From assembly GCF_001954275.1 (NCBI RefSeq), contig NZ_MBEU01000004.1, forward strand, positions 124,001 through 188,000: a stretch of DNA of 64,000 nucleotides. Direction: 5' to 3'. The notes beneath the pieces were generated by a model. That model was not told the origin of the DNA, searched no databases, and was given only the letters and a program-made list of their open reading frames with translations. This DNA comes from Mycobacterium sp. IS-836. Lineage in GTDB: Bacteria > Actinomycetota > Actinomycetes > Mycobacteriales > Mycobacteriaceae. Positions 1-64,000 of this stretch are shown in pieces; the stretch's first letter is position 1, and each line of letters starts with the position of its first letter. The position numbers and the translations under genes are program-made.

Positions 1-375
1 GCGTGCGTGGATCCGCGGCTGACCCCCGACGAGCTCGCCGCGCTGGACGTGGCCGCCCCGGTGCAGTTCGATCGCGCGCAATTCCCCGACGGCGTCAATG
101 TCGAAGTCCTCACCCCGGCCGTCGGCGGGGTGACTCACATGCGGGTCCACGAGCGCGGTGTGGGCGAAACCCGATCCTGCGGCACGGGAACGGTCGCCGC
201 CGCGGTCGCCGCGCTGGCCGATGCCGGCGCGGACACCGGGACGCTGACCGTACGGGTGCCGGGCGGCGACGTCACGGTCACCATCACCGACGCCACCAGC
301 TACCTGCGCGGCCCGTCGGTGCTGGTGGCCCGTGGCGAGATCAGCGAGGAATGGTGGCGCGCACAGCAGCGTTAA
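1..375 (+). CDS. dapF: Diaminopimelate epimerase, C-terminal part (5' end outside window)
   Basis: The reading frame is open from base 1 to the TAA at 373-375, so this is the last 124 codons of a gene starting upstream. DapF converts LL- to meso-diaminopimelate in the cytoplasm, the step feeding both lysine and mycobacterial peptidoglycan. The segment [14 protein letters not shown] holds the second catalytic cysteine of the family (the C of SCGTG) next to the substrate-binding Glu/Arg. The HflX gene follows 46 bp downstream on the same strand, as in M. tuberculosis. The first catalytic Cys is not in the window. Confidence 0.95.
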
Positions 376-421
376 ATCGGGTGCGCGCAACCGATTTAGC
401 GTGCACTATTGCTAATTGCCT

Positions 422-1873
422 ATGACTCATCCAGAAACTCCCTTTCACGATCAGCCGGATCTAGAACCCAGCGCGGGCGAGCTCGCCCTCGAAGACCGAT
501 CGGCGCTGCGCCGCGTCGCCGGGCTGTCGACCGAACTCGCCGACATCTCCGAGGTCGAGTACCGCCAGCTCCGGCTGGAGCGCGTGGTGCTGGTCGGCGT
601 CTGGACGCAGGGCAGCGCCGCCGACAACCAGGCGAGCCTGGCCGAGCTGGCCGCCCTGGCCGAGACCGCCGGCTCGCTGGTGCTCGAAGGCCTCATCCAG
701 CGCCGCGACAAGCCCGATCCGTCCACCTACATCGGCTCGGGCAAGGCGCAGGAATTGCGCGAGGTCGTCCTGGCGACGGGCGCCGACACCGTCATCTGCG
801 ACGGTGAATTGTCACCGGCGCAGCTGACCGCGCTGGAGAAGGCCGTCAAGGTCAAGGTCATCGACCGCACCGCGCTGATCCTCGACATCTTCGCCCAGCA
901 CGCCACCAGCCGGGAAGGCAAGGCGCAGGTGTCGCTGGCCCAGATGGAGTACATGCTGCCGCGGCTGCGCGGCTGGGGTGAGTCGATGTCCCGGCAGGCC
1001 GGTGGACGCGCCGGCGGCAGCGGCGGCGGCGTGGGCCTGCGCGGTCCCGGTGAGACCAAAATCGAGACGGACCGGCGCCGCATCCGCGAGCGAATGTCCA
1101 AGCTGCGCCGCGAGATCAAGGACATGAAGCAGGCTCGCGACACCCAGCGCAGCCGTCGGCTCGGCAGCGACATCCCGTCGATCGCCATCGTCGGATACAC
1201 CAATGCGGGCAAGTCCAGCCTGCTCAACGCGCTGACCGGGGCCGGGGTGCTGGTGGAGGACGCGTTGTTCGCGACGCTGGAGCCCACCACCCGGCGCGCG
1301 GAGTTCGACCCCGGAACCAAATGGGCTCGGCCGTTCGTGCTGACCGACACGGTCGGGTTCGTCAGGCACCTGCCCACCCAGCTGGTCGAGGCGTTTCGCT
1401 CCACGCTGGAGGAAGTCGTCGACGCCGACCTGCTGGTGCACGTCGTCGACGGCTCCGACGTCAACCCCTTTGCCCAGATCGATGCGGTACGGCAGGTGAT
1501 TTCGGAAGTCTTCACCGACTACACGGCCGACCGCGACGGTGCCCCGCCGCCGGAGCTGTTGGTGGTGAACAAGGTCGATGCCGCAAGCGATCTGACGCTG
1601 GCCAAGCTTCGCCACGGGCTGCCCGGGGCGCTGTTCGTGTCCGCGCGCACCGGCGACGGCATCGACGCGCTGCGCCGCCGGATCGCCGAACTCGCGGCGC
1701 CCACCGACACCGCCGTCGACGTGGTGATCCCCTACGACCGCGGTGACCTGGTGGCCCGCGTGCACGCCGACGGCCGGGTACAGCAGGCCGAGCACAACTC
1801 GCAGGGCACTCGCCTGGTGGCCCGCGTTCCGGTCGCGCTGGCCGCGAGCCTGCGCGAGTTCTCCGCGAAGTAA
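422..1873 (+). CDS. hflX: Ribosome-associated GTPase HflX
   Basis: 483 aa GTPase of the Obg-HflX superfamily; family members bind the 50S subunit and split stalled or heat-damaged ribosomes. An N-terminal HflX domain with the Gly-rich GGRAGGSGGGVGLRGPGETK segment (around residue 195) precedes the G domain: G1 GYTNAGKSS near residue 257, G3 DTVGF, G4 NKVD, G5 SARTGDG. The ATG at 422 is chosen over an in-frame TTG at 416 because it gives the usual MTHPE-type N terminus; no strong Shine-Dalgarno is seen. Downstream of dapF and upstream of fadE20 in the conserved mycobacterial order. Confidence 0.95.
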   Translation: MTHPETPFHDQPDLEPSAGELALEDRSALRRVAGLSTELADISEVEYRQLRLERVVLVGVWTQGSAADNQASLAELAALAETAGSLVLEGLIQRRDKPDPSTYIGSGKAQELREVVLATGADTVICDGELSPAQLTALEKAVKVKVIDRTALILDIFAQHATSREGKAQVSLAQMEYMLPRLRGWGESMSRQAGGRAGGSGGGVGLRGPGETKIETDRRRIRERMSKLRREIKDMKQARDTQRSRRLGSDIPSIAIVGYTNAGKSSLLNALTGAGVLVEDALFATLEPTTRRAEFDPGTKWARPFVLTDTVGFVRHLPTQLVEAFRSTLEEVVDADLLVHVVDGSDVNPFAQIDAVRQVISEVFTDYTADRDGAPPPELLVVNKVDAASDLTLAKLRHGLPGALFVSARTGDGIDALRRRIAELAAPTDTAVDVVIPYDRGDLVARVHADGRVQQAEHNSQGTRLVARVPVALAASLREFSAK

Positions 1874-1963
1874 GCCTCAGCCGGGCCCGGCCGCCCAGCC
1901 GCCGACCAACCGTCTGGTTGGTATATCTTGGGCGGCAGAGTCCCCGTCGCCCGGAGGTCAGTT

Positions 1964-3124
1964 ATGAGCAGTGCCATCAAGTACCAGCGCACTCTTTTCG
2001 AGCCCGAGCACGATTTGTTCCGCGAGTCCTACCGCGCCTTCCTCGATCGTCACGTCGCGCCGTATCACGACGAATGGGAGAAGGCCAAGATCGTCGACCG
2101 CGAAGTGTGGCTCGAGGCCGGCAAACAGGGCTTCCTCGGCATGGCCGTGCCCGAGGAGTACGGCGGCGGCGGCAACCCCGATTTCCGGTACAACACGATC
2201 GTCACCGAGGAGACCACGGCCGGGCGCTACAGCGGCATCGGATTCGGCCTGCAAAACGACGTGGTGGCGCCCTACCTGTTGCGCCTGGCCACCGAAGAGC
2301 AGAAGCAGCGCTGGCTGCCCAAGTTCTGCAGCGGGGAGTTGATCACGGCGATCGCGATGACCGAGCCGGGCACCGGCAGTGACCTACAGGGCATCAAGAC
2401 CCGTGCCGTCAAGCACGGCGATCACTACGTGCTCAACGGCTCAAAGACGTTCATCACCAACGGGATCAACTCGGACCTGGTGATCGTGGTGGCGCAGACG
2501 GATCCCGAGATGGGCGCGCAGGGCTTTTCGCTGCTCGTCGTCGAGCGCGGCATGAAGGGCTTCGAACGCGGCCGCCACCTGGACAAGATCGGACTGGACG
2601 CGCAGGACACCGCCGAGTTGTCGTTCACCGACGTCCATGTTCCTGCCGAAAACCTGCTCGGCGAGGAGGGCAAGGGGTTCATCTACCTCATGCAGAACCT
2701 GCCGCAGGAGCGAATCTCGATCGCGATCATGGCGGCCGCCGCGATGGAAGCCGTGCTGAACGACACGGTGCAATACACCAAGGAGCGCAAGGCTTTTGGC
2801 AAACCGATCGGCAGCTTCCAGAACAGTCGCTTCGTGCTCGCCGAGCTGGCGACCGAGGCCACCGTGGTGCGCGTCATGGTCGACGAGTTCATCCGGCTGC
2901 ACCTCGAGGAGAAGCTGACGGCCGAACAGGCCGCGATGGCCAAGTGGTACTCCACCGAGAAGCAGGTGCAGCTGATCGACCGCTGCCTGCAGCTGCACGG
3001 CGGATACGGCTACATGCGCGAATACCCGGTCGCGCGTGCCTATCTCGATGCCCGGGTTCAGACGATCTACGGCGGCACGACCGAGATCATGAAGGAGATC
3101 ATCGGCCGCGGCCTCGGTGTCTAG
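1964..3124 (+). CDS. fadE20: Acyl-CoA dehydrogenase (FadE20-type)
   Basis: 386 aa FAD-dependent acyl-CoA dehydrogenase, oxidising acyl-CoA to 2-enoyl-CoA in beta-oxidation. Signature AMTEPGTGSD lies in the central FAD-binding part, and the C-terminal helical domain carries QLHGGYGYMREYPVARAY and the final IYGGTTEIMKE segment typical of the family. The ATG at 1964 has a good Shine-Dalgarno (ggagg at 1952-1956); an in-frame TTG at 1928 lacks one. The gene symbol rests on position after hflX as in M. tuberculosis Rv2724c; the acyl substrate cannot be read from sequence. Confidence 0.92.
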   Translation: MSSAIKYQRTLFEPEHDLFRESYRAFLDRHVAPYHDEWEKAKIVDREVWLEAGKQGFLGMAVPEEYGGGGNPDFRYNTIVTEETTAGRYSGIGFGLQNDVVAPYLLRLATEEQKQRWLPKFCSGELITAIAMTEPGTGSDLQGIKTRAVKHGDHYVLNGSKTFITNGINSDLVIVVAQTDPEMGAQGFSLLVVERGMKGFERGRHLDKIGLDAQDTAELSFTDVHVPAENLLGEEGKGFIYLMQNLPQERISIAIMAAAAMEAVLNDTVQYTKERKAFGKPIGSFQNSRFVLAELATEATVVRVMVDEFIRLHLEEKLTAEQAAMAKWYSTEKQVQLIDRCLQLHGGYGYMREYPVARAYLDARVQTIYGGTTEIMKEIIGRGLGV

Positions 3125-3531
3125 GCCGGAGGCGGCCGCCGTCGGCGCATCGCGCGGGACGCAATCGCGTTGGCGGCCAACGAAATGTGACCGTGCGGCA
3201 AATTGATCTATTTCGCGTATCGCCGTTTTGGCCGGGTAGATTCCGGGTCAATTGACGGCCTCGCGTACCGTCGGCACATGCGTTTGGATGCTGGCCGGTC
3301 GCGACATGGGTGCGGTCGCGCATCATTTCGACATCGGAGCGATATCCGTTTTCCCAAAATTCGTGATTTGGCTTCGCATTTTCTGCTCGCTGGAGCAAAG
3401 TTATGCGAGCCCGGCGATAATGCGTACCCACGCGGGTTAGTCACTCGCGGTGGGGGTATCACCCGCTCGCAGGGTCTGCAGGATGCGGGAATGGCCACAA
3501 ACCGGGGCCTATCCGTCGGCTGGGAGGCTTG
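3125..3531. other. 407-bp intergenic region without a convincing gene
   Basis: No ORF here has mycobacterial codon use or a recognisable product. A short hairpin (6-bp stem cgttgg/ccaacg, 3-nt loop, 3168-3182) follows fadE20 and may help end its transcript. In M. tuberculosis this interval holds a TerC-family gene (Rv2723) and Rv2722, which are absent here. The 3' half presumably carries the promoter of the LGFP-repeat gene. Confidence 0.5.
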
Positions 3532-5865
3532 GTGAACGGGCAGGGAGGTCGATTGCGCAGGCTATTCGGGCGCGCGCTGATCAGCATGGCGGCCGCCGTG
3601 GCGGCCGCGGCATTCCTGGCACCCGGAGCCTCGGCATCCCCGATCGGCGACGCCGAGGCGGCCATGATGGCCGCGTGGGAGAAGGCCGGCGGCGACGGTT
3701 CACCGCTGGGCGCCCGGAAGGGCGACGTCTACCCGGCCGGTGACGGATTCGTCCTGGACTTCGACGGCGGCAAGATGTTCTACACCACCGACACGGGCGC
3801 CAAGTTCGTGTACGGGCCGATCCTGGACAAGTACGAGGCGCTCGGCGGCCCGGTCAACAGCGATCTCGGATTCCCGACCATCAACGAAGTTCCCGGCCTC
3901 GCCGGACCCGACAGCCGCGTGGCGACCTTCTCCGCCAGCGACAAGCCCGTGATTTTTTGGACGGCCGAGCACGGCGCGTTCGTCGTGCGCGGCGCGATGA
4001 ACGCGGCGTGGGACAAACTCGGCAGCTCCGGCGGCGTGCTCGGCGCACCGGCCGGCGATGAAACCTACGACGGCGAGGTCATTTCGCAGAAGTTCAACGG
4101 CGGTCAAATCTCCTGGAACCGCAAGACCAAGGACTTCACCACCACCCCGCCGGCATTGGCCGACCAGCTCAAGGGTCTGCAGGTGGCGACCGATCCCACC
4201 GCGGCCATCAACATGGCCTGGCGTGCCGCGGGTGGCGCCTCGGGCCCGCTGGGCGCCAAGCAGGGCGGGCAATATCCCATCGGCGGTGACGGAATCGCCC
4301 AGAATTTTGCCGGCGGCAAGGTGTTTTTCAGCCCGGCCACCGGCGCAAGCGCTATCGAGAGCGACATTCTGGCCAAGTACGAGTCGGCGGGCGGGCCAGT
4401 AGGAAGCGACCTGGGGTTCCCGATCGCCAACGAGTCCGACGGCGGCATTCCCTCCAGCCGGAGTTGCACGTTCGCCGCTGCCGACAAGCCGGTGATCTTC
4501 TGGACACGCGAGCACGGCGCGTTCATCGTCCGTGGTGCCATGAAGGCCGCATGGGACAAGCTTCGCGGTGCCGGCGGCAAGCTGGGCGCGCCGGTCGGCG
4601 ATCAAGCCGTGGACGGCGACGTGATCTCGCAGAAGTTCACCGGCGGCAAGATCTCGTGGAACCGCGCGAAGAACACGTTCACCACCGAGCCGTCCAACCT
4701 GGCGCCGTTGCTCTCCGGCCTGCAGGTGTCGGGGCAGAATCAGCCCAGCGGCGCGGCGATGCCGCCCCACGCCAAGAAGTTCGCCTGGCATTCGTGGTAT
4801 CTGCTGGTCGTCATTCCGGTCGCGATAGTGCTTGCGCTGCTGGCGTTTCTGCCCTTGGGGTTGCGCCGGCGTCGCGCCCGGCGGGAGGCCGCGGCGGCCG
4901 CCGCCGCCTACCAGCACGACCGCGACGTCGACCTCGGCGGCTACGACGCCGTCGCCGACGGGCACTGGGGCCACGACTACGGCCACGAGGACGCTCACGA
5001 GGACGCCCGCGTCCACGCCGATGCCGCCACCGACCACTTCCTGTTCGGCGAGCCGCAACCATCCGAAGAGGCGGGCGACGAGTCCGGACCGCGGGTCAGC
5101 TGGTCGCGCGGCGACGAGGCCGCCGCGGAATACGGCGGCGAATGGCCGCCCGCACCCGATGAGGGCGCGGACCGGTCGGGGATCGAGTCGGGGATCGAGT
5201 CGGGGATCGAGGAGGAAGACCCCGACGCGGTGGACACCGATTCCATACCCGTCGTGCCAGAGGAGGTTCTCGCCGAATCCGACTACCCCGAGGCCGCCTA
5301 CCCAGAACCCGCCTACCCCGAGGCCGCCTACCCGGAGGCCGGCTATCCGGAGGACGCCTATCCCGAGACCGCTGCGCCGGAGGCCGGCTATCCGGAAGAG
5401 GACGAACCGGCCTATCTCGACGTTGATGAAGCCCTTGAGGCCGAAGAAGCCGAATATCCGGACGTGGCCGTTCCGCATACCCCAGCGGATGCTGCCCATC
5501 CGGAGGACGCCTACCCCGCCGCGGCGCCGGAGCCGGTCGATTCGGACGTCGGGTATCCCGACGTCGCGGTCGCGCACACCGCCCCAGACGTCGCGGCACC
5601 GGGCGTCGTCCCCGCCGCCGGGCCGAGGCCTGGGCGGCACGCCGCCGTCGACGCCGAAGAGGTCTCGGGCCCGGCCGGACGCCCGACCATCCACCTGCCG
5701 TTGGATGATCCGTATCAGATGCCGGACGGATATCCCATCAAGGCCAGCGCGCGCTTCGGCCTGTACTACACCCCGGAGAGCGAGCTCTACCCGGACACGC
5801 TCGCCGAGATCTGGTTGTCCAGCGAAGAAGTCGCGCAGGCCAACGGCTTTACGAAGGCCGACTGA
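3532..5865 (+). CDS. LGFP-repeat envelope protein with one transmembrane segment and acidic repeat tail (Rv2721c-like)
   Basis: 777 aa. Layout: signal segment with Ala-rich core (about residues 10-36); two tandem copies of a ~180-residue module (about 40-220 and 222-405), each with three LG repeats (LGARKGD, SDLGFP, LGAPAGD in the first; LGAKQGG, SDLGFP, LGAPVGD in the second); one hydrophobic helix near 421-444 followed by RRRRARR; then ~330 very acidic residues with YPEAAYPEP-type and GIESGIESGIEEE repeats. LGFP repeats are known in corynebacterial/mycobacterial cell-wall proteins. Inferred topology is LGFP domain outside and acidic tail inside. GTG 3532 fits the gggagg at 3522-3527 better than TTG 3529. 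Function is unknown. Confidence 0.85.
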   Translation: MNGQGGRLRRLFGRALISMAAAVAAAAFLAPGASASPIGDAEAAMMAAWEKAGGDGSPLGARKGDVYPAGDGFVLDFDGGKMFYTTDTGAKFVYGPILDKYEALGGPVNSDLGFPTINEVPGLAGPDSRVATFSASDKPVIFWTAEHGAFVVRGAMNAAWDKLGSSGGVLGAPAGDETYDGEVISQKFNGGQISWNRKTKDFTTTPPALADQLKGLQVATDPTAAINMAWRAAGGASGPLGAKQGGQYPIGGDGIAQNFAGGKVFFSPATGASAIESDILAKYESAGGPVGSDLGFPIANESDGGIPSSRSCTFAAADKPVIFWTREHGAFIVRGAMKAAWDKLRGAGGKLGAPVGDQAVDGDVISQKFTGGKISWNRAKNTFTTEPSNLAPLLSGLQVSGQNQPSGAAMPPHAKKFAWHSWYLLVVIPVAIVLALLAFLPLGLRRRRARREAAAAAAAYQHDRDVDLGGYDAVADGHWGHDYGHEDAHEDARVHADAATDHFLFGEPQPSEEAGDESGPRVSWSRGDEAAAEYGGEWPPAPDEGADRSGIESGIESGIEEEDPDAVDTDSIPVVPEEVLAESDYPEAAYPEPAYPEAAYPEAGYPEDAYPETAAPEAGYPEEDEPAYLDVDEALEAEEAEYPDVAVPHTPADAAHPEDAYPAAAPEPVDSDVGYPDVAVAHTAPDVAAPGVVPAAGPRPGRHAAVDAEEVSGPAGRPTIHLPLDDPYQMPDGYPIKASARFGLYYTPESELYPDTLAEIWLSSEEVAQANGFTKAD

Positions 5866-5874
5866 CCCCGCTCG

Positions 5875-6576
5875 CTAAATCTTGCGGATCACCGTGACGA
5901 CCTTGCCGAGCACGGTCGCCTCGTTGCCGGGGATGGGATCGAATGCGGGGTTGTGCGGCATCAGCCACACCTGACCGCCCGCGCGCTTGAACGTCTTGAC
6001 GGTGGCCTCGCCGTCGAGCATGGCGGCGACGATGTCGCCGTTGTCGGCGACATTCTGCTGCCGCACCACCACCCAGTCGCCGTCACAGATCGCGGCTTCG
6101 ACCATGGAGTCGCCGACCACCTTGAGCAGGAACAGCGCGCCCTCGCCGACCAATTCGCGGGGCAGCGGGAAGACGTCCTCGACCGCCTCTTCCGCAAGGA
6201 TCGGGCCGCCGGCCGCGATGCGCCCGAGCACGGGGACGAAGGTCGGTTCCGGCAGGGCGTCCGAGCCGGCGACTTCGGTGATGGGCACCGCGGCCGCCGG
6301 GACGTCGTCGACACCGCGGACGTCGACGGCCCGGGGCCGGTTCGGGTCGCGGCGCAGGTACCCCTTGCGCTCCAGGGTGCGCAGCTGGTGAGCCACCGAC
6401 GACGTCGACGTCAGCCCGACGGCGTCTCCGATTTCCCGGATGCTCGGCGGATAACCGCGGCTGGTCACCGACTCGCGGATGACCTTGAGGATGGTGCGCT
6501 GCCGCTCGGTAAGCGATGGATCCACGGAATGCAACCGGCCGGCCGCGCCGGCGGAAGTGTCGTTGCTGTCGCTCAT
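5875..6576 (-). CDS. lexA: SOS repressor LexA
   Basis: 233 aa. N-terminal winged helix ([20 protein letters not shown]) and C-terminal S24 autoprotease with Ser157 (GDSMVEA) and Lys194 (ATVKTFK), 37 residues apart as in E. coli. The Ala-Gly cleavage bond lies in GRIAAGGPI, about residue 122. RecA-stimulated self-cleavage derepresses the SOS regulon. The start at 6576 (MSDSNDT) is preferred over in-frame codons up to 6612 because those would run into the operator. A perfect LexA box sits 33 bp upstream, so the gene is autoregulated. Divergent from the LysM gene, as in M. tuberculosis. Confidence 0.97.
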
Positions 6577-6608
6577 GGCACTGAATGTAGCCCGCGGGCC
6601 GCCAAGAA

Positions 6609-6624
6609 TCAAACATGTGTTCGA
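6609..6624 (-). promoter_or_regulatory. LexA (SOS) box of lexA
   Basis: On the minus strand the bases read TCGAACACATGTTTGA. This matches the mycobacterial SOS consensus TCGAAC-N4-GTTCGA with one change, and is the sequence I recall for the M. tuberculosis lexA operator. It lies 33-48 bp upstream of the lexA start. Confidence 0.92.
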
Positions 6625-6820
6625 CTGGCGTGTCGCGGCGTCACGGAACCGGGGTCGAACGACTCTAGGGCCGGTGAATTAAGACCCTAAAACGGGTGAA
6701 TCACACGCGTGTAACTTTCGGGGGGACCGGGTACTTCTCCTGCATGTGAGGGGTGGTGGCCGAGGTTCGGCGACGAACTTGTCGGTACCGGGGTCTAACG
6801 TTTGGGTCGTCCGACACGCT

Positions 6821-6877
6821 TCGCTCAAATGTTCGGGTTTCGAACACACGAGCGACTATAGTCGAACACACGAGCGA
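6821..6877 (+). promoter_or_regulatory. Degenerate LexA-type sites and 15-bp direct repeats before the LysM gene
   Basis: 6821-6836 reads tcgctcaaatgttcgg, a three-mismatch relative of the SOS consensus. A 16-bp unit, tcgaacacacgagcga, occurs twice (6840-6855 and 6862-6877), each with a perfect left half-site TCGAAC and a two-mismatch right half. 6831-6845 also forms gttcg-ggttt-cgaac. The LysM gene is DNA-damage inducible in M. tuberculosis, so LexA control is plausible; the exact operator is not decided by the sequence. Confidence 0.5.
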
Positions 6878-6903
6878 GGATTTAGTTGACCGGAGGAATG
6901 GAC

Positions 6904-7398
6904 ATGACAGTCATCCACACAGTCTCGCCGCGTACCAGCGGCACCCGGCGCCCGGCCAGTGGGCTGGTCGACTGTCCCCGCTACGACGGGGAACGGCTGG
7001 TTCGCTCCCGCCGTCCGCGCTCGTCACGGCCGGCCGGCGCGCCCATGCGTTACCACGGCACCGGCGTCGCGATGTCGGTCGCGCCGCATCGCAAGCGTCC
7101 GGTCACGCTGCTGACGACGGTCGGGCTGGCCCTGCTCGCCGGGGTGATCACCCTGTGGCTGGGGCTGGTCGCGAACCTCGGGCAGCAGGCCAACGGCGAC
7201 TCCGGCCCTAAGGCCGCCGCGGTGCCCGACAGGCTGGCCGTCGTGCGGGTCGAAGCCGGGGAGTCCCTGCAAGATGTCGCGCACCGGGTGGCGCCGGACG
7301 CGCCGGCTCGCCAGGTGGCCGACCGCATCCGCGAACTCAACGACCTGAACTCGCCCGCGCTGGACGCCGGCCAGACGCTGATCGCGCCGGTCGGCTGA
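6904..7398 (+). CDS. LysM-domain membrane protein, Rv2719c-like SOS cell-division regulator
   Basis: 164 aa with a basic, cytosolic-looking N terminus (about 60 residues), one transmembrane helix ([18 protein letters not shown], about 65-82) and a C-terminal LysM-like peptidoglycan-binding domain ([16 protein letters not shown] ... GQTLIAPVG). The M. tuberculosis homologue is induced by DNA damage and interferes with septation, with reported wall-hydrolase activity. ATG 6904 has ggagga (6892-6897) at ideal spacing, better than ATG 6898. Divergent from lexA and followed by nrdR on the same strand. Confidence 0.88.
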
Positions 7399-7555
7399 CG
7401 GCGTGGCGGCGCATTGCGAAAACCGCTCTACGCCAAGGCTGCTCGGCTCCCGCGGAGGTGGACGGATCCTTATCGCGGCGGTATTGGCCCCGGTGGGCGG
7501 CGCGCGGGTACGCTCGGAGTGTTCTGCGAGGTATCGGCACGGCGAAGGAGCGGTC

Positions 7556-8035
7556 ATGCACTGTCCGTTCTGCCGGCATCCCGATTCCCGGGTGATCGAC
7601 TCGCGGGAAACCGATGAAGGCCAGGCGATTCGGCGCCGCCGGTCCTGTCCCGAATGCGGGCGGCGGTTCACCACCGTGGAAACCGCGGTCCTTGCCGTCG
7701 TCAAACGCAGCGGTGTGACCGAGCCGTTCAGCCGCGAGAAGGTCATCAAAGGCGTCCGCCGCGCGTGTCAGGGCCGGCAGGTCGACGAGGACGCGCTGAA
7801 CCTACTGGCCCAGCAGGTGGAAGACGCGGTGCGCGCCGCGGGGTCGCCGGAGGTCCCGAGCCATGAGGTCGGCCTGGCAATCCTGGGGCCGTTGCGCGAC
7901 CTGGACGAGGTGGCCTACCTGCGATTCGCGTCGGTGTATCGGTCGTTCTCGTCGGCGGAGGATTTCGAGCGCGAGATCGAAGCGCTGCGCGCGCACCGCA
8001 ACGTGCCGACGGATCCGGAACCGGCCACTCGCTAG
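7556..8035 (+). CDS. nrdR: Transcriptional repressor NrdR
   Basis: 159 aa. N-terminal zinc ribbon (CPFC at residues 3-6 and CPEC around 31-34) and an ATP-cone domain starting [15 protein letters not shown]. NrdR senses ATP/dATP and represses ribonucleotide reductase genes; none lie in this window. The start at 7556 is preceded by gaaggag. The position next to lexA and the LysM gene groups DNA-damage and nucleotide-supply control. Length equals the family norm (~150-160). Confidence 0.95.
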
Positions 8036-8044
8036 GCTGTTTTC

Positions 8045-8530
8045 ATGCCTGCCGACTTGCATCCCAACGTCGCGGCGCTGGCGCCTCTGCTCGGCACCTG
8101 GGCCGGTCGAGGCGCCGGAGAATACCCGACGATCCAGCCCTTCGAGTATCTCGAGGAAGTCGTGTTCTCCCATGTGGGCAAACCGTTTCTGGCGTATGCG
8201 CAGAAGACCAAAGCGGTGGCCGACGGCAAACCGTTGCACGCCGAGACCGGATACCTTCGGGTGCCGCAGCCGGGTCACGTCGAGCTGGTCCTGGCGCACC
8301 CGAGCGGCATCACCGAAATCGAGGTGGGCACGTATTCGGTGACCGGCCAGCGCATCGAGGTGGAGTTGTCCACCACCGACGTCGGGTTGGCCCCGACCGC
8401 CAAAGAGGTGTCCGCGCTTGGCCGTTCGTTGCGCATCGACGGCGACGAGCTGTCGTACTCGGTGCGGATGGGTGCCGTCGGGCAACCCATGCAGCATCAC
8501 CTCGCCGCGGTGTTGCACCGGAAGTCCTGA
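8045..8530 (+). CDS. Nitrobindin-like heme protein (peroxynitrite isomerase family, Rv2717c-like)
   Basis: 161 aa beta-barrel of the nitrobindin/THAP4 family. The N-terminal hallmark GTWAGRGAGEYPTI is intact (residues ~18-31), and a C-terminal His-rich stretch (MQHHLAAVLHRK) supplies the proximal heme histidine of the family. Family members bind ferric heme, react with NO and isomerise peroxynitrite to nitrate. ATG 8045 is only 9 bp after nrdR, suggesting cotranscription. Converges on the PhzF-like gene. Confidence 0.88.
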   Translation: MPADLHPNVAALAPLLGTWAGRGAGEYPTIQPFEYLEEVVFSHVGKPFLAYAQKTKAVADGKPLHAETGYLRVPQPGHVELVLAHPSGITEIEVGTYSVTGQRIEVELSTTDVGLAPTAKEVSALGRSLRIDGDELSYSVRMGAVGQPMQHHLAAVLHRKS

Positions 8531-8553
8531 CCGGTCCCGGTGCCAGCCGTAAC

Positions 8554-9240
8554 TCAATTCAGCTGTGTCACACCGTCATTGACGACGCGCCCGGCCACCC
8601 GAACCCAGCCCTCGGGGCTCCAGGTCGTCTCGATCATGGAGCCCTTGCCCTGCGTGATGCGCAGGTCCCGGCTGAGGTGGTCGGTGATCCGTATCGCCGC
8701 GGAGCCGGTCGCTTCGTCCTCCGGCACACCCAGATTCGCGGCGAACATGCGGGCTCGCAGCGATCCGGCGGTTTGATCGATCCACGCCCACAGGTAGTGG
8801 GCGGTGTCGTCGGGATAATCGGCGGGGTCGGCGGCGAGCAGGTCGTCAACCGTATCGAATTCGTGCACGAACAATTCGGGGGCCCACTCCGAGCGTGCGC
8901 TAATGACCGTCAGCTCATCCTGGTAGCCGACCTGCACGAGGCCGGCCGGCACCCGCAGCGTGTTGATCGGCATGCCGTTGTCGCGCAGCCACCACGACAG
9001 GCCGACGGTCGGATGTCCGGCGAACGGAATTTCGGTTCGCGGGGTGTAGATCGTGGCGTGCGCAGTGGGGGAGCCGGCGGTCGGGAGATCGACGAATATC
9101 GTTTCGCTGTAGCCCAATTGGGCGGCCAGCCGTTGCCGGTCGCCGGCGTCGACCTGACTCGCATCGACCACGCCGAGGGGATTGCCGAAGTTGCGGTCGG
9201 GATCGGTGAACACCCGCAGCACCGTGACGTCGATACCCAT
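8554..9240 (-). CDS. PhzF-family isomerase (Rv2716-like)
   Basis: 228 aa, a short PhzF/DapF-fold protein. Catalytic Glu46 sits in YSETIFV, matching the SET(T/I)FV motif of PhzF; the second half carries EDEATGSAA. Phenazine genes are absent, so phenazine synthesis is unlikely and the real substrate is unknown. It lies 36 bp downstream of the alpha/beta hydrolase on the same strand, probably one operon with it and the PAC2-family gene. Confidence 0.85.
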
Positions 9241-9276
9241 GGCCCGACTGTACGACGCTGGGCAATGCCGCGATTA

Positions 9277-10308
9277 TCAGGTGGCGCTGCGTTCGTCGGA
9301 GCCCATGGCGTTGAGGACCGCGACGCGGGTGTCGGCCGGGCCGGAGACGGTTTGCGCGCCGCTGCCCGTGCGGAGCAACTGGCGAAGCGCTGCCTGGTCG
9401 TATTCGGCGGGCTCGGTGGTGTCGATGAAGCGCTGGACGACGTCGATGAAGCGGGCCGGGTCGTCGTGGAAGGGGAAATGGCCGGAGCGCTGAAAGATCT
9501 CCAGCCGGGAGCCGGGCATCGCGGCGTGTGCCATGCGGGCGTGGCGGACGGGGACCACTACGTCGCGGCTACCCCAGATGATCTGCACTGGGATGGCCTC
9601 GGTCAAATAACATCGGTCCAGCATGGTGACGATCTGCCCGCGCCAGTCCACGACGGCCCGCAGGGTGCGGCTGAACGCCGCCGACGCCGTCGGTTCGGGT
9701 AGGTCGTCCAGTATCCGCAGCACGTTGGGCAGGTCACGGCCGAGGTCGGTCGACCCGATCGCCAGGCCCGCCAGACGCCCCGCCAGCTGAACCGCCGGCA
9801 GCACCAGGGGCAGCCGCAGTAGGGCCAGGGCTTCGCTGCCCATCGGCAACGACGCGAGCCGGAAGACGACGTTGACATCCTTGGTGACGCCGCCGGCGGC
9901 GACCAAAATCAGCCGATCGACCAGATGCGGGAATTGGTAGGCGAATTGCATCGCCACCCCGCCGCCCAGCGAATGACCCACGATGGTGACGCGCTCGATG
10001 TCGAGGACGGACAGCAGGTCGCGCATCCCGTTGGCGTAGGCGGCGACCGAGTAGTCGGCGCGCGGCTTGTCCGACTGCCCGTGGCCCAGCAGGTCGGGGG
10101 CGATCACGGTAAAACGTTGGGCGAGCTTGGCCTGCACCGTATTCCACGTGGTGGAGTTGTCGCCGATGCCGTGAATCAGCAGCAGGGCCGGGCCCGAGCC
10201 GGCGATGCGGAACGCCCGCTTGTAGCCGTGGATGGTTCGGAACTGCAGGGTCGGCGCGGTCACTTCCCGCACCGGGCGAAGATTGCTCTTTCGCTTCCGC
10301 TCAGTCAT
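9277..10308 (-). CDS. Alpha/beta hydrolase (Rv2715-like)
   Basis: 343 aa. Intact triad: Ser in GHSLGG (about residue 112), Asp in IIWGSRDVVVP, His in RSGHFPFHDDP, plus an oxyanion HGIGDNSTTW. The N terminus is basic, without a signal peptide, so the enzyme is probably cytosolic. A good Shine-Dalgarno (gaggtggg) precedes ATG 10308. Substrate unknown; the C-terminal ~50 residues after the hydrolase fold are low-complexity. Confidence 0.88.
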   Translation of the reverse strand: MTERKRKSNLRPVREVTAPTLQFRTIHGYKRAFRIAGSGPALLLIHGIGDNSTTWNTVQAKLAQRFTVIAPDLLGHGQSDKPRADYSVAAYANGMRDLLSVLDIERVTIVGHSLGGGVAMQFAYQFPHLVDRLILVAAGGVTKDVNVVFRLASLPMGSEALALLRLPLVLPAVQLAGRLAGLAIGSTDLGRDLPNVLRILDDLPEPTASAAFSRTLRAVVDWRGQIVTMLDRCYLTEAIPVQIIWGSRDVVVPVRHARMAHAAMPGSRLEIFQRSGHFPFHDDPARFIDVVQRFIDTTEPAEYDQAALRQLLRTGSGAQTVSGPADTRVAVLNAMGSDERSAT

Positions 10309-10341
10309 CCGCCCACCTCGTTGTCGGGCCAGTTCTGAGCG

Positions 10342-11316
10342 TTAGCCCGAGTCGTCGTCGTCGGACTTCTTCTCGGCCTGCTGCGCCAGGAATCGCTCAA
10401 ACTCTGCGCCAATCTCCTCGCCGCTAGGCAGGTCCTCGTCGCGAGTCAGTAACGACCTGTTTGCCTGAGCGTCGATGAAGGCATCGTACTGGCGCTCGAG
10501 CGCGGCCACCACTTGGGCGACTTCCGCGCTGGCCTGCACCTGCTCGTCGATTTTGGCCCGGATTTCCGCGGCCGCTTCGGTCAGCTCCGACAGCGGCAGG
10601 TCCAGCGACCCGGACTTGGCCACCTGCTCGAGCAGCGCCTGCGCGGCCGCGGGGTAGTCGGTCTGCGTCAGGTAATGCGGCACGTGCACGGTGAACCCGA
10701 CGACCTCGTGGCCATGCTGGGCCATCCGGTACTCGAGCAGGTTGGACGCGCTGCCCGGGACCTGGATCTCGGAGATCCACGGCTGGAAGTCGGCGATCAG
10801 TTCCTTGTCGTTGGAGTGCGCGGTCAGCGTGATCGGCCGCGTGTGTGGCACTGCCATCGGGACGGTGCCCAGGCCGATCGTGCGGCGCACGCCCAGTCGC
10901 TCGGCCAGCAGGCGCACGGCGGTGACGAAGCGCTCCCACTTCAGATCCGGCTCCATGCCGGCCAGCAACAGGAATGGGGTGCCGACGCTGTCCCGCAACG
11001 CGTACAAGCTCAACTCTGGATCGTCGTAATTGGTGAAGTGGTCGGTCTTGAAGGTCATCAGCGGCCGCCGGGAGCGGTAGTCCAGCAATTCGTCGATCGC
11101 GAAGGACGCGACCAGCTCGGTGTCCAGGGCGTCCTTCAGGTGCGTGGCGGCCAGGCGTATCGCGTGACCCGCGTCGGAGAACCCTTCCAGCGCGTGCACT
11201 AGCACCGGGCCGCGGCCGTCTGACGTCGACAGCTGGGGTCCCGGGAATTCGAGCTCGTACATGCCGGGCTGCCCTCGCTGATAGAGCCCGTCGTCCCGGT
11301 TTTGATCGTGGGCCAT
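10342..11316 (-). CDS. PAC2-family protein (Rv2714-like)
   Basis: 324 aa protein of the PAC2 (proteasome assembly chaperone 2-like) family that is universal in mycobacteria near the alpha/beta hydrolase. An Asp/Glu-rich C terminus (EKKSDDDDSG) and a helical segment (ALERQYDAFIDAQANRS) follow the alpha/beta core. A strong Shine-Dalgarno, aaaggagg, precedes the ATG at 11316. First gene of the minus-strand group PAC2-hydrolase-PhzF. Biochemical role unknown; proteasome assembly is the eukaryotic role, not shown for bacteria. Confidence 0.85.
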   Translation of the reverse strand: MAHDQNRDDGLYQRGQPGMYELEFPGPQLSTSDGRGPVLVHALEGFSDAGHAIRLAATHLKDALDTELVASFAIDELLDYRSRRPLMTFKTDHFTNYDDPELSLYALRDSVGTPFLLLAGMEPDLKWERFVTAVRLLAERLGVRRTIGLGTVPMAVPHTRPITLTAHSNDKELIADFQPWISEIQVPGSASNLLEYRMAQHGHEVVGFTVHVPHYLTQTDYPAAAQALLEQVAKSGSLDLPLSELTEAAAEIRAKIDEQVQASAEVAQVVAALERQYDAFIDAQANRSLLTRDEDLPSGEEIGAEFERFLAQQAEKKSDDDDSG

Positions 11317-11521
11317 CGGGGTTGCCTCCTTTCGGGGGTTTCTCCAGGGTGCCTTAAACCAGTGTCCCCCAAATCGATGGGCACCAATTACGCAACGCTC
11401 GGGTGCCGGACCTTAATCTGTGGGGTGCCGTGCGGCCCGCGCCGAGCAGGCAAAACTATCAACACACCGTGTCCGCGATGATTGTGCTTGCGAGCGCGTG
11501 GTCAGGCATGATTGCACTCAA

Positions 11522-12340
11522 ATGCGCGTGCCGAGGGTGTTGCTGTGTGCGGTGATCGGGGTGGCGGCGTTGCTGACGTCGTGCGACCGGCCCGCCGATC
11601 ATGCGCGCCCCACCATCACCGTCCCGGTGGCCACCGGCCCGTTGGTGCAGCGGATGAGCCAGCCCCAGCAGAAGGCGGTCGCGGGCCCGGTGGACCCGGA
11701 CAGGCGCGTCGGCGCGATCTTCATCGACAACGGGCCGCTGCACGTCTGCACGGGTTCCGTCGTGCATTCGACGGGCGGGAACCTGATGATCACGGCGGCG
11801 CACTGTTTGGCCGGAGCCGCCAAGATCACCTTCGCGCCCGGCCTCGTCGGCGACGCCCAGCCCGCCGCGGTGTGGAAGGCCGACGCCGTCTACCTGGACC
11901 CGCGCTGGACGGCCGGCAAGGATCCACACGCCGATTACGCGATCGCGCGGGTCAGCAACGACGCCGGCACCTCGGTCGAATCACATGTCGGCCTGGCGCT
12001 CACGCTGGGTACCGCGCCGCCGCCGGGCAGCCACGTCACGGTGATGGGCTATCCGGCCGGGGTCGGCGGCTCGCCGATCGGCTGTCAGACCAGCACGTCG
12101 GTCAACGATGCCGGCTTCCCCTCGGTGGTGTGCGAAGGGCTGGTGGACGGCACCAGCGGCGCGCCGTGGGTCAGCGGCACCACCCTCACCGGGCTGATCG
12201 GTGGCTTCGAGCGCGGCGGGTGCGCCGCGAACGTGTCGTACTCCGCCCCGTTCGACGCCCAAACCGCGCAGCTGCTGGCCCGCGCCGAAGCCGGCGGGCC
12301 CGGCGATCCCGTGCCGAACGACCTCGACGACAGCTGCTGA
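11522..12340 (+). CDS. Trypsin-like serine protease, probable lipoprotein
   Basis: 272 aa. The N terminus has a hydrophobic stretch ending in the lipobox LLTSC (Cys about residue 21), so a lipid-anchored exported protein is expected. The chymotrypsin-fold triad is complete: His94 (MITAAHC), Asp138 (HADYAI), Ser212 (DGTSGAPW). Cys pairs around His94 and after Ser212 fit an oxidised extracytoplasmic protein. ATG 11522 puts the signal directly at the N terminus; upstream in-frame codons would add 34 non-signal residues. I do not recall a counterpart at this position in M. tuberculosis. Ends 1 bp before the sthA stop, convergent. Confidence 0.85.
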   Translation: MRVPRVLLCAVIGVAALLTSCDRPADHARPTITVPVATGPLVQRMSQPQQKAVAGPVDPDRRVGAIFIDNGPLHVCTGSVVHSTGGNLMITAAHCLAGAAKITFAPGLVGDAQPAAVWKADAVYLDPRWTAGKDPHADYAIARVSNDAGTSVESHVGLALTLGTAPPPGSHVTVMGYPAGVGGSPIGCQTSTSVNDAGFPSVVCEGLVDGTSGAPWVSGTTLTGLIGGFERGGCAANVSYSAPFDAQTAQLLARAEAGGPGDPVPNDLDDSC

Positions 12341-12341
12341 C

Positions 12342-13748
12342 CTAGCGGCGGAACTGAGACAGCGCGCGCATCTTGTTGGTCACGTCGAGCGCGGCGACCT
12401 TGTATGCCTCCGAGAACGTCGGGTAGTTGAACACCGCGTCGACCAGGTAGTCGACGGTGCCGCCGCATCCCATCACGGCCTGCCCGATGTGCACCATCTC
12501 GGTGGCGCTGGTGCCGAAGATGTGGACTCCCAACAGTTTTCGGTCATCGGTCGACACCAGCAGCTTGAGCATGCCGTAGGAGTCCCCGGCGATCTGGCCG
12601 CGGGCCAGCTCCTTGTACCGCGCGACGCCGACCTCATAGGGCACCGCGTCCTTGGTCAGTTCCACCTCGGTCGCCCCGACGTAGGAGATCTCGGGAATCG
12701 AGTAGATCCCGATCGGCTGCAGGTCGGTGATGCCGTCGCACGCTTCGCCGAACGCGTGGTAGGCGGCCAGCCGCCCCTGTTCCATCGAGGTCGCGGCGAG
12801 CGCGGGGAAGCCGATGACGTCGCCGACGGCATAGATGTGTTCGACCTTGGTCTTGAACTTGTCGTCGACCCAGATCCGGCCGCGGCCCTCCACCTCGAGG
12901 CCGGCATTGTGCAGATCGAGGTGGTCGGTCTGGCCCTGGCGTCCCGCGGAGTACATGACCGTCTCGGCGGGAATCTGTTTGCCGCTGGCCAGCGTCGTGA
13001 CAGTGCCGGCCGAGCCGACGTCGACGGCGGTCACCTCCTCGCCGAAGCGGAACGTCACCGCGAGGTCGCGCAGGTGGAACTTCAGCGCCTCGACCACCTC
13101 GGGGTCGCAGAAATCCAGCATGTCGTCCCGCTTTTCCACGACGGTGACCTTGGTGCCCAGCGCGGCGAACATCGAGGCGTACTCGATGCCGATCACGCCG
13201 GCGCCGACGACGACCATCGAGGCGGGCAGGGATTTGAGGTCCAGGATCCCGTCGGAGTCGAGCACCCGTTCCTCGTCGAACTCGACGCCGGATGGCCGGG
13301 CCGGTCGGGTGCCGGTGGCGATGACGATGAATTCCCCACTGACGGTGGTCATTTCCCTGCGGCCGGGGTCTTCGACGACGATGGTGTGCGGGTCGATGAA
13401 TCGGCCGTGCCCGAGCAGCAGGTCGATTCGGTTGCGCATCAACTGGTTGCGCACCACGTCGACTTCCTTGCCGATCACGTGCTGGGTCCGCGCCAGCAGG
13501 TCCGCCGGCGTGATCCGGTCCTTCACGCGGTAGCTCGCGCCGTAGAGCTCGCGCTGATTCATCCCGGTGAGGTAAAGCACGGCCTCGCGCAACGTCTTTG
13601 ACGGGATCGTGCCGGTGTTGACGCAGACACCGCCGAGCATGCGGCCGCGTTCGATGATCGCCACGGATTTCCCGAGTTTGGCCGACGCGATGGCGGCCTT
13701 CTGGCCGCCCGGTCCCGAACCGATGACGACGATGTCGTACTCCTGCAT
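12342..13748 (-). CDS. sthA: Soluble pyridine nucleotide transhydrogenase
   Basis: 468 aa flavoprotein disulfide reductase family member. FAD motif [12 protein letters not shown] at the N terminus, the sequence [15 protein letters not shown] with a single Cys (lipoamide dehydrogenases have CxxxxC, transhydrogenases do not), NAD motif [13 protein letters not shown], and C-terminal YPTFSEAYK. It equilibrates NADH/NADP+ with NAD+/NADPH in the cytosol. The start at 13748 ([10 protein letters not shown]) matches the family; upstream in-frame ATGs (13757, 13796) have no signal. Almost identical in recalled sequence to Rv2713. Confidence 0.93.
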
Positions 13749-13861
13749 CGAACCCATGGGATAGACGATAAGGCCCACAGTCGCGACTTTCTCCACAGAC
13801 GGCCGGCCCGGTCCGCGCCCGCGAGCGCGGCCTGACGGTGGCGGCCGTCAGCGTGGGGCCC

Positions 13862-14920
13862 ATGACGACGCATCGAGCAGATTTCGACCTGAACCATCCC
13901 GGCGCGCTGATCGCCGCGCTACCGGCCGTTCTCGGCTTCGTTCCGGAGAATTCACTGGTCCTGGTGTCGGTAGGCGACGGCGAACTGGGGTCGGTGCTGC
14001 GGGTCGACCTCGGTCCGGAACTCGTCGAGCGGGTGGGGCATCTCGCCGAGGTCGCCGGCGCGGCCGGGCCCGAGGCCGCGATCGCGGTGATCGTCGAGGC
14101 TGAGGGCGCGGACTGCCCGGGGTGCAACGAGGAGTACCGGCAGCTGAGCGCCGCGCTCACCGAGGCGCTGGCACGACACGACATCGAACTGTGGGCGGTG
14201 CACGTGGTGGATCGGGTCGAGGCGGGCGGGCGCTGGCACTGTGTGGACGAGTGCGGCGCGGGCGGCGCCGTCGACGACCCGTCGGCGTCGCCGTTGGCGG
14301 CCGCGGCGGTACTCGACGGCCGGCGGCTCTATCGCCGCCGCGCCGACCTGCAGGCCGTCGTCGCGCCCGACGAGCGGGCGCAGCGCCCCGAGTTGGCGGT
14401 CGCGGTGACCGAGCGGGCGGCCGCGCGCGAAGCCGCGCCGGGCGCGGACCCAGCGGGCCGCTGCCGTCGCGACGTGCGCAACGCGATGGCCGCCGCCGCC
14501 CGGGTCGCCGGTGGTCAACCCCTCTCCGACGCCGAGGTGGCGGAATTGGGTTGCGCGCTAAGCGACCCGCAGGTGCGCGACATCCTGTACGCCCTTGCGG
14601 TCGGCCAGAAGGCCGGGGACGCCGAGTCGCTGTGGGCCGCGCTGGCGCGCGCCCTGCCACCGCCGTGGCGCGTCGAGGCGCTGGTGTTGCTCGCGTTCAG
14701 CGCTTACGCCCGCGGCGACGGGCCGCTCGCCGGCGTGTCGCTGGATGCCGCGCTGCGCTGCGCGCCGGACCATCGGATGGCGGGCATGCTGGACACCGCG
14801 CTGCAGTCCGGTCTGCGGCCCGAGCAGATCCGCGAGCTGGCGGTCAGCGGGTATCGCCTGGCCAAGCGCCTCGGCGTGCGGTTGCCGGCGCGGCGCGCAT
14901 TCGGCCGACGCGCGGGCTAG
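13862..14920 (+). CDS. DUF4192 protein (Rv2712c-like)
   Basis: 352 aa actinobacterial protein with the typical DUF4192 opening (NHPGALIAALPAVLGFVPENSLVLVSV) and Ala/Arg-rich helical C-terminal half. ATG 13862 follows a GC-rich leader; no clear Shine-Dalgarno. Divergent from sthA and convergent with ideR. No catalytic motif was recognised and the function is unknown. Confidence 0.8.
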   Translation: MTTHRADFDLNHPGALIAALPAVLGFVPENSLVLVSVGDGELGSVLRVDLGPELVERVGHLAEVAGAAGPEAAIAVIVEAEGADCPGCNEEYRQLSAALTEALARHDIELWAVHVVDRVEAGGRWHCVDECGAGGAVDDPSASPLAAAAVLDGRRLYRRRADLQAVVAPDERAQRPELAVAVTERAAAREAAPGADPAGRCRRDVRNAMAAAARVAGGQPLSDAEVAELGCALSDPQVRDILYALAVGQKAGDAESLWAALARALPPPWRVEALVLLAFSAYARGDGPLAGVSLDAALRCAPDHRMAGMLDTALQSGLRPEQIRELAVSGYRLAKRLGVRLPARRAFGRRAG

Positions 14921-14941
14921 CCGCGTGGATAGGGGTGTGGC

Positions 14942-15637
14942 TCAGACCTTTTCGACCTTGACGGCGTGCGCCATCTCGTGCGGCAGGGTGACGTTTTCGT
15001 GGCCCGGTATCAGGATGGTCACCCCGCCGCCGGCGGGGCTGGTCTCGACGGTCACTCGCGCGTTGGGCACCACGCCGGCGTCCTTGAGCCGCGTGATCAG
15101 GTCGATGTCGCCCTGGACGTGCTCGGTGAGCTGGCGGACGACCACCGCCACCGGCGACCCGGCGGGCAACTCGGTCAACCGGACCAGGTCGGCGTCCTCG
15201 GCCCTGGAGTCCGGGCCCACGCCCAGGTCCAAGAGGCCGGGGATGGGGTTGCCGAACGGGGAGGTGGTCGGGTGGTTGAGCACCTTCACCAGTCGGCGTT
15301 CGACGTCCTCGCTCATCACGTGTTCCCACCGGCACGCCTCGGCGTGCACCTCTTCCCATGGCAAACCGATGACGTCGACGAGCAGCCGCTCGGCGAGGCG
15401 ATGCTTGCGCATCACGGAAATGGCCAGCGCCCTGCCCTTGTCGGTGAGCTCCAGGTGGCGGTCGCCCGCCACGTGGAGCAGTCCGTCGCGCTCCATGCGG
15501 GACACGGTCTGGCTGACGGTCGGCCCACTCTGGTCGAGCCGTTCGGCGATCCGGGCGCGCAGCGGCGTCACGCCCTCTTCCTCGAGGTCGTAGATAGTGC
15601 GCAGATACATCTCGGTGGTATCGACCAGCTCGTTCAT
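14942..15637 (-). CDS. ideR: Iron-dependent repressor IdeR (DtxR family)
   Basis: 231 aa. N-terminal winged helix (DQSGPTVSQTVSRMERDGLL), dimerisation/metal domain with HRLAERLLVDVIGLPWEEVHAEACRWEH supplying metal ligands (Cys/His/Glu), and a C-terminal SH3-like domain. Fe2+-loaded IdeR represses siderophore genes and activates iron storage genes in mycobacteria. No IdeR box was seen in the window. Directly downstream of sigB across a strong hairpin, the conserved mycobacterial arrangement. Confidence 0.96.
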   Translation of the reverse strand: MNELVDTTEMYLRTIYDLEEEGVTPLRARIAERLDQSGPTVSQTVSRMERDGLLHVAGDRHLELTDKGRALAISVMRKHRLAERLLVDVIGLPWEEVHAEACRWEHVMSEDVERRLVKVLNHPTTSPFGNPIPGLLDLGVGPDSRAEDADLVRLTELPAGSPVAVVVRQLTEHVQGDIDLITRLKDAGVVPNARVTVETSPAGGGVTILIPGHENVTLPHEMAHAVKVEKV

Positions 15638-15707
15638 TCAGCACCCTCCGTCGACGCTGAGTCTACTTGGCCAGCTGCGCGAATGGGTCTAACGCGTCCT
15701 AGGCAAG

Positions 15708-15741
15708 CAGTATGCCCGCCGCTGATGCGGCGGGCATACTG
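15708..15741 (-). terminator. Strong hairpin terminator between sigB and ideR
   Basis: Perfect 15-bp stem (15708-15722 with 15727-15741) and a 4-nt loop tgat, 29 bp past the sigB stop. No U-tract follows, as is common for mycobacterial terminators. It should limit readthrough from sigB into ideR. Confidence 0.8.
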
Positions 15742-15769
15742 TCTGCTACCAGGTTCTGGTTTAGCGGTG

Positions 15770-16729
15770 CTAGCTCGCGTACGACCGTAGCCGATCGGCG
15801 CGCTCGCCGTTGCGCAGTTTCGCCATCACGTCCCGCTCGATCTGACGCACCCGCTCCCGGGACAGACCGAACAGTTTGCCGATCTGGTCCAGGGTCCGCG
15901 GTTGGCCGTCGTCCAGGCCGAAACGCAACCGGATCACCTGGTGCTCGCGCTCGTCGAGCGTGGCCAGCACGCTGCGGATGTCGGTGTGCAGCAGCTCGGC
16001 GATCACCGCGTTCTCTGCGGACATCGCCTCGGCGTCCTCGATGAAATCACCGAGCGGGGCTTCTTCTTCCGAGCCCACTGGCATGTCCAGGCTCACCGGG
16101 TCGCGGCTGTGCTCGAGCAGATCGTTGATCTTTTCGATCGGAATTCCGGATTCCGCGGCCAGTTCCTCGTCGGTGGCTTCGCGGCCCAGGTTCTGATGCA
16201 TCTCGCGCTTGATCCGCGCCAGCTTGTTGACCTGCTCGACCAGGTGAACCGGCAGCCGAATGGTGCGGCTCTGGTCGGCCATGCCGCGGGTGATGGCCTG
16301 GCGGATCCACCACGTGGCGTACGTCGAGAACTTGAATCCCTTTGTGTAGTCGAACTTCTCCATCGCGCGGATCAGACCCAGGTTCCCCTCCTGAATGAGA
16401 TCCAGCAGCGGCATGCCCCGGCCCGTGTAACGCTTGGCGAGCGAAACCACCAGGCGCAGATTCGCTTCCAGCAGGTGACGGCGCGCAGCCTGGCCGGCGC
16501 GCGCGCCGGCCGCCAGCTCGCGTTTGCGGTTCTCGCCGAGGCGCTTCCGCGTTTGCAGCAGATGCTCGGCGTAAAGCCCGGCCTCGATGCGCTTGGCCAG
16601 TTCAACCTCGCCGGCGGCGTTGAGCAACGCGGTCTTACCAATACCGTTCAGATAAACGCGCACTAGGTCCGCAGCGGGGCTTTGAGCATCTAGATCGCCG
16701 TCAATCCTGGTAGTGGTGGCGTTCGCCAT
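15770..16729 (-). CDS. sigB: RNA polymerase sigma factor SigB
   Basis: 319 aa group 2 sigma-70 factor. Regions 1.2-4.2 complete: [12 protein letters not shown], the region 2 block [22 protein letters not shown], region 3 and the region 4.2 helix [15 protein letters not shown]. It lacks the long N-terminal extension of SigA and is ~98% collinear with recalled M. tuberculosis SigB. ATG 16729 has gggagg 6 nt upstream, ruling out the longer in-frame start at 16810. General stress and stationary-phase sigma factor in mycobacteria. Confidence 0.96.
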
Positions 16730-16888
16730 AGCGACCTCCCGATTGGCTTGTACTGTCACGTCGTTTAACGACAGACCCGCCTTTGGAGTTCCCGCCGATC
16801 CGAATCTCACACGCTTTGACGTGCAGGAATGTGTCCCAGACCTGAGAATGTCCTGAGAAGTCCGTTCCGATGGCCGGTTGGCCGGAAC

Positions 16889-17314
16889 CTACGCCGAACC
16901 TGTGTCGCCGCCCGGCCCCGGGTGGTTCAGCGGGTGCCGGCGAGCCTCGAGCGCGGGCCGCTCGGCCGTCGGGAACAACGGGGTGCGGCGCCGCTCGTTG
17001 TCGAACCGCCGAGGCTCGTTGGCGCGCCGCGGCGGGCGGTCGTTCGCGATCAGCACGGCCATCCACGGCAGCGGCACCGACGCCGCGACGATCAGCAGCG
17101 AGATCAGGCCGTTGTGCCACGCGCCGTAGGCCAGCGCGGCGAAGATGAGCGCCGGAACCCGGAACGCCATCAGCGTCAGGTATTTACGTACTCGCGCGCG
17201 ATGCTGCTCTTCGTACGAGGGTTCGGCGGCGGTAATGAGCACCGGCCGGCCCTTGTGGCCGTCGAAGTCATCGAACCTGTCGTCGTCGAACCCCGGATCG
17301 GAGCCGCGCTTCAT
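16889..17314 (-). CDS. DUF3099 membrane protein (Rv2709-like)
   Basis: 141 aa with an acidic N terminus (DPGFDDDRFDDFD), two close transmembrane helices (LTLMAFRVPALIFAALAYGAW and LISLLIVAASVPLPWMAVLIA) and a basic Arg/Pro-rich tail. The start is taken at 17314 (MKRGSDPG); ATG 17332 is an alternative. Conserved beside sigB and the DUF3039 gene; function unknown. Confidence 0.75.
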   Translation of the reverse strand: MKRGSDPGFDDDRFDDFDGHKGRPVLITAAEPSYEEQHRARVRKYLTLMAFRVPALIFAALAYGAWHNGLISLLIVAASVPLPWMAVLIANDRPPRRANEPRRFDNERRRTPLFPTAERPALEARRHPLNHPGPGGDTGSA

Positions 17315-17385
17315 TCCTCCACTGTCCCACATGCGATCGATTCCGGCTTGGCCGGTTTCGCAGGCGGCAGTGCACAATGAGGGGT

Positions 17386-17625
17386 ATGCAGACCCAGACG
17401 ATCGAACGCACCGAGACCGACGAACGCGTCGACGACGGGACCGGCAGCGATACCCCCAAATACTTCCATTACGTCAAGAAGGACAAGATCGCCGAGAGCG
17501 CGGTCATGGGCAACCACGTCGTGGCCTTGTGCGGTGAGGTGTTTCCCGTCACGCGGGCGGCCAAGCCGGGCTCGCCGGTCTGCCCGGACTGCAAGCAGAT
17601 CTACGACAAGCTCAAGAAGGGCTGA
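17386..17625 (+). CDS. DUF3039 small protein (Rv2708c-like)
   Basis: 79 aa conserved actinobacterial protein. HYVKKDKIAESAVMGNHVVALCGEVFPV and the C-terminal VCPDCKQIYDKLKKG provide one Cys plus a CPDC pair and a His, suggesting a metal site. ATG 17386 preceded by gagggg. Ends exactly where the convergent YihY-family stop begins (17626). Function unknown. Confidence 0.82.
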   Translation: MQTQTIERTETDERVDDGTGSDTPKYFHYVKKDKIAESAVMGNHVVALCGEVFPVTRAAKPGSPVCPDCKQIYDKLKKG

Positions 17626-18600
17626 TCAGGCCGGCGGCTCGACCGCGGCGGAGCCGTGCTGCGGCGAGGAATCGGTGGAATCCCTGACGGATCGCGTCCG
17701 CGCCAGCAACCAGTTGCGCAGCCGGTGGGCGTGCGTCGCCGGCGCCGGAAACTCCTCCTGAATGGCGGCGTTGAGTTCGGCACCCAGCATGATGGCGAAG
17801 CCGCCGAAGAACGCGAACAGCAGGAACGCGATCGGGGTGGACAGCGCGCCGTACGTGTAGCCGGTGCTGGTGATCCACCTCAGGTAGAACCGCAGGCCCA
17901 GCGTGGCGGTCACGAAGAACGCCGTCGCCAGCACGGCGCCGAAGACCAGCCGGTGGGTCGGCAGCGGAACCGGCAGCGAGACCCGATACAGGAGCACGAT
18001 CCCGACCACCAGGCCGAGGATCAGCGCGGGGTAGTACCCATAGCGCAGCACGTTGGCCAGCGTGAACGGGATGTGCTCACTCACCTTGCGCGGCCCTATC
18101 ACCATGACCGGCGCGGCCACCACCGCGAACACCAGCATCACGACGTAGAGGAATAGCGCGAAGAATCGCTGCCGCACCGGGTGCCGCAGCGGGGTTTGGT
18201 CGTGCGCCTCCACCACGGCGTCGACGTAGGACGAGATCGCCGACGATCCCGCCCACAGCGAGATCACGAAACCCAGCGACACCACCTCGCCCCGCGCGTT
18301 GGCGGTGACGTCGCGGATGGTGGGCACGATGATCTCGTTGACGACACTCGACGAGAAAAAGCTGTGGGTCGTGGAGATGATGCTTTTTTCGATGGACGGC
18401 AAGGTATCCCGGCCGAAGAGCGGCGCGACGTAGGCCAAGCTGCCCAGCATTCCCAACAGTAGCGGCGGCAGCGAGAGCGCCGACCAGAAGCCGGCCTGTG
18501 CCGACTCGGAAAAGATCGAGTCGTCCCAGCTCTTGGATAGGGTCCGGAGACTGATTCGCCAGATGTGGTGGCGGGACGGCCTTGCGATCTGATCGCTCAT
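17626..18600 (-). CDS. YihY/UPF0761-family inner membrane protein (Rv2707-like)
   Basis: 324 aa polytopic protein with about six transmembrane segments. The family core LTWIT...YTYGALSTPIAFLLFAFFGGFAIMLGAELNA is near the C terminus. Members were once called ribonuclease BN or BrkB, but nuclease activity is not supported for this family. The last ~40 residues are hydrophilic with a lipid-face Arg cluster. Preceded by aggagt-like spacing at 18601-18606. Role unknown. Confidence 0.82.
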   Translation of the reverse strand: MSDQIARPSRHHIWRISLRTLSKSWDDSIFSESAQAGFWSALSLPPLLLGMLGSLAYVAPLFGRDTLPSIEKSIISTTHSFFSSSVVNEIIVPTIRDVTANARGEVVSLGFVISLWAGSSAISSYVDAVVEAHDQTPLRHPVRQRFFALFLYVVMLVFAVVAAPVMVIGPRKVSEHIPFTLANVLRYGYYPALILGLVVGIVLLYRVSLPVPLPTHRLVFGAVLATAFFVTATLGLRFYLRWITSTGYTYGALSTPIAFLLFAFFGGFAIMLGAELNAAIQEEFPAPATHAHRLRNWLLARTRSVRDSTDSSPQHGSAAVEPPA

Positions 18601-18665
18601 AGGAGTCCAGCATTACCGATCACCGCGCCCGCCCTCCACATTGCGGGTGGGTGAGTTGGGCGGAC

Positions 18666-18851
18666 CTAGTTGCCGCTGACCTCCAGCACGGCCGACAGCT
18701 CGGTGAGCTTGGCCTCGTGCTCGTTGGCGTGGTGCTGGCAGAAGAGAAGCTCAGCTCCGGAAGGCAGCTTGGCGCGTACCCGAGCGGCGGCACCGCAGCG
18801 GTCGCAGCGGTCTGCTCTAGTCAGCTCGGGACTGGTCAAAGTTGCGTTCAT
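18666..18851 (-). CDS. DUF7455 small Cys/His protein
   Basis: 61 aa protein conserved in mycobacteria. CDRCGAAARV at residues 16-25 and FCQHHANEHE near 37-46 look like a small zinc ribbon. The preceding region (upstream of 18851) has grrgaag-like Shine-Dalgarno bases (gaacgggagaag). Stand-alone gene; function unknown. Confidence 0.75.
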   Translation of the reverse strand: MNATLTSPELTRADRCDRCGAAARVRAKLPSGAELLFCQHHANEHEAKLTELSAVLEVSGN

Positions 18852-18989
18852 TGGCTTCTCCCGTTCCTTCGTACGTTCACTGTCTCAGACGTTCGGGGTT
18901 TTCGCGTTGTTCCCCGATCGTTATCGGGTGTGTCGTTTCTCACGGGCTTTTCCACCTGCGTTTAGGCATTCGCTCTAAGGTGACCGAAC

Positions 18990-19391
18990 GTGACATTCGC
19001 TCCCGGCGTGTTGGTGCATTTGTGCGGCGCACAAGCGTGGGCAGATGCCCGCGTGCGAGGCGAAATTCGCCCGGCGGCGCCCGGCTCGGACGCCGGGGAC
19101 CGGTTCATCCATCTCTCGACGCCCGACCAGGTGCATCTGCCGGCCAACCGGCTCTACCGCGGTCGCGACGACCTGGTGCTGCTGCATATCGATCCTGCCC
19201 GGCTGAACGCACCGGTGCGTTGGGAGCCGGGTGTGCCGACGGATCCCCGGTCGATGTTGTTTCCGCATCTGTACGGCCCGCTCCCGGTGGCCGCTGTGAC
19301 GAGCGTCACGGCCTATGCGCCGGGGCCCGACGGCACGTTCCCGGCGGTCGGCGGAGGTCAGGGCACGGAGTCGGCCGGGGAGTCCACGTAG
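18990..19391 (+). CDS. DUF952 protein (Rv2705c-like)
   Basis: 133 aa. DUF952 hallmark GDRFIHLSTPDQVHLPANRLY and the C-terminal FPHLYGPLP; the fold resembles ADP-ribosyltransferase-like barrels, activity unproven. GTG 18990 with aaggtg 7 nt upstream. Its last 34 bp overlap the 3' end of the convergent RidA-family gene. Confidence 0.82.
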   Translation: MTFAPGVLVHLCGAQAWADARVRGEIRPAAPGSDAGDRFIHLSTPDQVHLPANRLYRGRDDLVLLHIDPARLNAPVRWEPGVPTDPRSMLFPHLYGPLPVAAVTSVTAYAPGPDGTFPAVGGGQGTESAGEST

Positions 19392-19753
19392 GCGTCGGCT
19401 TCGATCTCCACCAGCAGCTCGGGGGCGATGAGCGCGGCGACCTCGACCATCGTCGCCGCGGGACGCACCTCACCGAAGACTTCCGCGTGCACCGCCGCAA
19501 CTTCGCGCCAGCGGGCGATGTCGGTGACATAGATGCGCGTCCGGATTACGTCGGTGAGCTCGGCGCCCGCTTGTTGGAGCGCAATCTCGATGCGGCGCAA
19601 CACCTCTCGGGTTTGGCCCGCGATGTCGCCCGCTAGCCCGGGCGCGGTTGTCCCCGCCACCGCCACGTGTGGGCCGACGCGAACGGCGCGCGAGTAGCCG
19701 ACCACCGACTCGAATTCGGAGCCGGAAGAGACGACTTTTCGGTCGGCTGACAT
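19358..19753 (-). CDS. RidA/YjgF-family protein (Rv2704-like)
   Basis: 131 aa. Typical features: VAVAGTTAPG, DVIRTRIYVTDI with the family Arg that binds the substrate carboxylate, and the C-terminal LLVEIEADAYV. RidA proteins hydrolyse reactive enamine/imine intermediates in the cytosol; subfamily specificity is not decided. In M. tuberculosis this gene is the direct neighbour of sigA; here ~4.3 kb of extra DNA separates them. Confidence 0.87.
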   Translation of the reverse strand: MSADRKVVSSGSEFESVVGYSRAVRVGPHVAVAGTTAPGLAGDIAGQTREVLRRIEIALQQAGAELTDVIRTRIYVTDIARWREVAAVHAEVFGEVRPAATMVEVAALIAPELLVEIEADAYVDSPADSVP

Positions 19754-19847
19754 ACGGTCACCCTAGCCGACGAAAAAGCCGACGAAACATGTTGGACGGC
19801 AGGCGATTAAGCTCGGCGGCACGGGCCGTCGGGCGGAGGGAGCGGCG

Positions 19848-20261
19848 ATGACCACACCCGGCATCTCCGAGGACGCGCTGCTTGCGCAAGAGGCGTGCTT
19901 CGCGCGGGCGTTCGCCGAGGGCGATCCGGCGATCGCGCGGGACCTCTATCAACCCGACGTGGCGTATGTGAGTCCGACGGTGCGTCTCTTCGATTGGCCC
20001 GCCGAGATCGAAGGCATCGAGCGCACGCTCGAATTCATCGCGCTCACCATTCGTGGCTGCTCGGCGATCCGCTACGAGGCGACCGAGTGGGCGGTCGCGC
20101 CCGGCGGGGACGCCGCGTTCGTGCGCGTGCGGTTCGACTGGGATTCGGGTGGGCAACGCCTGCGCTCGACCTATGTGGTCCTCTATCGCTACCGCGACGG
20201 CCTGATCGCCCGCCAGGAGCTCTATTACGACCCGGGCGGGCCGCTGCAGCGGCTCACTTAG
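19848..20261 (+). CDS. SnoaL/NTF2-like protein
   Basis: 137 aa alpha+beta cone fold. Motifs EACFARAFAEGDPAIARDLYQPDVAYVSPTVRL and YRYRDGLIARQELYYDPG are typical of nuclear-transport-factor-2-like enzymes and binding proteins. ggagggagcgg precedes ATG 19848. No specific reaction can be assigned. First gene of the accessory block between the RidA gene and sigA. Confidence 0.75.
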   Translation: MTTPGISEDALLAQEACFARAFAEGDPAIARDLYQPDVAYVSPTVRLFDWPAEIEGIERTLEFIALTIRGCSAIRYEATEWAVAPGGDAAFVRVRFDWDSGGQRLRSTYVVLYRYRDGLIARQELYYDPGGPLQRLT

Positions 20262-20303
20262 CCGGATGCGCGCCGGCCGCGAGTCTGGGACACTCGACGG
20301 GTC

Positions 20304-20657
20304 ATGAAACTTCGCTCCGCAGTGGCAAGCGCCGTCGTCCTGATCGGCCTCGCCGCCCCGGCCTACGCCGACGACGGGGACGGCGCGGACGCCGGCACCG
20401 ACAAAGCCTTCCTGGCGGAACTCCAACAGGCCGGCCTGACCTACCAAGACCCGAATAGTGCGGTGGCCGCCGGGAAATCGGTGTGCCAGCTCGTCGACGA
20501 GGGAAAGTCGGCCGCGGAGATCATCACCGAACTGCGTAACCGCAACCCGTCGTTCCAGGGGACGAGCGCCGCGAAGTTTACCGCGCTCGCGGCCGCCGCT
20601 TACTGCCCCCAGTACATGACCGGCGGCGGCCTGACCGACGGCGCCGGCGCGCACTAG
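20304..20657 (+). CDS. Secreted DUF732 protein
   Basis: 117 aa with a signal peptide cut after AYADD-like residues (about 21). The mature ~90 residues have the DUF732 pattern: DKAFLAELQQAGLTY, GKSVCQLVDEG, and a second Cys in AAYCPQY; the two Cys probably form a disulfide. Closely resembles the DUF732 genes at 54537 and 55586, sharing AGLTYQDP. The family is mycobacterial and abundant; function unknown. Confidence 0.82.
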   Translation: MKLRSAVASAVVLIGLAAPAYADDGDGADAGTDKAFLAELQQAGLTYQDPNSAVAAGKSVCQLVDEGKSAAEIITELRNRNPSFQGTSAAKFTALAAAAYCPQYMTGGGLTDGAGAH

Positions 20658-20721
20658 CGGCGCGACTTTCGCTGTGCTGCACGAAAAGTGACGTAGCCTG
20701 GGTCAGGGAAGGAGTCCACGC

Positions 20722-21060
20722 ATGCCCAAACTGTCGTTGACCAGACTTGCCGTAGCGGTTGGTGGTGTGACATTGGCGCTAACCGCCGGGGTCGGCGTCG
20801 CGTCGGCGGATCCCGATCTGGGTCCGGCCGTCAACACCACCTGCACCTATGACCAGCTCGTGGCCGCGTTGAACGCGCAAGACCCGACGATCGCCGCCTT
20901 TTTCAACTCCTCGCCGCAGATGCAGTCCGGACTGCGTGACTTTCTCGCCGCGGGGCCCGATCGGCGGAGGCAAATCGCCCACGACATCGTGAACGGTCCG
21001 CACGCCGGGCCGTACATCCCGGTTCTCCAGCGGACCTTCGCTACCTGCAACAACTTCTGA
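20722..21060 (+). CDS. Secreted hemophore-related protein
   Basis: 112 aa with a signal peptide (VAVGGVTLALTAGVGVASAD) and two Cys at either end of the mature domain (NTTCTYDQL and FATCNNF). Pattern matches the mycobacterial heme-binding (Rv0203-type) family: Cys-Tyr, ALNAQDP, QMQSGLRDFLAAGPDRR. ggaagga precedes ATG 20722. Heme binding is inferred from family only. Ends 9 bp before the sigA-like repeat at 21070. Confidence 0.75.
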   Translation: MPKLSLTRLAVAVGGVTLALTAGVGVASADPDLGPAVNTTCTYDQLVAALNAQDPTIAAFFNSSPQMQSGLRDFLAAGPDRRRQIAHDIVNGPHAGPYIPVLQRTFATCNNF

Positions 21061-21069
21061 GCGAGGCTC

Positions 21070-21091
21070 GCTCAGTCCAAGTAGTCGCGCA
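21070..21091. repeat. Left copy of sigA 3'-end sequence (candidate attachment-site relic)
   Basis: 22 bp matching 24049-24070, the end of sigA, at 20 of 22 positions: gctcagtc, then gtagtcgcgca, with differences at 21078 and 21080. The differences turn the penultimate Leu codon from CTC to TTG, so both copies encode RDYLD-stop on the minus strand. A minus-strand frame of up to 75 codons runs into it (ending SLVRDYLD) but shows no sigma-factor sequence further upstream. Confidence 0.55.
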
Positions 21092-21360
21092 CCAGGGATC
21101 GCTGTGCGCTGTAGTTCCTGCGTGTTTCCGTTGCTGGGCCGAGAGCGTAGATAGATCGAATATCTTTGACTGAGCCTCGCGATTCACTGAGCCGTTCGAC
21201 GTAAGCACACGCGCTCGCACGTTCCGGCCCGGCAGCGTCGATCTGAGCGTCGGGAAATGACGCGGCGGGCGCGCGATGACGTGCGGCATATAGGCACATT
21301 CAGTAGCGCTCACGCGTGTCGTCGTCAGAGTCGATCTGCCGCACTGGAAGTATTTGAATC
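21092..21360. other. 269-bp accessory sequence without an assigned gene
   Basis: A minus-strand open frame (21299 to 21072, 75 codons) covers this stretch and ends in SLVRDYLD; it has no start signal or recognised homologue and could be a gene remnant. Base composition is lower in GC than the flanking core genes. The promoter of the membrane-protein gene at 21361 must lie here. Confidence 0.4.
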
Positions 21361-21942
21361 ATGTCCGACGCACTTGTCACCGCATTGGTGACCACCGGCG
21401 GCGTGCTCCTGGTCGCAATCCTCAGCCTGATCAGTGCACGAATCGCCGCGAACGATAAGCGGAACCGCCTCGTGCGTGAAGTCGAGGTACTGAACAACCT
21501 TGAGAAATTTCCCGTTGAGCAAGAACTCATGCGCCTACAGGTGAGCCGGTCGATCGATCACCTGTGGCGGGCTACGGCGGATCGCGAAGTGACTATTCGC
21601 ATAATCTGGCAACTGTTCTGGTCCTTCTTCTTCATCGCAACCACGATCGGTCTCCTTAATCTGCCGGGGCACGTCCATCTGGGTATGTGGAAGGTTGTGT
21701 ATTTTGAGTGGCTAGGTTTCTCCTTTATCGGGTTGTTCGCTACATGGGTTTGGATGTGGCGCCCCACGGCACAGAGGGTGCGAAATTCGTCGCGTCTTCG
21801 TAAAGTGTTCGCCCGCCTCAGGCGGAAGAATAAGGATGGTGCTGGACCTGACGCGGTTGGCGGCAAGGCGGCAGCCGACGACGGGTCTGAGCAAGACAGT
21901 GATCCATCCGAATCAGTCGACCGCGGCACGGGCCGCACCTAG
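21361..21942 (+). CDS. Uncharacterised membrane protein, three predicted transmembrane helices
   Basis: 193 aa, not recognised. An N-terminal helix (LVTALVTTGGVLLVAILSLISARIA, about residues 4-28), a charged ~45-residue segment, then a helix pair (IIWQLFWSFFFIATTIGLL and WLGFSFIGLFATWVWMW, about 83-140), then a basic and finally acidic Ser/Asp-rich tail. tggaag lies 11-16 nt before the ATG. Codon use is less GC-biased than flanking genes, consistent with foreign origin. First gene of the 3 kb block inserted next to sigA. Confidence 0.65.
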   Translation: MSDALVTALVTTGGVLLVAILSLISARIAANDKRNRLVREVEVLNNLEKFPVEQELMRLQVSRSIDHLWRATADREVTIRIIWQLFWSFFFIATTIGLLNLPGHVHLGMWKVVYFEWLGFSFIGLFATWVWMWRPTAQRVRNSSRLRKVFARLRRKNKDGAGPDAVGGKAAADDGSEQDSDPSESVDRGTGRT

Positions 21943-22076
21943 CGCGCGGGCCAGCGCGCGAGCCTCGGCCGGGTCAGGAAGTCGGTCGGGTCGAGGCCGG
22001 CCATGCGCACCAGGCGCTCCTCCTCGCCTTCGTAGTGCCCGATGAACGGGTCCACGATGATGTTGCTGCTGGGTCG
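21939..22076 (-). pseudogene. C-terminal remnant of an unidentified gene
   Basis: One minus-strand frame reads about 43 codons in high-GC3 mycobacterial codons (SNIIVDPFIGHYEGEEERLV ... TRPRLARWPAR) to a TAG at 21939-21941. It is cut off at its 5' side by an in-frame TGA around 22083 and abrupt AT-richer sequence. No start or Shine-Dalgarno. I do not recognise the parent family. It overlaps the end of the preceding membrane-protein gene by 4 bp. Confidence 0.5.
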
Positions 22077-22273
22077 GGCCTCTCAATAGCAGTGCGCATA
22101 CCAGCAGTATTGGACGACTTCTGTTGCATTACAAGGGAATTCGGCAAATCGATACACGTATTCCTTATCCAGAATCCGATTCTGGGCCCGGGTGCCCAGC
22201 CCGCAGGGCCGCGCTGACGGCTGATCCAGACCGTGTTGTTACCGGGGTCGTCGAACGCAGCACGCCAAGATAG
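22077..22273. other. Spacer upstream of the coiled-coil membrane-protein gene
   Basis: About 200 bp of lower-GC sequence. No gene or strong hairpin seen; presumably holds the promoter of the gene at 22274. Confidence 0.35.
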
Positions 22274-22975
22274 ATGCTCGTGGGGCTCGTTAACAGACGC
22301 TTGCTCATCGGCGCGCTGTGCATCATTACCGCGGCCCTGGCACTTGCTCTGTGGTGCGCTCAGCCGCACGGCAGCCTTGCCGTCTGGTGGAATCCCCACT
22401 GGCCATACCTGCGGCACTTGCTGGCCCGGAAAGGCGCTACCGCGATCCAGGCAGTCGGGGCGCTGATCGCGTTTTATGGGCTCGCGAGGGCGTATCTGCG
22501 GGCGAAGTACGACCTGCGGGTCTGGCAATGGGCCAAACGGGGTGTTGCGCGGCTAGCCGGCCGCGTTGATCGACTGTGGCGGGCGCTGCTGCGCAAGCCG
22601 CTAGACGCGACCGTTCACGTCGGCCGCGCATCGGCATCGTATGCGTGGATGCCAAGTCCAGCAGTCGGAGTATCGAACGCTGTCGTCGACTTCACATTGC
22701 CGCTGCAAGAACAAATCAAGCGGTTGACCGAGTACGTGAACAAGAAAGCTGAGCAGGCTGCCGAGATGCAGGGAAACATCGCTCGGCTACAGCGAGATCT
22801 TGAGAAAGCGCGTGATAAAACTTCAGAGCTCAAACGAGAAACGTGGGCGCACATCGAAACTCAGATTCAACAGTTAAACGACCGGCTCAACAACATCCAA
22901 GCCCTAGACCTGACGTGGGCGATCTGGGGGCTTTTCATCACGTTTGTGGGTACCGTGTTGAGCCTGTGGGCGTAG
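22274..22975 (+). CDS. Uncharacterised membrane protein with coiled coil and C-terminal anchor
   Basis: 233 aa, no family recognised. Helix 1 (LLIGALCIITAALALALWC, about 9-28), helix 2 (TAIQAVGALIAFYGLARAYL, about 55-74), a basic amphipathic stretch, then a long coiled coil (about 138-205: LQEQIKRLTEYVNKKAEQAA ... IETQIQQLNDRLNNIQ) and a last hydrophobic helix at the very C terminus (WAIWGLFITFVGTVLSLW). The start ATG has only a weak aaga upstream. Between the three-helix protein and the HEPN-like gene on the same strand. Confidence 0.65.
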   Translation: MLVGLVNRRLLIGALCIITAALALALWCAQPHGSLAVWWNPHWPYLRHLLARKGATAIQAVGALIAFYGLARAYLRAKYDLRVWQWAKRGVARLAGRVDRLWRALLRKPLDATVHVGRASASYAWMPSPAVGVSNAVVDFTLPLQEQIKRLTEYVNKKAEQAAEMQGNIARLQRDLEKARDKTSELKRETWAHIETQIQQLNDRLNNIQALDLTWAIWGLFITFVGTVLSLWA

Positions 22976-23152
22976 ACGCGCCGAACGAGCGCGACGTGCG
23001 GCACATGCCGCACCACAAACTTTACACCAGTCTGCATTCTCCATATTTTCCACAAAATTCGGACATCCTGTAGGAAAAACTGGACAAACTGTCTGGAAAT
23101 CAGACCAAACATATTGTGCACGAACAGGTTTCAACGATCTACGCTGTCATTT

Positions 23153-23908
23153 ATGACTGAACCACCGGACCAGCCTGGCCCCTCAAACCAACCGATCAAG
23201 GCGGAATTCAAAGTGGTGACCGGCCTAACTGCGTCGGTGTCCATACGCAACTACATGGCCAACCAGCACCTATGGAATGCTCGGCGCGAAGCGTGGCTGT
23301 GCCGAAAACGCGAAGAAACATTGCAGAACCTTGACCGGGCTCACCTCTCGCACGCCATGATGGCCGTGCTGTCGGCGGTCGCGTTCCTTGAGGCGTTTGT
23401 CAACGCGGTGTGGCAAGACGCTGCCGACAGCGACCCAGGTGAGCACACCCACTACACCGATGGCATTCCCGACGCCGCCGTCGCGATCATGCGTGAATTG
23501 TGGACAGGCAAACGCAAAAACAAAGAGGACGCCGAACGAATGATGTCGTTACAGAGCAAGTTCCAGATCGCCCTGGTCTGCGCCGGCCGCGATCGCCTGG
23601 ATAAGGGCGCTGAGCCCTATCAGAGCGTCGACGTGCTGATCGACTTGCGAAATGAGTTGGTGCACTTCAAACCCCAGTGGTGGCACGACGACGGCAGAGA
23701 CGAAGCGAAATTTGTCGCGCAGCTGCGAGAAAAAATTAAGCAGACACGCCAGAGCCCCTTCGCACAACTCCCGCTCGGAGCTGGCTGCGCTGACTGGGCG
23801 TGTAGCTCAGTGATCGCATTCGCTAGAGACTGGCACAGTCGGATGGGACTGGCGCACGACTTTGACAAGGTCTACCTGCTTCCAACGGAGCCGTTTCAAG
23901 TGCCCTAG
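23153..23908 (+). CDS. HEPN-like protein of unknown function
   Basis: 251 aa soluble protein. A helical segment AVLSAVAFLEAFVNAVWQ (about 84-101) is followed by KFQIALVCAG and by LRNELVHFKPQW with Arg166 and His171, the Rx4-6H signature seen in HEPN ribonuclease-type domains. Such proteins occur in toxin, abortive-infection and stress loci as well as in neutral settings. ATG 23153 (MTEPPDQ) starts a Pro-rich leader; an upstream in-frame GTG (23114) is less likely. Preceded by 177 bp of AT-rich DNA that probably holds its own promoter. Family call is by motif only. Confidence 0.6.
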   Translation: MTEPPDQPGPSNQPIKAEFKVVTGLTASVSIRNYMANQHLWNARREAWLCRKREETLQNLDRAHLSHAMMAVLSAVAFLEAFVNAVWQDAADSDPGEHTHYTDGIPDAAVAIMRELWTGKRKNKEDAERMMSLQSKFQIALVCAGRDRLDKGAEPYQSVDVLIDLRNELVHFKPQWWHDDGRDEAKFVAQLREKIKQTRQSPFAQLPLGAGCADWACSSVIAFARDWHSRMGLAHDFDKVYLLPTEPFQVP

Positions 23909-24050
23909 GCAGCCCGACGCGGCGCCGCGCTGCGTGAACCCGCTCGTGGCACTGTGTCGCCTCGCGAAATTACGCACCAGCATTCACGGTTGGCGGTTTT
24001 CTTGACTGAGCTGTAAAAGGGCTGCTCAGAGGTGTAGAAGCGTTATCTGC

Positions 24051-25589
<1,539 letters not shown>

Positions 25590-25766
25590 GTACACCCCTT
25601 CGGTTGGGCTCACTTCCGGTGGGTCTGGGCATGGTGGACCGAAAGTGTCTGCTATGTCGAATGTCGGCGTTGATCTCGGCGTGAGTACTGGCACGCTATC
25701 GGTCGGGCGGTCGCCGGTGACCATTGTAACGACAGTGCGCGCTTGTACCGGCCCACCGGGCGAAAT

Positions 25767-26576
25767 TCAGTGCGTCACGTCCGAGGTGGACGCCATCGCT
25801 GCGCCGACGATGCCGGCCGTGTTGAGCAGGGCAGCGGCCACCACCGGGGTGCGGTTTGTCAGCAGCGGCAGCCATTTATCCGCCTTGCGGCTGATGCCGC
25901 CGCCCGCGATGAACAGGTCGGGCCACATCGCGTTCTCGATGGCGACCAGCACCCTGGTCACCTGCTTGGCCCACTTCTCGTAGCTCCAGTCGTTGCGCTC
26001 CTTGACCGACGACGCCGCCCGTTGCTCGGCCTCCTTGCCGCCGACCTCGAGGTGGCCGAACTCGGTGTTGGGTATCAGCGTCCCGTTGTGGATGACCGCC
26101 GATCCGATTCCGGTTCCGAACGTCAGCAACACCACCAAGCCGGAGTTGTCTTTGCCCGCCCCATACCGCTCTTCGGCGAGGCCGGCCGCGTCGGCGTCGT
26201 TGAGAACCGTGACCTCCTGGCCGTTGAGCTCGGCGGCGATGATGTCGCGCGCGTTGGTCCCGATCCACGACTTGTCCACGTTGGCCGCCGTGTGGACGAT
26301 GCCGTGGGTGACGACGCCGGGGTAGGTCACCCCGAGCGGGCCGGTCCAGCCGAACTCGTGGACGACCGCCGCGATGGTCTTGGCGACGGCCGGGGGCGTG
26401 GCCGGTTGGGGGGTCAACAGCTTGAACCGGTCGCCGATCAGCTGTCCGGTGTCCATGTCGACGATTCCGCCCTTGATTCCGCTGCCGCCGACGTCGATCC
26501 CGAATCCGCGACGTTGCGGGGTGCCGCCGGCCCCGTCGGTGGCGGGCGTGTCCGTGGTCGAGTCGGTGCTGGTCAT
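25767..26576 (-). CDS. ppgK: Polyphosphate glucokinase
   Basis: 269 aa ROK-family kinase phosphorylating glucose with polyphosphate (preferred) or ATP. N-terminal phosphate-binding motif GIDVGGSGIKGG, a central VTVLNDADAAGLAE, and VLLTFGTGIGSAV. The start at 26576 has a gaggag Shine-Dalgarno; a 131-codon in-frame extension to 26969 is a shadow of suhB. Upstream of sigA on the same strand, divergent from suhB, as in M. tuberculosis Rv2702. Confidence 0.95.
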   Translation of the reverse strand: MTSTDSTTDTPATDGAGGTPQRRGFGIDVGGSGIKGGIVDMDTGQLIGDRFKLLTPQPATPPAVAKTIAAVVHEFGWTGPLGVTYPGVVTHGIVHTAANVDKSWIGTNARDIIAAELNGQEVTVLNDADAAGLAEERYGAGKDNSGLVVLLTFGTGIGSAVIHNGTLIPNTEFGHLEVGGKEAEQRAASSVKERNDWSYEKWAKQVTRVLVAIENAMWPDLFIAGGGISRKADKWLPLLTNRTPVVAAALLNTAGIVGAAMASTSDVTH

Positions 26577-26655
26577 CGAATCTCCTCGGCGAGACTTGCG
26601 CTGTGAGCTCACCTTAGCCCCGCCGCGGCCGGGGCGACTGTGATGCGATAGGTGG

Positions 26656-27528
26656 GTGACGCGGTATGACGGTGACCCCAAGCCGCTGCGTTCCGTCGCC
26701 GAGACGCTGGCCGCCGAGGCCGCCGAGTTCGTGCGCGCTCGTCGCGCCGAGGTCTTCGGTGCCGCGGCCGGCGCCCCCGACAGCGGTGCGGTGCGCTCGA
26801 AGAGCACCCCGACCGATCCGGTCACGGTGGTCGACACCGAGACAGAACGGCTGTTGCGCGACCGGTTGGCCCAATTACGGCCTGGGGAGCCGATTCTCGG
26901 GGAGGAAGGCGGCGGGCCGACCGGCTCGGCGCCCACAGCCGACACGGTCACCTGGGTGCTGGACCCCATCGACGGGACGGTGAATTTCGTCTACGGCATC
27001 CCGGCCTATGCGGTGTCGGTCGCGGTTCAGGTCGACGGTGTGTCGGTGGCGGGGGCCGTGGCGGACGTCGTCGCCGGCCGGGTGTACTCGGCGGCGAACG
27101 GCCTCGGCGCCCACGTCACCGACGGGCGCGGGACGCACGCGTTGCGATGCAGCACCGTCGACGACTTGTCGATGGCGTTGCTGGGCACCGGTTTCGGATA
27201 TTCGAGGCGGCGCCGCGCCACCCAGGCGGCGCTGTTGGCGCGGATGTTGCCGGTGGTCCGCGACGTGCGCCGGATCGGTTCCGCCGCACTGGATTTGTGC
27301 ATGGTCGCGGCCGGCCGGTTGGACGCGTTCTACGAGCACGGGCTGCAGGCGTGGGACTCCGCCGCGGGCGCCCTGATCGCCGCCGAAGCGGGGGCCCGGG
27401 TGCTGCTGCCGGCGCCCAACGGATCCGTCGGCGGCACCGGATTGGTGGTCGCGGCCGCCCCCGGCATCGCCGACGAGCTGCTGGCGGCGCTCGAGCGGTT
27501 CAACGGCCTCGAACCGATCCCGGACTGA
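26656..27528 (+). CDS. suhB: Inositol-1-monophosphatase SuhB
   Basis: 290 aa. Mg2+-dependent phosphatase with the family motifs DTETE (about 57-61), GEEGG, DPIDGTVNFVYG (about 102-113) and C-terminal AWDSAAGALIAAEAGA. It supplies myo-inositol for phosphatidylinositol, LAM and mycothiol. GTG start at 26656. Divergent from ppgK, convergent with cei. Confidence 0.93.
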   Translation: MTRYDGDPKPLRSVAETLAAEAAEFVRARRAEVFGAAAGAPDSGAVRSKSTPTDPVTVVDTETERLLRDRLAQLRPGEPILGEEGGGPTGSAPTADTVTWVLDPIDGTVNFVYGIPAYAVSVAVQVDGVSVAGAVADVVAGRVYSAANGLGAHVTDGRGTHALRCSTVDDLSMALLGTGFGYSRRRRATQAALLARMLPVVRDVRRIGSAALDLCMVAAGRLDAFYEHGLQAWDSAAGALIAAEAGARVLLPAPNGSVGGTGLVVAAAPGIADELLAALERFNGLEPIPD

Positions 27529-27542
27529 TCGCGCCGGCGAAT

Positions 27543-28193
27543 TCAGCAGCTGCTGGCGTGAATCTTTTGCAGCAGCGCGGGATCCGACGCATCGGGGGCA
27601 CCCGGGCGGAGGCCGGCGAGCACGGTGTCGATGTCGTCGTTGTGCGCGAGCCCGGAGAAGTCGGTGCCCACGGCGAGGTCGACGGTTTCGTCGGCGCGGT
27701 TGTCGTTGAACAGTTCGGTGCACGGCGCCACCAGCCACACCGCGGCCGCGGCGGCCTGCCCGGCCGTCCCGAACCGTATCTGGCCCGGGCAGGTCAGCCG
27801 GGTGCCCGCGTAGATCGGGTCGTTGGCGGCCGTCGGCGCGGCGAAGCCCAGGTCCTTCAGCGCGCCGGCCACGTCGGCGGCCTGCCCGCCCCGGCCGCTG
27901 GCGTTGAGGACGCGGACCTTGGTGTCGGTGAGCTTGGCGGGTGTGACGTCCGCCATGGCGGATCGCGACATCTGCTCACCGAGCTGCGGCGTCGCGGATC
28001 CCTGCTTCTGCGGAGGCGGATTGCACACCGCCACCTCGTGCACCTTGGCGGGCCGGGTCAGGGCGATGGTCCACGCCACGCCCGTCACCACAACCAGGAA
28101 AATCAGCACCACGATCGCGGGGCGGGGATTGCGTCGCCGAAAGGGCCGACCGTGCTTGTCAAAGGCGGTACCCTCGGTGATTTGTGCGACCAC
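27543..28193 (-). CDS. cei: Envelope integrity protein Cei (LytR_C domain)
   Basis: 216 aa. Cytosolic basic N terminus (DKHGRPFRRRNPRP), one helix (AIVVLIFLVVVTGVAWTIAL, about 26-45), then an extracytoplasmic LytR C-terminal domain starting KVRVLNASGRGGQAADVAGAL. Four Cys in the exported part may form disulfides. M. tuberculosis Rv2700 is needed for envelope integrity and virulence. GTG start. A CRP-type site lies 65 bp upstream. Confidence 0.9.
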   Translation of the reverse strand: MVAQITEGTAFDKHGRPFRRRNPRPAIVVLIFLVVVTGVAWTIALTRPAKVHEVAVCNPPPQKQGSATPQLGEQMSRSAMADVTPAKLTDTKVRVLNASGRGGQAADVAGALKDLGFAAPTAANDPIYAGTRLTCPGQIRFGTAGQAAAAAVWLVAPCTELFNDNRADETVDLAVGTDFSGLAHNDDIDTVLAGLRPGAPDASDPALLQKIHASSC

Positions 28194-28257
28194 AGGTGCA
28201 CTCTAGCGGCACCCCAAACGCACTGTTTAGAGGCGAACACAAGGGTCAATCCAGGGG

Positions 28258-28273
28258 TGTGACGTAAATCACA
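28258..28273. promoter_or_regulatory. CRP-type binding site between cei and the DUF4193 gene
   Basis: TGTGACGTAAATCACA is a perfect match to TGTGA-N6-TCACA, the motif of cAMP receptor protein (mycobacterial CRP, Rv3676). It is 109 bp before the DUF4193 start and 65 bp before the cei start, so either divergent gene could be controlled. Confidence 0.75.
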
Positions 28274-28381
28274 ACTTAATGGGCCGTGATCCGGGCACGA
28301 ATCATTTGGTGGATGCGTTCGACGCTGGTACAAAGCGTTCCTTGGGTAACGCGGGAACGCGGGCATAGAGGGGACAGGACG

Positions 28382-28684
28382 ATGCCTACCGACTATGACG
28401 CTCCACGGCGCACCGAGACGGACGACGTCTCGGAGGATTCGCTGGAGGAGCTCAAAGCACGACGGAACGAAGCGGCCTCGGCCGTCGTCGACGTGGACGA
28501 ATCCGAATCCGCCGAGTCTTTCGAACTGCCTGGCGCCGACCTCTCCGGTGAAGAGCTCTCGGTACGCGTTATTCCGAAGCAGGCCGACGAGTTCACCTGC
28601 TCTAGCTGCTTTCTGGTGCAACACCGCAGCCGGCTCGCCAGCGAGAAGAACGGCGTGATGATCTGTACCGACTGCGCGGCCTGA
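28382..28684 (+). CDS. DUF4193 zinc-ribbon protein (Rv2699c-like)
   Basis: 100 aa. An acidic N-terminal region (ESESAESFELPGADLSGEEL) precedes a C-terminal four-Cys ribbon FTCSSCFLVQHR ... MICTDCA. Sequence nearly invariant across mycobacteria, where the gene is essential or strongly needed in transposon screens as I recall. ggacag lies before ATG 28382. Function unknown. Confidence 0.85.
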   Translation: MPTDYDAPRRTETDDVSEDSLEELKARRNEAASAVVDVDESESAESFELPGADLSGEELSVRVIPKQADEFTCSSCFLVQHRSRLASEKNGVMICTDCAA

Positions 28685-28690
28685 GCCAGG

Positions 28691-29167
28691 TCAGCTTCGC
28701 AATGCCGACAGCACCCGCTCCGGGTGACGGCAGCTCACCAGCCAGTACGGCGTCGGGTCGTCTGGGTCATCGAGGACCAGGAGGATCAGCGGACCAACCC
28801 ACGCCCGGTGCACCACGTAGGCCGCCGGATCGAGCTGGCGCCCCAGCGCCGCCGATTTCGCCGAGCGCGCTATCTCCGCGGAGCGGGCGATCACGGTGAC
28901 CGGCAGATGCGCGTCGCCCGCCCACATTTCGACCCCGTCGGCGCCGGCGGTGACTTTGATCTCGACGCGGCCCAGCCACAACAGCGCCGCGGCGGCCACC
29001 GCGAACAGGGCGACGAAAGGAAGCCACGCGGGTAGTGAGCGAACACCGAGGTTGACTTCGAAAGCGATGAGCCCCGCCAGGCCGAAACCCAGTGGCCACC
29101 ACCACCATGGAACCCACAGCCGTTCGCGATATCGCACGCTGTGTGGCGCGACGCGCGTACCAGACAC
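28691..29167 (-). CDS. DUF3093 membrane protein (Rv2698-like)
   Basis: 158 aa. Two transmembrane helices near the N terminus ([18 protein letters not shown] and [18 protein letters not shown]) followed by a ~95-residue soluble domain ending [18 protein letters not shown] 29167 (VSGTRVAP) gives the conserved N terminus; the 12-codon extension to 29203 would run over the dut start region. Divergent from dut with 25 bp between starts, so their promoters overlap. Confidence 0.85.
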
Positions 29168-29192
29168 GCGGTCAAGGGTAATCTGTGGCCCC

Positions 29193-29657
29193 GTGTCGAC
29201 CACTCTGGCTGTTGTCCGTCTCGATCCCGAGCTCCCGCTGCCCAGCCGCGCCCACGACGGCGATGCCGGCGTCGATCTCTACAGCGCCGAGGACGTCAGG
29301 CTGGAGCCCGGGCACCGGGCCCTGGTGCGAACCGGGGTCGCGGTCGCGATTCCGCACGGGATGGTCGGGCTGGTTCATCCGCGCTCGGGATTGGCTGCGC
29401 GCGTAGGGCTTTCGATCGTCAACAGCCCGGGCACCATCGACGCGGGCTATCGCGGCGAGATCAAGGTTGCGTTGATCAACCTCGACCCGGCCGAGCCCAT
29501 CCTGGTGCATCGCGGCGACCGTATCGCCCAGTTGCTGGTGCAACGGGTCGAGTTAGTCGATTTGGTGGAGGTCTCGTCGTTCGACGAGGCCGGGCTGGCC
29601 GGAACATCCCGTGGCGACGGCGGCCACGGGTCCTCCGGCGGACATGCGAGTTTGTGA
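29193..29657 (+). CDS. dut: dUTP diphosphatase
   Basis: 154 aa trimeric dUTPase. All five motifs present: [25 protein letters not shown] (catalytic Asp), RGDRIAQL and the C-terminal P-loop-like [12 protein letters not shown]. Hydrolyses dUTP to dUMP, limiting uracil in DNA and feeding thymidylate synthesis. GTG start at 29193. Its TGA overlaps the next gene's ATG by one base. Confidence 0.96.
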
Positions 29658-30388
29658 TGGCACTGGGTAGACGCTCCGACAAGGACGACATCGAACCGGC
29701 GGCGGCCGAGGACGTCGAGGCGTCGGACGACACCGACGAAGAGATCGAGGGCCCGTTCGACATCGAGGACTTCGACGACCCCGCGGTCGCCGAGCTGGCC
29801 CGACTCGACCTGGGCTCGGTGCTCATCCCGATCCCCGACGGCGGCCAGCTCCAAGTCGAGTTGACCGAGACCGGTGTCCCGAGCGCGGTATGGGTCGTCA
29901 CGTCCAACGGCCGCTTCACCATCGCCGCCTACGCGGCGCCCAAGACGGGCGGGCTGTGGCGTGAGGTGGCCGGCGAGCTCGCCGACTCGCTGCGCAAGGA
30001 CTCGGCCCAAGTCAGCATCAAGGACGGCCCGTGGGGCCGGGAAGTGGTCGGCGTCGCCTCCGGTGTGGTGCGCTTCATCGGCGTCGACGGCTACCGCTGG
30101 ATGATCCGCTGCGTCGTCAACGGGGCGCCCGAGACCATCGAAGCGCTGGAGCAGGAGGCGCGGGCGGCGTTGGCGGACACCGTGGTTCGCCGCGGCGACA
30201 CGCCCCTGCCGGTGCGGACGCCGCTGCCGGTGCAGCTGCCCGAGCCGATGGTCGAGCAGCTGCGGGCGGCGGCGGCCCAGCAGTCCGCGGAACAAACCGA
30301 CGCCCCGCAGCCGCCCGGCGAGCCCGCCGCGCGCCGCAGCGCCGAGGGCTCGGCCATGCAGCAGTTGCGCACCACCACCGGCGGCTAG
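29657..30388 (+). CDS. DUF3710 protein (Rv2696c-like)
   Basis: 243 aa conserved actinobacterial soluble protein. Acidic N terminus (EDVEASDDTDEEIEGPFD), a conserved core with SVLIPIPDGGQLQVEL and GPWGREVVGV...RFIGVDGYRWMIR, and a low-complexity Gln/Ala/Pro tail. Translationally coupled to dut (TGATG). Function unknown. Confidence 0.83.
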   Translation: MALGRRSDKDDIEPAAAEDVEASDDTDEEIEGPFDIEDFDDPAVAELARLDLGSVLIPIPDGGQLQVELTETGVPSAVWVVTSNGRFTIAAYAAPKTGGLWREVAGELADSLRKDSAQVSIKDGPWGREVVGVASGVVRFIGVDGYRWMIRCVVNGAPETIEALEQEARAALADTVVRRGDTPLPVRTPLPVQLPEPMVEQLRAAAAQQSAEQTDAPQPPGEPAARRSAEGSAMQQLRTTTGG

Positions 30389-31083
30389 AGGTCTCCCAAG
30401 GCGGCCAGGCAGGCCGCGCCCAGCGCCGCGGCGTCCTCGCCGATCTGATCGAGCGTCACCGTCCGCAGCGCCGCGCGCGGCGCGGCGCGGGCCCAGTCGA
30501 CACCCACCTGCAGCGGGTGAATGGGATCGTCGACCGCCGCGGCGACCCCCAGCGGCGCGGCCAGCCCGGCCAGCTCCGCGCAGCTGGGCGCGACGTAAGC
30601 CGCGGCTTCCTCCATCGCGTCGGGCAGTTGCGGCCACTGGGCCCGCCACGAGCGGGCCAGCTCGTCGGCCAGCCAGGCCGGGCTGGAGGCCCGCATCTGC
30701 GTGGTCGTCGCCGCCAACCCGTCGGCACGCAGCTGCGCCGCCGAATGCCGCGCCGCGAGAGCCGCCGGGGCGGATCCCGGGGCGCCGGCCCAGGCCGGCA
30801 GCGCGGCCAGGACGGCGACCGTGCGATCGGGATGCGCGAGCGCCCACGCCGCCGTCACGGCGGCACCGATCGACACGCCGCCGACGGCGATCGGGCCGTC
30901 GCGGGCGGCGTCGTCAAGTGCGGACAGATAGCCGTCGATCAACCGGTCCGGGCGCGGCGCCGGGGTCACCAACAACGCGCCGACCTTCCGCAACGGCCCG
31001 GAAAACGCCCGGTAGACGTAGTCGTCGTCGGATCCGGTACCCGGCAACAACACCGTCGTGACACCGCGCAGATCGACAGCCAC
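30385..31083 (-). CDS. Alpha/beta-hydrolase-fold protein (Rv2695-like)
   Basis: 232 aa. Opens VTTVLLPGTGSDDDY (oxyanion-type loop) and carries the nucleophile elbow GVSIGAAV (Ser about residue 93); DDPIHPLQVG near residue 185 supplies acid and possibly His. Overlaps the convergent DUF3710 gene by 4 bp. Substrate unknown. Confidence 0.75.
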   Translation of the reverse strand: MAVDLRGVTTVLLPGTGSDDDYVYRAFSGPLRKVGALLVTPAPRPDRLIDGYLSALDDAARDGPIAVGGVSIGAAVTAAWALAHPDRTVAVLAALPAWAGAPGSAPAALAARHSAAQLRADGLAATTTQMRASSPAWLADELARSWRAQWPQLPDAMEEAAAYVAPSCAELAGLAAPLGVAAAVDDPIHPLQVGVDWARAAPRAALRTVTLDQIGEDAAALGAACLAALGDL

Positions 31084-31219
31084 CCCTCGATAGTGCCCGG
31101 CGCCGACGAGCGCCCAAAATCCGGTTTGGGTTCGGTTGGCGCGGGGGAACCAAGAGGTCTACGGTGTCCGTTGGCATAGAGGAAGCGCCGAAGCTTTTAC
31201 AGCATTGTCAGGAGTGGCC

Positions 31220-31588
31220 ATGGGGGCCCAGGGATATCTACGCCGGCTCACCCGTCGATTGACGGAGGACCCGGAACAACTCGACTCCGAGGAGTTGTCC
31301 GACGAGGTGGCCAGCACCGGCGCGCAGCGCGTGATCGATTGCGAGCGCGGCCAGGAAGTCACGATGGTGGGCACGCTGCGCAGCGTGGAATGCAACGGTA
31401 AGGCCTGCGCGGGCGGAGTCCGCGCCGAACTGTTCGACGGCACCGACACGGTCACGCTGGTGTGGTTGGGACAACGCCGGATCCCCGGCATCGACTCGGG
31501 CCGCACGCTGCGGGTGCGGGGCCGGCTGGGCAAGCTGGAGAACGGCACCAAGGCGATCTACAACCCGCACTACGAAATTCAGCGGTGA
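31220..31588 (+). CDS. OB-fold nucleic-acid-binding protein (Rv2694c-like)
   Basis: 122 aa. A helical N terminus (YLRRLTRRLTEDPEQLD) then an OB-fold: GQEVTMVGTLRSVE, GGVRAELFDGTDTVTLVWLGQRRIPG, LRVRGRLGKLENGTKAIYNPHYEI. ATG 31220 has cagga 6 nt upstream; an in-frame extension to 31136 lacks one. Stop overlaps the GTG of the next gene by 4 bp, so the pair is coupled. Confidence 0.83.
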   Translation: MGAQGYLRRLTRRLTEDPEQLDSEELSDEVASTGAQRVIDCERGQEVTMVGTLRSVECNGKACAGGVRAELFDGTDTVTLVWLGQRRIPGIDSGRTLRVRGRLGKLENGTKAIYNPHYEIQR

Positions 31589-32265
31589 GCATTCCCGGCG
31601 AGACCGGCAATCGCACCACACTGGAACGGCTGTTGGCACAGGCGGGCGGGGTGAGTGGTGTCATCTACTCGTCGCTGCCGGTTGTGACTTTCGTTACGGC
31701 TTCGTCGTTGTTCGGCCTGCTGCCCGCGATCGGGTCCGCGCTGGGCGTGGCCACGCTGGTCTTGCTGTGGCGGCTGATCCGGCGCGAGTCGCCGAATCCG
31801 GCGTTCTCCGGATTCTTCGGCGTCGCGTTCTGCGCCCTTGTCGCCTACCTGATGGGGGAGTCGAAAGGGTACTTCCTGCTGGGCATTTGGGGATCGCTGT
31901 TCTGGGCGGTGGTGTTCGCGGTGTCCATCCTGATCCGCCGCCCGGTGGTCGGGTACCTGTGGACCTGGGCCAGTGGCCGCGACCACGGCTGGCGCGGCGT
32001 TGCCCGGGCCGTGTATGCGTTCGACATCGCCACGCTCGGCTGGATGCTCGTATTCGCCGCGCGGTACGTGGTTCAGCAGCAGCTCTACGACGCCGGTCGG
32101 ACCGGTTGGCTGGGCGTGGCGCGGATCGGGATGGGCTGGCCGCTGACCATCCTCGCCGGGCTGCTCACCTACGCGGCCGTCAAGGCCGCCCAGCGTGCGA
32201 TCTCCGCGGCGGGTAAACCGGGCGACCCCGCCGCTTCGGTGGAGGCGGACACCGGCCTCGACTAG
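31585..32265 (+). CDS. DUF3159 membrane protein (Rv2693c-like)
   Basis: 226 aa with about five transmembrane helices, the first beginning VIYSSLPVVTFVTASSLFGLL. Conserved RRESPNPAFSGFFGVAFCALVAY and SKGYFLLGIWGSLFWAVVFAVS mark the DUF3159 family. GTG 31585 within the preceding stop. Ends head-on with ceoC, 4-bp overlap. Role unknown. Confidence 0.83.
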   Translation: MSIPGETGNRTTLERLLAQAGGVSGVIYSSLPVVTFVTASSLFGLLPAIGSALGVATLVLLWRLIRRESPNPAFSGFFGVAFCALVAYLMGESKGYFLLGIWGSLFWAVVFAVSILIRRPVVGYLWTWASGRDHGWRGVARAVYAFDIATLGWMLVFAARYVVQQQLYDAGRTGWLGVARIGMGWPLTILAGLLTYAAVKAAQRAISAAGKPGDPAASVEADTGLD

Positions 32266-32936
32266 TCGGCGGGCGGGGCGGCGGGCAGCAGCAGCTTGCG
32301 CAGGTCTTCCTCGACCTCGGTGACCGCGACGAAGAGCAGCTCGTCGCCGCCCTCCAGCGGCTCGTCGGCCTCCGGCACGATGACCCGCGGCCCGCGCAGG
32401 ATCGTCACCAGCGCGGCATCCCGTGGCAGCTGCAAGCGGCGCACCGGCTTGCCGCCCCACGGTGTGTCGTCGGGCAGGGTGATCTCGACCAGGTTGGCCT
32501 GACCCTTGCGGAACTCCATCAGCCGCACCAGATCGCCGACGGCGACGGCCTCCTCGATCAGCGACGCCAGCATCCGCGGGGTGGACACCGCCACGTCCAC
32601 GCCCCAGGCGTCGGTGAACAGCCATTCGTTGCGGGGATCGTTGACCCGCGCGACCACCCGCGGCACCGCGAACTCGGTCTTGGCCAGCAGGCTGAGCACC
32701 ACGTTGACCTTGTCGTCGCCGGTCGCGGCGACCACCACGTCGAAATCCTCCAGGTGCGCCGATTCCAGCAGGCTCAGCTCGCAGGCGTCGCCCAGCCGCC
32801 AGTGCGCGGCGGGGATGGCGTCGACGTCGACGTGTTCGGGGTTGCGCTCGATCAGCGTCACGTCGTGCCCGTTGCCGATCAGCTCGCGGGTGACCGAGCG
32901 GCCCACGGCGCCCGCGCCGGCGACGACTACCTTCAT
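32262..32936 (-). CDS. ceoC: TrkA-type potassium channel regulator CeoC
   Basis: 224 aa. N-terminal Rossmann RCK domain starting VVVAGAGAVGRSVTRELIG, with VVAATGDDKVN, and a C-terminal TrkA_C domain (VEITLPDDTPWGGKPV ... ALVTILRG). Peripheral NAD(H)-binding regulator of K+ uptake. ATG overlaps the stop of ceoB by 4 bp, so the two subunits are coupled. M. tuberculosis Rv2692 is the counterpart. Confidence 0.9.
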   Translation of the reverse strand: MKVVVAGAGAVGRSVTRELIGNGHDVTLIERNPEHVDVDAIPAAHWRLGDACELSLLESAHLEDFDVVVAATGDDKVNVVLSLLAKTEFAVPRVVARVNDPRNEWLFTDAWGVDVAVSTPRMLASLIEEAVAVGDLVRLMEFRKGQANLVEITLPDDTPWGGKPVRRLQLPRDAALVTILRGPRVIVPEADEPLEGGDELLFVAVTEVEEDLRKLLLPAAPPAD

Positions 32937-33616
32937 CGGCCCGCTCCCGCCTCGAGATCCTCAGCCGGCGGCAACGCGGCGATGGCCACCGCCTCGGCCG
33001 CGCGGCCGGATATCGCGGTGATGTAGACCTGATCGCCGGCCTGGATGATGGTCTTGGGCTCCGGCAACACACCGGTGCCGAACCGGATCAGGAAAGCGAC
33101 CCGCGCGCCGGTGGCCTGCTCCAGATCGGTGGCCCGGTGCCCCACCCAGTCCTCGTGCAAGACCACCTCCGAGACGACGACCGTGCCGGTCGGATCGCGC
33201 CATTTGGCGGTCTCGCTCTCCCGGGTCAGCGCGTTGAGCAGCCGATCGGTGGTCCACGGCACGGTGGCGATCGTCGGGATGCCGAGGCGCTCGTAGACCT
33301 CGGCGCGCTTGGCGTCGTAGATCCGGGCGACGACCCGGTTGACACCGAAGGTCTCGCGGGCCAGCCGGGCCGAGATGATGTTGGAGTTGTCCCCGGATGA
33401 CACCGCGGCGAAGGCGTCGGCCTTCTCGATGCCGGCCCTCAGCAGCACATCCCGGTCGAATCCCTGGCCCAGCACGCGCTCACCGGCGAACTCCGGGCTC
33501 AGCCGGTTGAAGGCGGCGCTGTCGCGGTCGATGACCGCGACGTCGTGCCCGATCCGGGACAGGCCGTCGGCCAGTGAAGAGCCCACCCGGCCGCAGCCCA
33601 TCACAACCACCCGCAC
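32933..33616 (-). CDS. ceoB: TrkA-type potassium channel regulator CeoB
   Basis: 227 aa. RCK domain opening VVVMGCGRVGSSLADGLS, with AVSSGDNSNII, then TrkA_C (VVSEVVLHEDWVGHRATDLE). First gene of the ceoBC pair. Divergent from the large APC transporter, whose start is 90 bp away; that transporter is a possible membrane partner or coregulated gene (inference). Confidence 0.9.
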   Translation of the reverse strand: MRVVVMGCGRVGSSLADGLSRIGHDVAVIDRDSAAFNRLSPEFAGERVLGQGFDRDVLLRAGIEKADAFAAVSSGDNSNIISARLARETFGVNRVVARIYDAKRAEVYERLGIPTIATVPWTTDRLLNALTRESETAKWRDPTGTVVVSEVVLHEDWVGHRATDLEQATGARVAFLIRFGTGVLPEPKTIIQAGDQVYITAISGRAAEAVAIAALPPAEDLEAGAGR

Positions 33617-33705
33617 TTGAGGTCCTCTCGGCTGGGTTCTGCGTGCGTTACTTCTCGCCTAGGGAACGCTACCGGCAAACCGGGGTGGGCCTACCCTTGG
33701 CTCTC

Positions 33706-35700
33706 GTGTCCAAACTTTCAACAGCCGCGCGCCGGTTGCTGATCGGCCGGCCGTTTCGCAGCGACCGGCTGAGTCACACGCTACTGCCCAAGCGGATCGC
33801 CTTGCCGGTGTTCGCCTCCGACGCCCTGTCCTCGGTGGCGTACGCACCCGAGGAAGTCTTCCTGATGCTCTCGGTGGCTGGCGTGACCGCCTACGCGCTG
33901 ACGCCGTGGATCGGCCTCGCGGTGGCCGCGGTCATGTTGGTCGTGGTGGCCAGCTACCGGCAGAACGTCCATGCCTATCCGTCGGGCGGCGGCGACTACG
34001 AGGTGGTCACCACCAACCTCGGCGACACCGCCGGCCTCGTGGTGGCCAGCGCCCTGATGGTGGATTACGTTCTCACCGTGGCCGTTTCGACCGCATCGGC
34101 GATGTCGAACATCGGCTCGGCGATCCCGATCGTGGCCCAACACAAGGTGCTCTTCTGCGTGGCCGCCATCCTGCTGGTGATGGCCCTGAACCTGCGCGGG
34201 GTCCGCGAGTCCGGGCTGGCGTTCGCAATTCCGACCTACGCGTTCATCATCGGCGTCCTCGTCATGATCGGCTGGGGTTTGTTCCGGATCTTCGTGCTGG
34301 GCAACCCGCTGCGGGCCGAGTCCGCCGGCTTCCAGATGCACGCCGAACACGGCCAGATCGTCGGCCTCGCTTTGGCGTTCCTGGTGGCGCGGTCGTTCTC
34401 CTCGGGCTGCGCGGCGCTGACCGGTGTCGAGGCGATCAGCAACGGGGTGCCGGCGTTTCAGAAACCCAAGTCGCGCAACGCGGCGACCACGCTGCTGATG
34501 CTCGGTGGGATCGCGGTGACCCTGCTAATGGGCATCATCGTGTTGGCCCAGCAGATCGGGGTCAAGCTCGTCGAGGATCCGGCAAGGCAGCTGACCGGCG
34601 CCCCGCCGAACTACTACCAGAAGACGTTGGTCACACAGCTGGCCGAAACTGTGTTTGGCAGCTTTCACATCGGGTTCCTGCTGATCGCCACGGTGACCGC
34701 GCTGATCCTGGTGCTGGCGGCCAACACCGCGTTCAACGGGTTCCCCGTGCTCGGATCGATCCTGGCGCAGCACAGCTACCTGCCGCGCCAATTGCACACC
34801 CGCGGAGACAGATTGGCGTTCTCCAACGGAATCCTGTTCCTGTCCGGGGCGGCCCTCTTGGCGATCATCGCGTTCCGGGGCGAGGTCACCGCGCTGATCC
34901 AGCTGTACATCGTCGGCGTGTTCATTTCGTTCACGCTGAGCCAGATCGGCATGGTCCGGCACTGGACCCGGTTGCTGCGCACCGAGACCGATCCGCGCGT
35001 GCGGCGCAAGATGGTGCGTTCGCGGATCGTCAACACGGTCGGATTGCTGTCCACCGGCGCCGTGTTGTTGGTTGTCCTTGTCACGAAGTTCGTCGCGGGG
35101 GCGTGGATCGCGCTGTTCGCGATGAGCCTGCTGTTCATCATCATGAAGATGATTCACCGCCACTACCACACCGTCGGCCGGGAATTGGAGGAGCAGGCGG
35201 CCGCCCAACACGACGTGGTGTTGCCCAGCCGCAACCATGCGCTGGTGCTGGTGTCGAAGTTGCACCTGCCCACCCTGCGCGCGCTGGCCTACGCGCGCGC
35301 AACCCGCCCGGATGTGCTCGAGGCCCTCACGGTCAGCGTCGATGACGCGGAGACCCGTGACCTGGTGCACAAGTGGGAGGACAGCGAAATCAGCGTGCCG
35401 CTGAAGGTCATCGCCTCTCCCTATCGCGAAATCACCCGTCCCGTACTCGATTACGTCAAACGGGTCAGCAAGGAGTCGCCGCGCACGGTGGTCACCGTGT
35501 TCATCCCCGAGTATGTGGTGGGCCACTGGTGGGAGCAGGTGCTGCACAACCAGAGCGCGCTGCGGCTCAAGGGCCGGCTGCTGTTCATGCCCAACGTGAT
35601 GGTCACTTCCGTTCCCTGGCAACTGACTTCGTCCGAGCGGCTCAAGGCGTTTCAACCGCATGCGGCGCCCGGCGACGCCCGTCGCGGAATCTTCGATTGA
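33706..35700 (+). CDS. APC-superfamily transporter (Rv2690c-like)
   Basis: 664 aa. Twelve predicted helices from about residue 38 to 460, with the APC/KUP-like start RIALPVFASDALSSVAYAPEEV and helix 3 region SGGGDYEVVTTNLG, followed by a ~190-residue cytoplasmic C-terminal domain resembling universal-stress-like modules. GTG 33706 matches family length; the frame extends to 33574 without a start signal. Adjacent to TrkA-type regulators, so cation (possibly K+) or amino acid uptake is possible; substrate unproven. Confidence 0.82.
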   Translation: MSKLSTAARRLLIGRPFRSDRLSHTLLPKRIALPVFASDALSSVAYAPEEVFLMLSVAGVTAYALTPWIGLAVAAVMLVVVASYRQNVHAYPSGGGDYEVVTTNLGDTAGLVVASALMVDYVLTVAVSTASAMSNIGSAIPIVAQHKVLFCVAAILLVMALNLRGVRESGLAFAIPTYAFIIGVLVMIGWGLFRIFVLGNPLRAESAGFQMHAEHGQIVGLALAFLVARSFSSGCAALTGVEAISNGVPAFQKPKSRNAATTLLMLGGIAVTLLMGIIVLAQQIGVKLVEDPARQLTGAPPNYYQKTLVTQLAETVFGSFHIGFLLIATVTALILVLAANTAFNGFPVLGSILAQHSYLPRQLHTRGDRLAFSNGILFLSGAALLAIIAFRGEVTALIQLYIVGVFISFTLSQIGMVRHWTRLLRTETDPRVRRKMVRSRIVNTVGLLSTGAVLLVVLVTKFVAGAWIALFAMSLLFIIMKMIHRHYHTVGRELEEQAAAQHDVVLPSRNHALVLVSKLHLPTLRALAYARATRPDVLEALTVSVDDAETRDLVHKWEDSEISVPLKVIASPYREITRPVLDYVKRVSKESPRTVVTVFIPEYVVGHWWEQVLHNQSALRLKGRLLFMPNVMVTSVPWQLTSSERLKAFQPHAAPGDARRGIFD

Positions 35701-36905
35701 GCACCGAAGGCCAGCGCCGCGAACTCACGCTGGACACCGGAGCGCCCGCCAACGGCGGCAGCTGCGTGGCGCACCACGAAGGCCGGGTCGTCTTCGTCCG
35801 CTACGCGCTGCCCGGCGAGCGGGTGCGGGTGCGCGTCACCGCGGATCGCGGATCGTATTGGCACGCAGAGGTTGTCGAGGTGATCGAGCCGTCGGCCGAC
35901 CGGGTCGAGTCCCTGTGCCCGATCGCCGGGGTGGACGGCGCCGGTTGCTGCGATCTGGCGTTCGCCCGCCCGGAGGCGGCCCGCGCGCTCAAGGCGCACG
36001 TCGTGGCCAATCAACTCCAGCGCCTCGGCGGATACAGCTGGAGCGGTGCAGCCCAACCGCTCTCGGAGCGCGGCCCCACCGGTTGGCGCACCCGGGTCCG
36101 GCTCGAGGTGGGCGCCGACTTTCGCCCCGGCTTCCACCGCTACCACAGCGACGAGCTGGTGACCGACCTGCGCTGCGCGCAGCTGTCCGCCGGGATGCTG
36201 GACGGCCTGAGTGAGCCCGACTGGCCGCCCGGCGCCCAGCTGCACGTGGCCGTCGACGACGACGGCGAGCGACACGTGGTGTGCACGTTGCGGCAGGGCA
36301 AGCGGACCGCGACCAACGTGGTGCAGGGCAGTTACGAGGCGCTGCAGCGGGTGGGCGCGCGGAGCTGGCGGGTTCCGGTCACGGCGTTCTGGCAGGCGCA
36401 CCGAGACGCGGCGGCGGTCTACAGCGGTCTGGTCGCCGACTGGGCGCAACCCGCCGCTGGCATGACGGTATGGGATCTCTACGGCGGCGCGGGCGTCTTC
36501 GCCGCGGCGCTGGCCGACGCGGTGGGGGAGTCCGGTCGGGTGCTGACGGTCGACACCTCGCGCGCCGGGACCCGGGCCGCCCGGGCCGCGCTGGGCGACC
36601 TGCCCCAGGTCGACGTCGTCACCGATTCGGTGCGGCGCGCGCTGACCGGGCAACGATCCGGCGCCTCAACAGCCGACGTCGCGGTGCTGGATCCGCCGCG
36701 GTCGGGCGCCGGGCGCGAGGTCATCGACCTGCTGGCCGCCGCCGGGGTGCCCCGGGTGGTGCACATCGGTTGTGAAGCAGCGTCTTTCGCGCGCGACATC
36801 GGGCTGTACCTGGGCCACGGTTACCGCGTCGAGAAGATCACCGTGTTCGACGCGTTCCCGCTGACCCATCACAGCGAATGCGTGGCGCTGCTGACGCGCG
36901 GCTAG
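35697..36905 (+). CDS. TrmA/RumA-family RNA (uracil-C5) methyltransferase (Rv2689c-like)
   Basis: 402 aa. N-terminal TRAM-like domain ([21 protein letters not shown]), a Cys-rich patch ([10 protein letters not shown]) and a SAM methyltransferase domain: [27 protein letters not shown], catalytic [12 protein letters not shown], and [10 protein letters not shown]. Target is a uracil of rRNA or tRNA. TTG 35697 overlaps the stop of the transporter gene by 4 bp. Only two of the Fe-S-type cysteines of RumA are seen, so a cluster is doubtful. Confidence 0.85.
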
Positions 36906-38191
36906 CTCAACACGAAATACCGCAACCACAAGTACAGCGCGGACAGCGCCGCGGAGACCACGGTGACGATCGCGCCCTTGCGGGTGAATTCCCAAAACGA
37001 AATGGGGCTGTCCGCCCGTTTCGCAATCCCGAGGATGACGACGTTTGCGCTGGCGCCGACCGCGGTGAGGTTGCCGCCGAGGTCGGTGCCGAGCGTGAGG
37101 GCCCACCACAGCACCTGCGGGTGCACGTGGCCCACCATCGATGAAACGAGCTGTCCGACAACGGGTGCCATCGTCGCGGCATAGGGAACGTTGTTGATGA
37201 TGCCGCTGAGTACCAGCGACAGCACGAGGATGAACATCGTCGTCAACAGGGCGTGCCCACCGGTCGCGTCGGTGGCCAGCCGGGCCAGGTCCTTGACCAC
37301 GCCGGTCTTCACCAGGGCGCCGACCATCACGAACAGGCCGGCGAAGAACAGCAACGTGTCCCATTCCACGCCGGACAGGTAGTCCGAATGGTCCAGTCCG
37401 GAAATCACGATGAGGACGCCGGCGCCCAACAGCGCGACCAGCGACGGCTCCAGGTGTATCGCCGAATGCGCGACGAACCCGGCCAGCACCGCCGCCAGGA
37501 CCACCCCGCATTTGATGAGCAGCCGCGGATCGCGGATGGCTTCGCGCTCCTCCAGGGACATGACGTCGGCGACCCGTTCGGGGTCGACGTCGAAAGCCCC
37601 CGGGAACAGCCGCGGTAACAGCGCGACGAAGACGCCGACGATGATGATCACGATCGGCGTCAGGTGGATCAGAAAGTCGTTGAAGGTCAAGCCCGCCCGG
37701 CTGGCGATGATGATGCTGGGCGGGTCGCCGATCAACGTGGCGGTGCCGCCGATGTTCGACGCAAACGCCTCGGCCATCAAAAACGGTGCCGGACCGATCT
37801 CCAGCCGGTCGCACACCAGCAGCGTGACGGGGGCGATCAGCAATACCGTGGTGACGTTGTCCAGCAGTGCCGACGCGAACGCGGTCACCAGCACCAGCAG
37901 GATCATGATGCGCAGCGGTGAGCCGCGGGCGCGCTTGGCGGCCACGATCGCGGTGTATTCGAAGACGCCGGTCTGCCGCAGCACGCTGACGATGATCATC
38001 ATGCCCAGCAGCAGAAAGATGACGTCCCAGTCGATTCCGGTGTCGCGGGAGTAGAACACGTCGTCGGAGTGGATCACCGGCAGCAGCAGCATGACCGCCG
38101 CCCCGGCCAGCGCCACCAGCGTCTTGTTGAATCGGTCGCCGGCGATCAGTGCGTAGGCGACGACGAACACGACGACCGCGACGGCGCTCAT
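36902..38191 (-). CDS. ArsB/NhaD-type ion transporter (Rv2685/Rv2684-like)
   Basis: 429 aa, about 11 transmembrane helices. Family hallmarks: [17 protein letters not shown] in the first half and [16 protein letters not shown], mirrored by [16 protein letters not shown] and [18 protein letters not shown] in the second half. Labelled arsenic transporter in M. tuberculosis, but no arsR or arsC is nearby, so the ion is undecided. Only one copy here, whereas M. tuberculosis has two adjacent copies plus a three-gene ABC transporter. Overlaps the methyltransferase stop by 4 bp. Confidence 0.85.
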
Positions 38192-38224
38192 CGATTGTCC
38201 TGTGTGCTCAAGGCTTTGGGGATA

Positions 38225-38668
38225 TCAGTGTCCGAGCGCCGCCGCCAGCAAGCGCGATGCGGTGATCACGCCGAACAACGTTCCGTCTTTGACCACCGCG
38301 ATCAGCGGGCTGCGCAGCCGCGCCATCATCGCGGCGACTTCGATGATCGTGTCGTCGGCATCCGCGAAAGGCACGTCGGTCAGGTGGTCCGGCAGGACGT
38401 CGCGCACCTTCTTGCCGCCCAACTTGTCCGCGGCGCGGTCGGCCATGGATTCGTTGAGCACGCCGGCCAGCGACGGGTCGTCCTGCACGTAGCGGGGCAC
38501 GATGAACCGCACCACTTGGGACGCCGGCAGCACCGCGAAGGGTTTTCCGGCGGCGTCGGTCACGACGATTCCGGGCAGGCGGTGCTCGGCGAGCAGGCGG
38601 GCGGCGTCCAGCGCGCCGGAGTCGACGGTGACGACCGGGAAATCCTCGGCGAGTTCCGCGGCACGCAT
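38225..38668 (-). CDS. CBS-pair protein (Rv2683-like)
   Basis: 147 aa, two CBS motifs (FPVVTVDSGALDAARLLAEH and VPFADADDTIIEVAAMMARL) forming one Bateman module that typically binds adenine nucleotides. ATG 38668 chosen; in-frame codons up to 38944 overlap dxs. 33 bp upstream of the ion transporter on the same strand, so it may regulate it. Divergent from dxs. Confidence 0.82.
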   Translation of the reverse strand: MRAAELAEDFPVVTVDSGALDAARLLAEHRLPGIVVTDAAGKPFAVLPASQVVRFIVPRYVQDDPSLAGVLNESMADRAADKLGGKKVRDVLPDHLTDVPFADADDTIIEVAAMMARLRSPLIAVVKDGTLFGVITASRLLAAALGH

Positions 38669-38738
38669 AGTGCAGACAATACGTCGGGGCGCCGCGGCGA
38701 GAACTAGTGATCCCGCGGCCGCTGCGTAGACTAACGGG

Positions 38739-40652
38739 ATGCTGGAACAGATCCGCGGGCCCGCTGATCTGCAGCACCTTTCCCAACAGCAGCTCCGCGA
38801 TCTGGCCGGCGAGATTCGCGAGTTCCTGATCCACAAGGTCGCTGCCACCGGGGGGCACTTGGGGCCGAACCTCGGCGTCGTCGAGCTGACCCTGGCCCTG
38901 CACCGGGTGTTCGACTCGCCACACGACCCGATCATCTTCGACACCGGCCACCAGGCCTACGTCCACAAGATGCTGACCGGCCGCTGCCATGACTTCGAAA
39001 CCCTGCGCAAGAAGGGCGGGCTGTCGGGGTATCCGTCGCGCGCCGAGAGCGAACACGACTGGGTGGAGTCCAGCCACGCCAGCGCCGCGTTGTCCTATGC
39101 CGACGGCCTGGCCAAGGCGTTCGAGCTGACCGGGCACCGCAACCGGCACGTGGTCGCGGTGGTCGGGGACGGCGCACTCACCGGCGGCATGTGCTGGGAG
39201 GCGCTGAACAACATCGCCGCGACACGGCGTCCGGTGATCATCGTGGTCAACGACAATGGCCGCAGCTACGCGCCCACCATTGGCGGTGTCGCCGACCACC
39301 TGGCCTCGCTGCGGCTGCAGCCGGCGTATGAACAGATGCTGGAAAAGGGCCGCGACGTGGTGCGCTCGATGCCGCTTTTCGGCAAGATCGCCTACCGCTT
39401 CATGCACAGCGTCAAGGCCGGCATCAAGGACTCGCTGTCGCCGCAGCTGCTGTTCACCGACCTGGGCCTGAAGTACGTCGGCCCGGTCGACGGCCACGAC
39501 GAGCGCGCGGTGGAGGCGGCGCTGCGCCATGCCCGCGGCTTCGGGGGCCCGGTGATTGTGCACGTCGTGACCCGCAAGGGCATGGGGTACGCCCCGGCCG
39601 AAGCCGACGAGGCCGAGCAGATGCATTCGACCGTGCCGATCGATCCGGCCACCGGGCAGGTCACCAAGGTCGCCGGCCCGGGCTGGACCAAGGTCTTCGC
39701 CGACACGCTGATCGAGTACGCCAAGCAGCGGCGCGACATCGTGGCGATCACCGCGGCGATGCCCGGCCCCACCGGGCTGACCGCATTCGGGCAACGCTTC
39801 CCGGATCGCTTGTTCGACGTCGGCATCGCCGAGCAACACGCGATGACGTCGGCGGCCGGGCTCGCGATGGGCGGCATGCACCCGGTGGTCGCGATTTATT
39901 CGACGTTCCTGAACCGGGCCTTCGACCAGATCATGATGGACGTGGCGCTGCACAAGCTGCCGGTCACCATGGTGCTGGACCGGGCCGGGATCACCGGTTC
40001 GGACGGCGCCAGCCACAACGGCATGTGGGACTTGTCGATGCTGGGCATCGTTCCCGGCATGCGGGTGGCGGCACCCCGCGATGCCACCCGGTTGCGTGAG
40101 GAACTCGGTGAGGCGCTCGACGTCGACGACGGGCCCACGGCGATCCGGTTCCCCAAAGGCGATGTGGGCGAAGACATTCCGGCGCTGGAGCGCCGATCGG
40201 GCATCGACGTGCTCGCCGTGCCGACCGCCGGGTCGAACCACGATGTGTTGTTGGTGGCCGTCGGCGCATTCGCGCCGATGGCGCTGGAGGTGGCCAAGCG
40301 GCTACACAACCAGGGGATCGGCGTCACGGTGATCGACCCGCGTTGGGTGCTGCCCGTGTCCGACGGTGTCCTCGACCTGGCTGCGCAGCACAAGCTGGTC
40401 GTCACGTGCGAGGACAACGGCGTCAACGGCGGTGTGGGTTCGGCGGTTTCGGCCGCGCTGCGCCGGGCTGACATCGACGTCCCGTGCCGCGACGTCGGAT
40501 TGCCGCAGGAGTTCTACGAGCACGCCTCGCGGGGCGAGGTGCTGGCCGATCTGGGGCTGACCGACCAGGACGTGGCCCGCCGCATCACCGGTTGGGTTGC
40601 CGCGCTGGGCAGTTCGCTGACCGAAGCCGAGATCCGCGAGCACCTCGACTAA
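38739..40652 (+). CDS. dxs: 1-deoxy-D-xylulose-5-phosphate synthase
   Basis: 637 aa thiamine-diphosphate enzyme making DXP from pyruvate and glyceraldehyde 3-phosphate, first step of the MEP isoprenoid pathway. ThDP/Mg site [16 protein letters not shown] (about 147-162), His in [10 protein letters not shown], transketolase Pyr domain with catalytic Glu in [10 protein letters not shown] and the C-terminal domain with [12 protein letters not shown]. Full length. Isoprenoids feed menaquinone and decaprenyl phosphate, linking it with AftC further on. Confidence 0.96.
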
Positions 40653-40668
40653 TCGTCGCGGCGCCTTT

Positions 40669-40730
40669 CGCCGAACGTGAAGCCAATGCGATTTTGAGCT
40701 CGATTTTTCGCAGTGGTTTCACATTCGGCG
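40669..40730. terminator. Long imperfect hairpin between convergent dxs and RNase D genes
   Basis: Arms 40669-40685 and 40714-40730 pair at 15 of 17 positions around a 28-nt AT-richer loop; a short outer pairing (ggcgc/gcgcc) extends it. It fills the whole 89-bp convergent gap and probably serves both genes. It resembles the hairpin at 47480-47540 in starting gcgcctt(t)cgccga. Confidence 0.6.
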
Positions 40731-40741
40731 TCGGTGCGCCT

Positions 40742-42025
40742 CTAGTCATCGGGATCCGCCGGCGGCCGCAGCGCCTCCGCCAGCACGGGGTCCACGAGCT
40801 CGCGCTGCCAGGTCCGGGCGTGGCCGGCGCACAGGAACCCGTCGACGGCGTCGAGCGGGTCGGCCGCGCCCTGCTGGATGTCCTGCCAGTCCCAGCACAG
40901 CCGTCGCACCAGGTCGGGTGAGATCAGGTTCTCGGTGGGAACGTGGACGCGCTCGGAGACCGCCGACAGTGCCGCCCGGGCCGCCTCCCGCCGGGCGGCG
41001 GCCTCCGGTTTGCGTCGGCTCCAGCGCGCCGGCGGCGGCGGCCCGTTCGGTGGCTCGATGTCGTCGGCGGGGTTCCGGTTTTCCCGGGCCGCCTCCAGCG
41101 CCGCCAGCCACGTCGCGGCGCTGCGCCGCTGGTTGCGCCCGCCGAACACGGGCAGGGCCACCAGGTCGTCGACCGTCTTCGGATCGGCGAGGGCGGCGTC
41201 GATGATGGCCGAGTCCGGCAGGATGCGCCGGGGCGCGATGTCGCGGCGCGCCGCGATGCGGTCGCGGGTGGTCCACAGTTCGCGAACCGCGGCCAGGCCG
41301 CGTGGGTCACGCACCCGATGGATCCCCGACGTGCGCCGCCAGCGGTCGCGCCGCGACGCCGGCGTCTCCCTGAGGCCTTCGCTGCGCAGGTAGTCGAATT
41401 CCTGTGCGGCCCAATCGGTTTTGCCTTCTTTGGCCAGGACGTCGGCAATCGATGCGCGCAGTTCGATGAGCAGTTCCACGTCGAGCGCGGCGTAGTTCAG
41501 CCATTCGGCGGGCAGTGGTCGCTTGGACCAGTCGGCCGCGCCGTGTCCCTTGGCCAGCCCCAGGCCCAGCAACCGCTGGACCATCGTCGCCAGGTTCACC
41601 CGCTCGAACCCGGCCAGCCGCCCGGCCAGCTCGGTGTCGTACAGCGCCGGCGGACGCATGCCGACCTCGGCCAGGCACGGCAGATCCTGATCGGCGGCGT
41701 GCAGGATCCACTCGTCGGTTGCGAGCACCTCGGCGACGGGGCGCAGCGCGGTCACCGGGTCCGCGCCGTGGCTGACCGGGTCGATGAGCACGGTGCCGGC
41801 CCCGGCGCGCCGGACCTGAATCAGGTAGGCCCGGTTGGAGTAGCGGAAACCCGACGCGCGCTCGGCGTCGACGGCGAACGGCCCGCGGCCCGCCTCCAGG
41901 CGCCGCGCGGCCGCCTTGATCTCGGCGACGGTGACGGACAGGTCGGGAATTCCGTCGGTGGGGTGCAGGAGCGGCGTGGGGCTGGGTTCGGTGCCGCCGG
42001 GCGCATCGGCCGCGGGTTCGCCCAT
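40742..42025 (-). CDS. rnd: Ribonuclease D-like 3'-5' exonuclease (HRDC domain)
   Basis: 427 aa. DEDDy exonuclease domain: AVDAERASGFRYS, HAADQDLPCL, YDTELAGRLAGF, and YAALDVELLIELR with the catalytic Tyr-Asp. An HRDC domain follows (about residues 225-300). RNase D trims structured RNA 3' ends such as tRNA precursors. ATG 42025 lies 1 bp after the DUF3000 stop, coupling the two. Counterpart of Rv2681. Confidence 0.87.
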   Translation of the reverse strand: MGEPAADAPGGTEPSPTPLLHPTDGIPDLSVTVAEIKAAARRLEAGRGPFAVDAERASGFRYSNRAYLIQVRRAGAGTVLIDPVSHGADPVTALRPVAEVLATDEWILHAADQDLPCLAEVGMRPPALYDTELAGRLAGFERVNLATMVQRLLGLGLAKGHGAADWSKRPLPAEWLNYAALDVELLIELRASIADVLAKEGKTDWAAQEFDYLRSEGLRETPASRRDRWRRTSGIHRVRDPRGLAAVRELWTTRDRIAARRDIAPRRILPDSAIIDAALADPKTVDDLVALPVFGGRNQRRSAATWLAALEAARENRNPADDIEPPNGPPPPARWSRRKPEAAARREAARAALSAVSERVHVPTENLISPDLVRRLCWDWQDIQQGAADPLDAVDGFLCAGHARTWQRELVDPVLAEALRPPADPDD

Positions 42026-42026
42026 G

Positions 42027-42608
42027 TCAGGCGCGTGACCGGGAGCCCAAGTCGGTGACTCCGGTCGGTGGTAGGCCCGCGGCGTGCTCCAGCACGTCGC
42101 AGAACGCCTCGACGTGGACTCCGACCCCCGGGTCGGTCGCCGTCCAGGATGCCCGCAGCTCCAGCTGGTGGGCGCGGGGCGGTCCGGAGATGTCGCCGTA
42201 GCGGACCGACGTGGTGGCGGTGACGGTGCCGCCGAGGGCGGTGACGTTGTCGGTGTGGGACTCCAGCGCATCGACCAGCCAGCTCCACGCCACCTCCGGC
42301 AGCAGCGGATCGACGGCCTCGCTGGGGTCCAGGTCGGCCTGGATGTAGGCGACCAGGCGGATGGTGCCGTCCCAGGCGTCGGCGCCGTCCGGGTCGTACA
42401 ACAGGATCAGCCGGCCGAAGGCGTCGCCCTCCGAGCGCTCGGGCACAACCTCGACGTCGGGGTGCTTGACCTCGGCCCCCAGCGCGTAGCTGTAGGGCGC
42501 CAGGCGCTGCGGCGGCCGAATGGGGCCCAGCTCGATCTCCGCCCGCGCGGTCACGGCGTTCATCGCCGCCACCGCCTCGCGGAATGGGGCCGGTTCAGCA
42601 GAGGTCAC
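42027..42608 (-). CDS. DUF3000 protein (Rv2680-like)
   Basis: 193 aa conserved actinobacterial protein. Conserved IRPPQRLAPYSYALGAEV, GRLILLYDPDGADAWDGTIRLVAYIQAD and LPEVAWSWLVDAL. GTG 42608 selected because the extension to 42698 is Arg-rich and unconserved. Coupled to the RNase D gene. Function unknown. Confidence 0.82.
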   Translation of the reverse strand: MTSAEPAPFREAVAAMNAVTARAEIELGPIRPPQRLAPYSYALGAEVKHPDVEVVPERSEGDAFGRLILLYDPDGADAWDGTIRLVAYIQADLDPSEAVDPLLPEVAWSWLVDALESHTDNVTALGGTVTATTSVRYGDISGPPRAHQLELRASWTATDPGVGVHVEAFCDVLEHAAGLPPTGVTDLGSRSRA

Positions 42609-42707
42609 AGCGTTTGACGGTAGACCTACCCCTCGACACGCCGAAACAGGCGCGCCGATTCCCGCGCGCGTCGCGACCAACCCGTTACCAGCCCGCATCG
42701 CGCCTGC

Positions 42708-43514
42708 TCAGCCCGCACTTCCGCCGGAAAATCGCGCCGGACGCTTCTCGCGATGCGCGGCGAGGCCTTCGCGCACGTCGGGGCCGCTGAAACTGAGAAA
42801 TTCCAGGCCAAGCGACGTTTCGAAGGTGGGAGCGAACATCCGGTACCAGTGGTTGAGGCTGCGTTTGGTCCAGCGAATCGCGTGTTGGGCGCCCTGCGCC
42901 AGGTTCTCGGCGAGGCGGGTCGCCGTCGGCAGGACGTCGTCGTCGTCGACGCACGTGGAGACCAGGCCGATGCGCTCGGCCTCCTCGCCCAGCAACGTCT
43001 CGCAGGTGAGCAGGTAGTACTTGGCCTTGGCCATGCCGACCAGCAGCGGCCAGCAGATCGCGGCGTGGTCGCCGGCCGCCACCCCGAGTTTGGTGTGCCC
43101 GTCGATGATTTTCGCGGTCCGGCCCGCCACCGAGATGTCGGCGAGCAACGCCACCACCAGGCCGGCGCCGACGGCCGGGCCGCGGATCGCGGAGACCACC
43201 GGCTTGTCGAAGTTGACCATGTTGAGCACCAGATCGCGGGCCTCCCGCATGATGCGGATCCGGCCCTCGAATTCGCCCATGGTTTCTTCGATCAGGTCGA
43301 AGCTGCCGCCCGACGAGAACGCCTTGCCCTCACCGCGCACCAGCACGACGCGCACGTCGGGATCGCGGTCGATCACCGGCCAGATGTCGGCGAGGTCGCG
43401 GTGCATCTGCGGCCCGACCGAATTCAGCCCGGGGGCGTCGAGAACCAGCGTCAGCACGCCGTTCTCGCCGGTTTCGCACCGAAGGCTGGGGAACTCCCCG
43501 TAGTTGACTGGCAT
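42708..43514 (-). CDS. echA15: Enoyl-CoA hydratase/isomerase family protein
   Basis: 268 aa crotonase fold. Oxyanion-hole segments [13 protein letters not shown] and [17 protein letters not shown] are intact; the usual catalytic Glu pair is replaced by [14 protein letters not shown], seen also in non-dehydrating members, so the reaction is uncertain. ATG 43514 overlaps nothing upstream; divergent from hemE with 52 bp between starts. Symbol by position as Rv2679. Confidence 0.85.
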
Positions 43515-43566
43515 CGGGTTGATGTTACGCAAGCGAATGCCGGGCCTCGTGGCAGCATTGAGGCCA

Positions 43567-47457
<3,891 letters not shown>

Positions 47458-47479
47458 CGTCCGTCTCGCTAGCGCCTTC

Positions 47480-47540
47480 GCCGAGGCTGTAAATCTGCAG
47501 AGAAAGTGCGAGTAGAGGCCTGCAGAATTACAGGCTCGGC
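47480..47540. terminator. Long imperfect hairpin between convergent methyltransferase and msrB genes
   Basis: Arms 47480-47500 and 47520-47540 match at 19 of 21 positions with a 19-nt loop; an outer 6-bp pair (tagcgc at 47470, gcgcta at 47552) closes the structure over the msrB stop. Probably a bidirectional terminator. Shares gcgcctt-cgccga with the hairpin at 40669. Confidence 0.65.
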
Positions 47541-47554
47541 GTGAAAACTCTGCG

Positions 47555-47965
47555 CTAGGCGCTCGCCGGGACGAGGCGCAGCGAGATCGAGTTGATGCAG
47601 TACCGCTGATCCGTGGGCGTGGGATAACCCTCGCCGGCGAACACGTGGCCCAGGTGACTGTGGCAGTTGGCGCACAGCACCTCGGTGCGCGTCGTGCCCA
47701 TCGAATGGTCGGGGCGGAGTATCACCGCGTCGGAGTTGGCCGGGTCGAAGAACGACGGCCAGCCGCAGTGCGACTCGAATTTCTCTGTGCTGCGGAACAA
47801 TTCGGCCCCGCACGCCCGGCACTGGTAAACGCCCTCTGTTTTGGTGTCGGTGTACTCACCGGTGAACGGCCGCTCGGTACCGGCGCGCCGGAGCACCTGG
47901 AACTCCTCCGGCGTGAGCTTTTTGCGCCACTCGTCTTCGGTCAGCTGCAGCTTCGGGCTAGTCAT
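47555..47965 (-). CDS. msrB: Peptide-methionine (R)-S-oxide reductase MsrB
   Basis: 136 aa. Zinc-binding CRAC and CANC pairs, GWPSF, HLGHVF and the catalytic Cys in DQRYCINSISL near the C terminus. Repairs methionine-R-sulfoxide in oxidised proteins. 4-bp overlap with aftC upstream on the same strand. Confidence 0.95.
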   Translation of the reverse strand: MTSPKLQLTEDEWRKKLTPEEFQVLRRAGTERPFTGEYTDTKTEGVYQCRACGAELFRSTEKFESHCGWPSFFDPANSDAVILRPDHSMGTTRTEVLCANCHSHLGHVFAGEGYPTPTDQRYCINSISLRLVPASA

Positions 47966-49236
47966 GCATCCACGCTAGCTCGCTCCGGCTTGGCCGTCAG
48001 CCACGCCGGATCGATCCCGCCGTCCAGCCGGTCCTCGGCCTTGGCGTCGGAATACCGGAAGTACAGCACCGTAAACGTCACGATCAGCAGCAGCGACCAG
48101 CCGTAGGTGATCTTCAGGTATTCCAGCGCGCGCCCGTATCTCATCCAGTTGAACAGCAGCCAGCGGTCCAGCGTCATGAAGCCATAGATCCCCAGCCACG
48201 CCGGCCAGTTGCGGATCACCGAGTTGCGCAGCACGACGGTCATCAGGAAGGGAAACAGCATCATCGAGTAGTAGCCCTGGGCCAGCGACAGCACCAGGAA
48301 CGACCACAGCAGCAGCACGCCCGTCGACGTGGTGAACCAGAACAGCGGGTCGCGGGTGCGGTAGTAGCGGAGCAGCCACAGGGCGCCAATCGCGATCAGC
48401 GTGAACAGGATTCGCAGGAACACGATCAGCCAGGTGGGCAGCCCGAAGTACACGCCGTTGCCCTCGATCGAGCTGTTGAAGTAATCGCGGGTGCCCATGA
48501 TGTAAGGCACCGTACGGGTGACGAAGTCCATCGGGTCGCTCACCAACGGCCAGGCGGCCAGGTTGATGACGACGGGGACCGCGAACGCCGGCACCAGCGT
48601 CCGCCACTGCCGGTTCAGCAGCGGCAGCAACAGCAGCGGCCCCAGCACGGGTTTGAGCGTCAACGTCAGGCCGATCGCCAACCCGGCCCACCATTGTCGG
48701 CTCACCCTGCCGTCCAGCAGCCAGCGCAGGAACAGCATCTCGGCGAGCAACACGCAGCCGTTGATGTTGGTGAACACCAGCGTGTTGGTCACGGTCTCGG
48801 TGCAGAACATCGCCAGCAGCAGGGCGGGGGCGGCCACCGAGGACAGCGTGAACTTGAACAGCCGCAGCAACAGGTACCAGGCGATCAGGATGGCGATGGT
48901 GTTGATCAGGATGAACAGGTAGCGCGACGGCGCGAACGGCAGGTATCCGAACGGCGCCATCAGCAGCGTGCCGCCCGGGGGATACAGGTAGTGCGGGTCG
49001 ACGTAGTCGAAGTGCTCGTTGTAGATGTCCCAGCCGCGCCGGAAGTTCAGCACCGCGCGGTAGACCGGCTTGAAATCGTCGGTGATGTTGCCGTTGGTGG
49101 TGACCACGATGCTGCGATGCAGGACCGACAGGATGGCCACCGGCCACAGCGCCGACCGCAATATCGTCGCCGTACTCGGTGCGCCGGTGCGGGGTCGAAA
49201 GGCGTCGGAGAGCGCGGTCACCAGCGCACCGTACAC
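47962..49236 (-). CDS. aftC: Alpha-(1->3)-arabinofuranosyltransferase AftC
   Basis: 424 aa GT-C/DUF2029-type integral membrane transferase with about ten helices; after the first helix lies TNGNITDDFKP and HFDYVDPHYLYPPGG, corresponding to the periplasmic catalytic loop with acidic residues. Uses decaprenylphospho-arabinose to branch arabinan in arabinogalactan and LAM. GTG 49236 with ggaggg upstream gives the family N terminus; longer frames are antisense shadow. Counterpart of Rv2673. Confidence 0.93.
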   Translation of the reverse strand: MYGALVTALSDAFRPRTGAPSTATILRSALWPVAILSVLHRSIVVTTNGNITDDFKPVYRAVLNFRRGWDIYNEHFDYVDPHYLYPPGGTLLMAPFGYLPFAPSRYLFILINTIAILIAWYLLLRLFKFTLSSVAAPALLLAMFCTETVTNTLVFTNINGCVLLAEMLFLRWLLDGRVSRQWWAGLAIGLTLTLKPVLGPLLLLPLLNRQWRTLVPAFAVPVVINLAAWPLVSDPMDFVTRTVPYIMGTRDYFNSSIEGNGVYFGLPTWLIVFLRILFTLIAIGALWLLRYYRTRDPLFWFTTSTGVLLLWSFLVLSLAQGYYSMMLFPFLMTVVLRNSVIRNWPAWLGIYGFMTLDRWLLFNWMRYGRALEYLKITYGWSLLLIVTFTVLYFRYSDAKAEDRLDGGIDPAWLTAKPERASVDA

Positions 49237-49256
49237 CGGGGGGAGGGGACCAAGTA

Positions 49257-50816
49257 TCAGGCGGGGCAGTAGGTGTCGGTTCCGGGCAGCTTGCCGCTGT
49301 TGAGATAGCCGATCAGCGGCGGCACCGCGCACGGCGAGTAGATGCTGGCGCCGTGGCCGATGCCCTGCCACATCACCCGCTTGCTGGCGGCGTTGGCGTT
49401 GATGATCGTGGCGGCGGTCGCGGCGACCCCTTCGCTGCCCACGATCGGGTCGTTCTGCACGCCGGAGAGCAGGACGTCGACCTTGAGCTTCTTCGGCGGC
49501 GCGGGCGGCGAACCGGTGGGCCAGTGCACGCATTTGACCAAGTTGAGCGCGGCGACCGTGCCGAACTGCGGGTAGAGCTTGCCCCACGCGACGACCAGTT
49601 CGCGAACCCGGTCCGGGGTGGGGCGGTTGATCGCATCGCTGCAGGAGTTGACGAACTGGCCGTCAGAGTCCTGGGTGGCATCGGCGTGGTTGATCAAGCT
49701 GTTCAGCTGGTTGGCGTCACCGGAGCGCGCCGCCGCCAACGCGTTGGCCAGGCTGGTGGTGGCGCCGACGCGGCCGCCGGACGGGAAGCCCAACGCGACG
49801 GTCACGGCGTTGGCGACCTGCGCCACCGACGCGCCGCCGGGCCCCTTGCCGGCGCGGGCGTCGGCCAGCAGCGCGCTGACGGCACCCTTGGGATCGGCGC
49901 CGAGCGCGCAGTTCACCGCAATGCACTGCGCGGCGAACGCGTCGAGCGCGGCCTGCTGGCCCTTGACCTGTTGTTCGGCGGCCGCTTCGGCGTTGACGCC
50001 CAAGGCAATTGGCGAGTCGAGGATCAAGCGCGCGACCTTGTCGGGCCGAGATGCGGCATAGGCCAGCGCCACCTGGGCGCCGTTGCCGATGCCGACGAGA
50101 GCGACGGCCGGCACGTCCCACAGGCTGCGCAGCCGCTCGATGTCCGACGCGGCGTGTGCGTTGTCGTAGGCGTTGTCGCCGGGCGCGATGGCGTCGGTGC
50201 AGTTCGTGGTCGCGGTGTTGGCGATGTCGGACAGGTTGGCGACCGGGTCGTCGCCGGTCTGGAATTGCGCCTGATCGCGCATGGCCGTGCGGGCGAAATG
50301 ATCCCGGCAGTCGATCGGGCTCGACATGCCGATGCCGCGGCGGTCCACCGCGACGATCGGGTGGGTCTGCAGGACGTCGCCGCCCGCCTGCGAGAGCCAG
50401 ACCGGCAGCTGCGCCGACGACGCCAGGTCGGAACCGGTGGTGAAGACGAGGGGCCCGGCGTCCTTCGGGGTTTGGCTCGACCGCGCGCGGACCACACCGA
50501 TGGTCACGGTCCCGGACCCGCCGTTGACCGGGTCGAGGTCGGCGTCGTAGTTCGCGCAGTCGAGTTGGATCCCGGTCGGGGGCCGCAGCGCCGCGTCGTT
50601 GAAAAGCTGCGACGTGCAGTCGTGCCAGGACAGGTCGTTCTTGGGCGCCGCGATCGGCGACGGACCGGGCGGCGGCGGCTTCGTCGTGGCCGCGCCCTGC
50701 GGGCGGGCACCGGAATTCGTGGCGAACCGCGGGTCGGCGCCCAGGCCCGGGACGCAGCCGGCGACCAGGACGCTCGCCGCGACCAGGATCGCCGCGGACG
50801 CCAGCTGCCGACTCAT
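49257..50816 (-). CDS. Lipoprotein of alpha/beta-hydrolase peptidase type, nucleophile Ser not seen (Rv2672-like)
   Basis: 519 aa. Signal ends in the lipobox VLVAGC (Cys about 21); then Pro-rich linker and a tripeptidyl-peptidase/CaeA-like fold: VAVDRRGIGMSSPI, the elbow ALVGIGNGAQVALAYA, and C-terminal SGVQNDPIVGSEG and QGIGHGASIYSP holding acid and His. The elbow reads GIGNG instead of GxSxG, so the usual Ser is missing. Eight or more Cys fit an oxidised exported protein. 20 bp upstream of aftC. Annotated as a secreted protease in M. tuberculosis, which may be only by homology. Confidence 0.82.
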   Translation of the reverse strand: MSRQLASAAILVAASVLVAGCVPGLGADPRFATNSGARPQGAATTKPPPPGPSPIAAPKNDLSWHDCTSQLFNDAALRPPTGIQLDCANYDADLDPVNGGSGTVTIGVVRARSSQTPKDAGPLVFTTGSDLASSAQLPVWLSQAGGDVLQTHPIVAVDRRGIGMSSPIDCRDHFARTAMRDQAQFQTGDDPVANLSDIANTATTNCTDAIAPGDNAYDNAHAASDIERLRSLWDVPAVALVGIGNGAQVALAYAASRPDKVARLILDSPIALGVNAEAAAEQQVKGQQAALDAFAAQCIAVNCALGADPKGAVSALLADARAGKGPGGASVAQVANAVTVALGFPSGGRVGATTSLANALAAARSGDANQLNSLINHADATQDSDGQFVNSCSDAINRPTPDRVRELVVAWGKLYPQFGTVAALNLVKCVHWPTGSPPAPPKKLKVDVLLSGVQNDPIVGSEGVAATAATIINANAASKRVMWQGIGHGASIYSPCAVPPLIGYLNSGKLPGTDTYCPA

Positions 50817-50830
50817 GCCGACCACAGTAG

Positions 50831-51595
50831 CTAGACCTTCACGTAGCGGGTGTATAGGTAGCCGGCGTCGTCGCCGAGAACATGCGCGCAGCGCATCGGC
50901 CTCAGCACCTGGCCCGGGCCGGTCGCGATGCGCCGGGCCAGGCCGCCGACCACGTAGGGCGCGATGGTCAGGCACAGCTCGTCGAGCAGGTCGCGTTGGA
51001 CGAACGCGCCCAGCAGCATCGGCCCGCCCTCGGTCAGGACGCGGCGCATGCCGCGCGCCCCGAGGATCGCCAGCAGCGCGGCCTCGTCGACCCTGTCCGG
51101 ATCGCTGCCGGAGCAGTCGATCACCTCGGCAAGACCGGAGAGCCGGCGGCGTGTCGCATCGGCGGCCGCCGTGCAGGTGAGCACCAGCGGTGACACTTCG
51201 GTACGGGTGAACACCGCCATGTCCCGGTCGAGGTGACCCGATTTCGTCACGATCGCCAGTTGCGGGACTTCGCTTTGCGCGCGGGCCTGCCGCCGCTGGC
51301 GTTGGACGGCGCCCAGATGCGCCCCAGAGTATCCCTCGATGCGGACGGTGCCCGCGCCGACCACGATGACATCGGCGAGCTCGCGGAGCAGGTGGAAGAT
51401 GAATCGGTCGCCGGGCCCGGCCATGGTGCCGGTTTTGCCGTCGGCGGTGGCGCCGCCGTCCAGGCTGGTGATGAAGTTCGCCCGCACCCATGTCCCGTCT
51501 CGGTCGGGATACGCGTAGAGCTGGGGGAGTTCGCCGTCGTCGAGTTCGCGCGCCGAGCCGAGCAGCGTCAGCGGCGGCGCCTCAGGAAGGGGCAT
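50831..51595 (-). CDS. RibD_C-domain reductase (Rv2671-like)
   Basis: 254 aa, only the C-terminal reductase half of classical RibD. FITSLDGGATADGKTG and GAGTVRIEGY bind NADPH/substrate; LTEGGPMLLGAF is the conserved glycine loop. M. tuberculosis Rv2671 was shown to act as an alternative dihydrofolate reductase that confers para-aminosalicylate resistance when overexpressed. Upstream of the lipoprotein gene on the same strand, so likely one transcript. Often named ribD or ribG. Confidence 0.88.
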   Translation of the reverse strand: MPLPEAPPLTLLGSARELDDGELPQLYAYPDRDGTWVRANFITSLDGGATADGKTGTMAGPGDRFIFHLLRELADVIVVGAGTVRIEGYSGAHLGAVQRQRRQARAQSEVPQLAIVTKSGHLDRDMAVFTRTEVSPLVLTCTAAADATRRRLSGLAEVIDCSGSDPDRVDEAALLAILGARGMRRVLTEGGPMLLGAFVQRDLLDELCLTIAPYVVGGLARRIATGPGQVLRPMRCAHVLGDDAGYLYTRYVKV

Positions 51596-51629
51596 GGGCT
51601 CGATTGCAGCACGCCGCTACAGTTCCTGC

Positions 51630-52670
51630 ATGCACGGGTCCGCTTCCGGCCGGGTGGCTCACCTGGTGGATCGGCATCCCACCGTGTCGCCCGAGCGGCT
51701 GATCGCCCAATTGCGGCCGCCCCCAACGTTCGCCGACGTGAGCTTCGCGACATACCGCCCGGATCCGGCGGAACCCACCCAGGCGGCCGCCGTCGTGGCC
51801 TGCCGGGATTTCTGCGGGGAGGCGGTGCGGCGCCGGGCCGGCCGCCGAAAGTTGTTCGGCAGGCGGGCGGTATTGCCCGGCGTCGGGCTGTATCTGGACG
51901 GCGGTTTCGGGGTGGGCAAGACTCACCTGCTGGCCTCGGCCTACTACGAGTTGCCGGGCCCCAAGGCGTTCGCGACATTTGGGGAGCTGACCCAGCTGGC
52001 CGGGGTGTTCGGCTTCGCCGAGTGCATCGACCTGCTGTCCGACTACACGGCGGTGTGCATCGACGAGTTCGAACTCGACGACCCGGGCAACACCACCCTG
52101 ATCTCGCGGATGCTCTCGTCGCTGGTCGAGCGGGGTGTGTCGGTGGCCGCCACCTCCAATACCCTGCCCGAGCAACTCGGTGAGGGCCGGTTTGCAGCCC
52201 AGGACTTTCTGCGTGAAATCAACACGCTGGCAAGAATTTTCACCACGGTGCGGATCGAGGGCCCGGACTACCGGCACCGCGATCTGCCCCCGGCGCCGCC
52301 GCCGCTGCCGGACGATCAGGTCGCCGCGCGCGCCGCGGCGGTCGAGGGCGCGACGCTCGACGACTTCGACGCGCTGTGCGCGCACCTGGCGACCATGCAC
52401 CCGTCGCGGTATCTGACCCTGATCGAGGGGGTGACGGCCGTGTTCTTGACGGGCGTGCACGGCATCGACGACCAGAACGTCGCGCTGCGGCTGGTGTCGC
52501 TGACCGATCGCTTGTACGACGCCGGCATCCCGGTGATGGCGTCGGGGGCGAAGCTGGACACCATCTTCAGCGAGGAGATGCTGGCCGGCGGGTACCGGAA
52601 GAAGTATTTGCGGGCCACGTCACGGCTGTTGGCGCTGACCGCCGCCGTCAACGCACCTCGCGGGTCATGA
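51630..52670 (+). CDS. AFG1/ZapE-like ATPase (Rv2670c-like)
   Basis: 346 aa AAA-type ATPase. Walker [13 protein letters not shown] (about 89-98), Walker B AVCIDEFELDD (about 139-149), sensor region AATSNTLPEQLG, and R-finger segment near NTLARIF. AFG1/ZapE members act in cell division or quality control of membrane proteins. ATG 51630 preferred to ATG 51594, which overlaps the divergent reductase start. Overlaps the GNAT gene 3' end by 23 bp. Confidence 0.85.
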   Translation: MHGSASGRVAHLVDRHPTVSPERLIAQLRPPPTFADVSFATYRPDPAEPTQAAAVVACRDFCGEAVRRRAGRRKLFGRRAVLPGVGLYLDGGFGVGKTHLLASAYYELPGPKAFATFGELTQLAGVFGFAECIDLLSDYTAVCIDEFELDDPGNTTLISRMLSSLVERGVSVAATSNTLPEQLGEGRFAAQDFLREINTLARIFTTVRIEGPDYRHRDLPPAPPPLPDDQVAARAAAVEGATLDDFDALCAHLATMHPSRYLTLIEGVTAVFLTGVHGIDDQNVALRLVSLTDRLYDAGIPVMASGAKLDTIFSEEMLAGGYRKKYLRATSRLLALTAAVNAPRGS

Positions 52671-53157
52671 CGAAGTCGTCCTCGGTGGCGTCGCCCACCT
52701 GAAACGTCCTGGTGCCGCTGACGTCGAAACCGCTCCTGGCGTAAAAGCGTTGTGCGCGTTGGTTTTTCTGGTTGACGCCGAGCCAGACGCGGCGCACGCC
52801 CCAGTCGGCGGCCAGGGCCAGCGCGCGCTCCATCAGCGCCGTCGCGACCCCGGTGCCGTGCAGCTCCGGCAGGACGTAGAGCTTCGACAGCTCGGCGGCC
52901 GCAACGGCGCGAACGAGCATGGCGTACCCGATGATTCGGCCGTTCCGCGCTGCGGTGAGTACGGCATGTTGCGGGTCGGCCAGGTATTCCGCGAAGCGGT
53001 CGGCCGACAGGTGGGCGTCGATGAACGACGCGATGTTCTCCGGCGCCAGCGACGGCGGGCACGCCAGCGGGAAGGTGCGCGCGGCGACCGCGGCCAGCTC
53101 GTCGGCGTCGACGCAATCCGTCGTGGCGAGGTGAACCTCGAGCGTCAGAGGTTCCAC
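52648..53157 (-). CDS. GNAT-family acetyltransferase (Rv2669-like)
   Basis: 169 aa. Acetyl-CoA motif A LPELHGTGVATALMERAL (pyrophosphate loop HGTGVA), with motif B WLGVNQKNQRAQRFYARSGF. GTG 53157 is taken, 13 bp inside the end of the upstream gene, so the two are probably coupled. Target unknown. Confidence 0.83.
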   Translation of the reverse strand: MEPLTLEVHLATTDCVDADELAAVAARTFPLACPPSLAPENIASFIDAHLSADRFAEYLADPQHAVLTAARNGRIIGYAMLVRAVAAAELSKLYVLPELHGTGVATALMERALALAADWGVRRVWLGVNQKNQRAQRFYARSGFDVSGTRTFQVGDATEDDFVMTREVR

Positions 53158-53672
53158 TGCGCGAGATGCTGGCCCGTCTTCTTGTCCAGCAGTACGACAT
53201 TGGAGACCGGATCCCGGTAGGCGTCCCAGTACACCCCGCCCCGGACGATCGCCCCGTTGGGCGCATTCGTGAGCACGTTGTCCAGCGCGTCGGGTGCGTC
53301 GGTCGCACGCGGCTTGTAGGCGTCGGCGAATGGAGTCACCCCGTCGAAGCTGAACACGGTCGCCAAGATGAACGGGTTGGGCACCCGGATCGCGCGGACC
53401 GTCACATCCGCCCGGTTGGGGGTGCTGCCGGGGAAGCTTTTGATCGGAACGCCGCTGCGCGTGTAGCCGAATCCGGGCGGCGGGTCGCAGGGGGCCACGC
53501 TGCTGACGGTGACGTCGGCGATGTAGGTGTCGGTGGCCACCCGCAGCGTGTCGCCGATGTGTCCGATCGGTGCGTCTTGAGCCCGCGCGGGCGGAGCCGC
53601 AAACCCGACGGCGGTCACGCTCGCGGCGGCAACCAGGAAGGCGGACAGGGCGATCAGCCAGCGATGCATCAT
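53145..53672 (-). CDS. Secreted protein (Rv2668-like)
   Basis: 175 aa with a signal peptide (LIALSAFLVAAASVTAVGFAAPPARAQD) cut after ARA. Mature domain starts IGHIGDTLRVATDTYIADVTVSSV, similar in style to MPT63-type immunoglobulin-like secreted proteins, but I am not certain of the family. Two residues before Pro-rich GFGY a single Cys. Precedes the GNAT gene and follows clpC2 on the same strand. Confidence 0.72.
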   Translation of the reverse strand: MMHRWLIALSAFLVAAASVTAVGFAAPPARAQDAPIGHIGDTLRVATDTYIADVTVSSVAPCDPPPGFGYTRSGVPIKSFPGSTPNRADVTVRAIRVPNPFILATVFSFDGVTPFADAYKPRATDAPDALDNVLTNAPNGAIVRGGVYWDAYRDPVSNVVLLDKKTGQHLAQWNL

Positions 53673-53690
53673 CGCATGATTGCACAGGCG

Positions 53691-54428
53691 CTATGCAGAA
53701 GGGGAGGGGTGCTTCCCGCTGGCCAGTGCTTCGAGCGCCGCCGCGGCATCGTCATCAACCCGTTCCTTGTCGACGCCGGCGGAGTGCAGCGGTCCCGCCC
53801 CGTCCTCGAGTTCGAGCAGGGCCATCAGCATGTGTTCGGTGCCAATGTAGTTGTGGCCCAGCCGAAGTGCCTCGCGGAAGGTCAGCTCCAGCACCTTGCG
53901 CGCCGGGCCGCTGAACGGGATGAGTTTGGGAGGCTCTCCGGTGGACGGGGGAAGGGTTATGGCGGCCCGGAGCGCCTTGACGTCGACCTGTTGCCGTTGC
54001 AGCAGCTGCGTGGCCAATGCGGCCGGATCGTCCAGCACGCCGAGCAGCAGATGGTCGGGGGTGATCTCGGCGTTGGCCGCCTGATGCGCGGCGTTCTGGG
54101 CCGCGACGACGGCGTTGCGGGCCCGCGGCGTGAAGCGCCCGAAACCCTGTTCGGGATCAAGGGTGGTGGCCTCGGGCCGAGGAACGAATCGTTTCTGCGC
54201 GGCCTGTTTGGTGACGCCCATGCTCTTGCCGATGTCCGTCCAGGAGGCCCCCGATCGGCGCGCCTGGTCGACGAAGTGCCCGATCAAGTGGTCGGCGACC
54301 TCACCCAGATGCTCGGCCGCCAGAACGGCGTCGGCGAGTTGATCAAGCGCGTCGGTGTGCACCTGCTTGATCGCGTTGATCATCTCGTCGAGGCGCACGG
54401 GATAGGCGATCGGCGTGGAATCGGGCAT
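53691..54428 (-). CDS. clpC2: ClpC2, Clp repeat protein with HTH-like segment
   Basis: 245 aa without AAA domains. N-terminal part holds a DNA-binding-like helix-turn-helix (ASWTDIGKSMGVTKQAAQKRF, about 61-81); C-terminal part is a Clp_N double repeat (FTPRARNAVVAAQ ... ITPDHLLLGVL; FREALRLGHNYIGTEHMLMALL) like the ClpC1 N domain. In mycobacteria it has been reported to bind ClpC1-targeting cyclic peptides such as cyclomarin and protect the protease. Two palindromes immediately upstream suggest autoregulation. Counterpart of Rv2667. Confidence 0.9.
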   Translation of the reverse strand: MPDSTPIAYPVRLDEMINAIKQVHTDALDQLADAVLAAEHLGEVADHLIGHFVDQARRSGASWTDIGKSMGVTKQAAQKRFVPRPEATTLDPEQGFGRFTPRARNAVVAAQNAAHQAANAEITPDHLLLGVLDDPAALATQLLQRQQVDVKALRAAITLPPSTGEPPKLIPFSGPARKVLELTFREALRLGHNYIGTEHMLMALLELEDGAGPLHSAGVDKERVDDDAAAALEALASGKHPSPSA

Positions 54429-54431
54429 ATC

Positions 54432-54477
54432 GTCAACGGTAGGTTGACGACCCGGGTGATGTCAACCCAGGGTTGAC
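54432..54477 (-). promoter_or_regulatory. Tandem palindromic operators upstream of clpC2
   Basis: Two perfect 6-5-6 palindromes, gtcaac-N5-gttgac, at 54432-54448 and 54461-54477, centre distance 29 bp. The first begins 4 bp before the clpC2 ATG. The most likely ligand is the HTH part of ClpC2 itself (inference). The second is 60 bp before the divergent DUF732 gene, which could share control. Confidence 0.75.
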
Positions 54478-54536
54478 GGTTAATGCTTTGTTACACGTAG
54501 TGCGGCCCGCTACCTGCGCTGACACAATGCTGACTC

Positions 54537-54878
54537 ATGAAACTACTTCTGACCCTGGCAGGTTTTGCTGCCGTGATCGGCCTGGCCGCGCCCGCGCACG
54601 CCGATAGCACCGACGACGCATTCATTGCCTCGCTCAAAGCCGCCGGCATCACCTATTCCGACTCCGATGCCGCGGTCGGGGCGGGCAAATGGGTGTGCGA
54701 CAAGGTAAACGGGGGCACCGACGTGTCGACTGTCGTCAAGACGCTCGCAACCAAGAACGCCTCGCTGAACCCGGACAAAGCCGCTAAGTTCGCGGCCATC
54801 GCCCAGACCACGTACTGCCCGGACACCGCATCGGACAGCAGCTCGAGCCCGAGCTCTGACACCCCCGCGCCGTCGTAG
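54537..54878 (+). CDS. Secreted DUF732 protein
   Basis: 113 aa. Signal peptide cut after AHA (about 22), DUF732 core DDAFIASLKAAGITYSDSDAAVGAGKWVCDKV with second Cys in QTTYCPDT, then a Ser/Pro-rich tail. Related to the gene at 55586 and 20304. Divergent from clpC2 with shared operators. Unknown function. Confidence 0.82.
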   Translation: MKLLLTLAGFAAVIGLAAPAHADSTDDAFIASLKAAGITYSDSDAAVGAGKWVCDKVNGGTDVSTVVKTLATKNASLNPDKAAKFAAIAQTTYCPDTASDSSSSPSSDTPAPS

Positions 54879-54881
54879 GAG

Positions 54882-55499
54882 TCAATCTTCGGCCGGCGCC
54901 GCCTCGCCCTGGTCGGGTTGCGTGGTTGGCCCGCGGCGGCCGCCGGGCGGCCGGCCGAGTTCCAGCGGCCCCAGCCCGGGAATGGTGCGCGGGGGCGTCG
55001 GCACCGATCGTTGCTTCCGCCAGTGGCCTGCCCGCGAGAGCCGCCAGTCGGCCGCCCATCTCCACTCGTAGACCTCGGGCGTGCTCAGATTCCACGCCAG
55101 CGCCGCCATCCTCAGGCCGGTGCCGCGGGCTTCCATCCACGAGGCGATCACCCAGACCCTGTCGAGGTCCTCGTCGGGAATTTCAAAACCCCACGACAGT
55201 TCTTCGTCGTCGCAACCCATCGAGGGGCGTATCGCGGGTTTCGGCGTCGAGACGTCGAACCGATTGCCGTCCGCTTCGAGGTCGAGCCCCACTTCGTAAC
55301 GCACGGTTGGCCCCGCCATCCGCAGCCTCACCTCCAGCCGGGCCTGGCCCCGGCGGCGCGGTGTGAGCCGATCGATAACCATCACGACGCCTTTGGCGCG
55401 CGGGTTTTTGTGCTGTGCCCGTAGCCGATTCGCGAGGGCAATGAGCCCGAGCACAGCGATGATGCCGACAAAGACGTCGAGAACGATGAGGGCCGCCAC
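54882..55499 (-). CDS. Hypothetical protein with N-terminal membrane anchor
   Basis: 205 aa, not recognised. One N-terminal helix (LIVLDVFVGIIAVLGLIALANRL), a basic stretch RAQHKNPRAKG, then a beta-rich soluble domain (RLEVRLRMAGPTVRYEVGLDLEADGN) with Trp-rich segment YEWRWAADWRLSRAGHWR, and a Pro/Gly-rich tail. GTG start at 55499. Convergent with the DUF732 gene at 54537, 3 bp apart. Confidence 0.6.
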   Translation of the reverse strand: MAALIVLDVFVGIIAVLGLIALANRLRAQHKNPRAKGVVMVIDRLTPRRRGQARLEVRLRMAGPTVRYEVGLDLEADGNRFDVSTPKPAIRPSMGCDDEELSWGFEIPDEDLDRVWVIASWMEARGTGLRMAALAWNLSTPEVYEWRWAADWRLSRAGHWRKQRSVPTPPRTIPGLGPLELGRPPGGRRGPTTQPDQGEAAPAED

Positions 55500-55585
55500 G
55501 TCGTCCTAGATAACACCATCCGCCCACGGGCCCGGCATTCGCCCGGGATGCACACCGGCGTGGCCTCTGTCAGAATCGGGGAGCT

Positions 55586-55936
55586 ATGAGACGTCTGCCG
55601 ATGCTGTTCAGCGTCGCCACCATGATCGCCCTGGCCGCGCCGGCGCATGCGGACAACACGGTCAATGGCAACGATCAAGCCTTTCTCGCCGCGCTCAACC
55701 AAGCCGGGCTGACCTATCAAGATCCCGACCGCGCGGTGGCGGCCGGCAAAAAGGTGTGCGATCTGGTCAACGGGGGAATGGCCGCCGTGGACGTCGTCAA
55801 GAACCTGGAGCAATACAACCCCGGGTTCGCGGGCGACGGTGCGGCGAAGTTCACGGGCATCGCGGCGGAGGCGTACTGCCCCGCCGCCCTCGCCCGCGCG
55901 CGTCAGGACGCATCGCTCGCGGCCTTGGGGCGCTGA
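55586..55936 (+). CDS. Secreted DUF732 protein
   Basis: 116 aa. Signal peptide cut after AHA (about 22). Core DQAFLAALNQAGLTYQDPDRAVAAGKKVCDLV and AEAYCPAA, so two conserved Cys. Very like the genes at 20304 and 54537. The following CtaG-like gene starts 20 bp downstream. Confidence 0.82.
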   Translation: MRRLPMLFSVATMIALAAPAHADNTVNGNDQAFLAALNQAGLTYQDPDRAVAAGKKVCDLVNGGMAAVDVVKNLEQYNPGFAGDGAAKFTGIAAEAYCPAALARARQDASLAALGR

Positions 55937-55956
55937 CGGGCGTCCATCCTGGACCA

Positions 55957-56874
55957 TTGACCGGGGCCGCCGTGGTGGCGACCGGGCACCTAGACCTGGT
56001 CTCCCTGTCGGTGATCGTGCTGCTGGTCGGTGCCTATGGGTGGTGCTACCGGCATAACCGGGAAGCGGAGCGGGCGGCCGGATCCGCGCAGGCCACATGC
56101 TTCGCCGTCGGCGCGCTGCTCTGGGTGCTGGCCACTTCGAGCGTGATCGGCGCCTACGCCTACGTTCTGTTCTGGATGCGGGCGCTGCAGGTGCTGCTGT
56201 TGCTCTACGTCGTCCCGTTCTTCATCGCGCAAGCCAAACCGGTGACCGTTGTCCGCAACGCGCTGACGGCCGCCGGCCGCGGCCTCGTCGACCGGCTGTT
56301 GGCGAGCCGGCCCGCCCGGGTGCTCGCACACCCGTTGGCCACGTCGGTCGCAATGCTGGCCTCGCCGTGGCTGCTCTACCTGACGCCCTGGTATACGGCG
56401 GCACTCGAGAGCGAATGGATCGGCGCGCCGACTCGGATCCTTCTGGTAGCCATAGGTTTTGGGTATTTCTACGCCAGACTGCAAGCGGACCCCGTTCCGC
56501 GTAGGTATTCCCAGGCGATTTCGTTGCTGATCACCGTCGCCGAGACGCTTGGCGACGGGCTCTTGGGGCTCGTGATTTGGCAGGGCTCGCTGATCGCCGA
56601 GGCGTATTACGCTGGGCTGCACCGCTCCTGGGGCCCGGATCAACGGTTGGATCAGACCATTGGCGCGGGTGTCTTGTGGATCCTCGGCGACGTTGTCGGG
56701 GTGCCCTTCGTACTGCTGTTGATGCGCGCGTTGTCCCGCGACGAGAAAGCACACGCGGTGCGGGTCGACGCCGAACTGGACTCGGCGGAGGCGGCCGGGG
56801 ACGACGGTGCGGCACGGTCTGGATTGTGGTGGGAGAACGATCCACAGCTGCGGGAGCGATTTCGTCGCGGCTAG
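55957..56874 (+). CDS. CtaG-like polytopic membrane protein
   Basis: About 305 aa with 6-7 transmembrane helices: first LVSLSVIVLLVGAYGWCYRH, then VGALLWVLATSSVIGAY, ALQVLLLLYVVPFFIAQAKPV, and LLITVAETLGDGLLGLVIW. Pattern resembles the caa3_CtaG cytochrome oxidase assembly family, but no copper motif was verified. The start is uncertain: TTG 55957 or GTGs at 55972/55975. Hydrophilic, acidic C terminus. Confidence 0.65.
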   Translation: MTGAAVVATGHLDLVSLSVIVLLVGAYGWCYRHNREAERAAGSAQATCFAVGALLWVLATSSVIGAYAYVLFWMRALQVLLLLYVVPFFIAQAKPVTVVRNALTAAGRGLVDRLLASRPARVLAHPLATSVAMLASPWLLYLTPWYTAALESEWIGAPTRILLVAIGFGYFYARLQADPVPRRYSQAISLLITVAETLGDGLLGLVIWQGSLIAEAYYAGLHRSWGPDQRLDQTIGAGVLWILGDVVGVPFVLLLMRALSRDEKAHAVRVDAELDSAEAAGDDGAARSGLWWENDPQLRERFRRG

Positions 56875-56917
56875 CGGTACGCCGTAAATGGCTGTGGCGC
56901 AGTCCTTTACATGGCTC

Positions 56918-56949
56918 GATGCGGGGGCCCGGGCGGGCCCCCGCATCGA
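56918..56949. terminator. Strong hairpin between convergent CtaG-like and DUF732 genes
   Basis: Perfect 14-bp GC-rich stem (56918-56931 with 56936-56949), 4-nt loop, between stops at 56874 and 56962. Suited to ending both transcripts. Confidence 0.8.
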
Positions 56950-56961
56950 CGGTGGTGGCTG

Positions 56962-57297
56962 TTAGGTCGAGGTGACGTATTGCGGGCAGTAGGCCGAGGC
57001 GGCGTCGACGGCGAACGTCTTGGCGCCCTTGGCGCTCAGGCCGGTGGACTGGGCCACGGCGCTGATGACCTCCTGGCTCGAGTGGCCGTTGTCGAGGGCT
57101 TTGCACACTGCGTGGCCGTCGCTGATGGCGCGTGCCGCGGTGGGCGGCGTGATCCCGTCGGCCTGCAGCTGCGCGAGGAAGGCGTCGTCGACGGTGCTGG
57201 CGCCTGCGGTGCCGGCGAAGCCGAGCGCGGCGAGGCCGAGAGCGGCGGCGGTCAGGGTGGCGCGGGCTGCGGGGGCTGCGAAACGGCGAGTGAACAT
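56962..57297 (-). CDS. Secreted DUF732 protein
   Basis: 111 aa. Signal peptide [16 protein letters not shown]; mature [36 protein letters not shown] with second Cys in SAYCPQY. More divergent than the three DUF732 proteins at 20304, 54537 and 55586. aaggagtacc lies just before the ATG. Unknown function. Confidence 0.82.
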
Positions 57298-57667
57298 CGG
57301 GGTACTCCTTGTGCTGATGTGTGTTGTGGGGGGCGCTGTTTTGCGTTGACAACAGAATCGGCACAGGGCCTTTATGGTTTCTCAATAAATTCTTGACGGA
57401 CCCGGTACGAGGCGTCGTACCAGGTCAACCGCGGTCGACGCGTTTCCGCGCCGTGAACCACTTGTATCTCAATAGTGACTACTGCATCTGTAGTCACGTT
57501 TGCACCGTTGATAACATGAAACGGCTGGCGTCTCCGGCCCGCACCGATCATGCCGGCGACCGCCTTGTCGCTCGCGCGGCAAACGCAGATGGCCAATACG
57601 ACCCGCTACACAACTCTTATAGGGGCGGTTGACTGCGTCCGGGATTCAATACCGAAACGGGAGAAAA
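57298..57667. other. 370-bp divergent intergenic region with a hairpin
   Basis: Separates the minus-strand DUF732 gene from the small gene at 57668. A perfect 8-bp inverted repeat (gtgactac/gtagtcac, 57475-57497, 7-nt loop) stands in AT-richer DNA and could be an operator. Overlapping ORFs on both strands lack start signals and were not accepted. Confidence 0.45.
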
Positions 57668-57919
57668 GTGGATAGCACTACCGAATTGATCATGCTCGCG
57701 GAAGGCGTTGTCCGGGGGAACAATATCGACCCCGGCCGATTGTGCAGGGCTGCCATCGCCGTCGCGGACAATCCGCCGGAGGACCCGGAGCTGGCCCGCT
57801 TCGCCGATCTCCTGATCGATGCATCGTTTGGATGGGCTCGGTTCAATGGCTCGCGGCTGAGATTGGCGACCGCCGTCCGCGCCTACGCGCTCGCGGCGTC
57901 ACTAACGGTCGCCGACTAA
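57668..57919 (+). CDS. Small hypothetical protein
   Basis: 83 aa, all-helical by eye: STTELIMLAEGVVRGN, PGRLCRAAIAVADNP, ELARFADLLIDASFGWARF, LRLATAVRAYALAAS. GTG 57668 with gggag 8 nt upstream; an in-frame TTG at 57629 is possible. No signal peptide. Not recognised. Confidence 0.5.
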   Translation: MDSTTELIMLAEGVVRGNNIDPGRLCRAAIAVADNPPEDPELARFADLLIDASFGWARFNGSRLRLATAVRAYALAASLTVAD

Positions 57920-57928
57920 CTTCGGGCG

Positions 57929-58204
57929 TTACCGCCAGCCGGCCGGTAGGTCGATGACGTGATTGGGGCAGAGGTCGTGGGCGGCCTCGGACATGACAAC
58001 CCGTGCGGTCTCGGCCGACATCTTCGCACGCAACAGCATGAAGGCGTATTCGGCTGGCGCATAACCCAATTGAGCGCCCTCCGGATCGTCCATCAGCTGG
58101 CATGCCTCCTTCTCCTGGTCGCTATCGCCCTGGGCGACGCCGGCGCAAAACAATGACACGAGGCCGACGAGCCCGCCGGCGACAATTTTCGTTGTGATCC
58201 CCAC
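57929..58204 (-). CDS. Secreted small protein, DUF732-like
   Basis: 91 aa with signal peptide (KIVAGGLVGLVSLFCAGVAQGD). Mature part EACQLMDDPEGAQLGYAPAEYAFMLLR and HDLCPNH keep the two-Cys spacing of DUF732, with the spacer shorter. Convergent, 9 bp, with the preceding small gene. Confidence 0.7.
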   Translation of the reverse strand: MGITTKIVAGGLVGLVSLFCAGVAQGDSDQEKEACQLMDDPEGAQLGYAPAEYAFMLLRAKMSAETARVVMSEAAHDLCPNHVIDLPAGWR

Positions 58205-58375
58205 TGTGCCCTCTGCTTTACGACGGGATTCCGTGCACCAACCAGTTAATCGGACGCTTCGCGGATGTCAACCGCGCTTGCCTTCCGGGCGCCCTTGTCC
58301 AACAACGCTTCTCATCGGCGCGGCGACCCCCAAATGGCCGTTTACCTCGAGGATTCTCGGCGATACTATGCGTGA

Positions 58376-58684
58376 ATGCGATTCACCAATGTCGCCGCGG
58401 CGGCCGGCATCGTTATCGCCGTCCTGTTAATCGTCCCGGTCGTGTTAATGGGGGCGCCGTCTGCCCGGGCTGATATCAGCGGTTACCGGCGTTGCATCGG
58501 AACCATTACGGAAATCCCCCTGAGCGAACCCAACCCACAAAGTCAGCAGCTCGCCGGGCTTGTCGCGATGGATCTCAAAGCCGGTGTTTCCCCTGCCGCG
58601 GAAGCTCGGAAATTGGAGCAGACCGGATTCGACTCGCGCGTCGCCAACGGGGTCGTGCAATGTGTCATACAGGAGAACCCGTAG
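58376..58684 (+). CDS. Secreted small hypothetical protein
   Basis: 102 aa with signal peptide (GIVIAVLLIVPVVLMGAPSARAD). Mature ~65 residues have Cys in YRRCIGTI and VVQCVIQ, and VAMDLKAGVSPAAEARKLEQTG. Resembles DUF732 proteins in Cys placement, but the family is uncertain. Confidence 0.6.
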   Translation: MRFTNVAAAAGIVIAVLLIVPVVLMGAPSARADISGYRRCIGTITEIPLSEPNPQSQQLAGLVAMDLKAGVSPAAEARKLEQTGFDSRVANGVVQCVIQENP

Positions 58685-58699
58685 GAAACCGGGCGCCCT

Positions 58700-59017
58700 T
58701 CAGTCGTCGATATGGGTCGGCGGGTCAGCGAAGCCGAGACCCGAAGGCTGCTGGCCAGGGCCCATCGGATCGCAACGTCTTTCGGGCACTTGGTAGGAAC
58801 TCATCCCGTTCAGGACCCAGTGGGTCGATACCACGCAACGTTGCCAGGTGCCATCGGGCTGGATGGGTCCATCGCACTTGCTGATAACGGGTCCTCCGTA
58901 CTGGCAGCCGGCGTTGGCCGGCGGCGCTGCGGCCATCAGCCCTCCGGCCATCAGTGCGGCGCCCAGGCCGGCGATGAAAGCGGATTTCCCCCGCGACGTG
59001 ATCGTGAATGCAGTCAT
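58700..59017 (-). CDS. Secreted CDGP-motif protein
   Basis: 105 aa. Signal peptide (GLGAALMAGGLMAAAPPANA). Mature chain GCQYGGPVISKCDGPIQPDGTWQRC with Cys-Asp-Gly-Pro and a fourth Cys in ERRCDPMG: two likely disulfides. Small mycobacterial secreted family sometimes called CDGP-domain proteins. Function unknown. Confidence 0.7.
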   Translation of the reverse strand: MTAFTITSRGKSAFIAGLGAALMAGGLMAAAPPANAGCQYGGPVISKCDGPIQPDGTWQRCVVSTHWVLNGMSSYQVPERRCDPMGPGQQPSGLGFADPPTHIDD

Positions 59018-59075
59018 GGCGTCTCCCTTGGGCTACCGCGACTCGATCATTGCACGGATTCCGCGGCGCGCGTCG

Positions 59076-59981
59076 CTAGCCGGCTAGCCGCTGCAAATGC
59101 GCCATCGCCTTGGCCAGCGAAGCCTCGGCGGGGCGCCCCAGACCGTGAGCGACCGAAGCGTCGACAAGCATCCACAGCGCGGCATACAGCGGAATGCACC
59201 AGGCCAGCTCATCGCTCGCCGCGCGTCCGGGGCGATACCCCTCAAGCAATAGGGAGACCGACGTCGTATCGGCGCGATGCGCAAAGCGCGCGAGGTCCCA
59301 CCGGGGATCCGCAACAACCGCGTCACCCCAATCGATTACGCCGGAGAACCTGTCCACATCGACGAGGATGTGGGAAGCCTTGAGATCGCCGTGACACAGC
59401 GCCCCGACCTCGACGGCGGCCAGCGTCCCGGCGTGAGCGCTGAGTGCGGCCTCCGCGGCGTCAGCCACCGTGGCCGCGATCGAGTAGCTGCCGGCCACGC
59501 GACGAACCTCGCGGCAGATGTTCTGCAGAAAGCCGAGCCAGGAGGTGTGCGTCGGCGAGAAGCCGCCGCTGTCGTTCCACGTCGCCTCCGCCAGCCAGCC
59601 GAAGCCTGGTGGTCGCGTGTCGTGCAAGCGCCGCAGCGCGGCGCCCACCTCGACAATCGCCGGATGCCCGGCCACGACCGGTTCGCCGGGAACGCGGCTC
59701 ATCGCCAGGGCACTCATGCTGTCTTTCGCACTGAGGCGCGCCAGCGCGAGGATCTCCGGAGCGCCACAGCCCGCCTCCGCCCCCCGCGCGCACGCCCACG
59801 CCTCGGCCGCCAACGCGTCATTACCCGTCGACGCCTTCACCACGAATCGACGCCCGCCCGCGTCGACCTCGTAAACCGCGTTGGTGGCGAACGAATCGAC
59901 CCGGATAACGCGGTCGGGCCGACAGCCAAGCTGGCGCGCCATGAAACCCGCGACCGCCCGCTCCAGTTTTTTCGGAGTCAT
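59076..59981 (-). CDS. APH-family phosphotransferase
   Basis: 301 aa kinase-like fold. Brenner motif HGDLKASHILVD (catalytic Asp), metal motif GVIDWGDAVVADPRWDLA, and an N-lobe Lys in RFVVKASTGND. APH/choline-kinase-like enzymes phosphorylate small molecules; aminoglycoside resistance is not implied. ggag upstream of the ATG at 59981. Not part of a visible operon. Confidence 0.8.
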   Translation of the reverse strand: MTPKKLERAVAGFMARQLGCRPDRVIRVDSFATNAVYEVDAGGRRFVVKASTGNDALAAEAWACARGAEAGCGAPEILALARLSAKDSMSALAMSRVPGEPVVAGHPAIVEVGAALRRLHDTRPPGFGWLAEATWNDSGGFSPTHTSWLGFLQNICREVRRVAGSYSIAATVADAAEAALSAHAGTLAAVEVGALCHGDLKASHILVDVDRFSGVIDWGDAVVADPRWDLARFAHRADTTSVSLLLEGYRPGRAASDELAWCIPLYAALWMLVDASVAHGLGRPAEASLAKAMAHLQRLAG

Positions 59982-60064
59982 GATGAATGCATAATTTTGA
60001 TCTTGACCGGAAAACTCGGTTTGAGCTGCAGCATGTTATCAGTTTGTTGACTGCATTAACAGGC

Positions 60065-60091
60065 CGGCGCATTCGTTATTTATATGCGCCG
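60065..60091. promoter_or_regulatory. Inverted repeat upstream of small lipoprotein gene
   Basis: 8-bp arms cggcgcat/atgcgccg around an 11-nt AT-rich loop, about 105 bp before the lipoprotein start in the AT-rich APH-lipoprotein intergenic region. Could be an operator or an attenuator. Confidence 0.4.
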
Positions 60092-60196
60092 ACACTCGGC
60101 CTCAAAACAGCGAAAATGTTCTTCCGCGTTCTGGCCCACGGCGGTAACATCAAACGTTGTTATACAGGTGTTCAACCCGAGATGAAAGGCCATCCG

Positions 60197-60337
60197 ATGA
60201 ACGCTAAGAGCAGCAAGCGGCGGATGTTGAAAGCTGGCGCGGCGGCCGTGGCATTGGTCGCAGTGATGTTGGGATCGACGGGGTGCACGATAACTGGTTG
60301 CAGCGGTTCGATACCCGGAACAGTCACCTGCGCCTAA
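60197..60337 (+). CDS. 46-residue lipoprotein
   Basis: Basic n-region (NAKSSKRRMLK), hydrophobic core (AGAAAVALVAVMLG) and lipobox-like STGC with Cys30. Processing would leave a 17-residue lipid-anchored peptide with three Cys (30, 35, 45: CTITGC ... TCA). ATG 60197 has aaagg at about 7 nt; an in-frame ATG at 60182 is possible. A perfect hairpin follows 13 bp after the stop, supporting a real transcript. Unrecognised. Confidence 0.6.
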   Translation: MNAKSSKRRMLKAGAAAVALVAVMLGSTGCTITGCSGSIPGTVTCA

Positions 60338-60350
60338 ATCACTTCTGCTG

Positions 60351-60388
60351 ACCCACAACGGCGCCGCTTGGGTGGCGCCGTTGTGGGT
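60351..60388 (+). terminator. Perfect hairpin after the small lipoprotein gene
   Basis: 15-bp perfect stem (60351-60365 with 60374-60388) and 8-nt loop, 13 bp past the stop at 60337. No U-tract. Confidence 0.8.
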
Positions 60389-60642
60389 CACATTATGCGA
60401 GGTCAGTCGGCCGCGCGGTGCGGTGTGCCGGGGTGCCGGATTGGCCAAGTTGCGCCGAACAGTACCCGGTGCATTCGTGGTTCTATCGGGCGCATAAATT
60501 GCTGCTCTTCACAGCCGCTGCCACGATAAAGTCTTGCCAAGGGTGCGGGCGGGCCTTCGTCAAACGCCGGTTGGTGTGCCGTCGATTTTCTGTTCGCGCG
60601 CCAGGTATCCCGACCGAGGACCCGACGCCTGACAGGAGATCG
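60389..60642. other. Region upstream of the membrane-protein gene
   Basis: About 250 bp between the terminator and the gene at 60643. The downstream gene's frame stays open here, but codon use is not mycobacterial and no start signal is seen. Presumed promoter region. Confidence 0.4.
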
Positions 60643-61389
60643 ATGCAGGAGCGACGCGCAAAAGTCGACGTCAACTTGTCTTGGCATCTGGTCTGGCTCT
60701 TTGCGCTCTTAGAAGGCATCACGGTTCCTTTAGTGCCGTTGTTTTTGGAAAGTGGGCCTAACGTAAAATCGACCGCCCACCCCGTATCGTTTGCAACCAG
60801 AATGGTGATCATCGGCGTATATGGAGTAGCCATAGGATTCGTCGGGGCATTCATAATTTCCCTGTTGCTGAATTACGTTGCCTTCCGCAGGTTAAAGATT
60901 AGTCTTAACGGTGCGGTTATTGTGCGAGTGACCCGTCCACTCGCTATCGGACTGTGGGGCGGCTTGTTGCTGGCGCTTATTTTCTGGATACAGCAATGCA
61001 TGGGTGGCGTCTTGGTGTTTTCCTTGACGGTGAATCTGATGCTGCTCGGATTTGTCTCAGCGGCGGGTGCCATCATCATTACTACCTGCGTTTACTTGCT
61101 GGCGGCGAAAGCCGCGCCGCGCCTGGGAATCCAACTAGATACCACCGAACAGCGGCTGGCGTTGACCGGAGTTCCAATTCTTTCGTTTGCTGTGTTGGTA
61201 GGACTTTACGAAGGATTGGCCGCGCCGATCCTCCACCAATGGGAATCGGCTTCCCAGCACAAGGTGTTGATTGCACTCGTAGTGGGGCTTGCGGGAGGTG
61301 CGCTGAGCAGTTTGATAGTGGTGGCGCTAGCTCACATGAGCGTGATCAAGAAACACATGTGGCTGGGATTTTCCCTAATGAGTGAATAG
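60643..61389 (+). CDS. Multi-spanning membrane protein of unknown function
   Basis: 248 aa with about six transmembrane helices (LVWLFALLEGITVPLVPLFL, VIIGVYGVAIGFVGAFIISLLL, LAIGLWGGLLLALIFWI, VFSLTVNLMLLGFVSAAGAIII, ILSFAVLVGLYEG, LIALVVGLAGGALSSLIVVAL). ATG 60643 has a good aggag. Base and codon use are much less GC-rich than core genes, and it stops 15 bp from a tRNA 3' end, which suggests acquisition. No family recognised. Confidence 0.6.
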   Translation: MQERRAKVDVNLSWHLVWLFALLEGITVPLVPLFLESGPNVKSTAHPVSFATRMVIIGVYGVAIGFVGAFIISLLLNYVAFRRLKISLNGAVIVRVTRPLAIGLWGGLLLALIFWIQQCMGGVLVFSLTVNLMLLGFVSAAGAIIITTCVYLLAAKAAPRLGIQLDTTEQRLALTGVPILSFAVLVGLYEGLAAPILHQWESASQHKVLIALVVGLAGGALSSLIVVALAHMSVIKKHMWLGFSLMSE

Positions 61390-61403
61390 GGCAATGGTGT
61401 CTC

Positions 61404-61478
61404 TGGTGCGCGATACTGGGATTGAACCAGTGACCTCTTCCGTGTCAGGGAAGCGCTCTCCCGCTGAGCTAATCGCGC
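61404..61478 (-). tRNA. tRNA-Val(GAC)
   Basis: 75 nt including encoded CCA. 7-bp acceptor gcgcgat/atcgcgc, D arm, anticodon loop cUGACac with GAC, T arm ggttcaatcc. Its 3' end faces the low-GC membrane-protein gene. Confidence 0.95.
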
Positions 61479-61492
61479 TGGGAGTCGAACTT

Positions 61493-61566
61493 TGGAGGTG
61501 GAGACGGGAATCGAACCCGTGTGCACGGCTTTGCAGGCCGTTGCCTCACCACTCGGCCACTCCACC
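61493..61566 (-). tRNA. tRNA-Cys(GCA)
   Basis: 74 nt including CCA. Acceptor ggtggag/ctccacc, anticodon loop with GCA, T loop ggttcgattcc. 14 nt upstream of tRNA-Val in transcription direction. Confidence 0.95.
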
Positions 61567-61594
61567 GCTGGGATTGATGCCACTTGCACCTTCG

Positions 61595-61667
61595 AGCGGA
61601 TGACGGGATTCGAACCCGCGACCCTCACCTTGGCAAGGTGATGCGCTACCAACTGCGCTACATCCGC
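61595..61667 (-). tRNA. tRNA-Gly(GCC)
   Basis: 73 nt, CCA not encoded. Acceptor gcggatg/catccgc, anticodon GCC in cttGCCaag, T arm ggttcgaatcc. First of the minus-strand trio Gly-Cys-Val. Confidence 0.95.
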
Positions 61668-61844
61668 GCGCAACGGACGAGATCGTCGCCCGGTGCGAAG
61701 CACGACGATAGTCCACGTAAGCGGGCCCACACAAATCTCTTGACGCGGGCCGTGTCCAGGCTATCGCGCGACCCCCGCGGGCGCAGCTGGCGTCCCGCGA
61801 TGTCCCGTCGTGCTACCCTTCGACGTCGTTCGCCTCTCGGCGCC

Positions 61845-61919
61845 GGTCCCGTGGCTCAGTGGGAGAGCGTCCGCTTCACACGCGGAAGGTCGCTGGTTCG
61901 ATCCCAGCCGGGACCACCA
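61845..61919 (+). tRNA. tRNA-Val(CAC)
   Basis: 75 nt including CCA. Acceptor ggtcccg/cgggacc, anticodon CAC in ttCACac, T arm ggttcgatcc. Divergent from the other three. Confidence 0.95.
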
Positions 61920-62046
61920 CCAGAATCCGATTTTCTGGGCACCATCGATTAACTCAGGCTGCGCTGATTCCCGTCGCGCGCAGCTAGCCACGCGTCCGCG
62001 CGACAATGGGCGCGAGACCAAACCCGGCGGTGAAGGATGGTGGACG

Positions 62047-62340
62047 ATGGTTGGCAATCAAGAGGGGATCGGCACCCTGAAACTCGAATGCCCGCAGATG
62101 CACACGGTGGGCAGGATTCTCAAGGAGGCCCCGCATCAGTCGGTCGTCTACGACCCGGGAGCCCAGGTGGGGCCGCGGCGGTTCTGGCCGGATGAGCAGG
62201 ACCAGCCGCAGTTCACAACGAATTGCCGCTTTTGCGAGAAACCGGTGGGGGAGACCACGACCACGCTGCAGGGCAAACTTCGCACCCTGATCGACAGCGC
62301 ATCCGAGACAATTGACACGGTGACACTGCAGTATGTGTAG
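62047..62340 (+). CDS. Small hypothetical protein
   Basis: 97 aa soluble protein. GTLKLECPQMHTVGRILKEAPHQSVVYDPGAQV and TTNCRFCEKPVGE contain three Cys and a His that could bind a metal; the C terminus TLIDSASETIDTVTLQYV is polar. aaggatgg precedes ATG 62047. Lies between tRNA-Val(CAC) and the enoyl-CoA hydratase gene; function unknown. Confidence 0.65.
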   Translation: MVGNQEGIGTLKLECPQMHTVGRILKEAPHQSVVYDPGAQVGPRRFWPDEQDQPQFTTNCRFCEKPVGETTTTLQGKLRTLIDSASETIDTVTLQYV

Positions 62341-62362
62341 CCCGGGGTAACCGCGGCGGCGC

Positions 62363-62383
62363 CTACTGTAATCGCTACAGTAG
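62363..62383. promoter_or_regulatory. Palindrome upstream of the enoyl-CoA hydratase gene
   Basis: 8-bp perfect arms ctactgta/tacagtag with a 5-bp centre, 54 bp before the start codon at 62437. Size and symmetry fit a TetR-type operator; the regulator is not in the window. Confidence 0.6.
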
Positions 62384-62436
62384 CGAGCCTACGGCGCGAT
62401 GCGGCACCGACGGCGGCGCCGCGTGAGAGGAGTCCC

Positions 62437-63267
62437 GTGGCGCAGAATCCGACACCCAGCCCCCGCGCCCCGGAAGGGGATTGGCTAGGCACCCCGTACC
62501 TGTCGTTCGACCGCCACGGGCCGATCGCCGTGTGCACGATCGATCGCCCGGACGCGCGTAACGCGATGACACCGGCGATGTACTTCGGAATCCGTTATGC
62601 GGTAGGCCGTCTCAACGAGGACCCGGATCTGGCCGGGCTGCTGATCACCGGATCCGGAGACGTCTTCGCGCCCGGCGGCGACATGGGCGGCGGGGGAGCA
62701 ACCGACAACTGGATCACCTTCGGCTCGGCGCTGGGCATGGACGTCACGCCGTTCGACGCCGTTCGCACCTCGGGCAAACCCGTCGTGTCGGCGGTCAACG
62801 GGCTATGCCAGGGCGGCGGCATGCAGATCGCGTTGTGCAGCGACCTGTCCGTGGTCAGCGAGCGGGCAACCTTCCGGGTGCCCGAGCTCTTCCGTGGCTA
62901 CGCCGACACGTATTACAGCCAGATGCTGGTGCGGCTCATCGGCCCGGTACGCACCCGCGACCTCATGTTCACCGGGCGGGTGCTGTCGGCGGCCGAGGCC
63001 CTCGACTGGGGCCTGGTGACCAGGGTCGTGCCCCACGAGGATCTGCTCGAAACGGCCAAAGACCTGCTCGCGCAGGTGTGCCGGACGGCGCCGCGTGCCC
63101 GCGGTGTCATCAAGTCCAGCATCGACAACTACCTGGGCCTCTACGACCGCATCGGCATGACCGCCAGCCTCGGCGACGCCGAGGCGCGAGAGGGCTTCCG
63201 CGCCTTCAAGGAACGCCGCTCACCCGATTGGGTGCATCCGGAACTGCGGGTTGAGGGACGGCTATAG
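62437..63267 (+). CDS. Enoyl-CoA hydratase/isomerase
   Basis: 276 aa crotonase-fold protein. Oxyanion-hole elements DVFAPGGDMGGGG and NGLCQGGGMQIALCSDL, acidic residues in RVPELFRGYAD, and C-terminal trimer helices. GTG 62437 with gagagga upstream. A fatty-acid or steroid degradation role is likely from family and the adjacent acyl-CoA synthetase; which EchA is not decided. Confidence 0.85.
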   Translation: MAQNPTPSPRAPEGDWLGTPYLSFDRHGPIAVCTIDRPDARNAMTPAMYFGIRYAVGRLNEDPDLAGLLITGSGDVFAPGGDMGGGGATDNWITFGSALGMDVTPFDAVRTSGKPVVSAVNGLCQGGGMQIALCSDLSVVSERATFRVPELFRGYADTYYSQMLVRLIGPVRTRDLMFTGRVLSAAEALDWGLVTRVVPHEDLLETAKDLLAQVCRTAPRARGVIKSSIDNYLGLYDRIGMTASLGDAEAREGFRAFKERRSPDWVHPELRVEGRL

Positions 63268-63271
63268 ATCC

Positions 63272-64000
63272 CTAGACCTTTCGCGTGCGGTTCTTCCAAT
63301 AGGGTTCGCGCAGCTGGGTTTTGAGGATCTTGCCGCTCGCGTTGCGGGGCAGTTCCGGCACGAACTCGACGGTTCGCGGGCATTTGTAGGCGGCCAGGTG
63401 CCGGCGGCAGAACTCGACGATGTCGCCGGCGTCGACGTCATCGGTGGTCACCACGATCGCCTTGACGGATTCGCCCCAGTAGTCGTCGGGCACGCCGATG
63501 ACCGCGGCGTCGGCTACGGCGGGATGCTTGATGAGCACGCTTTCCACCTCGGGGCCGTACACGTTCTCGCCGCCGGTGATGACCATGTCCTTGAGCCGGT
63601 CCTCGATGTAGACATAGCCCTCGGCGTCGAGGCGGCCGATGTCGCCGGTGCACACCCAATCGTCGGCGGTGATCGTCTCGGCGGTCGCCTCCGGGCGGTT
63701 CAGGTAGCCGGTCATATTTTGATTGCTTCGCACCCAGATTTCGCCCGGCTCACCGGCGGGCAACCGCTCGCCCGTGTCGGGATCGACGACCTGAATCTCG
63801 GTGCCCAGCACCGCCTTTCCCGCCGACAGCTGCAGGCCCGGTCGGGCCGCGTCGCGGTGGTCCGCGTCAGAGAGGGCGGTGACCGCGCCGCACAATTCGG
63901 TCTGCCCGTACACCTGCACGAATTTCGTGTCCGGCCACGTCGCGAGCGCTCGATGCAGCAGGGGCAGCGGCATCGGCGCGGCGCCGTACACCAGGTGGCT
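63272..64000 (-). CDS. Acyl-CoA synthetase (AMP-binding), C-terminal part (5' end outside window)
   Basis: 243 codons, open to the window edge. Contains A5 VYGQTEL, A7 DDWVCTGDIGRLD, A8 RLKDMVITGGENVYGPEVE and A10 PRNASGKILKTQLRE with the catalytic Lys, all typical of FadD-type acyl-adenylating enzymes. Converges on the enoyl-CoA hydratase with a 4-bp gap. Substrate not decided. Confidence 0.9.
   Translation of the reverse strand, partial: SHLVYGAAPMPLPLLHRALATWPDTKFVQVYGQTELCGAVTALSDADHRDAARPGLQLSAGKAVLGTEIQVVDPDTGERLPAGEPGEIWVRSNQNMTGYLNRPEATAETITADDWVCTGDIGRLDAEGYVYIEDRLKDMVITGGENVYGPEVESVLIKHPAVADAAVIGVPDDYWGESVKAIVVTTDDVDAGDIVEFCRRHLAAYKCPRTVEFVPELPRNASGKILKTQLREPYWKNRTRKV

Follow-up and report, generated by a model that had tools for sequence, protein, structure and literature searches.

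Probable remains of a mobile element inserted into the last codons of sigA in a Mycobacterium genome

Introduction

In Mycobacterium sp. IS-836, the last bases of sigA, the gene for the principal sigma factor, are found twice, once at the end of the gene itself and once on the far side of a 3-kb block of accessory genes. How did a second copy of the end of this gene arise there? Judging from sequence, the block (21072-24050 of the 64,000-nucleotide stretch of DNA analyzed here, the window) is very probably what is left of a mobile element that was inserted by a tyrosine integrase into the last sigA codons and now lacks an integrase. It is likely the decayed remnant of a phage-like element belonging to a family with integrase genes located immediately behind sigA in many genera of the phylum Actinomycetota. 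An initial annotation had interpreted this locus along the same lines, and the results below support that interpretation and extend it beyond this single locus.

Results

The gene at the right border of the block (Table 1), which we take to be sigA, carries that name from the initial annotation and on the strength of its sequence. The repeat of its 3' end previously reported at 21070-21091 (20 of 22 bases) was recovered and extends to 22 identical bases of 25 (21070-21094 against 24049-24073). When the 64-kb window was scanned with up to three mismatches allowed, the repeat was found at these two places only, with 0 expected by chance (100 shuffles). The two differences in the 22-base part fall within one Leu codon, CTC at sigA and TTG at the left copy; hence both copies spell RDYLD-stop, as had been noted. 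At the proximal core, the reading frame and end residues of sigA are restored, and the core stands as a direct repeat at both borders of the block, as in the family described below. The distal core begins with a GTG codon, a feature of 21 of 22 distal copies, the window's included.

Table 1. Features of the sigA locus (positions are those of the window)
Feature	Position	Strand	Basis or remark
Flanking host protein, 112 aa, possibly secreted (by eye)	20722..21060	+	96% in locus L031
Distal (displaced) att core GTGCGCGACTACTTGGACTGA	21072..21092	-	Repeat and chance control
attP arm remnant adjoining distal core	21132..21182	-	nhmmer E=9.2e-6
193-aa predicted membrane protein (by eye), cargo	21361..21942	+	ORF
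Stretch, possible gene remnant	21943..22273	.	No convincing protein relative
233-aa predicted membrane and coiled-coil protein, cargo	22274..22975	+	ORF
251-aa HEPN-like protein, cargo, patchy distribution	23153..23908	+	Motif and helical model
attP' arm remnant behind sigA	23998..24036	-	nhmmer E=0.0013
Proximal att core TTGCGCGACTACCTCGACTGA, last seven sigA codons including stop	24051..24071	-	
sigA, principal sigma factor gene, insertion target	24051..25724	-	Start codon provisional

The flanks of the two cores were compared with nhmmer profiles of the attP arms, which were built from the core flanks of other genomes with the core and the window left out. Each profile gave one significant match in the 64 kb, one at the left repeat and the other beside sigA, placing family attP arms inside both cores as in members of the family. 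These matches are weak (20.9 and 14.3 bits), which counts against reading the block as an element. Their confinement to the two junctions and the recurrence of the arrangement in relatives bear out the earlier proposal of an element with a replacement gene end. The same evidence speaks to the possibility that the left copy resembles sigA by chance or convergence, for instance as the end of an unrelated conserved gene encoding RDYLD. A 75-aa ORF (21072-21299, minus strand) does end at the left copy; however, it matches no Pfam family above cut-off, the attP arm profile hits its DNA, no repeat is expected by chance, and the same arrangement recurs in many genomes. Since the flank of the left copy matches the family arm profile, this copy is not the end of an unrelated conserved gene, and the explanation was rejected on the arm profile and recurrence, its probability being very low.

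The ORFs of the block, its Pfam matches, and four capsid queries revealed neither an integrase nor a phage gene, in agreement with the initial annotation, which had found the integrase missing; this absence counts against the element reading. Because no tyrosine integrase gene was seen behind sigA, the block was classed as a remnant rather than an intact family member. The best match to the family integrase in the same genome, among the five of ten candidates that were scored, has E=6.2e-26, the level reached by nearly every genome of the genus and not that of the family. The block might still be mobile if the integrase of a related phage or satellite acted in trans on functional att sites. 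In favor of this, both ends retain the core and remnants of the arms are still present, but the arms are weak and those scored candidates include no family-level integrase; we consider such cis-mobilization improbable.

The block between the cores comprises three ORFs (193, 233, and about 251 aa) and the stretch 21943-22273; its GC content is 0.588 compared with 0.675 for the window. The block content and low GC described in the initial annotation stand, except that its gene remnant is only a possible one; this stretch has a 31-base match in viral contig L252. For the 193-aa protein, no Pfam family above cut-off and no relative among the loci compared were found. Relatives of the 233-aa protein occur in 12 of 396 genomes, its own included, and those of two genomes, G249 (locus L071) and G100 (L065), lie inside the sigA elements of these genomes. 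The designation of the third protein as HEPN-like is tentative: its R-x4-H motif, of the R-x4-6-H type of HEPN proteins, is conserved without exception in all 13 aligned sequences, and its model is all-helical (mean pLDDT, 75.8), while the match to Pfam RiboL-PSP-HEPN is sub-threshold (E=0.06) and structure searches of PDB and BFVD gave no significant match, solved or viral. Its relatives are present in 18 of 396 genomes, its own included. PADLOC returned only weak matches for the three proteins (E 0.0005-0.006) and none for the 193-aa protein. The remaining HEPN-like and membrane proteins may have served phage defence or superinfection exclusion.

On the left, the nearest sampled genome, sister genome G116, shares the flank leftwards from 21077 with 93% DNA identity over 2256 bases, and this homology breaks at the left repeat. 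Between the same borders, G116 holds an unrelated filling of 0.87 kb. Beyond its own locus, the flank 20304-21060 had a best match of 73% over about 244 bases in 148 genomes, a listing without G116. In 58 mycobacterial genomes, the sigA-RidA interval measures between 34 bp and 10 kb, and element insertion would explain at least part of this variation. Short gaps, from 34 bp up, do exist, as the empty-site comparison suggested earlier anticipates, but no close relative was found to have a clean empty site, which counts against an element. We also searched the sigA loci of the 60 best-scoring relatives in the genome listing (680,115 bases, both strands), leaving out the genome itself as well as two others, G247 and G030, in which the contig runs out close to sigA. 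Six further core copies matching at least 17 of 21 bases were found, all in the sigA-RidA interval and in the same orientation, with 0 elsewhere and 0 in shuffles. Intervals of at least 600 bp occur in 20 of the 60 loci, and 14 of these 20 lack a distal repeat at the threshold used, again counting against the element reading.

These intervals, together with the wholly different filling of G116, are what would be expected if the sigA-RidA interval were a hot spot of successive events, in which the att copies stem from an initial element and the cargo arrived later by homologous exchange or nested insertion. The HEPN-like gene fits such a history as well: none of its relatives was found in the 60 loci or the other elements searched, and sigA lies within 1.5 kb at 0 of 14 other fetched sites of the gene. 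Against it, a single 3-kb block retains both att arms together with a cargo gene akin to those of two sigA elements, and we regard successive events as the less probable history, carrying perhaps a quarter of the weight. If the sigA 3' end had simply been copied by segmental duplication, with no site-specific recombination, the gene end would likewise stand as a direct repeat. Yet the similarity of the left copy to sigA stops at 25 bases, with no longer sigA homology, and in relatives the flanks reciprocally match element arms or host flank; duplication thus appears extremely unlikely. Among 22 bounded elements, the DNA past the distal copy resembles the native post-sigA DNA of short-gap genomes in nine, compared with none for the DNA past the proximal copy. 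The two stop codons differ in 6 of the 22, as expected if one stop belongs to the element.

The initial annotation had proposed looking for integrases next to sigA ends in other genomes, and tyrosine integrases were found there. In the genus sample, an integrase lies directly behind sigA at 18 of 30 fetched integrase loci, each matching the family integrase with E 8.2e-121 or better, and 15 of these 18 elements have a distal copy of the sigA end 4.9-15.8 kb away. In 54 of 80 named loci, from Mycobacterium to Streptomyces, Nocardia, and Actinomyces, the integrase directly follows a sigma gene; in the other 26 it does not, which counts against the family reading. QVLRDYLD is spelled by 51 of 54 sigma ends. 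The 20 non-mycobacterial genomes contain 48 core matches, versus 9 for the reversed pattern, and 16 of them have a same-strand core pair 8.7-24.1 kb apart. The distal GTG is not universal, being CTG or TTG in 6 of these 16 pairs (five Streptomyces and Wenjunlia), a further point against. A core with no sigma gene, as in a free attP, was found at 10 of 44 IMG/VR integrase loci. Many elements also share an inverted repeat, located some 20 bases past the stop codon of sigA, which is a candidate arm site or terminator.

A tree was built from 61 of 108 integrase loci, 47 being dropped because the frame, extended to the first residue of the query, met a contig edge or gave fewer than 250 residues. 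One clade (support, 100/98) contains 53 of the 61 rows, 40 of them sigma-adjacent, 8 with the core only, and 5 other. The sigma label changes 8 times on the tree compared with a shuffled mean of 17.6, with core-only rows scored as different; these changes count against the family reading. Of the 17 sigA elements with both borders, at least 10 carry phage structural genes, and relatives such as L071, L124, L131, and L134 carry an integrase and a major capsid gene on one element, the combination that marks a candidate phage-inducible chromosomal island (PICI) or phage satellite and that was not found in the window block. Four other bounded blocks also lack an integrase: L088 has both arms and L032 the distal arm only, while L041 has neither and L048 only a weak match away from the junction, a picture that counts against the element reading.

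Related integrases also occur in phages. In Streptomyces phage Kromp (MH744420.1), a further case of a free attP, the core GTGCGCGACTATCTCGACTGA lies 77 bases upstream of the gene for a tyrosine integrase that shares 57.5% identity with the mycobacterial one; a Kromp lysogen junction was not seen, and the literature searched on Kromp gave nothing relevant. Mycobacteriophage Toto (integrase, 46%) was rejected as a carrier, the sigA core being absent from 6.8 kb around its integrase (best, 14/20). In a plasmid collection, nothing above 33.2% identity to the integrase appeared among the best 15 of 39 matches.

Discussion

The interpretation of the block as an element remnant draws on two direct cores, arm remnants at both junctions, and the end of G116 homology at the left core, and on an actinobacterial tyrosine-integrase clade whose genes lie mostly directly behind a sigma gene. 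The attP of the element would itself copy the end of sigA, and recombination by the tyrosine integrase inside TGCGCGACTAC would insert the element into the last sigA codons. The gene would then finish in synonymous codons and a stop codon contributed by the element, and its original end would be displaced to the far side. The proximal core bases right of the crossover were likely supplied by the element, and the distal core likely holds the original sigA stop end right of the crossover. Integrase and replication genes would later have been lost from the window block by deletion.

It is about an even bet that the sigA 3' end is a phylum-wide docking site in Actinomycetota, at which full temperate phages and satellites of about 10 kb with the same attP meet, exclude, or mobilize one another, and whose carriers run sigA on an element-supplied end and 3' flank. 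If so, one of the most essential genes of the cell, a highly conserved protein-coding gene instead of a tRNA or tmRNA gene, would be a shared landing site for mobile DNA. Conservation of the sigma gene would then explain the breadth of the elements, from Mycobacterium to Streptomyces, Nocardia, Nocardioides, Micrococcus, and Actinomyces. Such elements could be found simply by reading the DNA behind sigA or hrdB, and the sigma-gene end is a candidate for a general attB in integration vectors for actinobacteria. It would also be a place in nature where phages and satellites compete for one site.

Cis-mobilizable elements (CIMEs) consist of cargo between att sites with no recombination module, and the window block resembles them in its flanking att sites without recombination genes. 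An att site in sigA or hrdB, which was not known to the initial annotation either, had no report in the literature searched, supplementary tables aside. Mycobacterial candidate PICIs differ from the window block, which has no integrase and no detected capsid gene; those shown in the accessible part of PMC10654092 either integrate at tRNA genes by means of tyrosine integrases or rely on a serine integrase, and 16 of 23 described tyrosine-integrase sites in M. abscessus overlap tRNA or tmRNA genes. The accessible main text of that article contains no occurrence of sigA or sigma. Closer to the sigA elements is the M. abscessus prophage at attB-8, in the 3' end of MAB_2979, which likewise has a tyrosine integrase and replaces the end of a protein-coding gene (PMC8092301, in the part available). 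There, seven residues are replaced by eight phage-derived ones, whereas nearly all sigma ends keep the same residues. Site-specific insertion at gene ends is also known for SGI1, which occupies the trmE 3' end (PMC8409611), and for islands at the 5' end of dusA (PMC4482086), which, in the parts of these articles available, concern other genes and not a principal sigma gene. Kromp, a full 58-kb phage, resembles the sigA elements in both its core and its tyrosine integrase.

The end of sigA is duplicated at the borders of an accessory block

Downstream of sigA in the window, a 3-kb block is followed by host genes as far as the RidA gene. The end of sigA is repeated in identical orientation at 21070-21094 (22 of 25 bases equal), and no further place in the 64-kb window, nor any in 100 shuffles, lies within 3 mismatches of it. 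Read in the sense of sigA, the core (the last seven sigA codons including the stop) is TTGCGCGACTACCTCGACTGA at the gene itself, the proximal copy, and GTGCGCGACTACTTGGACTGA at the far border, the distal copy.

Coordinates of host genes and tRNA genes in the window
Feature	Position	Strand	Remark
sigA	24051-25724	minus	24051 is the stop end; start putative
RidA gene	19358-19753	minus	PF01042
tRNA genes, cluster of four	61404-61919	Val, Cys, Gly minus; Val plus	

A 301-base sigA probe matched 392 of 396 genus genomes, and the 60 best-scoring relatives among the matches listed were compared in pieces of 4.7-12.3 kb, leaving out the window's own genome and two genomes whose contigs end near sigA (G247 and G030). 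The distance from sigA to RidA ranged from 34 to 10,050 bp in the 58 relatives in which RidA was found, and the interval was at least 600 bp in 20 of the 60. Six relatives (L032, L041, L048, L065, L071 and L088) have another copy of the sigA end (at least 17 of 21 bases), each time inside the sigA-RidA interval and oriented as the sigA end. No such copy was found outside the interval in 680,115 bases on both strands, or in the shuffled relatives (one shuffle per piece). The remaining 14 long intervals held no second copy at this threshold. Other events, or remnants of greater age, may account for the intervals of 1.6-4.0 kb in which no second core was detectable (L034, L042, L044, L049, L055, L074 and L082).

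The nearest genome sampled (G116; sigA probe 95%) matched the left flank of the window at 93% identity over 2,256 bases, beginning at 21077, inside the distal core; from the equivalent of this point to sigA, its DNA is unrelated to the window block. No core copy was detected at the far end of this filling. By eye, its first ~870 bases past sigA begin in an HNH-like way and also hold an ORF of the trypsin-like serine protease type.

A tyrosine recombinase lies directly behind sigA in related elements

In Mycobacterium montefiorense (L071 of genome G249, identical to the named locus L151), the gene directly after sigA specifies a tyrosine recombinase of 313 aa (PF00589, E=1.4e-29). Residues R163, K188, H257, R260 and Y292, which we take to be the catalytic residues, are unchanged in 13 aligned sequences. 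When the best matches to this integrase in the 396 genus genomes were taken as 30 loci, the sigA end was immediately upstream on the identical strand in 18; eight of the other 12 showed 55-58% identity and four 61-63%, a range overlapped by the 61-100% within the sigA-adjacent set. The distal core was sought in pieces of up to 20 kb from 17 of these 18 loci and from G060, which has a truncated integrase, and was present in 15 of the 18 searched (14 of 17 plus G060); the contig ends within 6.2 kb in two of the three loci without it. Blocks at sigA with a core at both borders, here termed bounded elements, comprised 17 that keep an integrase or fragments of one (3,978-15,793 bp, including L071 and L065, whose integrase is broken) and five without (the window, L032, L041, L048 and L088).

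Nucleotide profiles of the arms, the DNA inside the element adjoining the cores, were made from the 130 bases before the distal core in 17 elements and the 80 bases after the proximal core in 19, with the core and the window left out. In the 64-kb window, whose block the initial annotation had read as the integrase-less remains of a mobile element, each profile gave a single significant match: the distal arm at 21182-21132 (E=9.2e-6), at the left junction, and the proximal arm at 24036-23998 (E=0.0013), at the sigA junction. Among the other integrase-less elements, both arms were matched in L088 (E=1.1e-12 and 1.4e-8) and the distal arm in L032 (E=2.2e-10). Neither profile matched L041, and the sole match in L048 (E=0.022) lay away from its junction; both are therefore less certain members. 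The 150 bases past the distal core matched reference post-sigA DNA, taken from 39 relatives with intervals below 620 bp, in nine of the 22 bounded elements, and the proximal side matched it in none of the 22; the window is one of the 13 whose distal flank had no match.

Codon differences between the copies point to a probable crossover

The distal copy begins with GTG in 21 of the 22 bounded elements and the proximal copy with CTG or TTG in all 22, and the two stop codons are unequal in six. Judged from these bases, the crossover would fall within TGCGCGACTAC; to its left the distal copy would be element DNA, and to its right the sigA end would be.

Many of L121-L135 share an inverted repeat ~20 bases past the sigA stop (CTGACCAGC...GGTCAG in several), and a motif akin to it also occurs in the distal arm. 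This repeat is a candidate arm site or terminator.

Gene content of the elements

Bounded elements carry primases (L121, L125 and L135), HK97-type major head and head protease genes, Phage_capsid (L124 and L126) and tail tape-measure genes (L123, L125 and L126). Phage structural genes were found in at least 10 of the 17 elements with an integrase, part of the ORFs having been scanned. Defence-type genes comprise a SIR2-type PDC-S65 (L129), PDC-S59 (L124) and a PD-T4-6-like kinase (L135), and Mrr-type nucleases occur in L032 and L071. Two products of the window block are predicted membrane proteins, of 193 and 233 aa; the 233-aa protein also has a coiled coil and is 31-36% identical to proteins inside the sigA elements of G100 and G249. 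The HEPN-like protein of the block has relatives in 18 of 396 genomes, its own counted, and at the 14 other places fetched for this gene no sigA lay within 1.5 kb. We infer that the window proteins are defence cargo.

Further observations concern single elements. An unassigned stretch of the window, 21943-22273, shows a 31-base, 90% match (E=1.3e-4) with viral contig L252, where an integrase follows the end of a sigma gene. In L048, the stretch that separates sigA from an imperfect distal core, GTGAGCGACTACCCGGACTGA, contains a PE-PGRS gene with a C-terminal aspartyl-peptidase-like domain, at +51 to +1527 relative to the sigA stop. A cation-efflux-type gene is present in both L088 and L137, also located at sigA.

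Spread across Actinomycetota

Named genomes were also scanned, and the best 80 of 104 integrase loci were retained; the integrase directly follows a core-bearing sigma gene end in 54 of the 80, and in 26 it does not. The 54 loci include Mycobacterium/Mycolicibacterium, Nakamurella, Streptomyces, Wenjunlia, Rhodococcus, Dietzia, Nocardia, Pseudonocardia, Actinotalea, Modestobacter, Geodermatophilus, Actinomyces, Micrococcus, Nocardioides, Pedococcus, Actinomadura, Glutamicibacter and Thermoactinospora. The sigma ends are 79-100% identical to the window SigA in 52 cases and 63-65% in two from Actinomadura, whose genes may belong to another sigma group. QVLRDYLD is encoded by 51 of the 54, the exceptions (one Nakamurella and two Actinomadura) being one to three residues off.

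Two same-strand cores on one contig, 8,743-24,131 bp apart, were found in 16 of 20 non-mycobacterial genomes searched (8.7-10.9 kb in 12 of the 16 pairs), and the remaining four had core copies on separate contigs; the 20 genomes gave 48 core matches in total versus 9 for the backwards-read pattern. Ten of the 16 pairs have the GTG start, including one Streptomyces (L172). The distal copy starts with CTG or TTG in the other six (L174, L181, L188, L192, L197 and L208; five Streptomyces and Wenjunlia), and attP may have a different left half in these.

In a midpoint-rooted tree of 61 of 108 integrases, one clade (support 100/98) takes 53 of the 61 rows, made up of 40 sigma-adjacent integrases, 8 that have the core yet lack a sigma gene, and 5 others; by strict count, the sigma label changes 8 times on the tree. 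In Kutzneria (L201), a related integrase follows a core-like TGGGCGGCTACCTGGATTGA where no sigma gene end was detected, possibly a case of retargeting.

Comparison with reported integration sites and phages

Literature searches, whose scope took in a minority of subscription journals, turned up no description of an att site in sigA or hrdB; passages compared came from PMC9262239, PMC9934374, PMC10654092, PMC8092301, PMC12884075, PMC10111431 and PMC3218068. For M. abscessus, PMC10654092 counts seven sites of tyrosine integrases that lie in neither tRNA nor tmRNA genes; with this comparison at the level of the count, priority for the sigA/hrdB site is not proven.

The core also occurs in phages. 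In the 58-kb Streptomyces phage Kromp (host S. lividans), its first codon is GTG and it ends 77 bases upstream of the annotated integrase start. Six of eight IMG/VR contigs found by the core pattern have a related integrase downstream of the core, at up to ~150 bases in five and ~0.75 kb in one. Among 44 IMG/VR integrase loci, the core was present without a sigma gene in 10 and with one in five. Several of these IMG/VR contigs are 58-79 kb long, and together with Kromp they indicate that the attP core is common to phage-sized and small elements.
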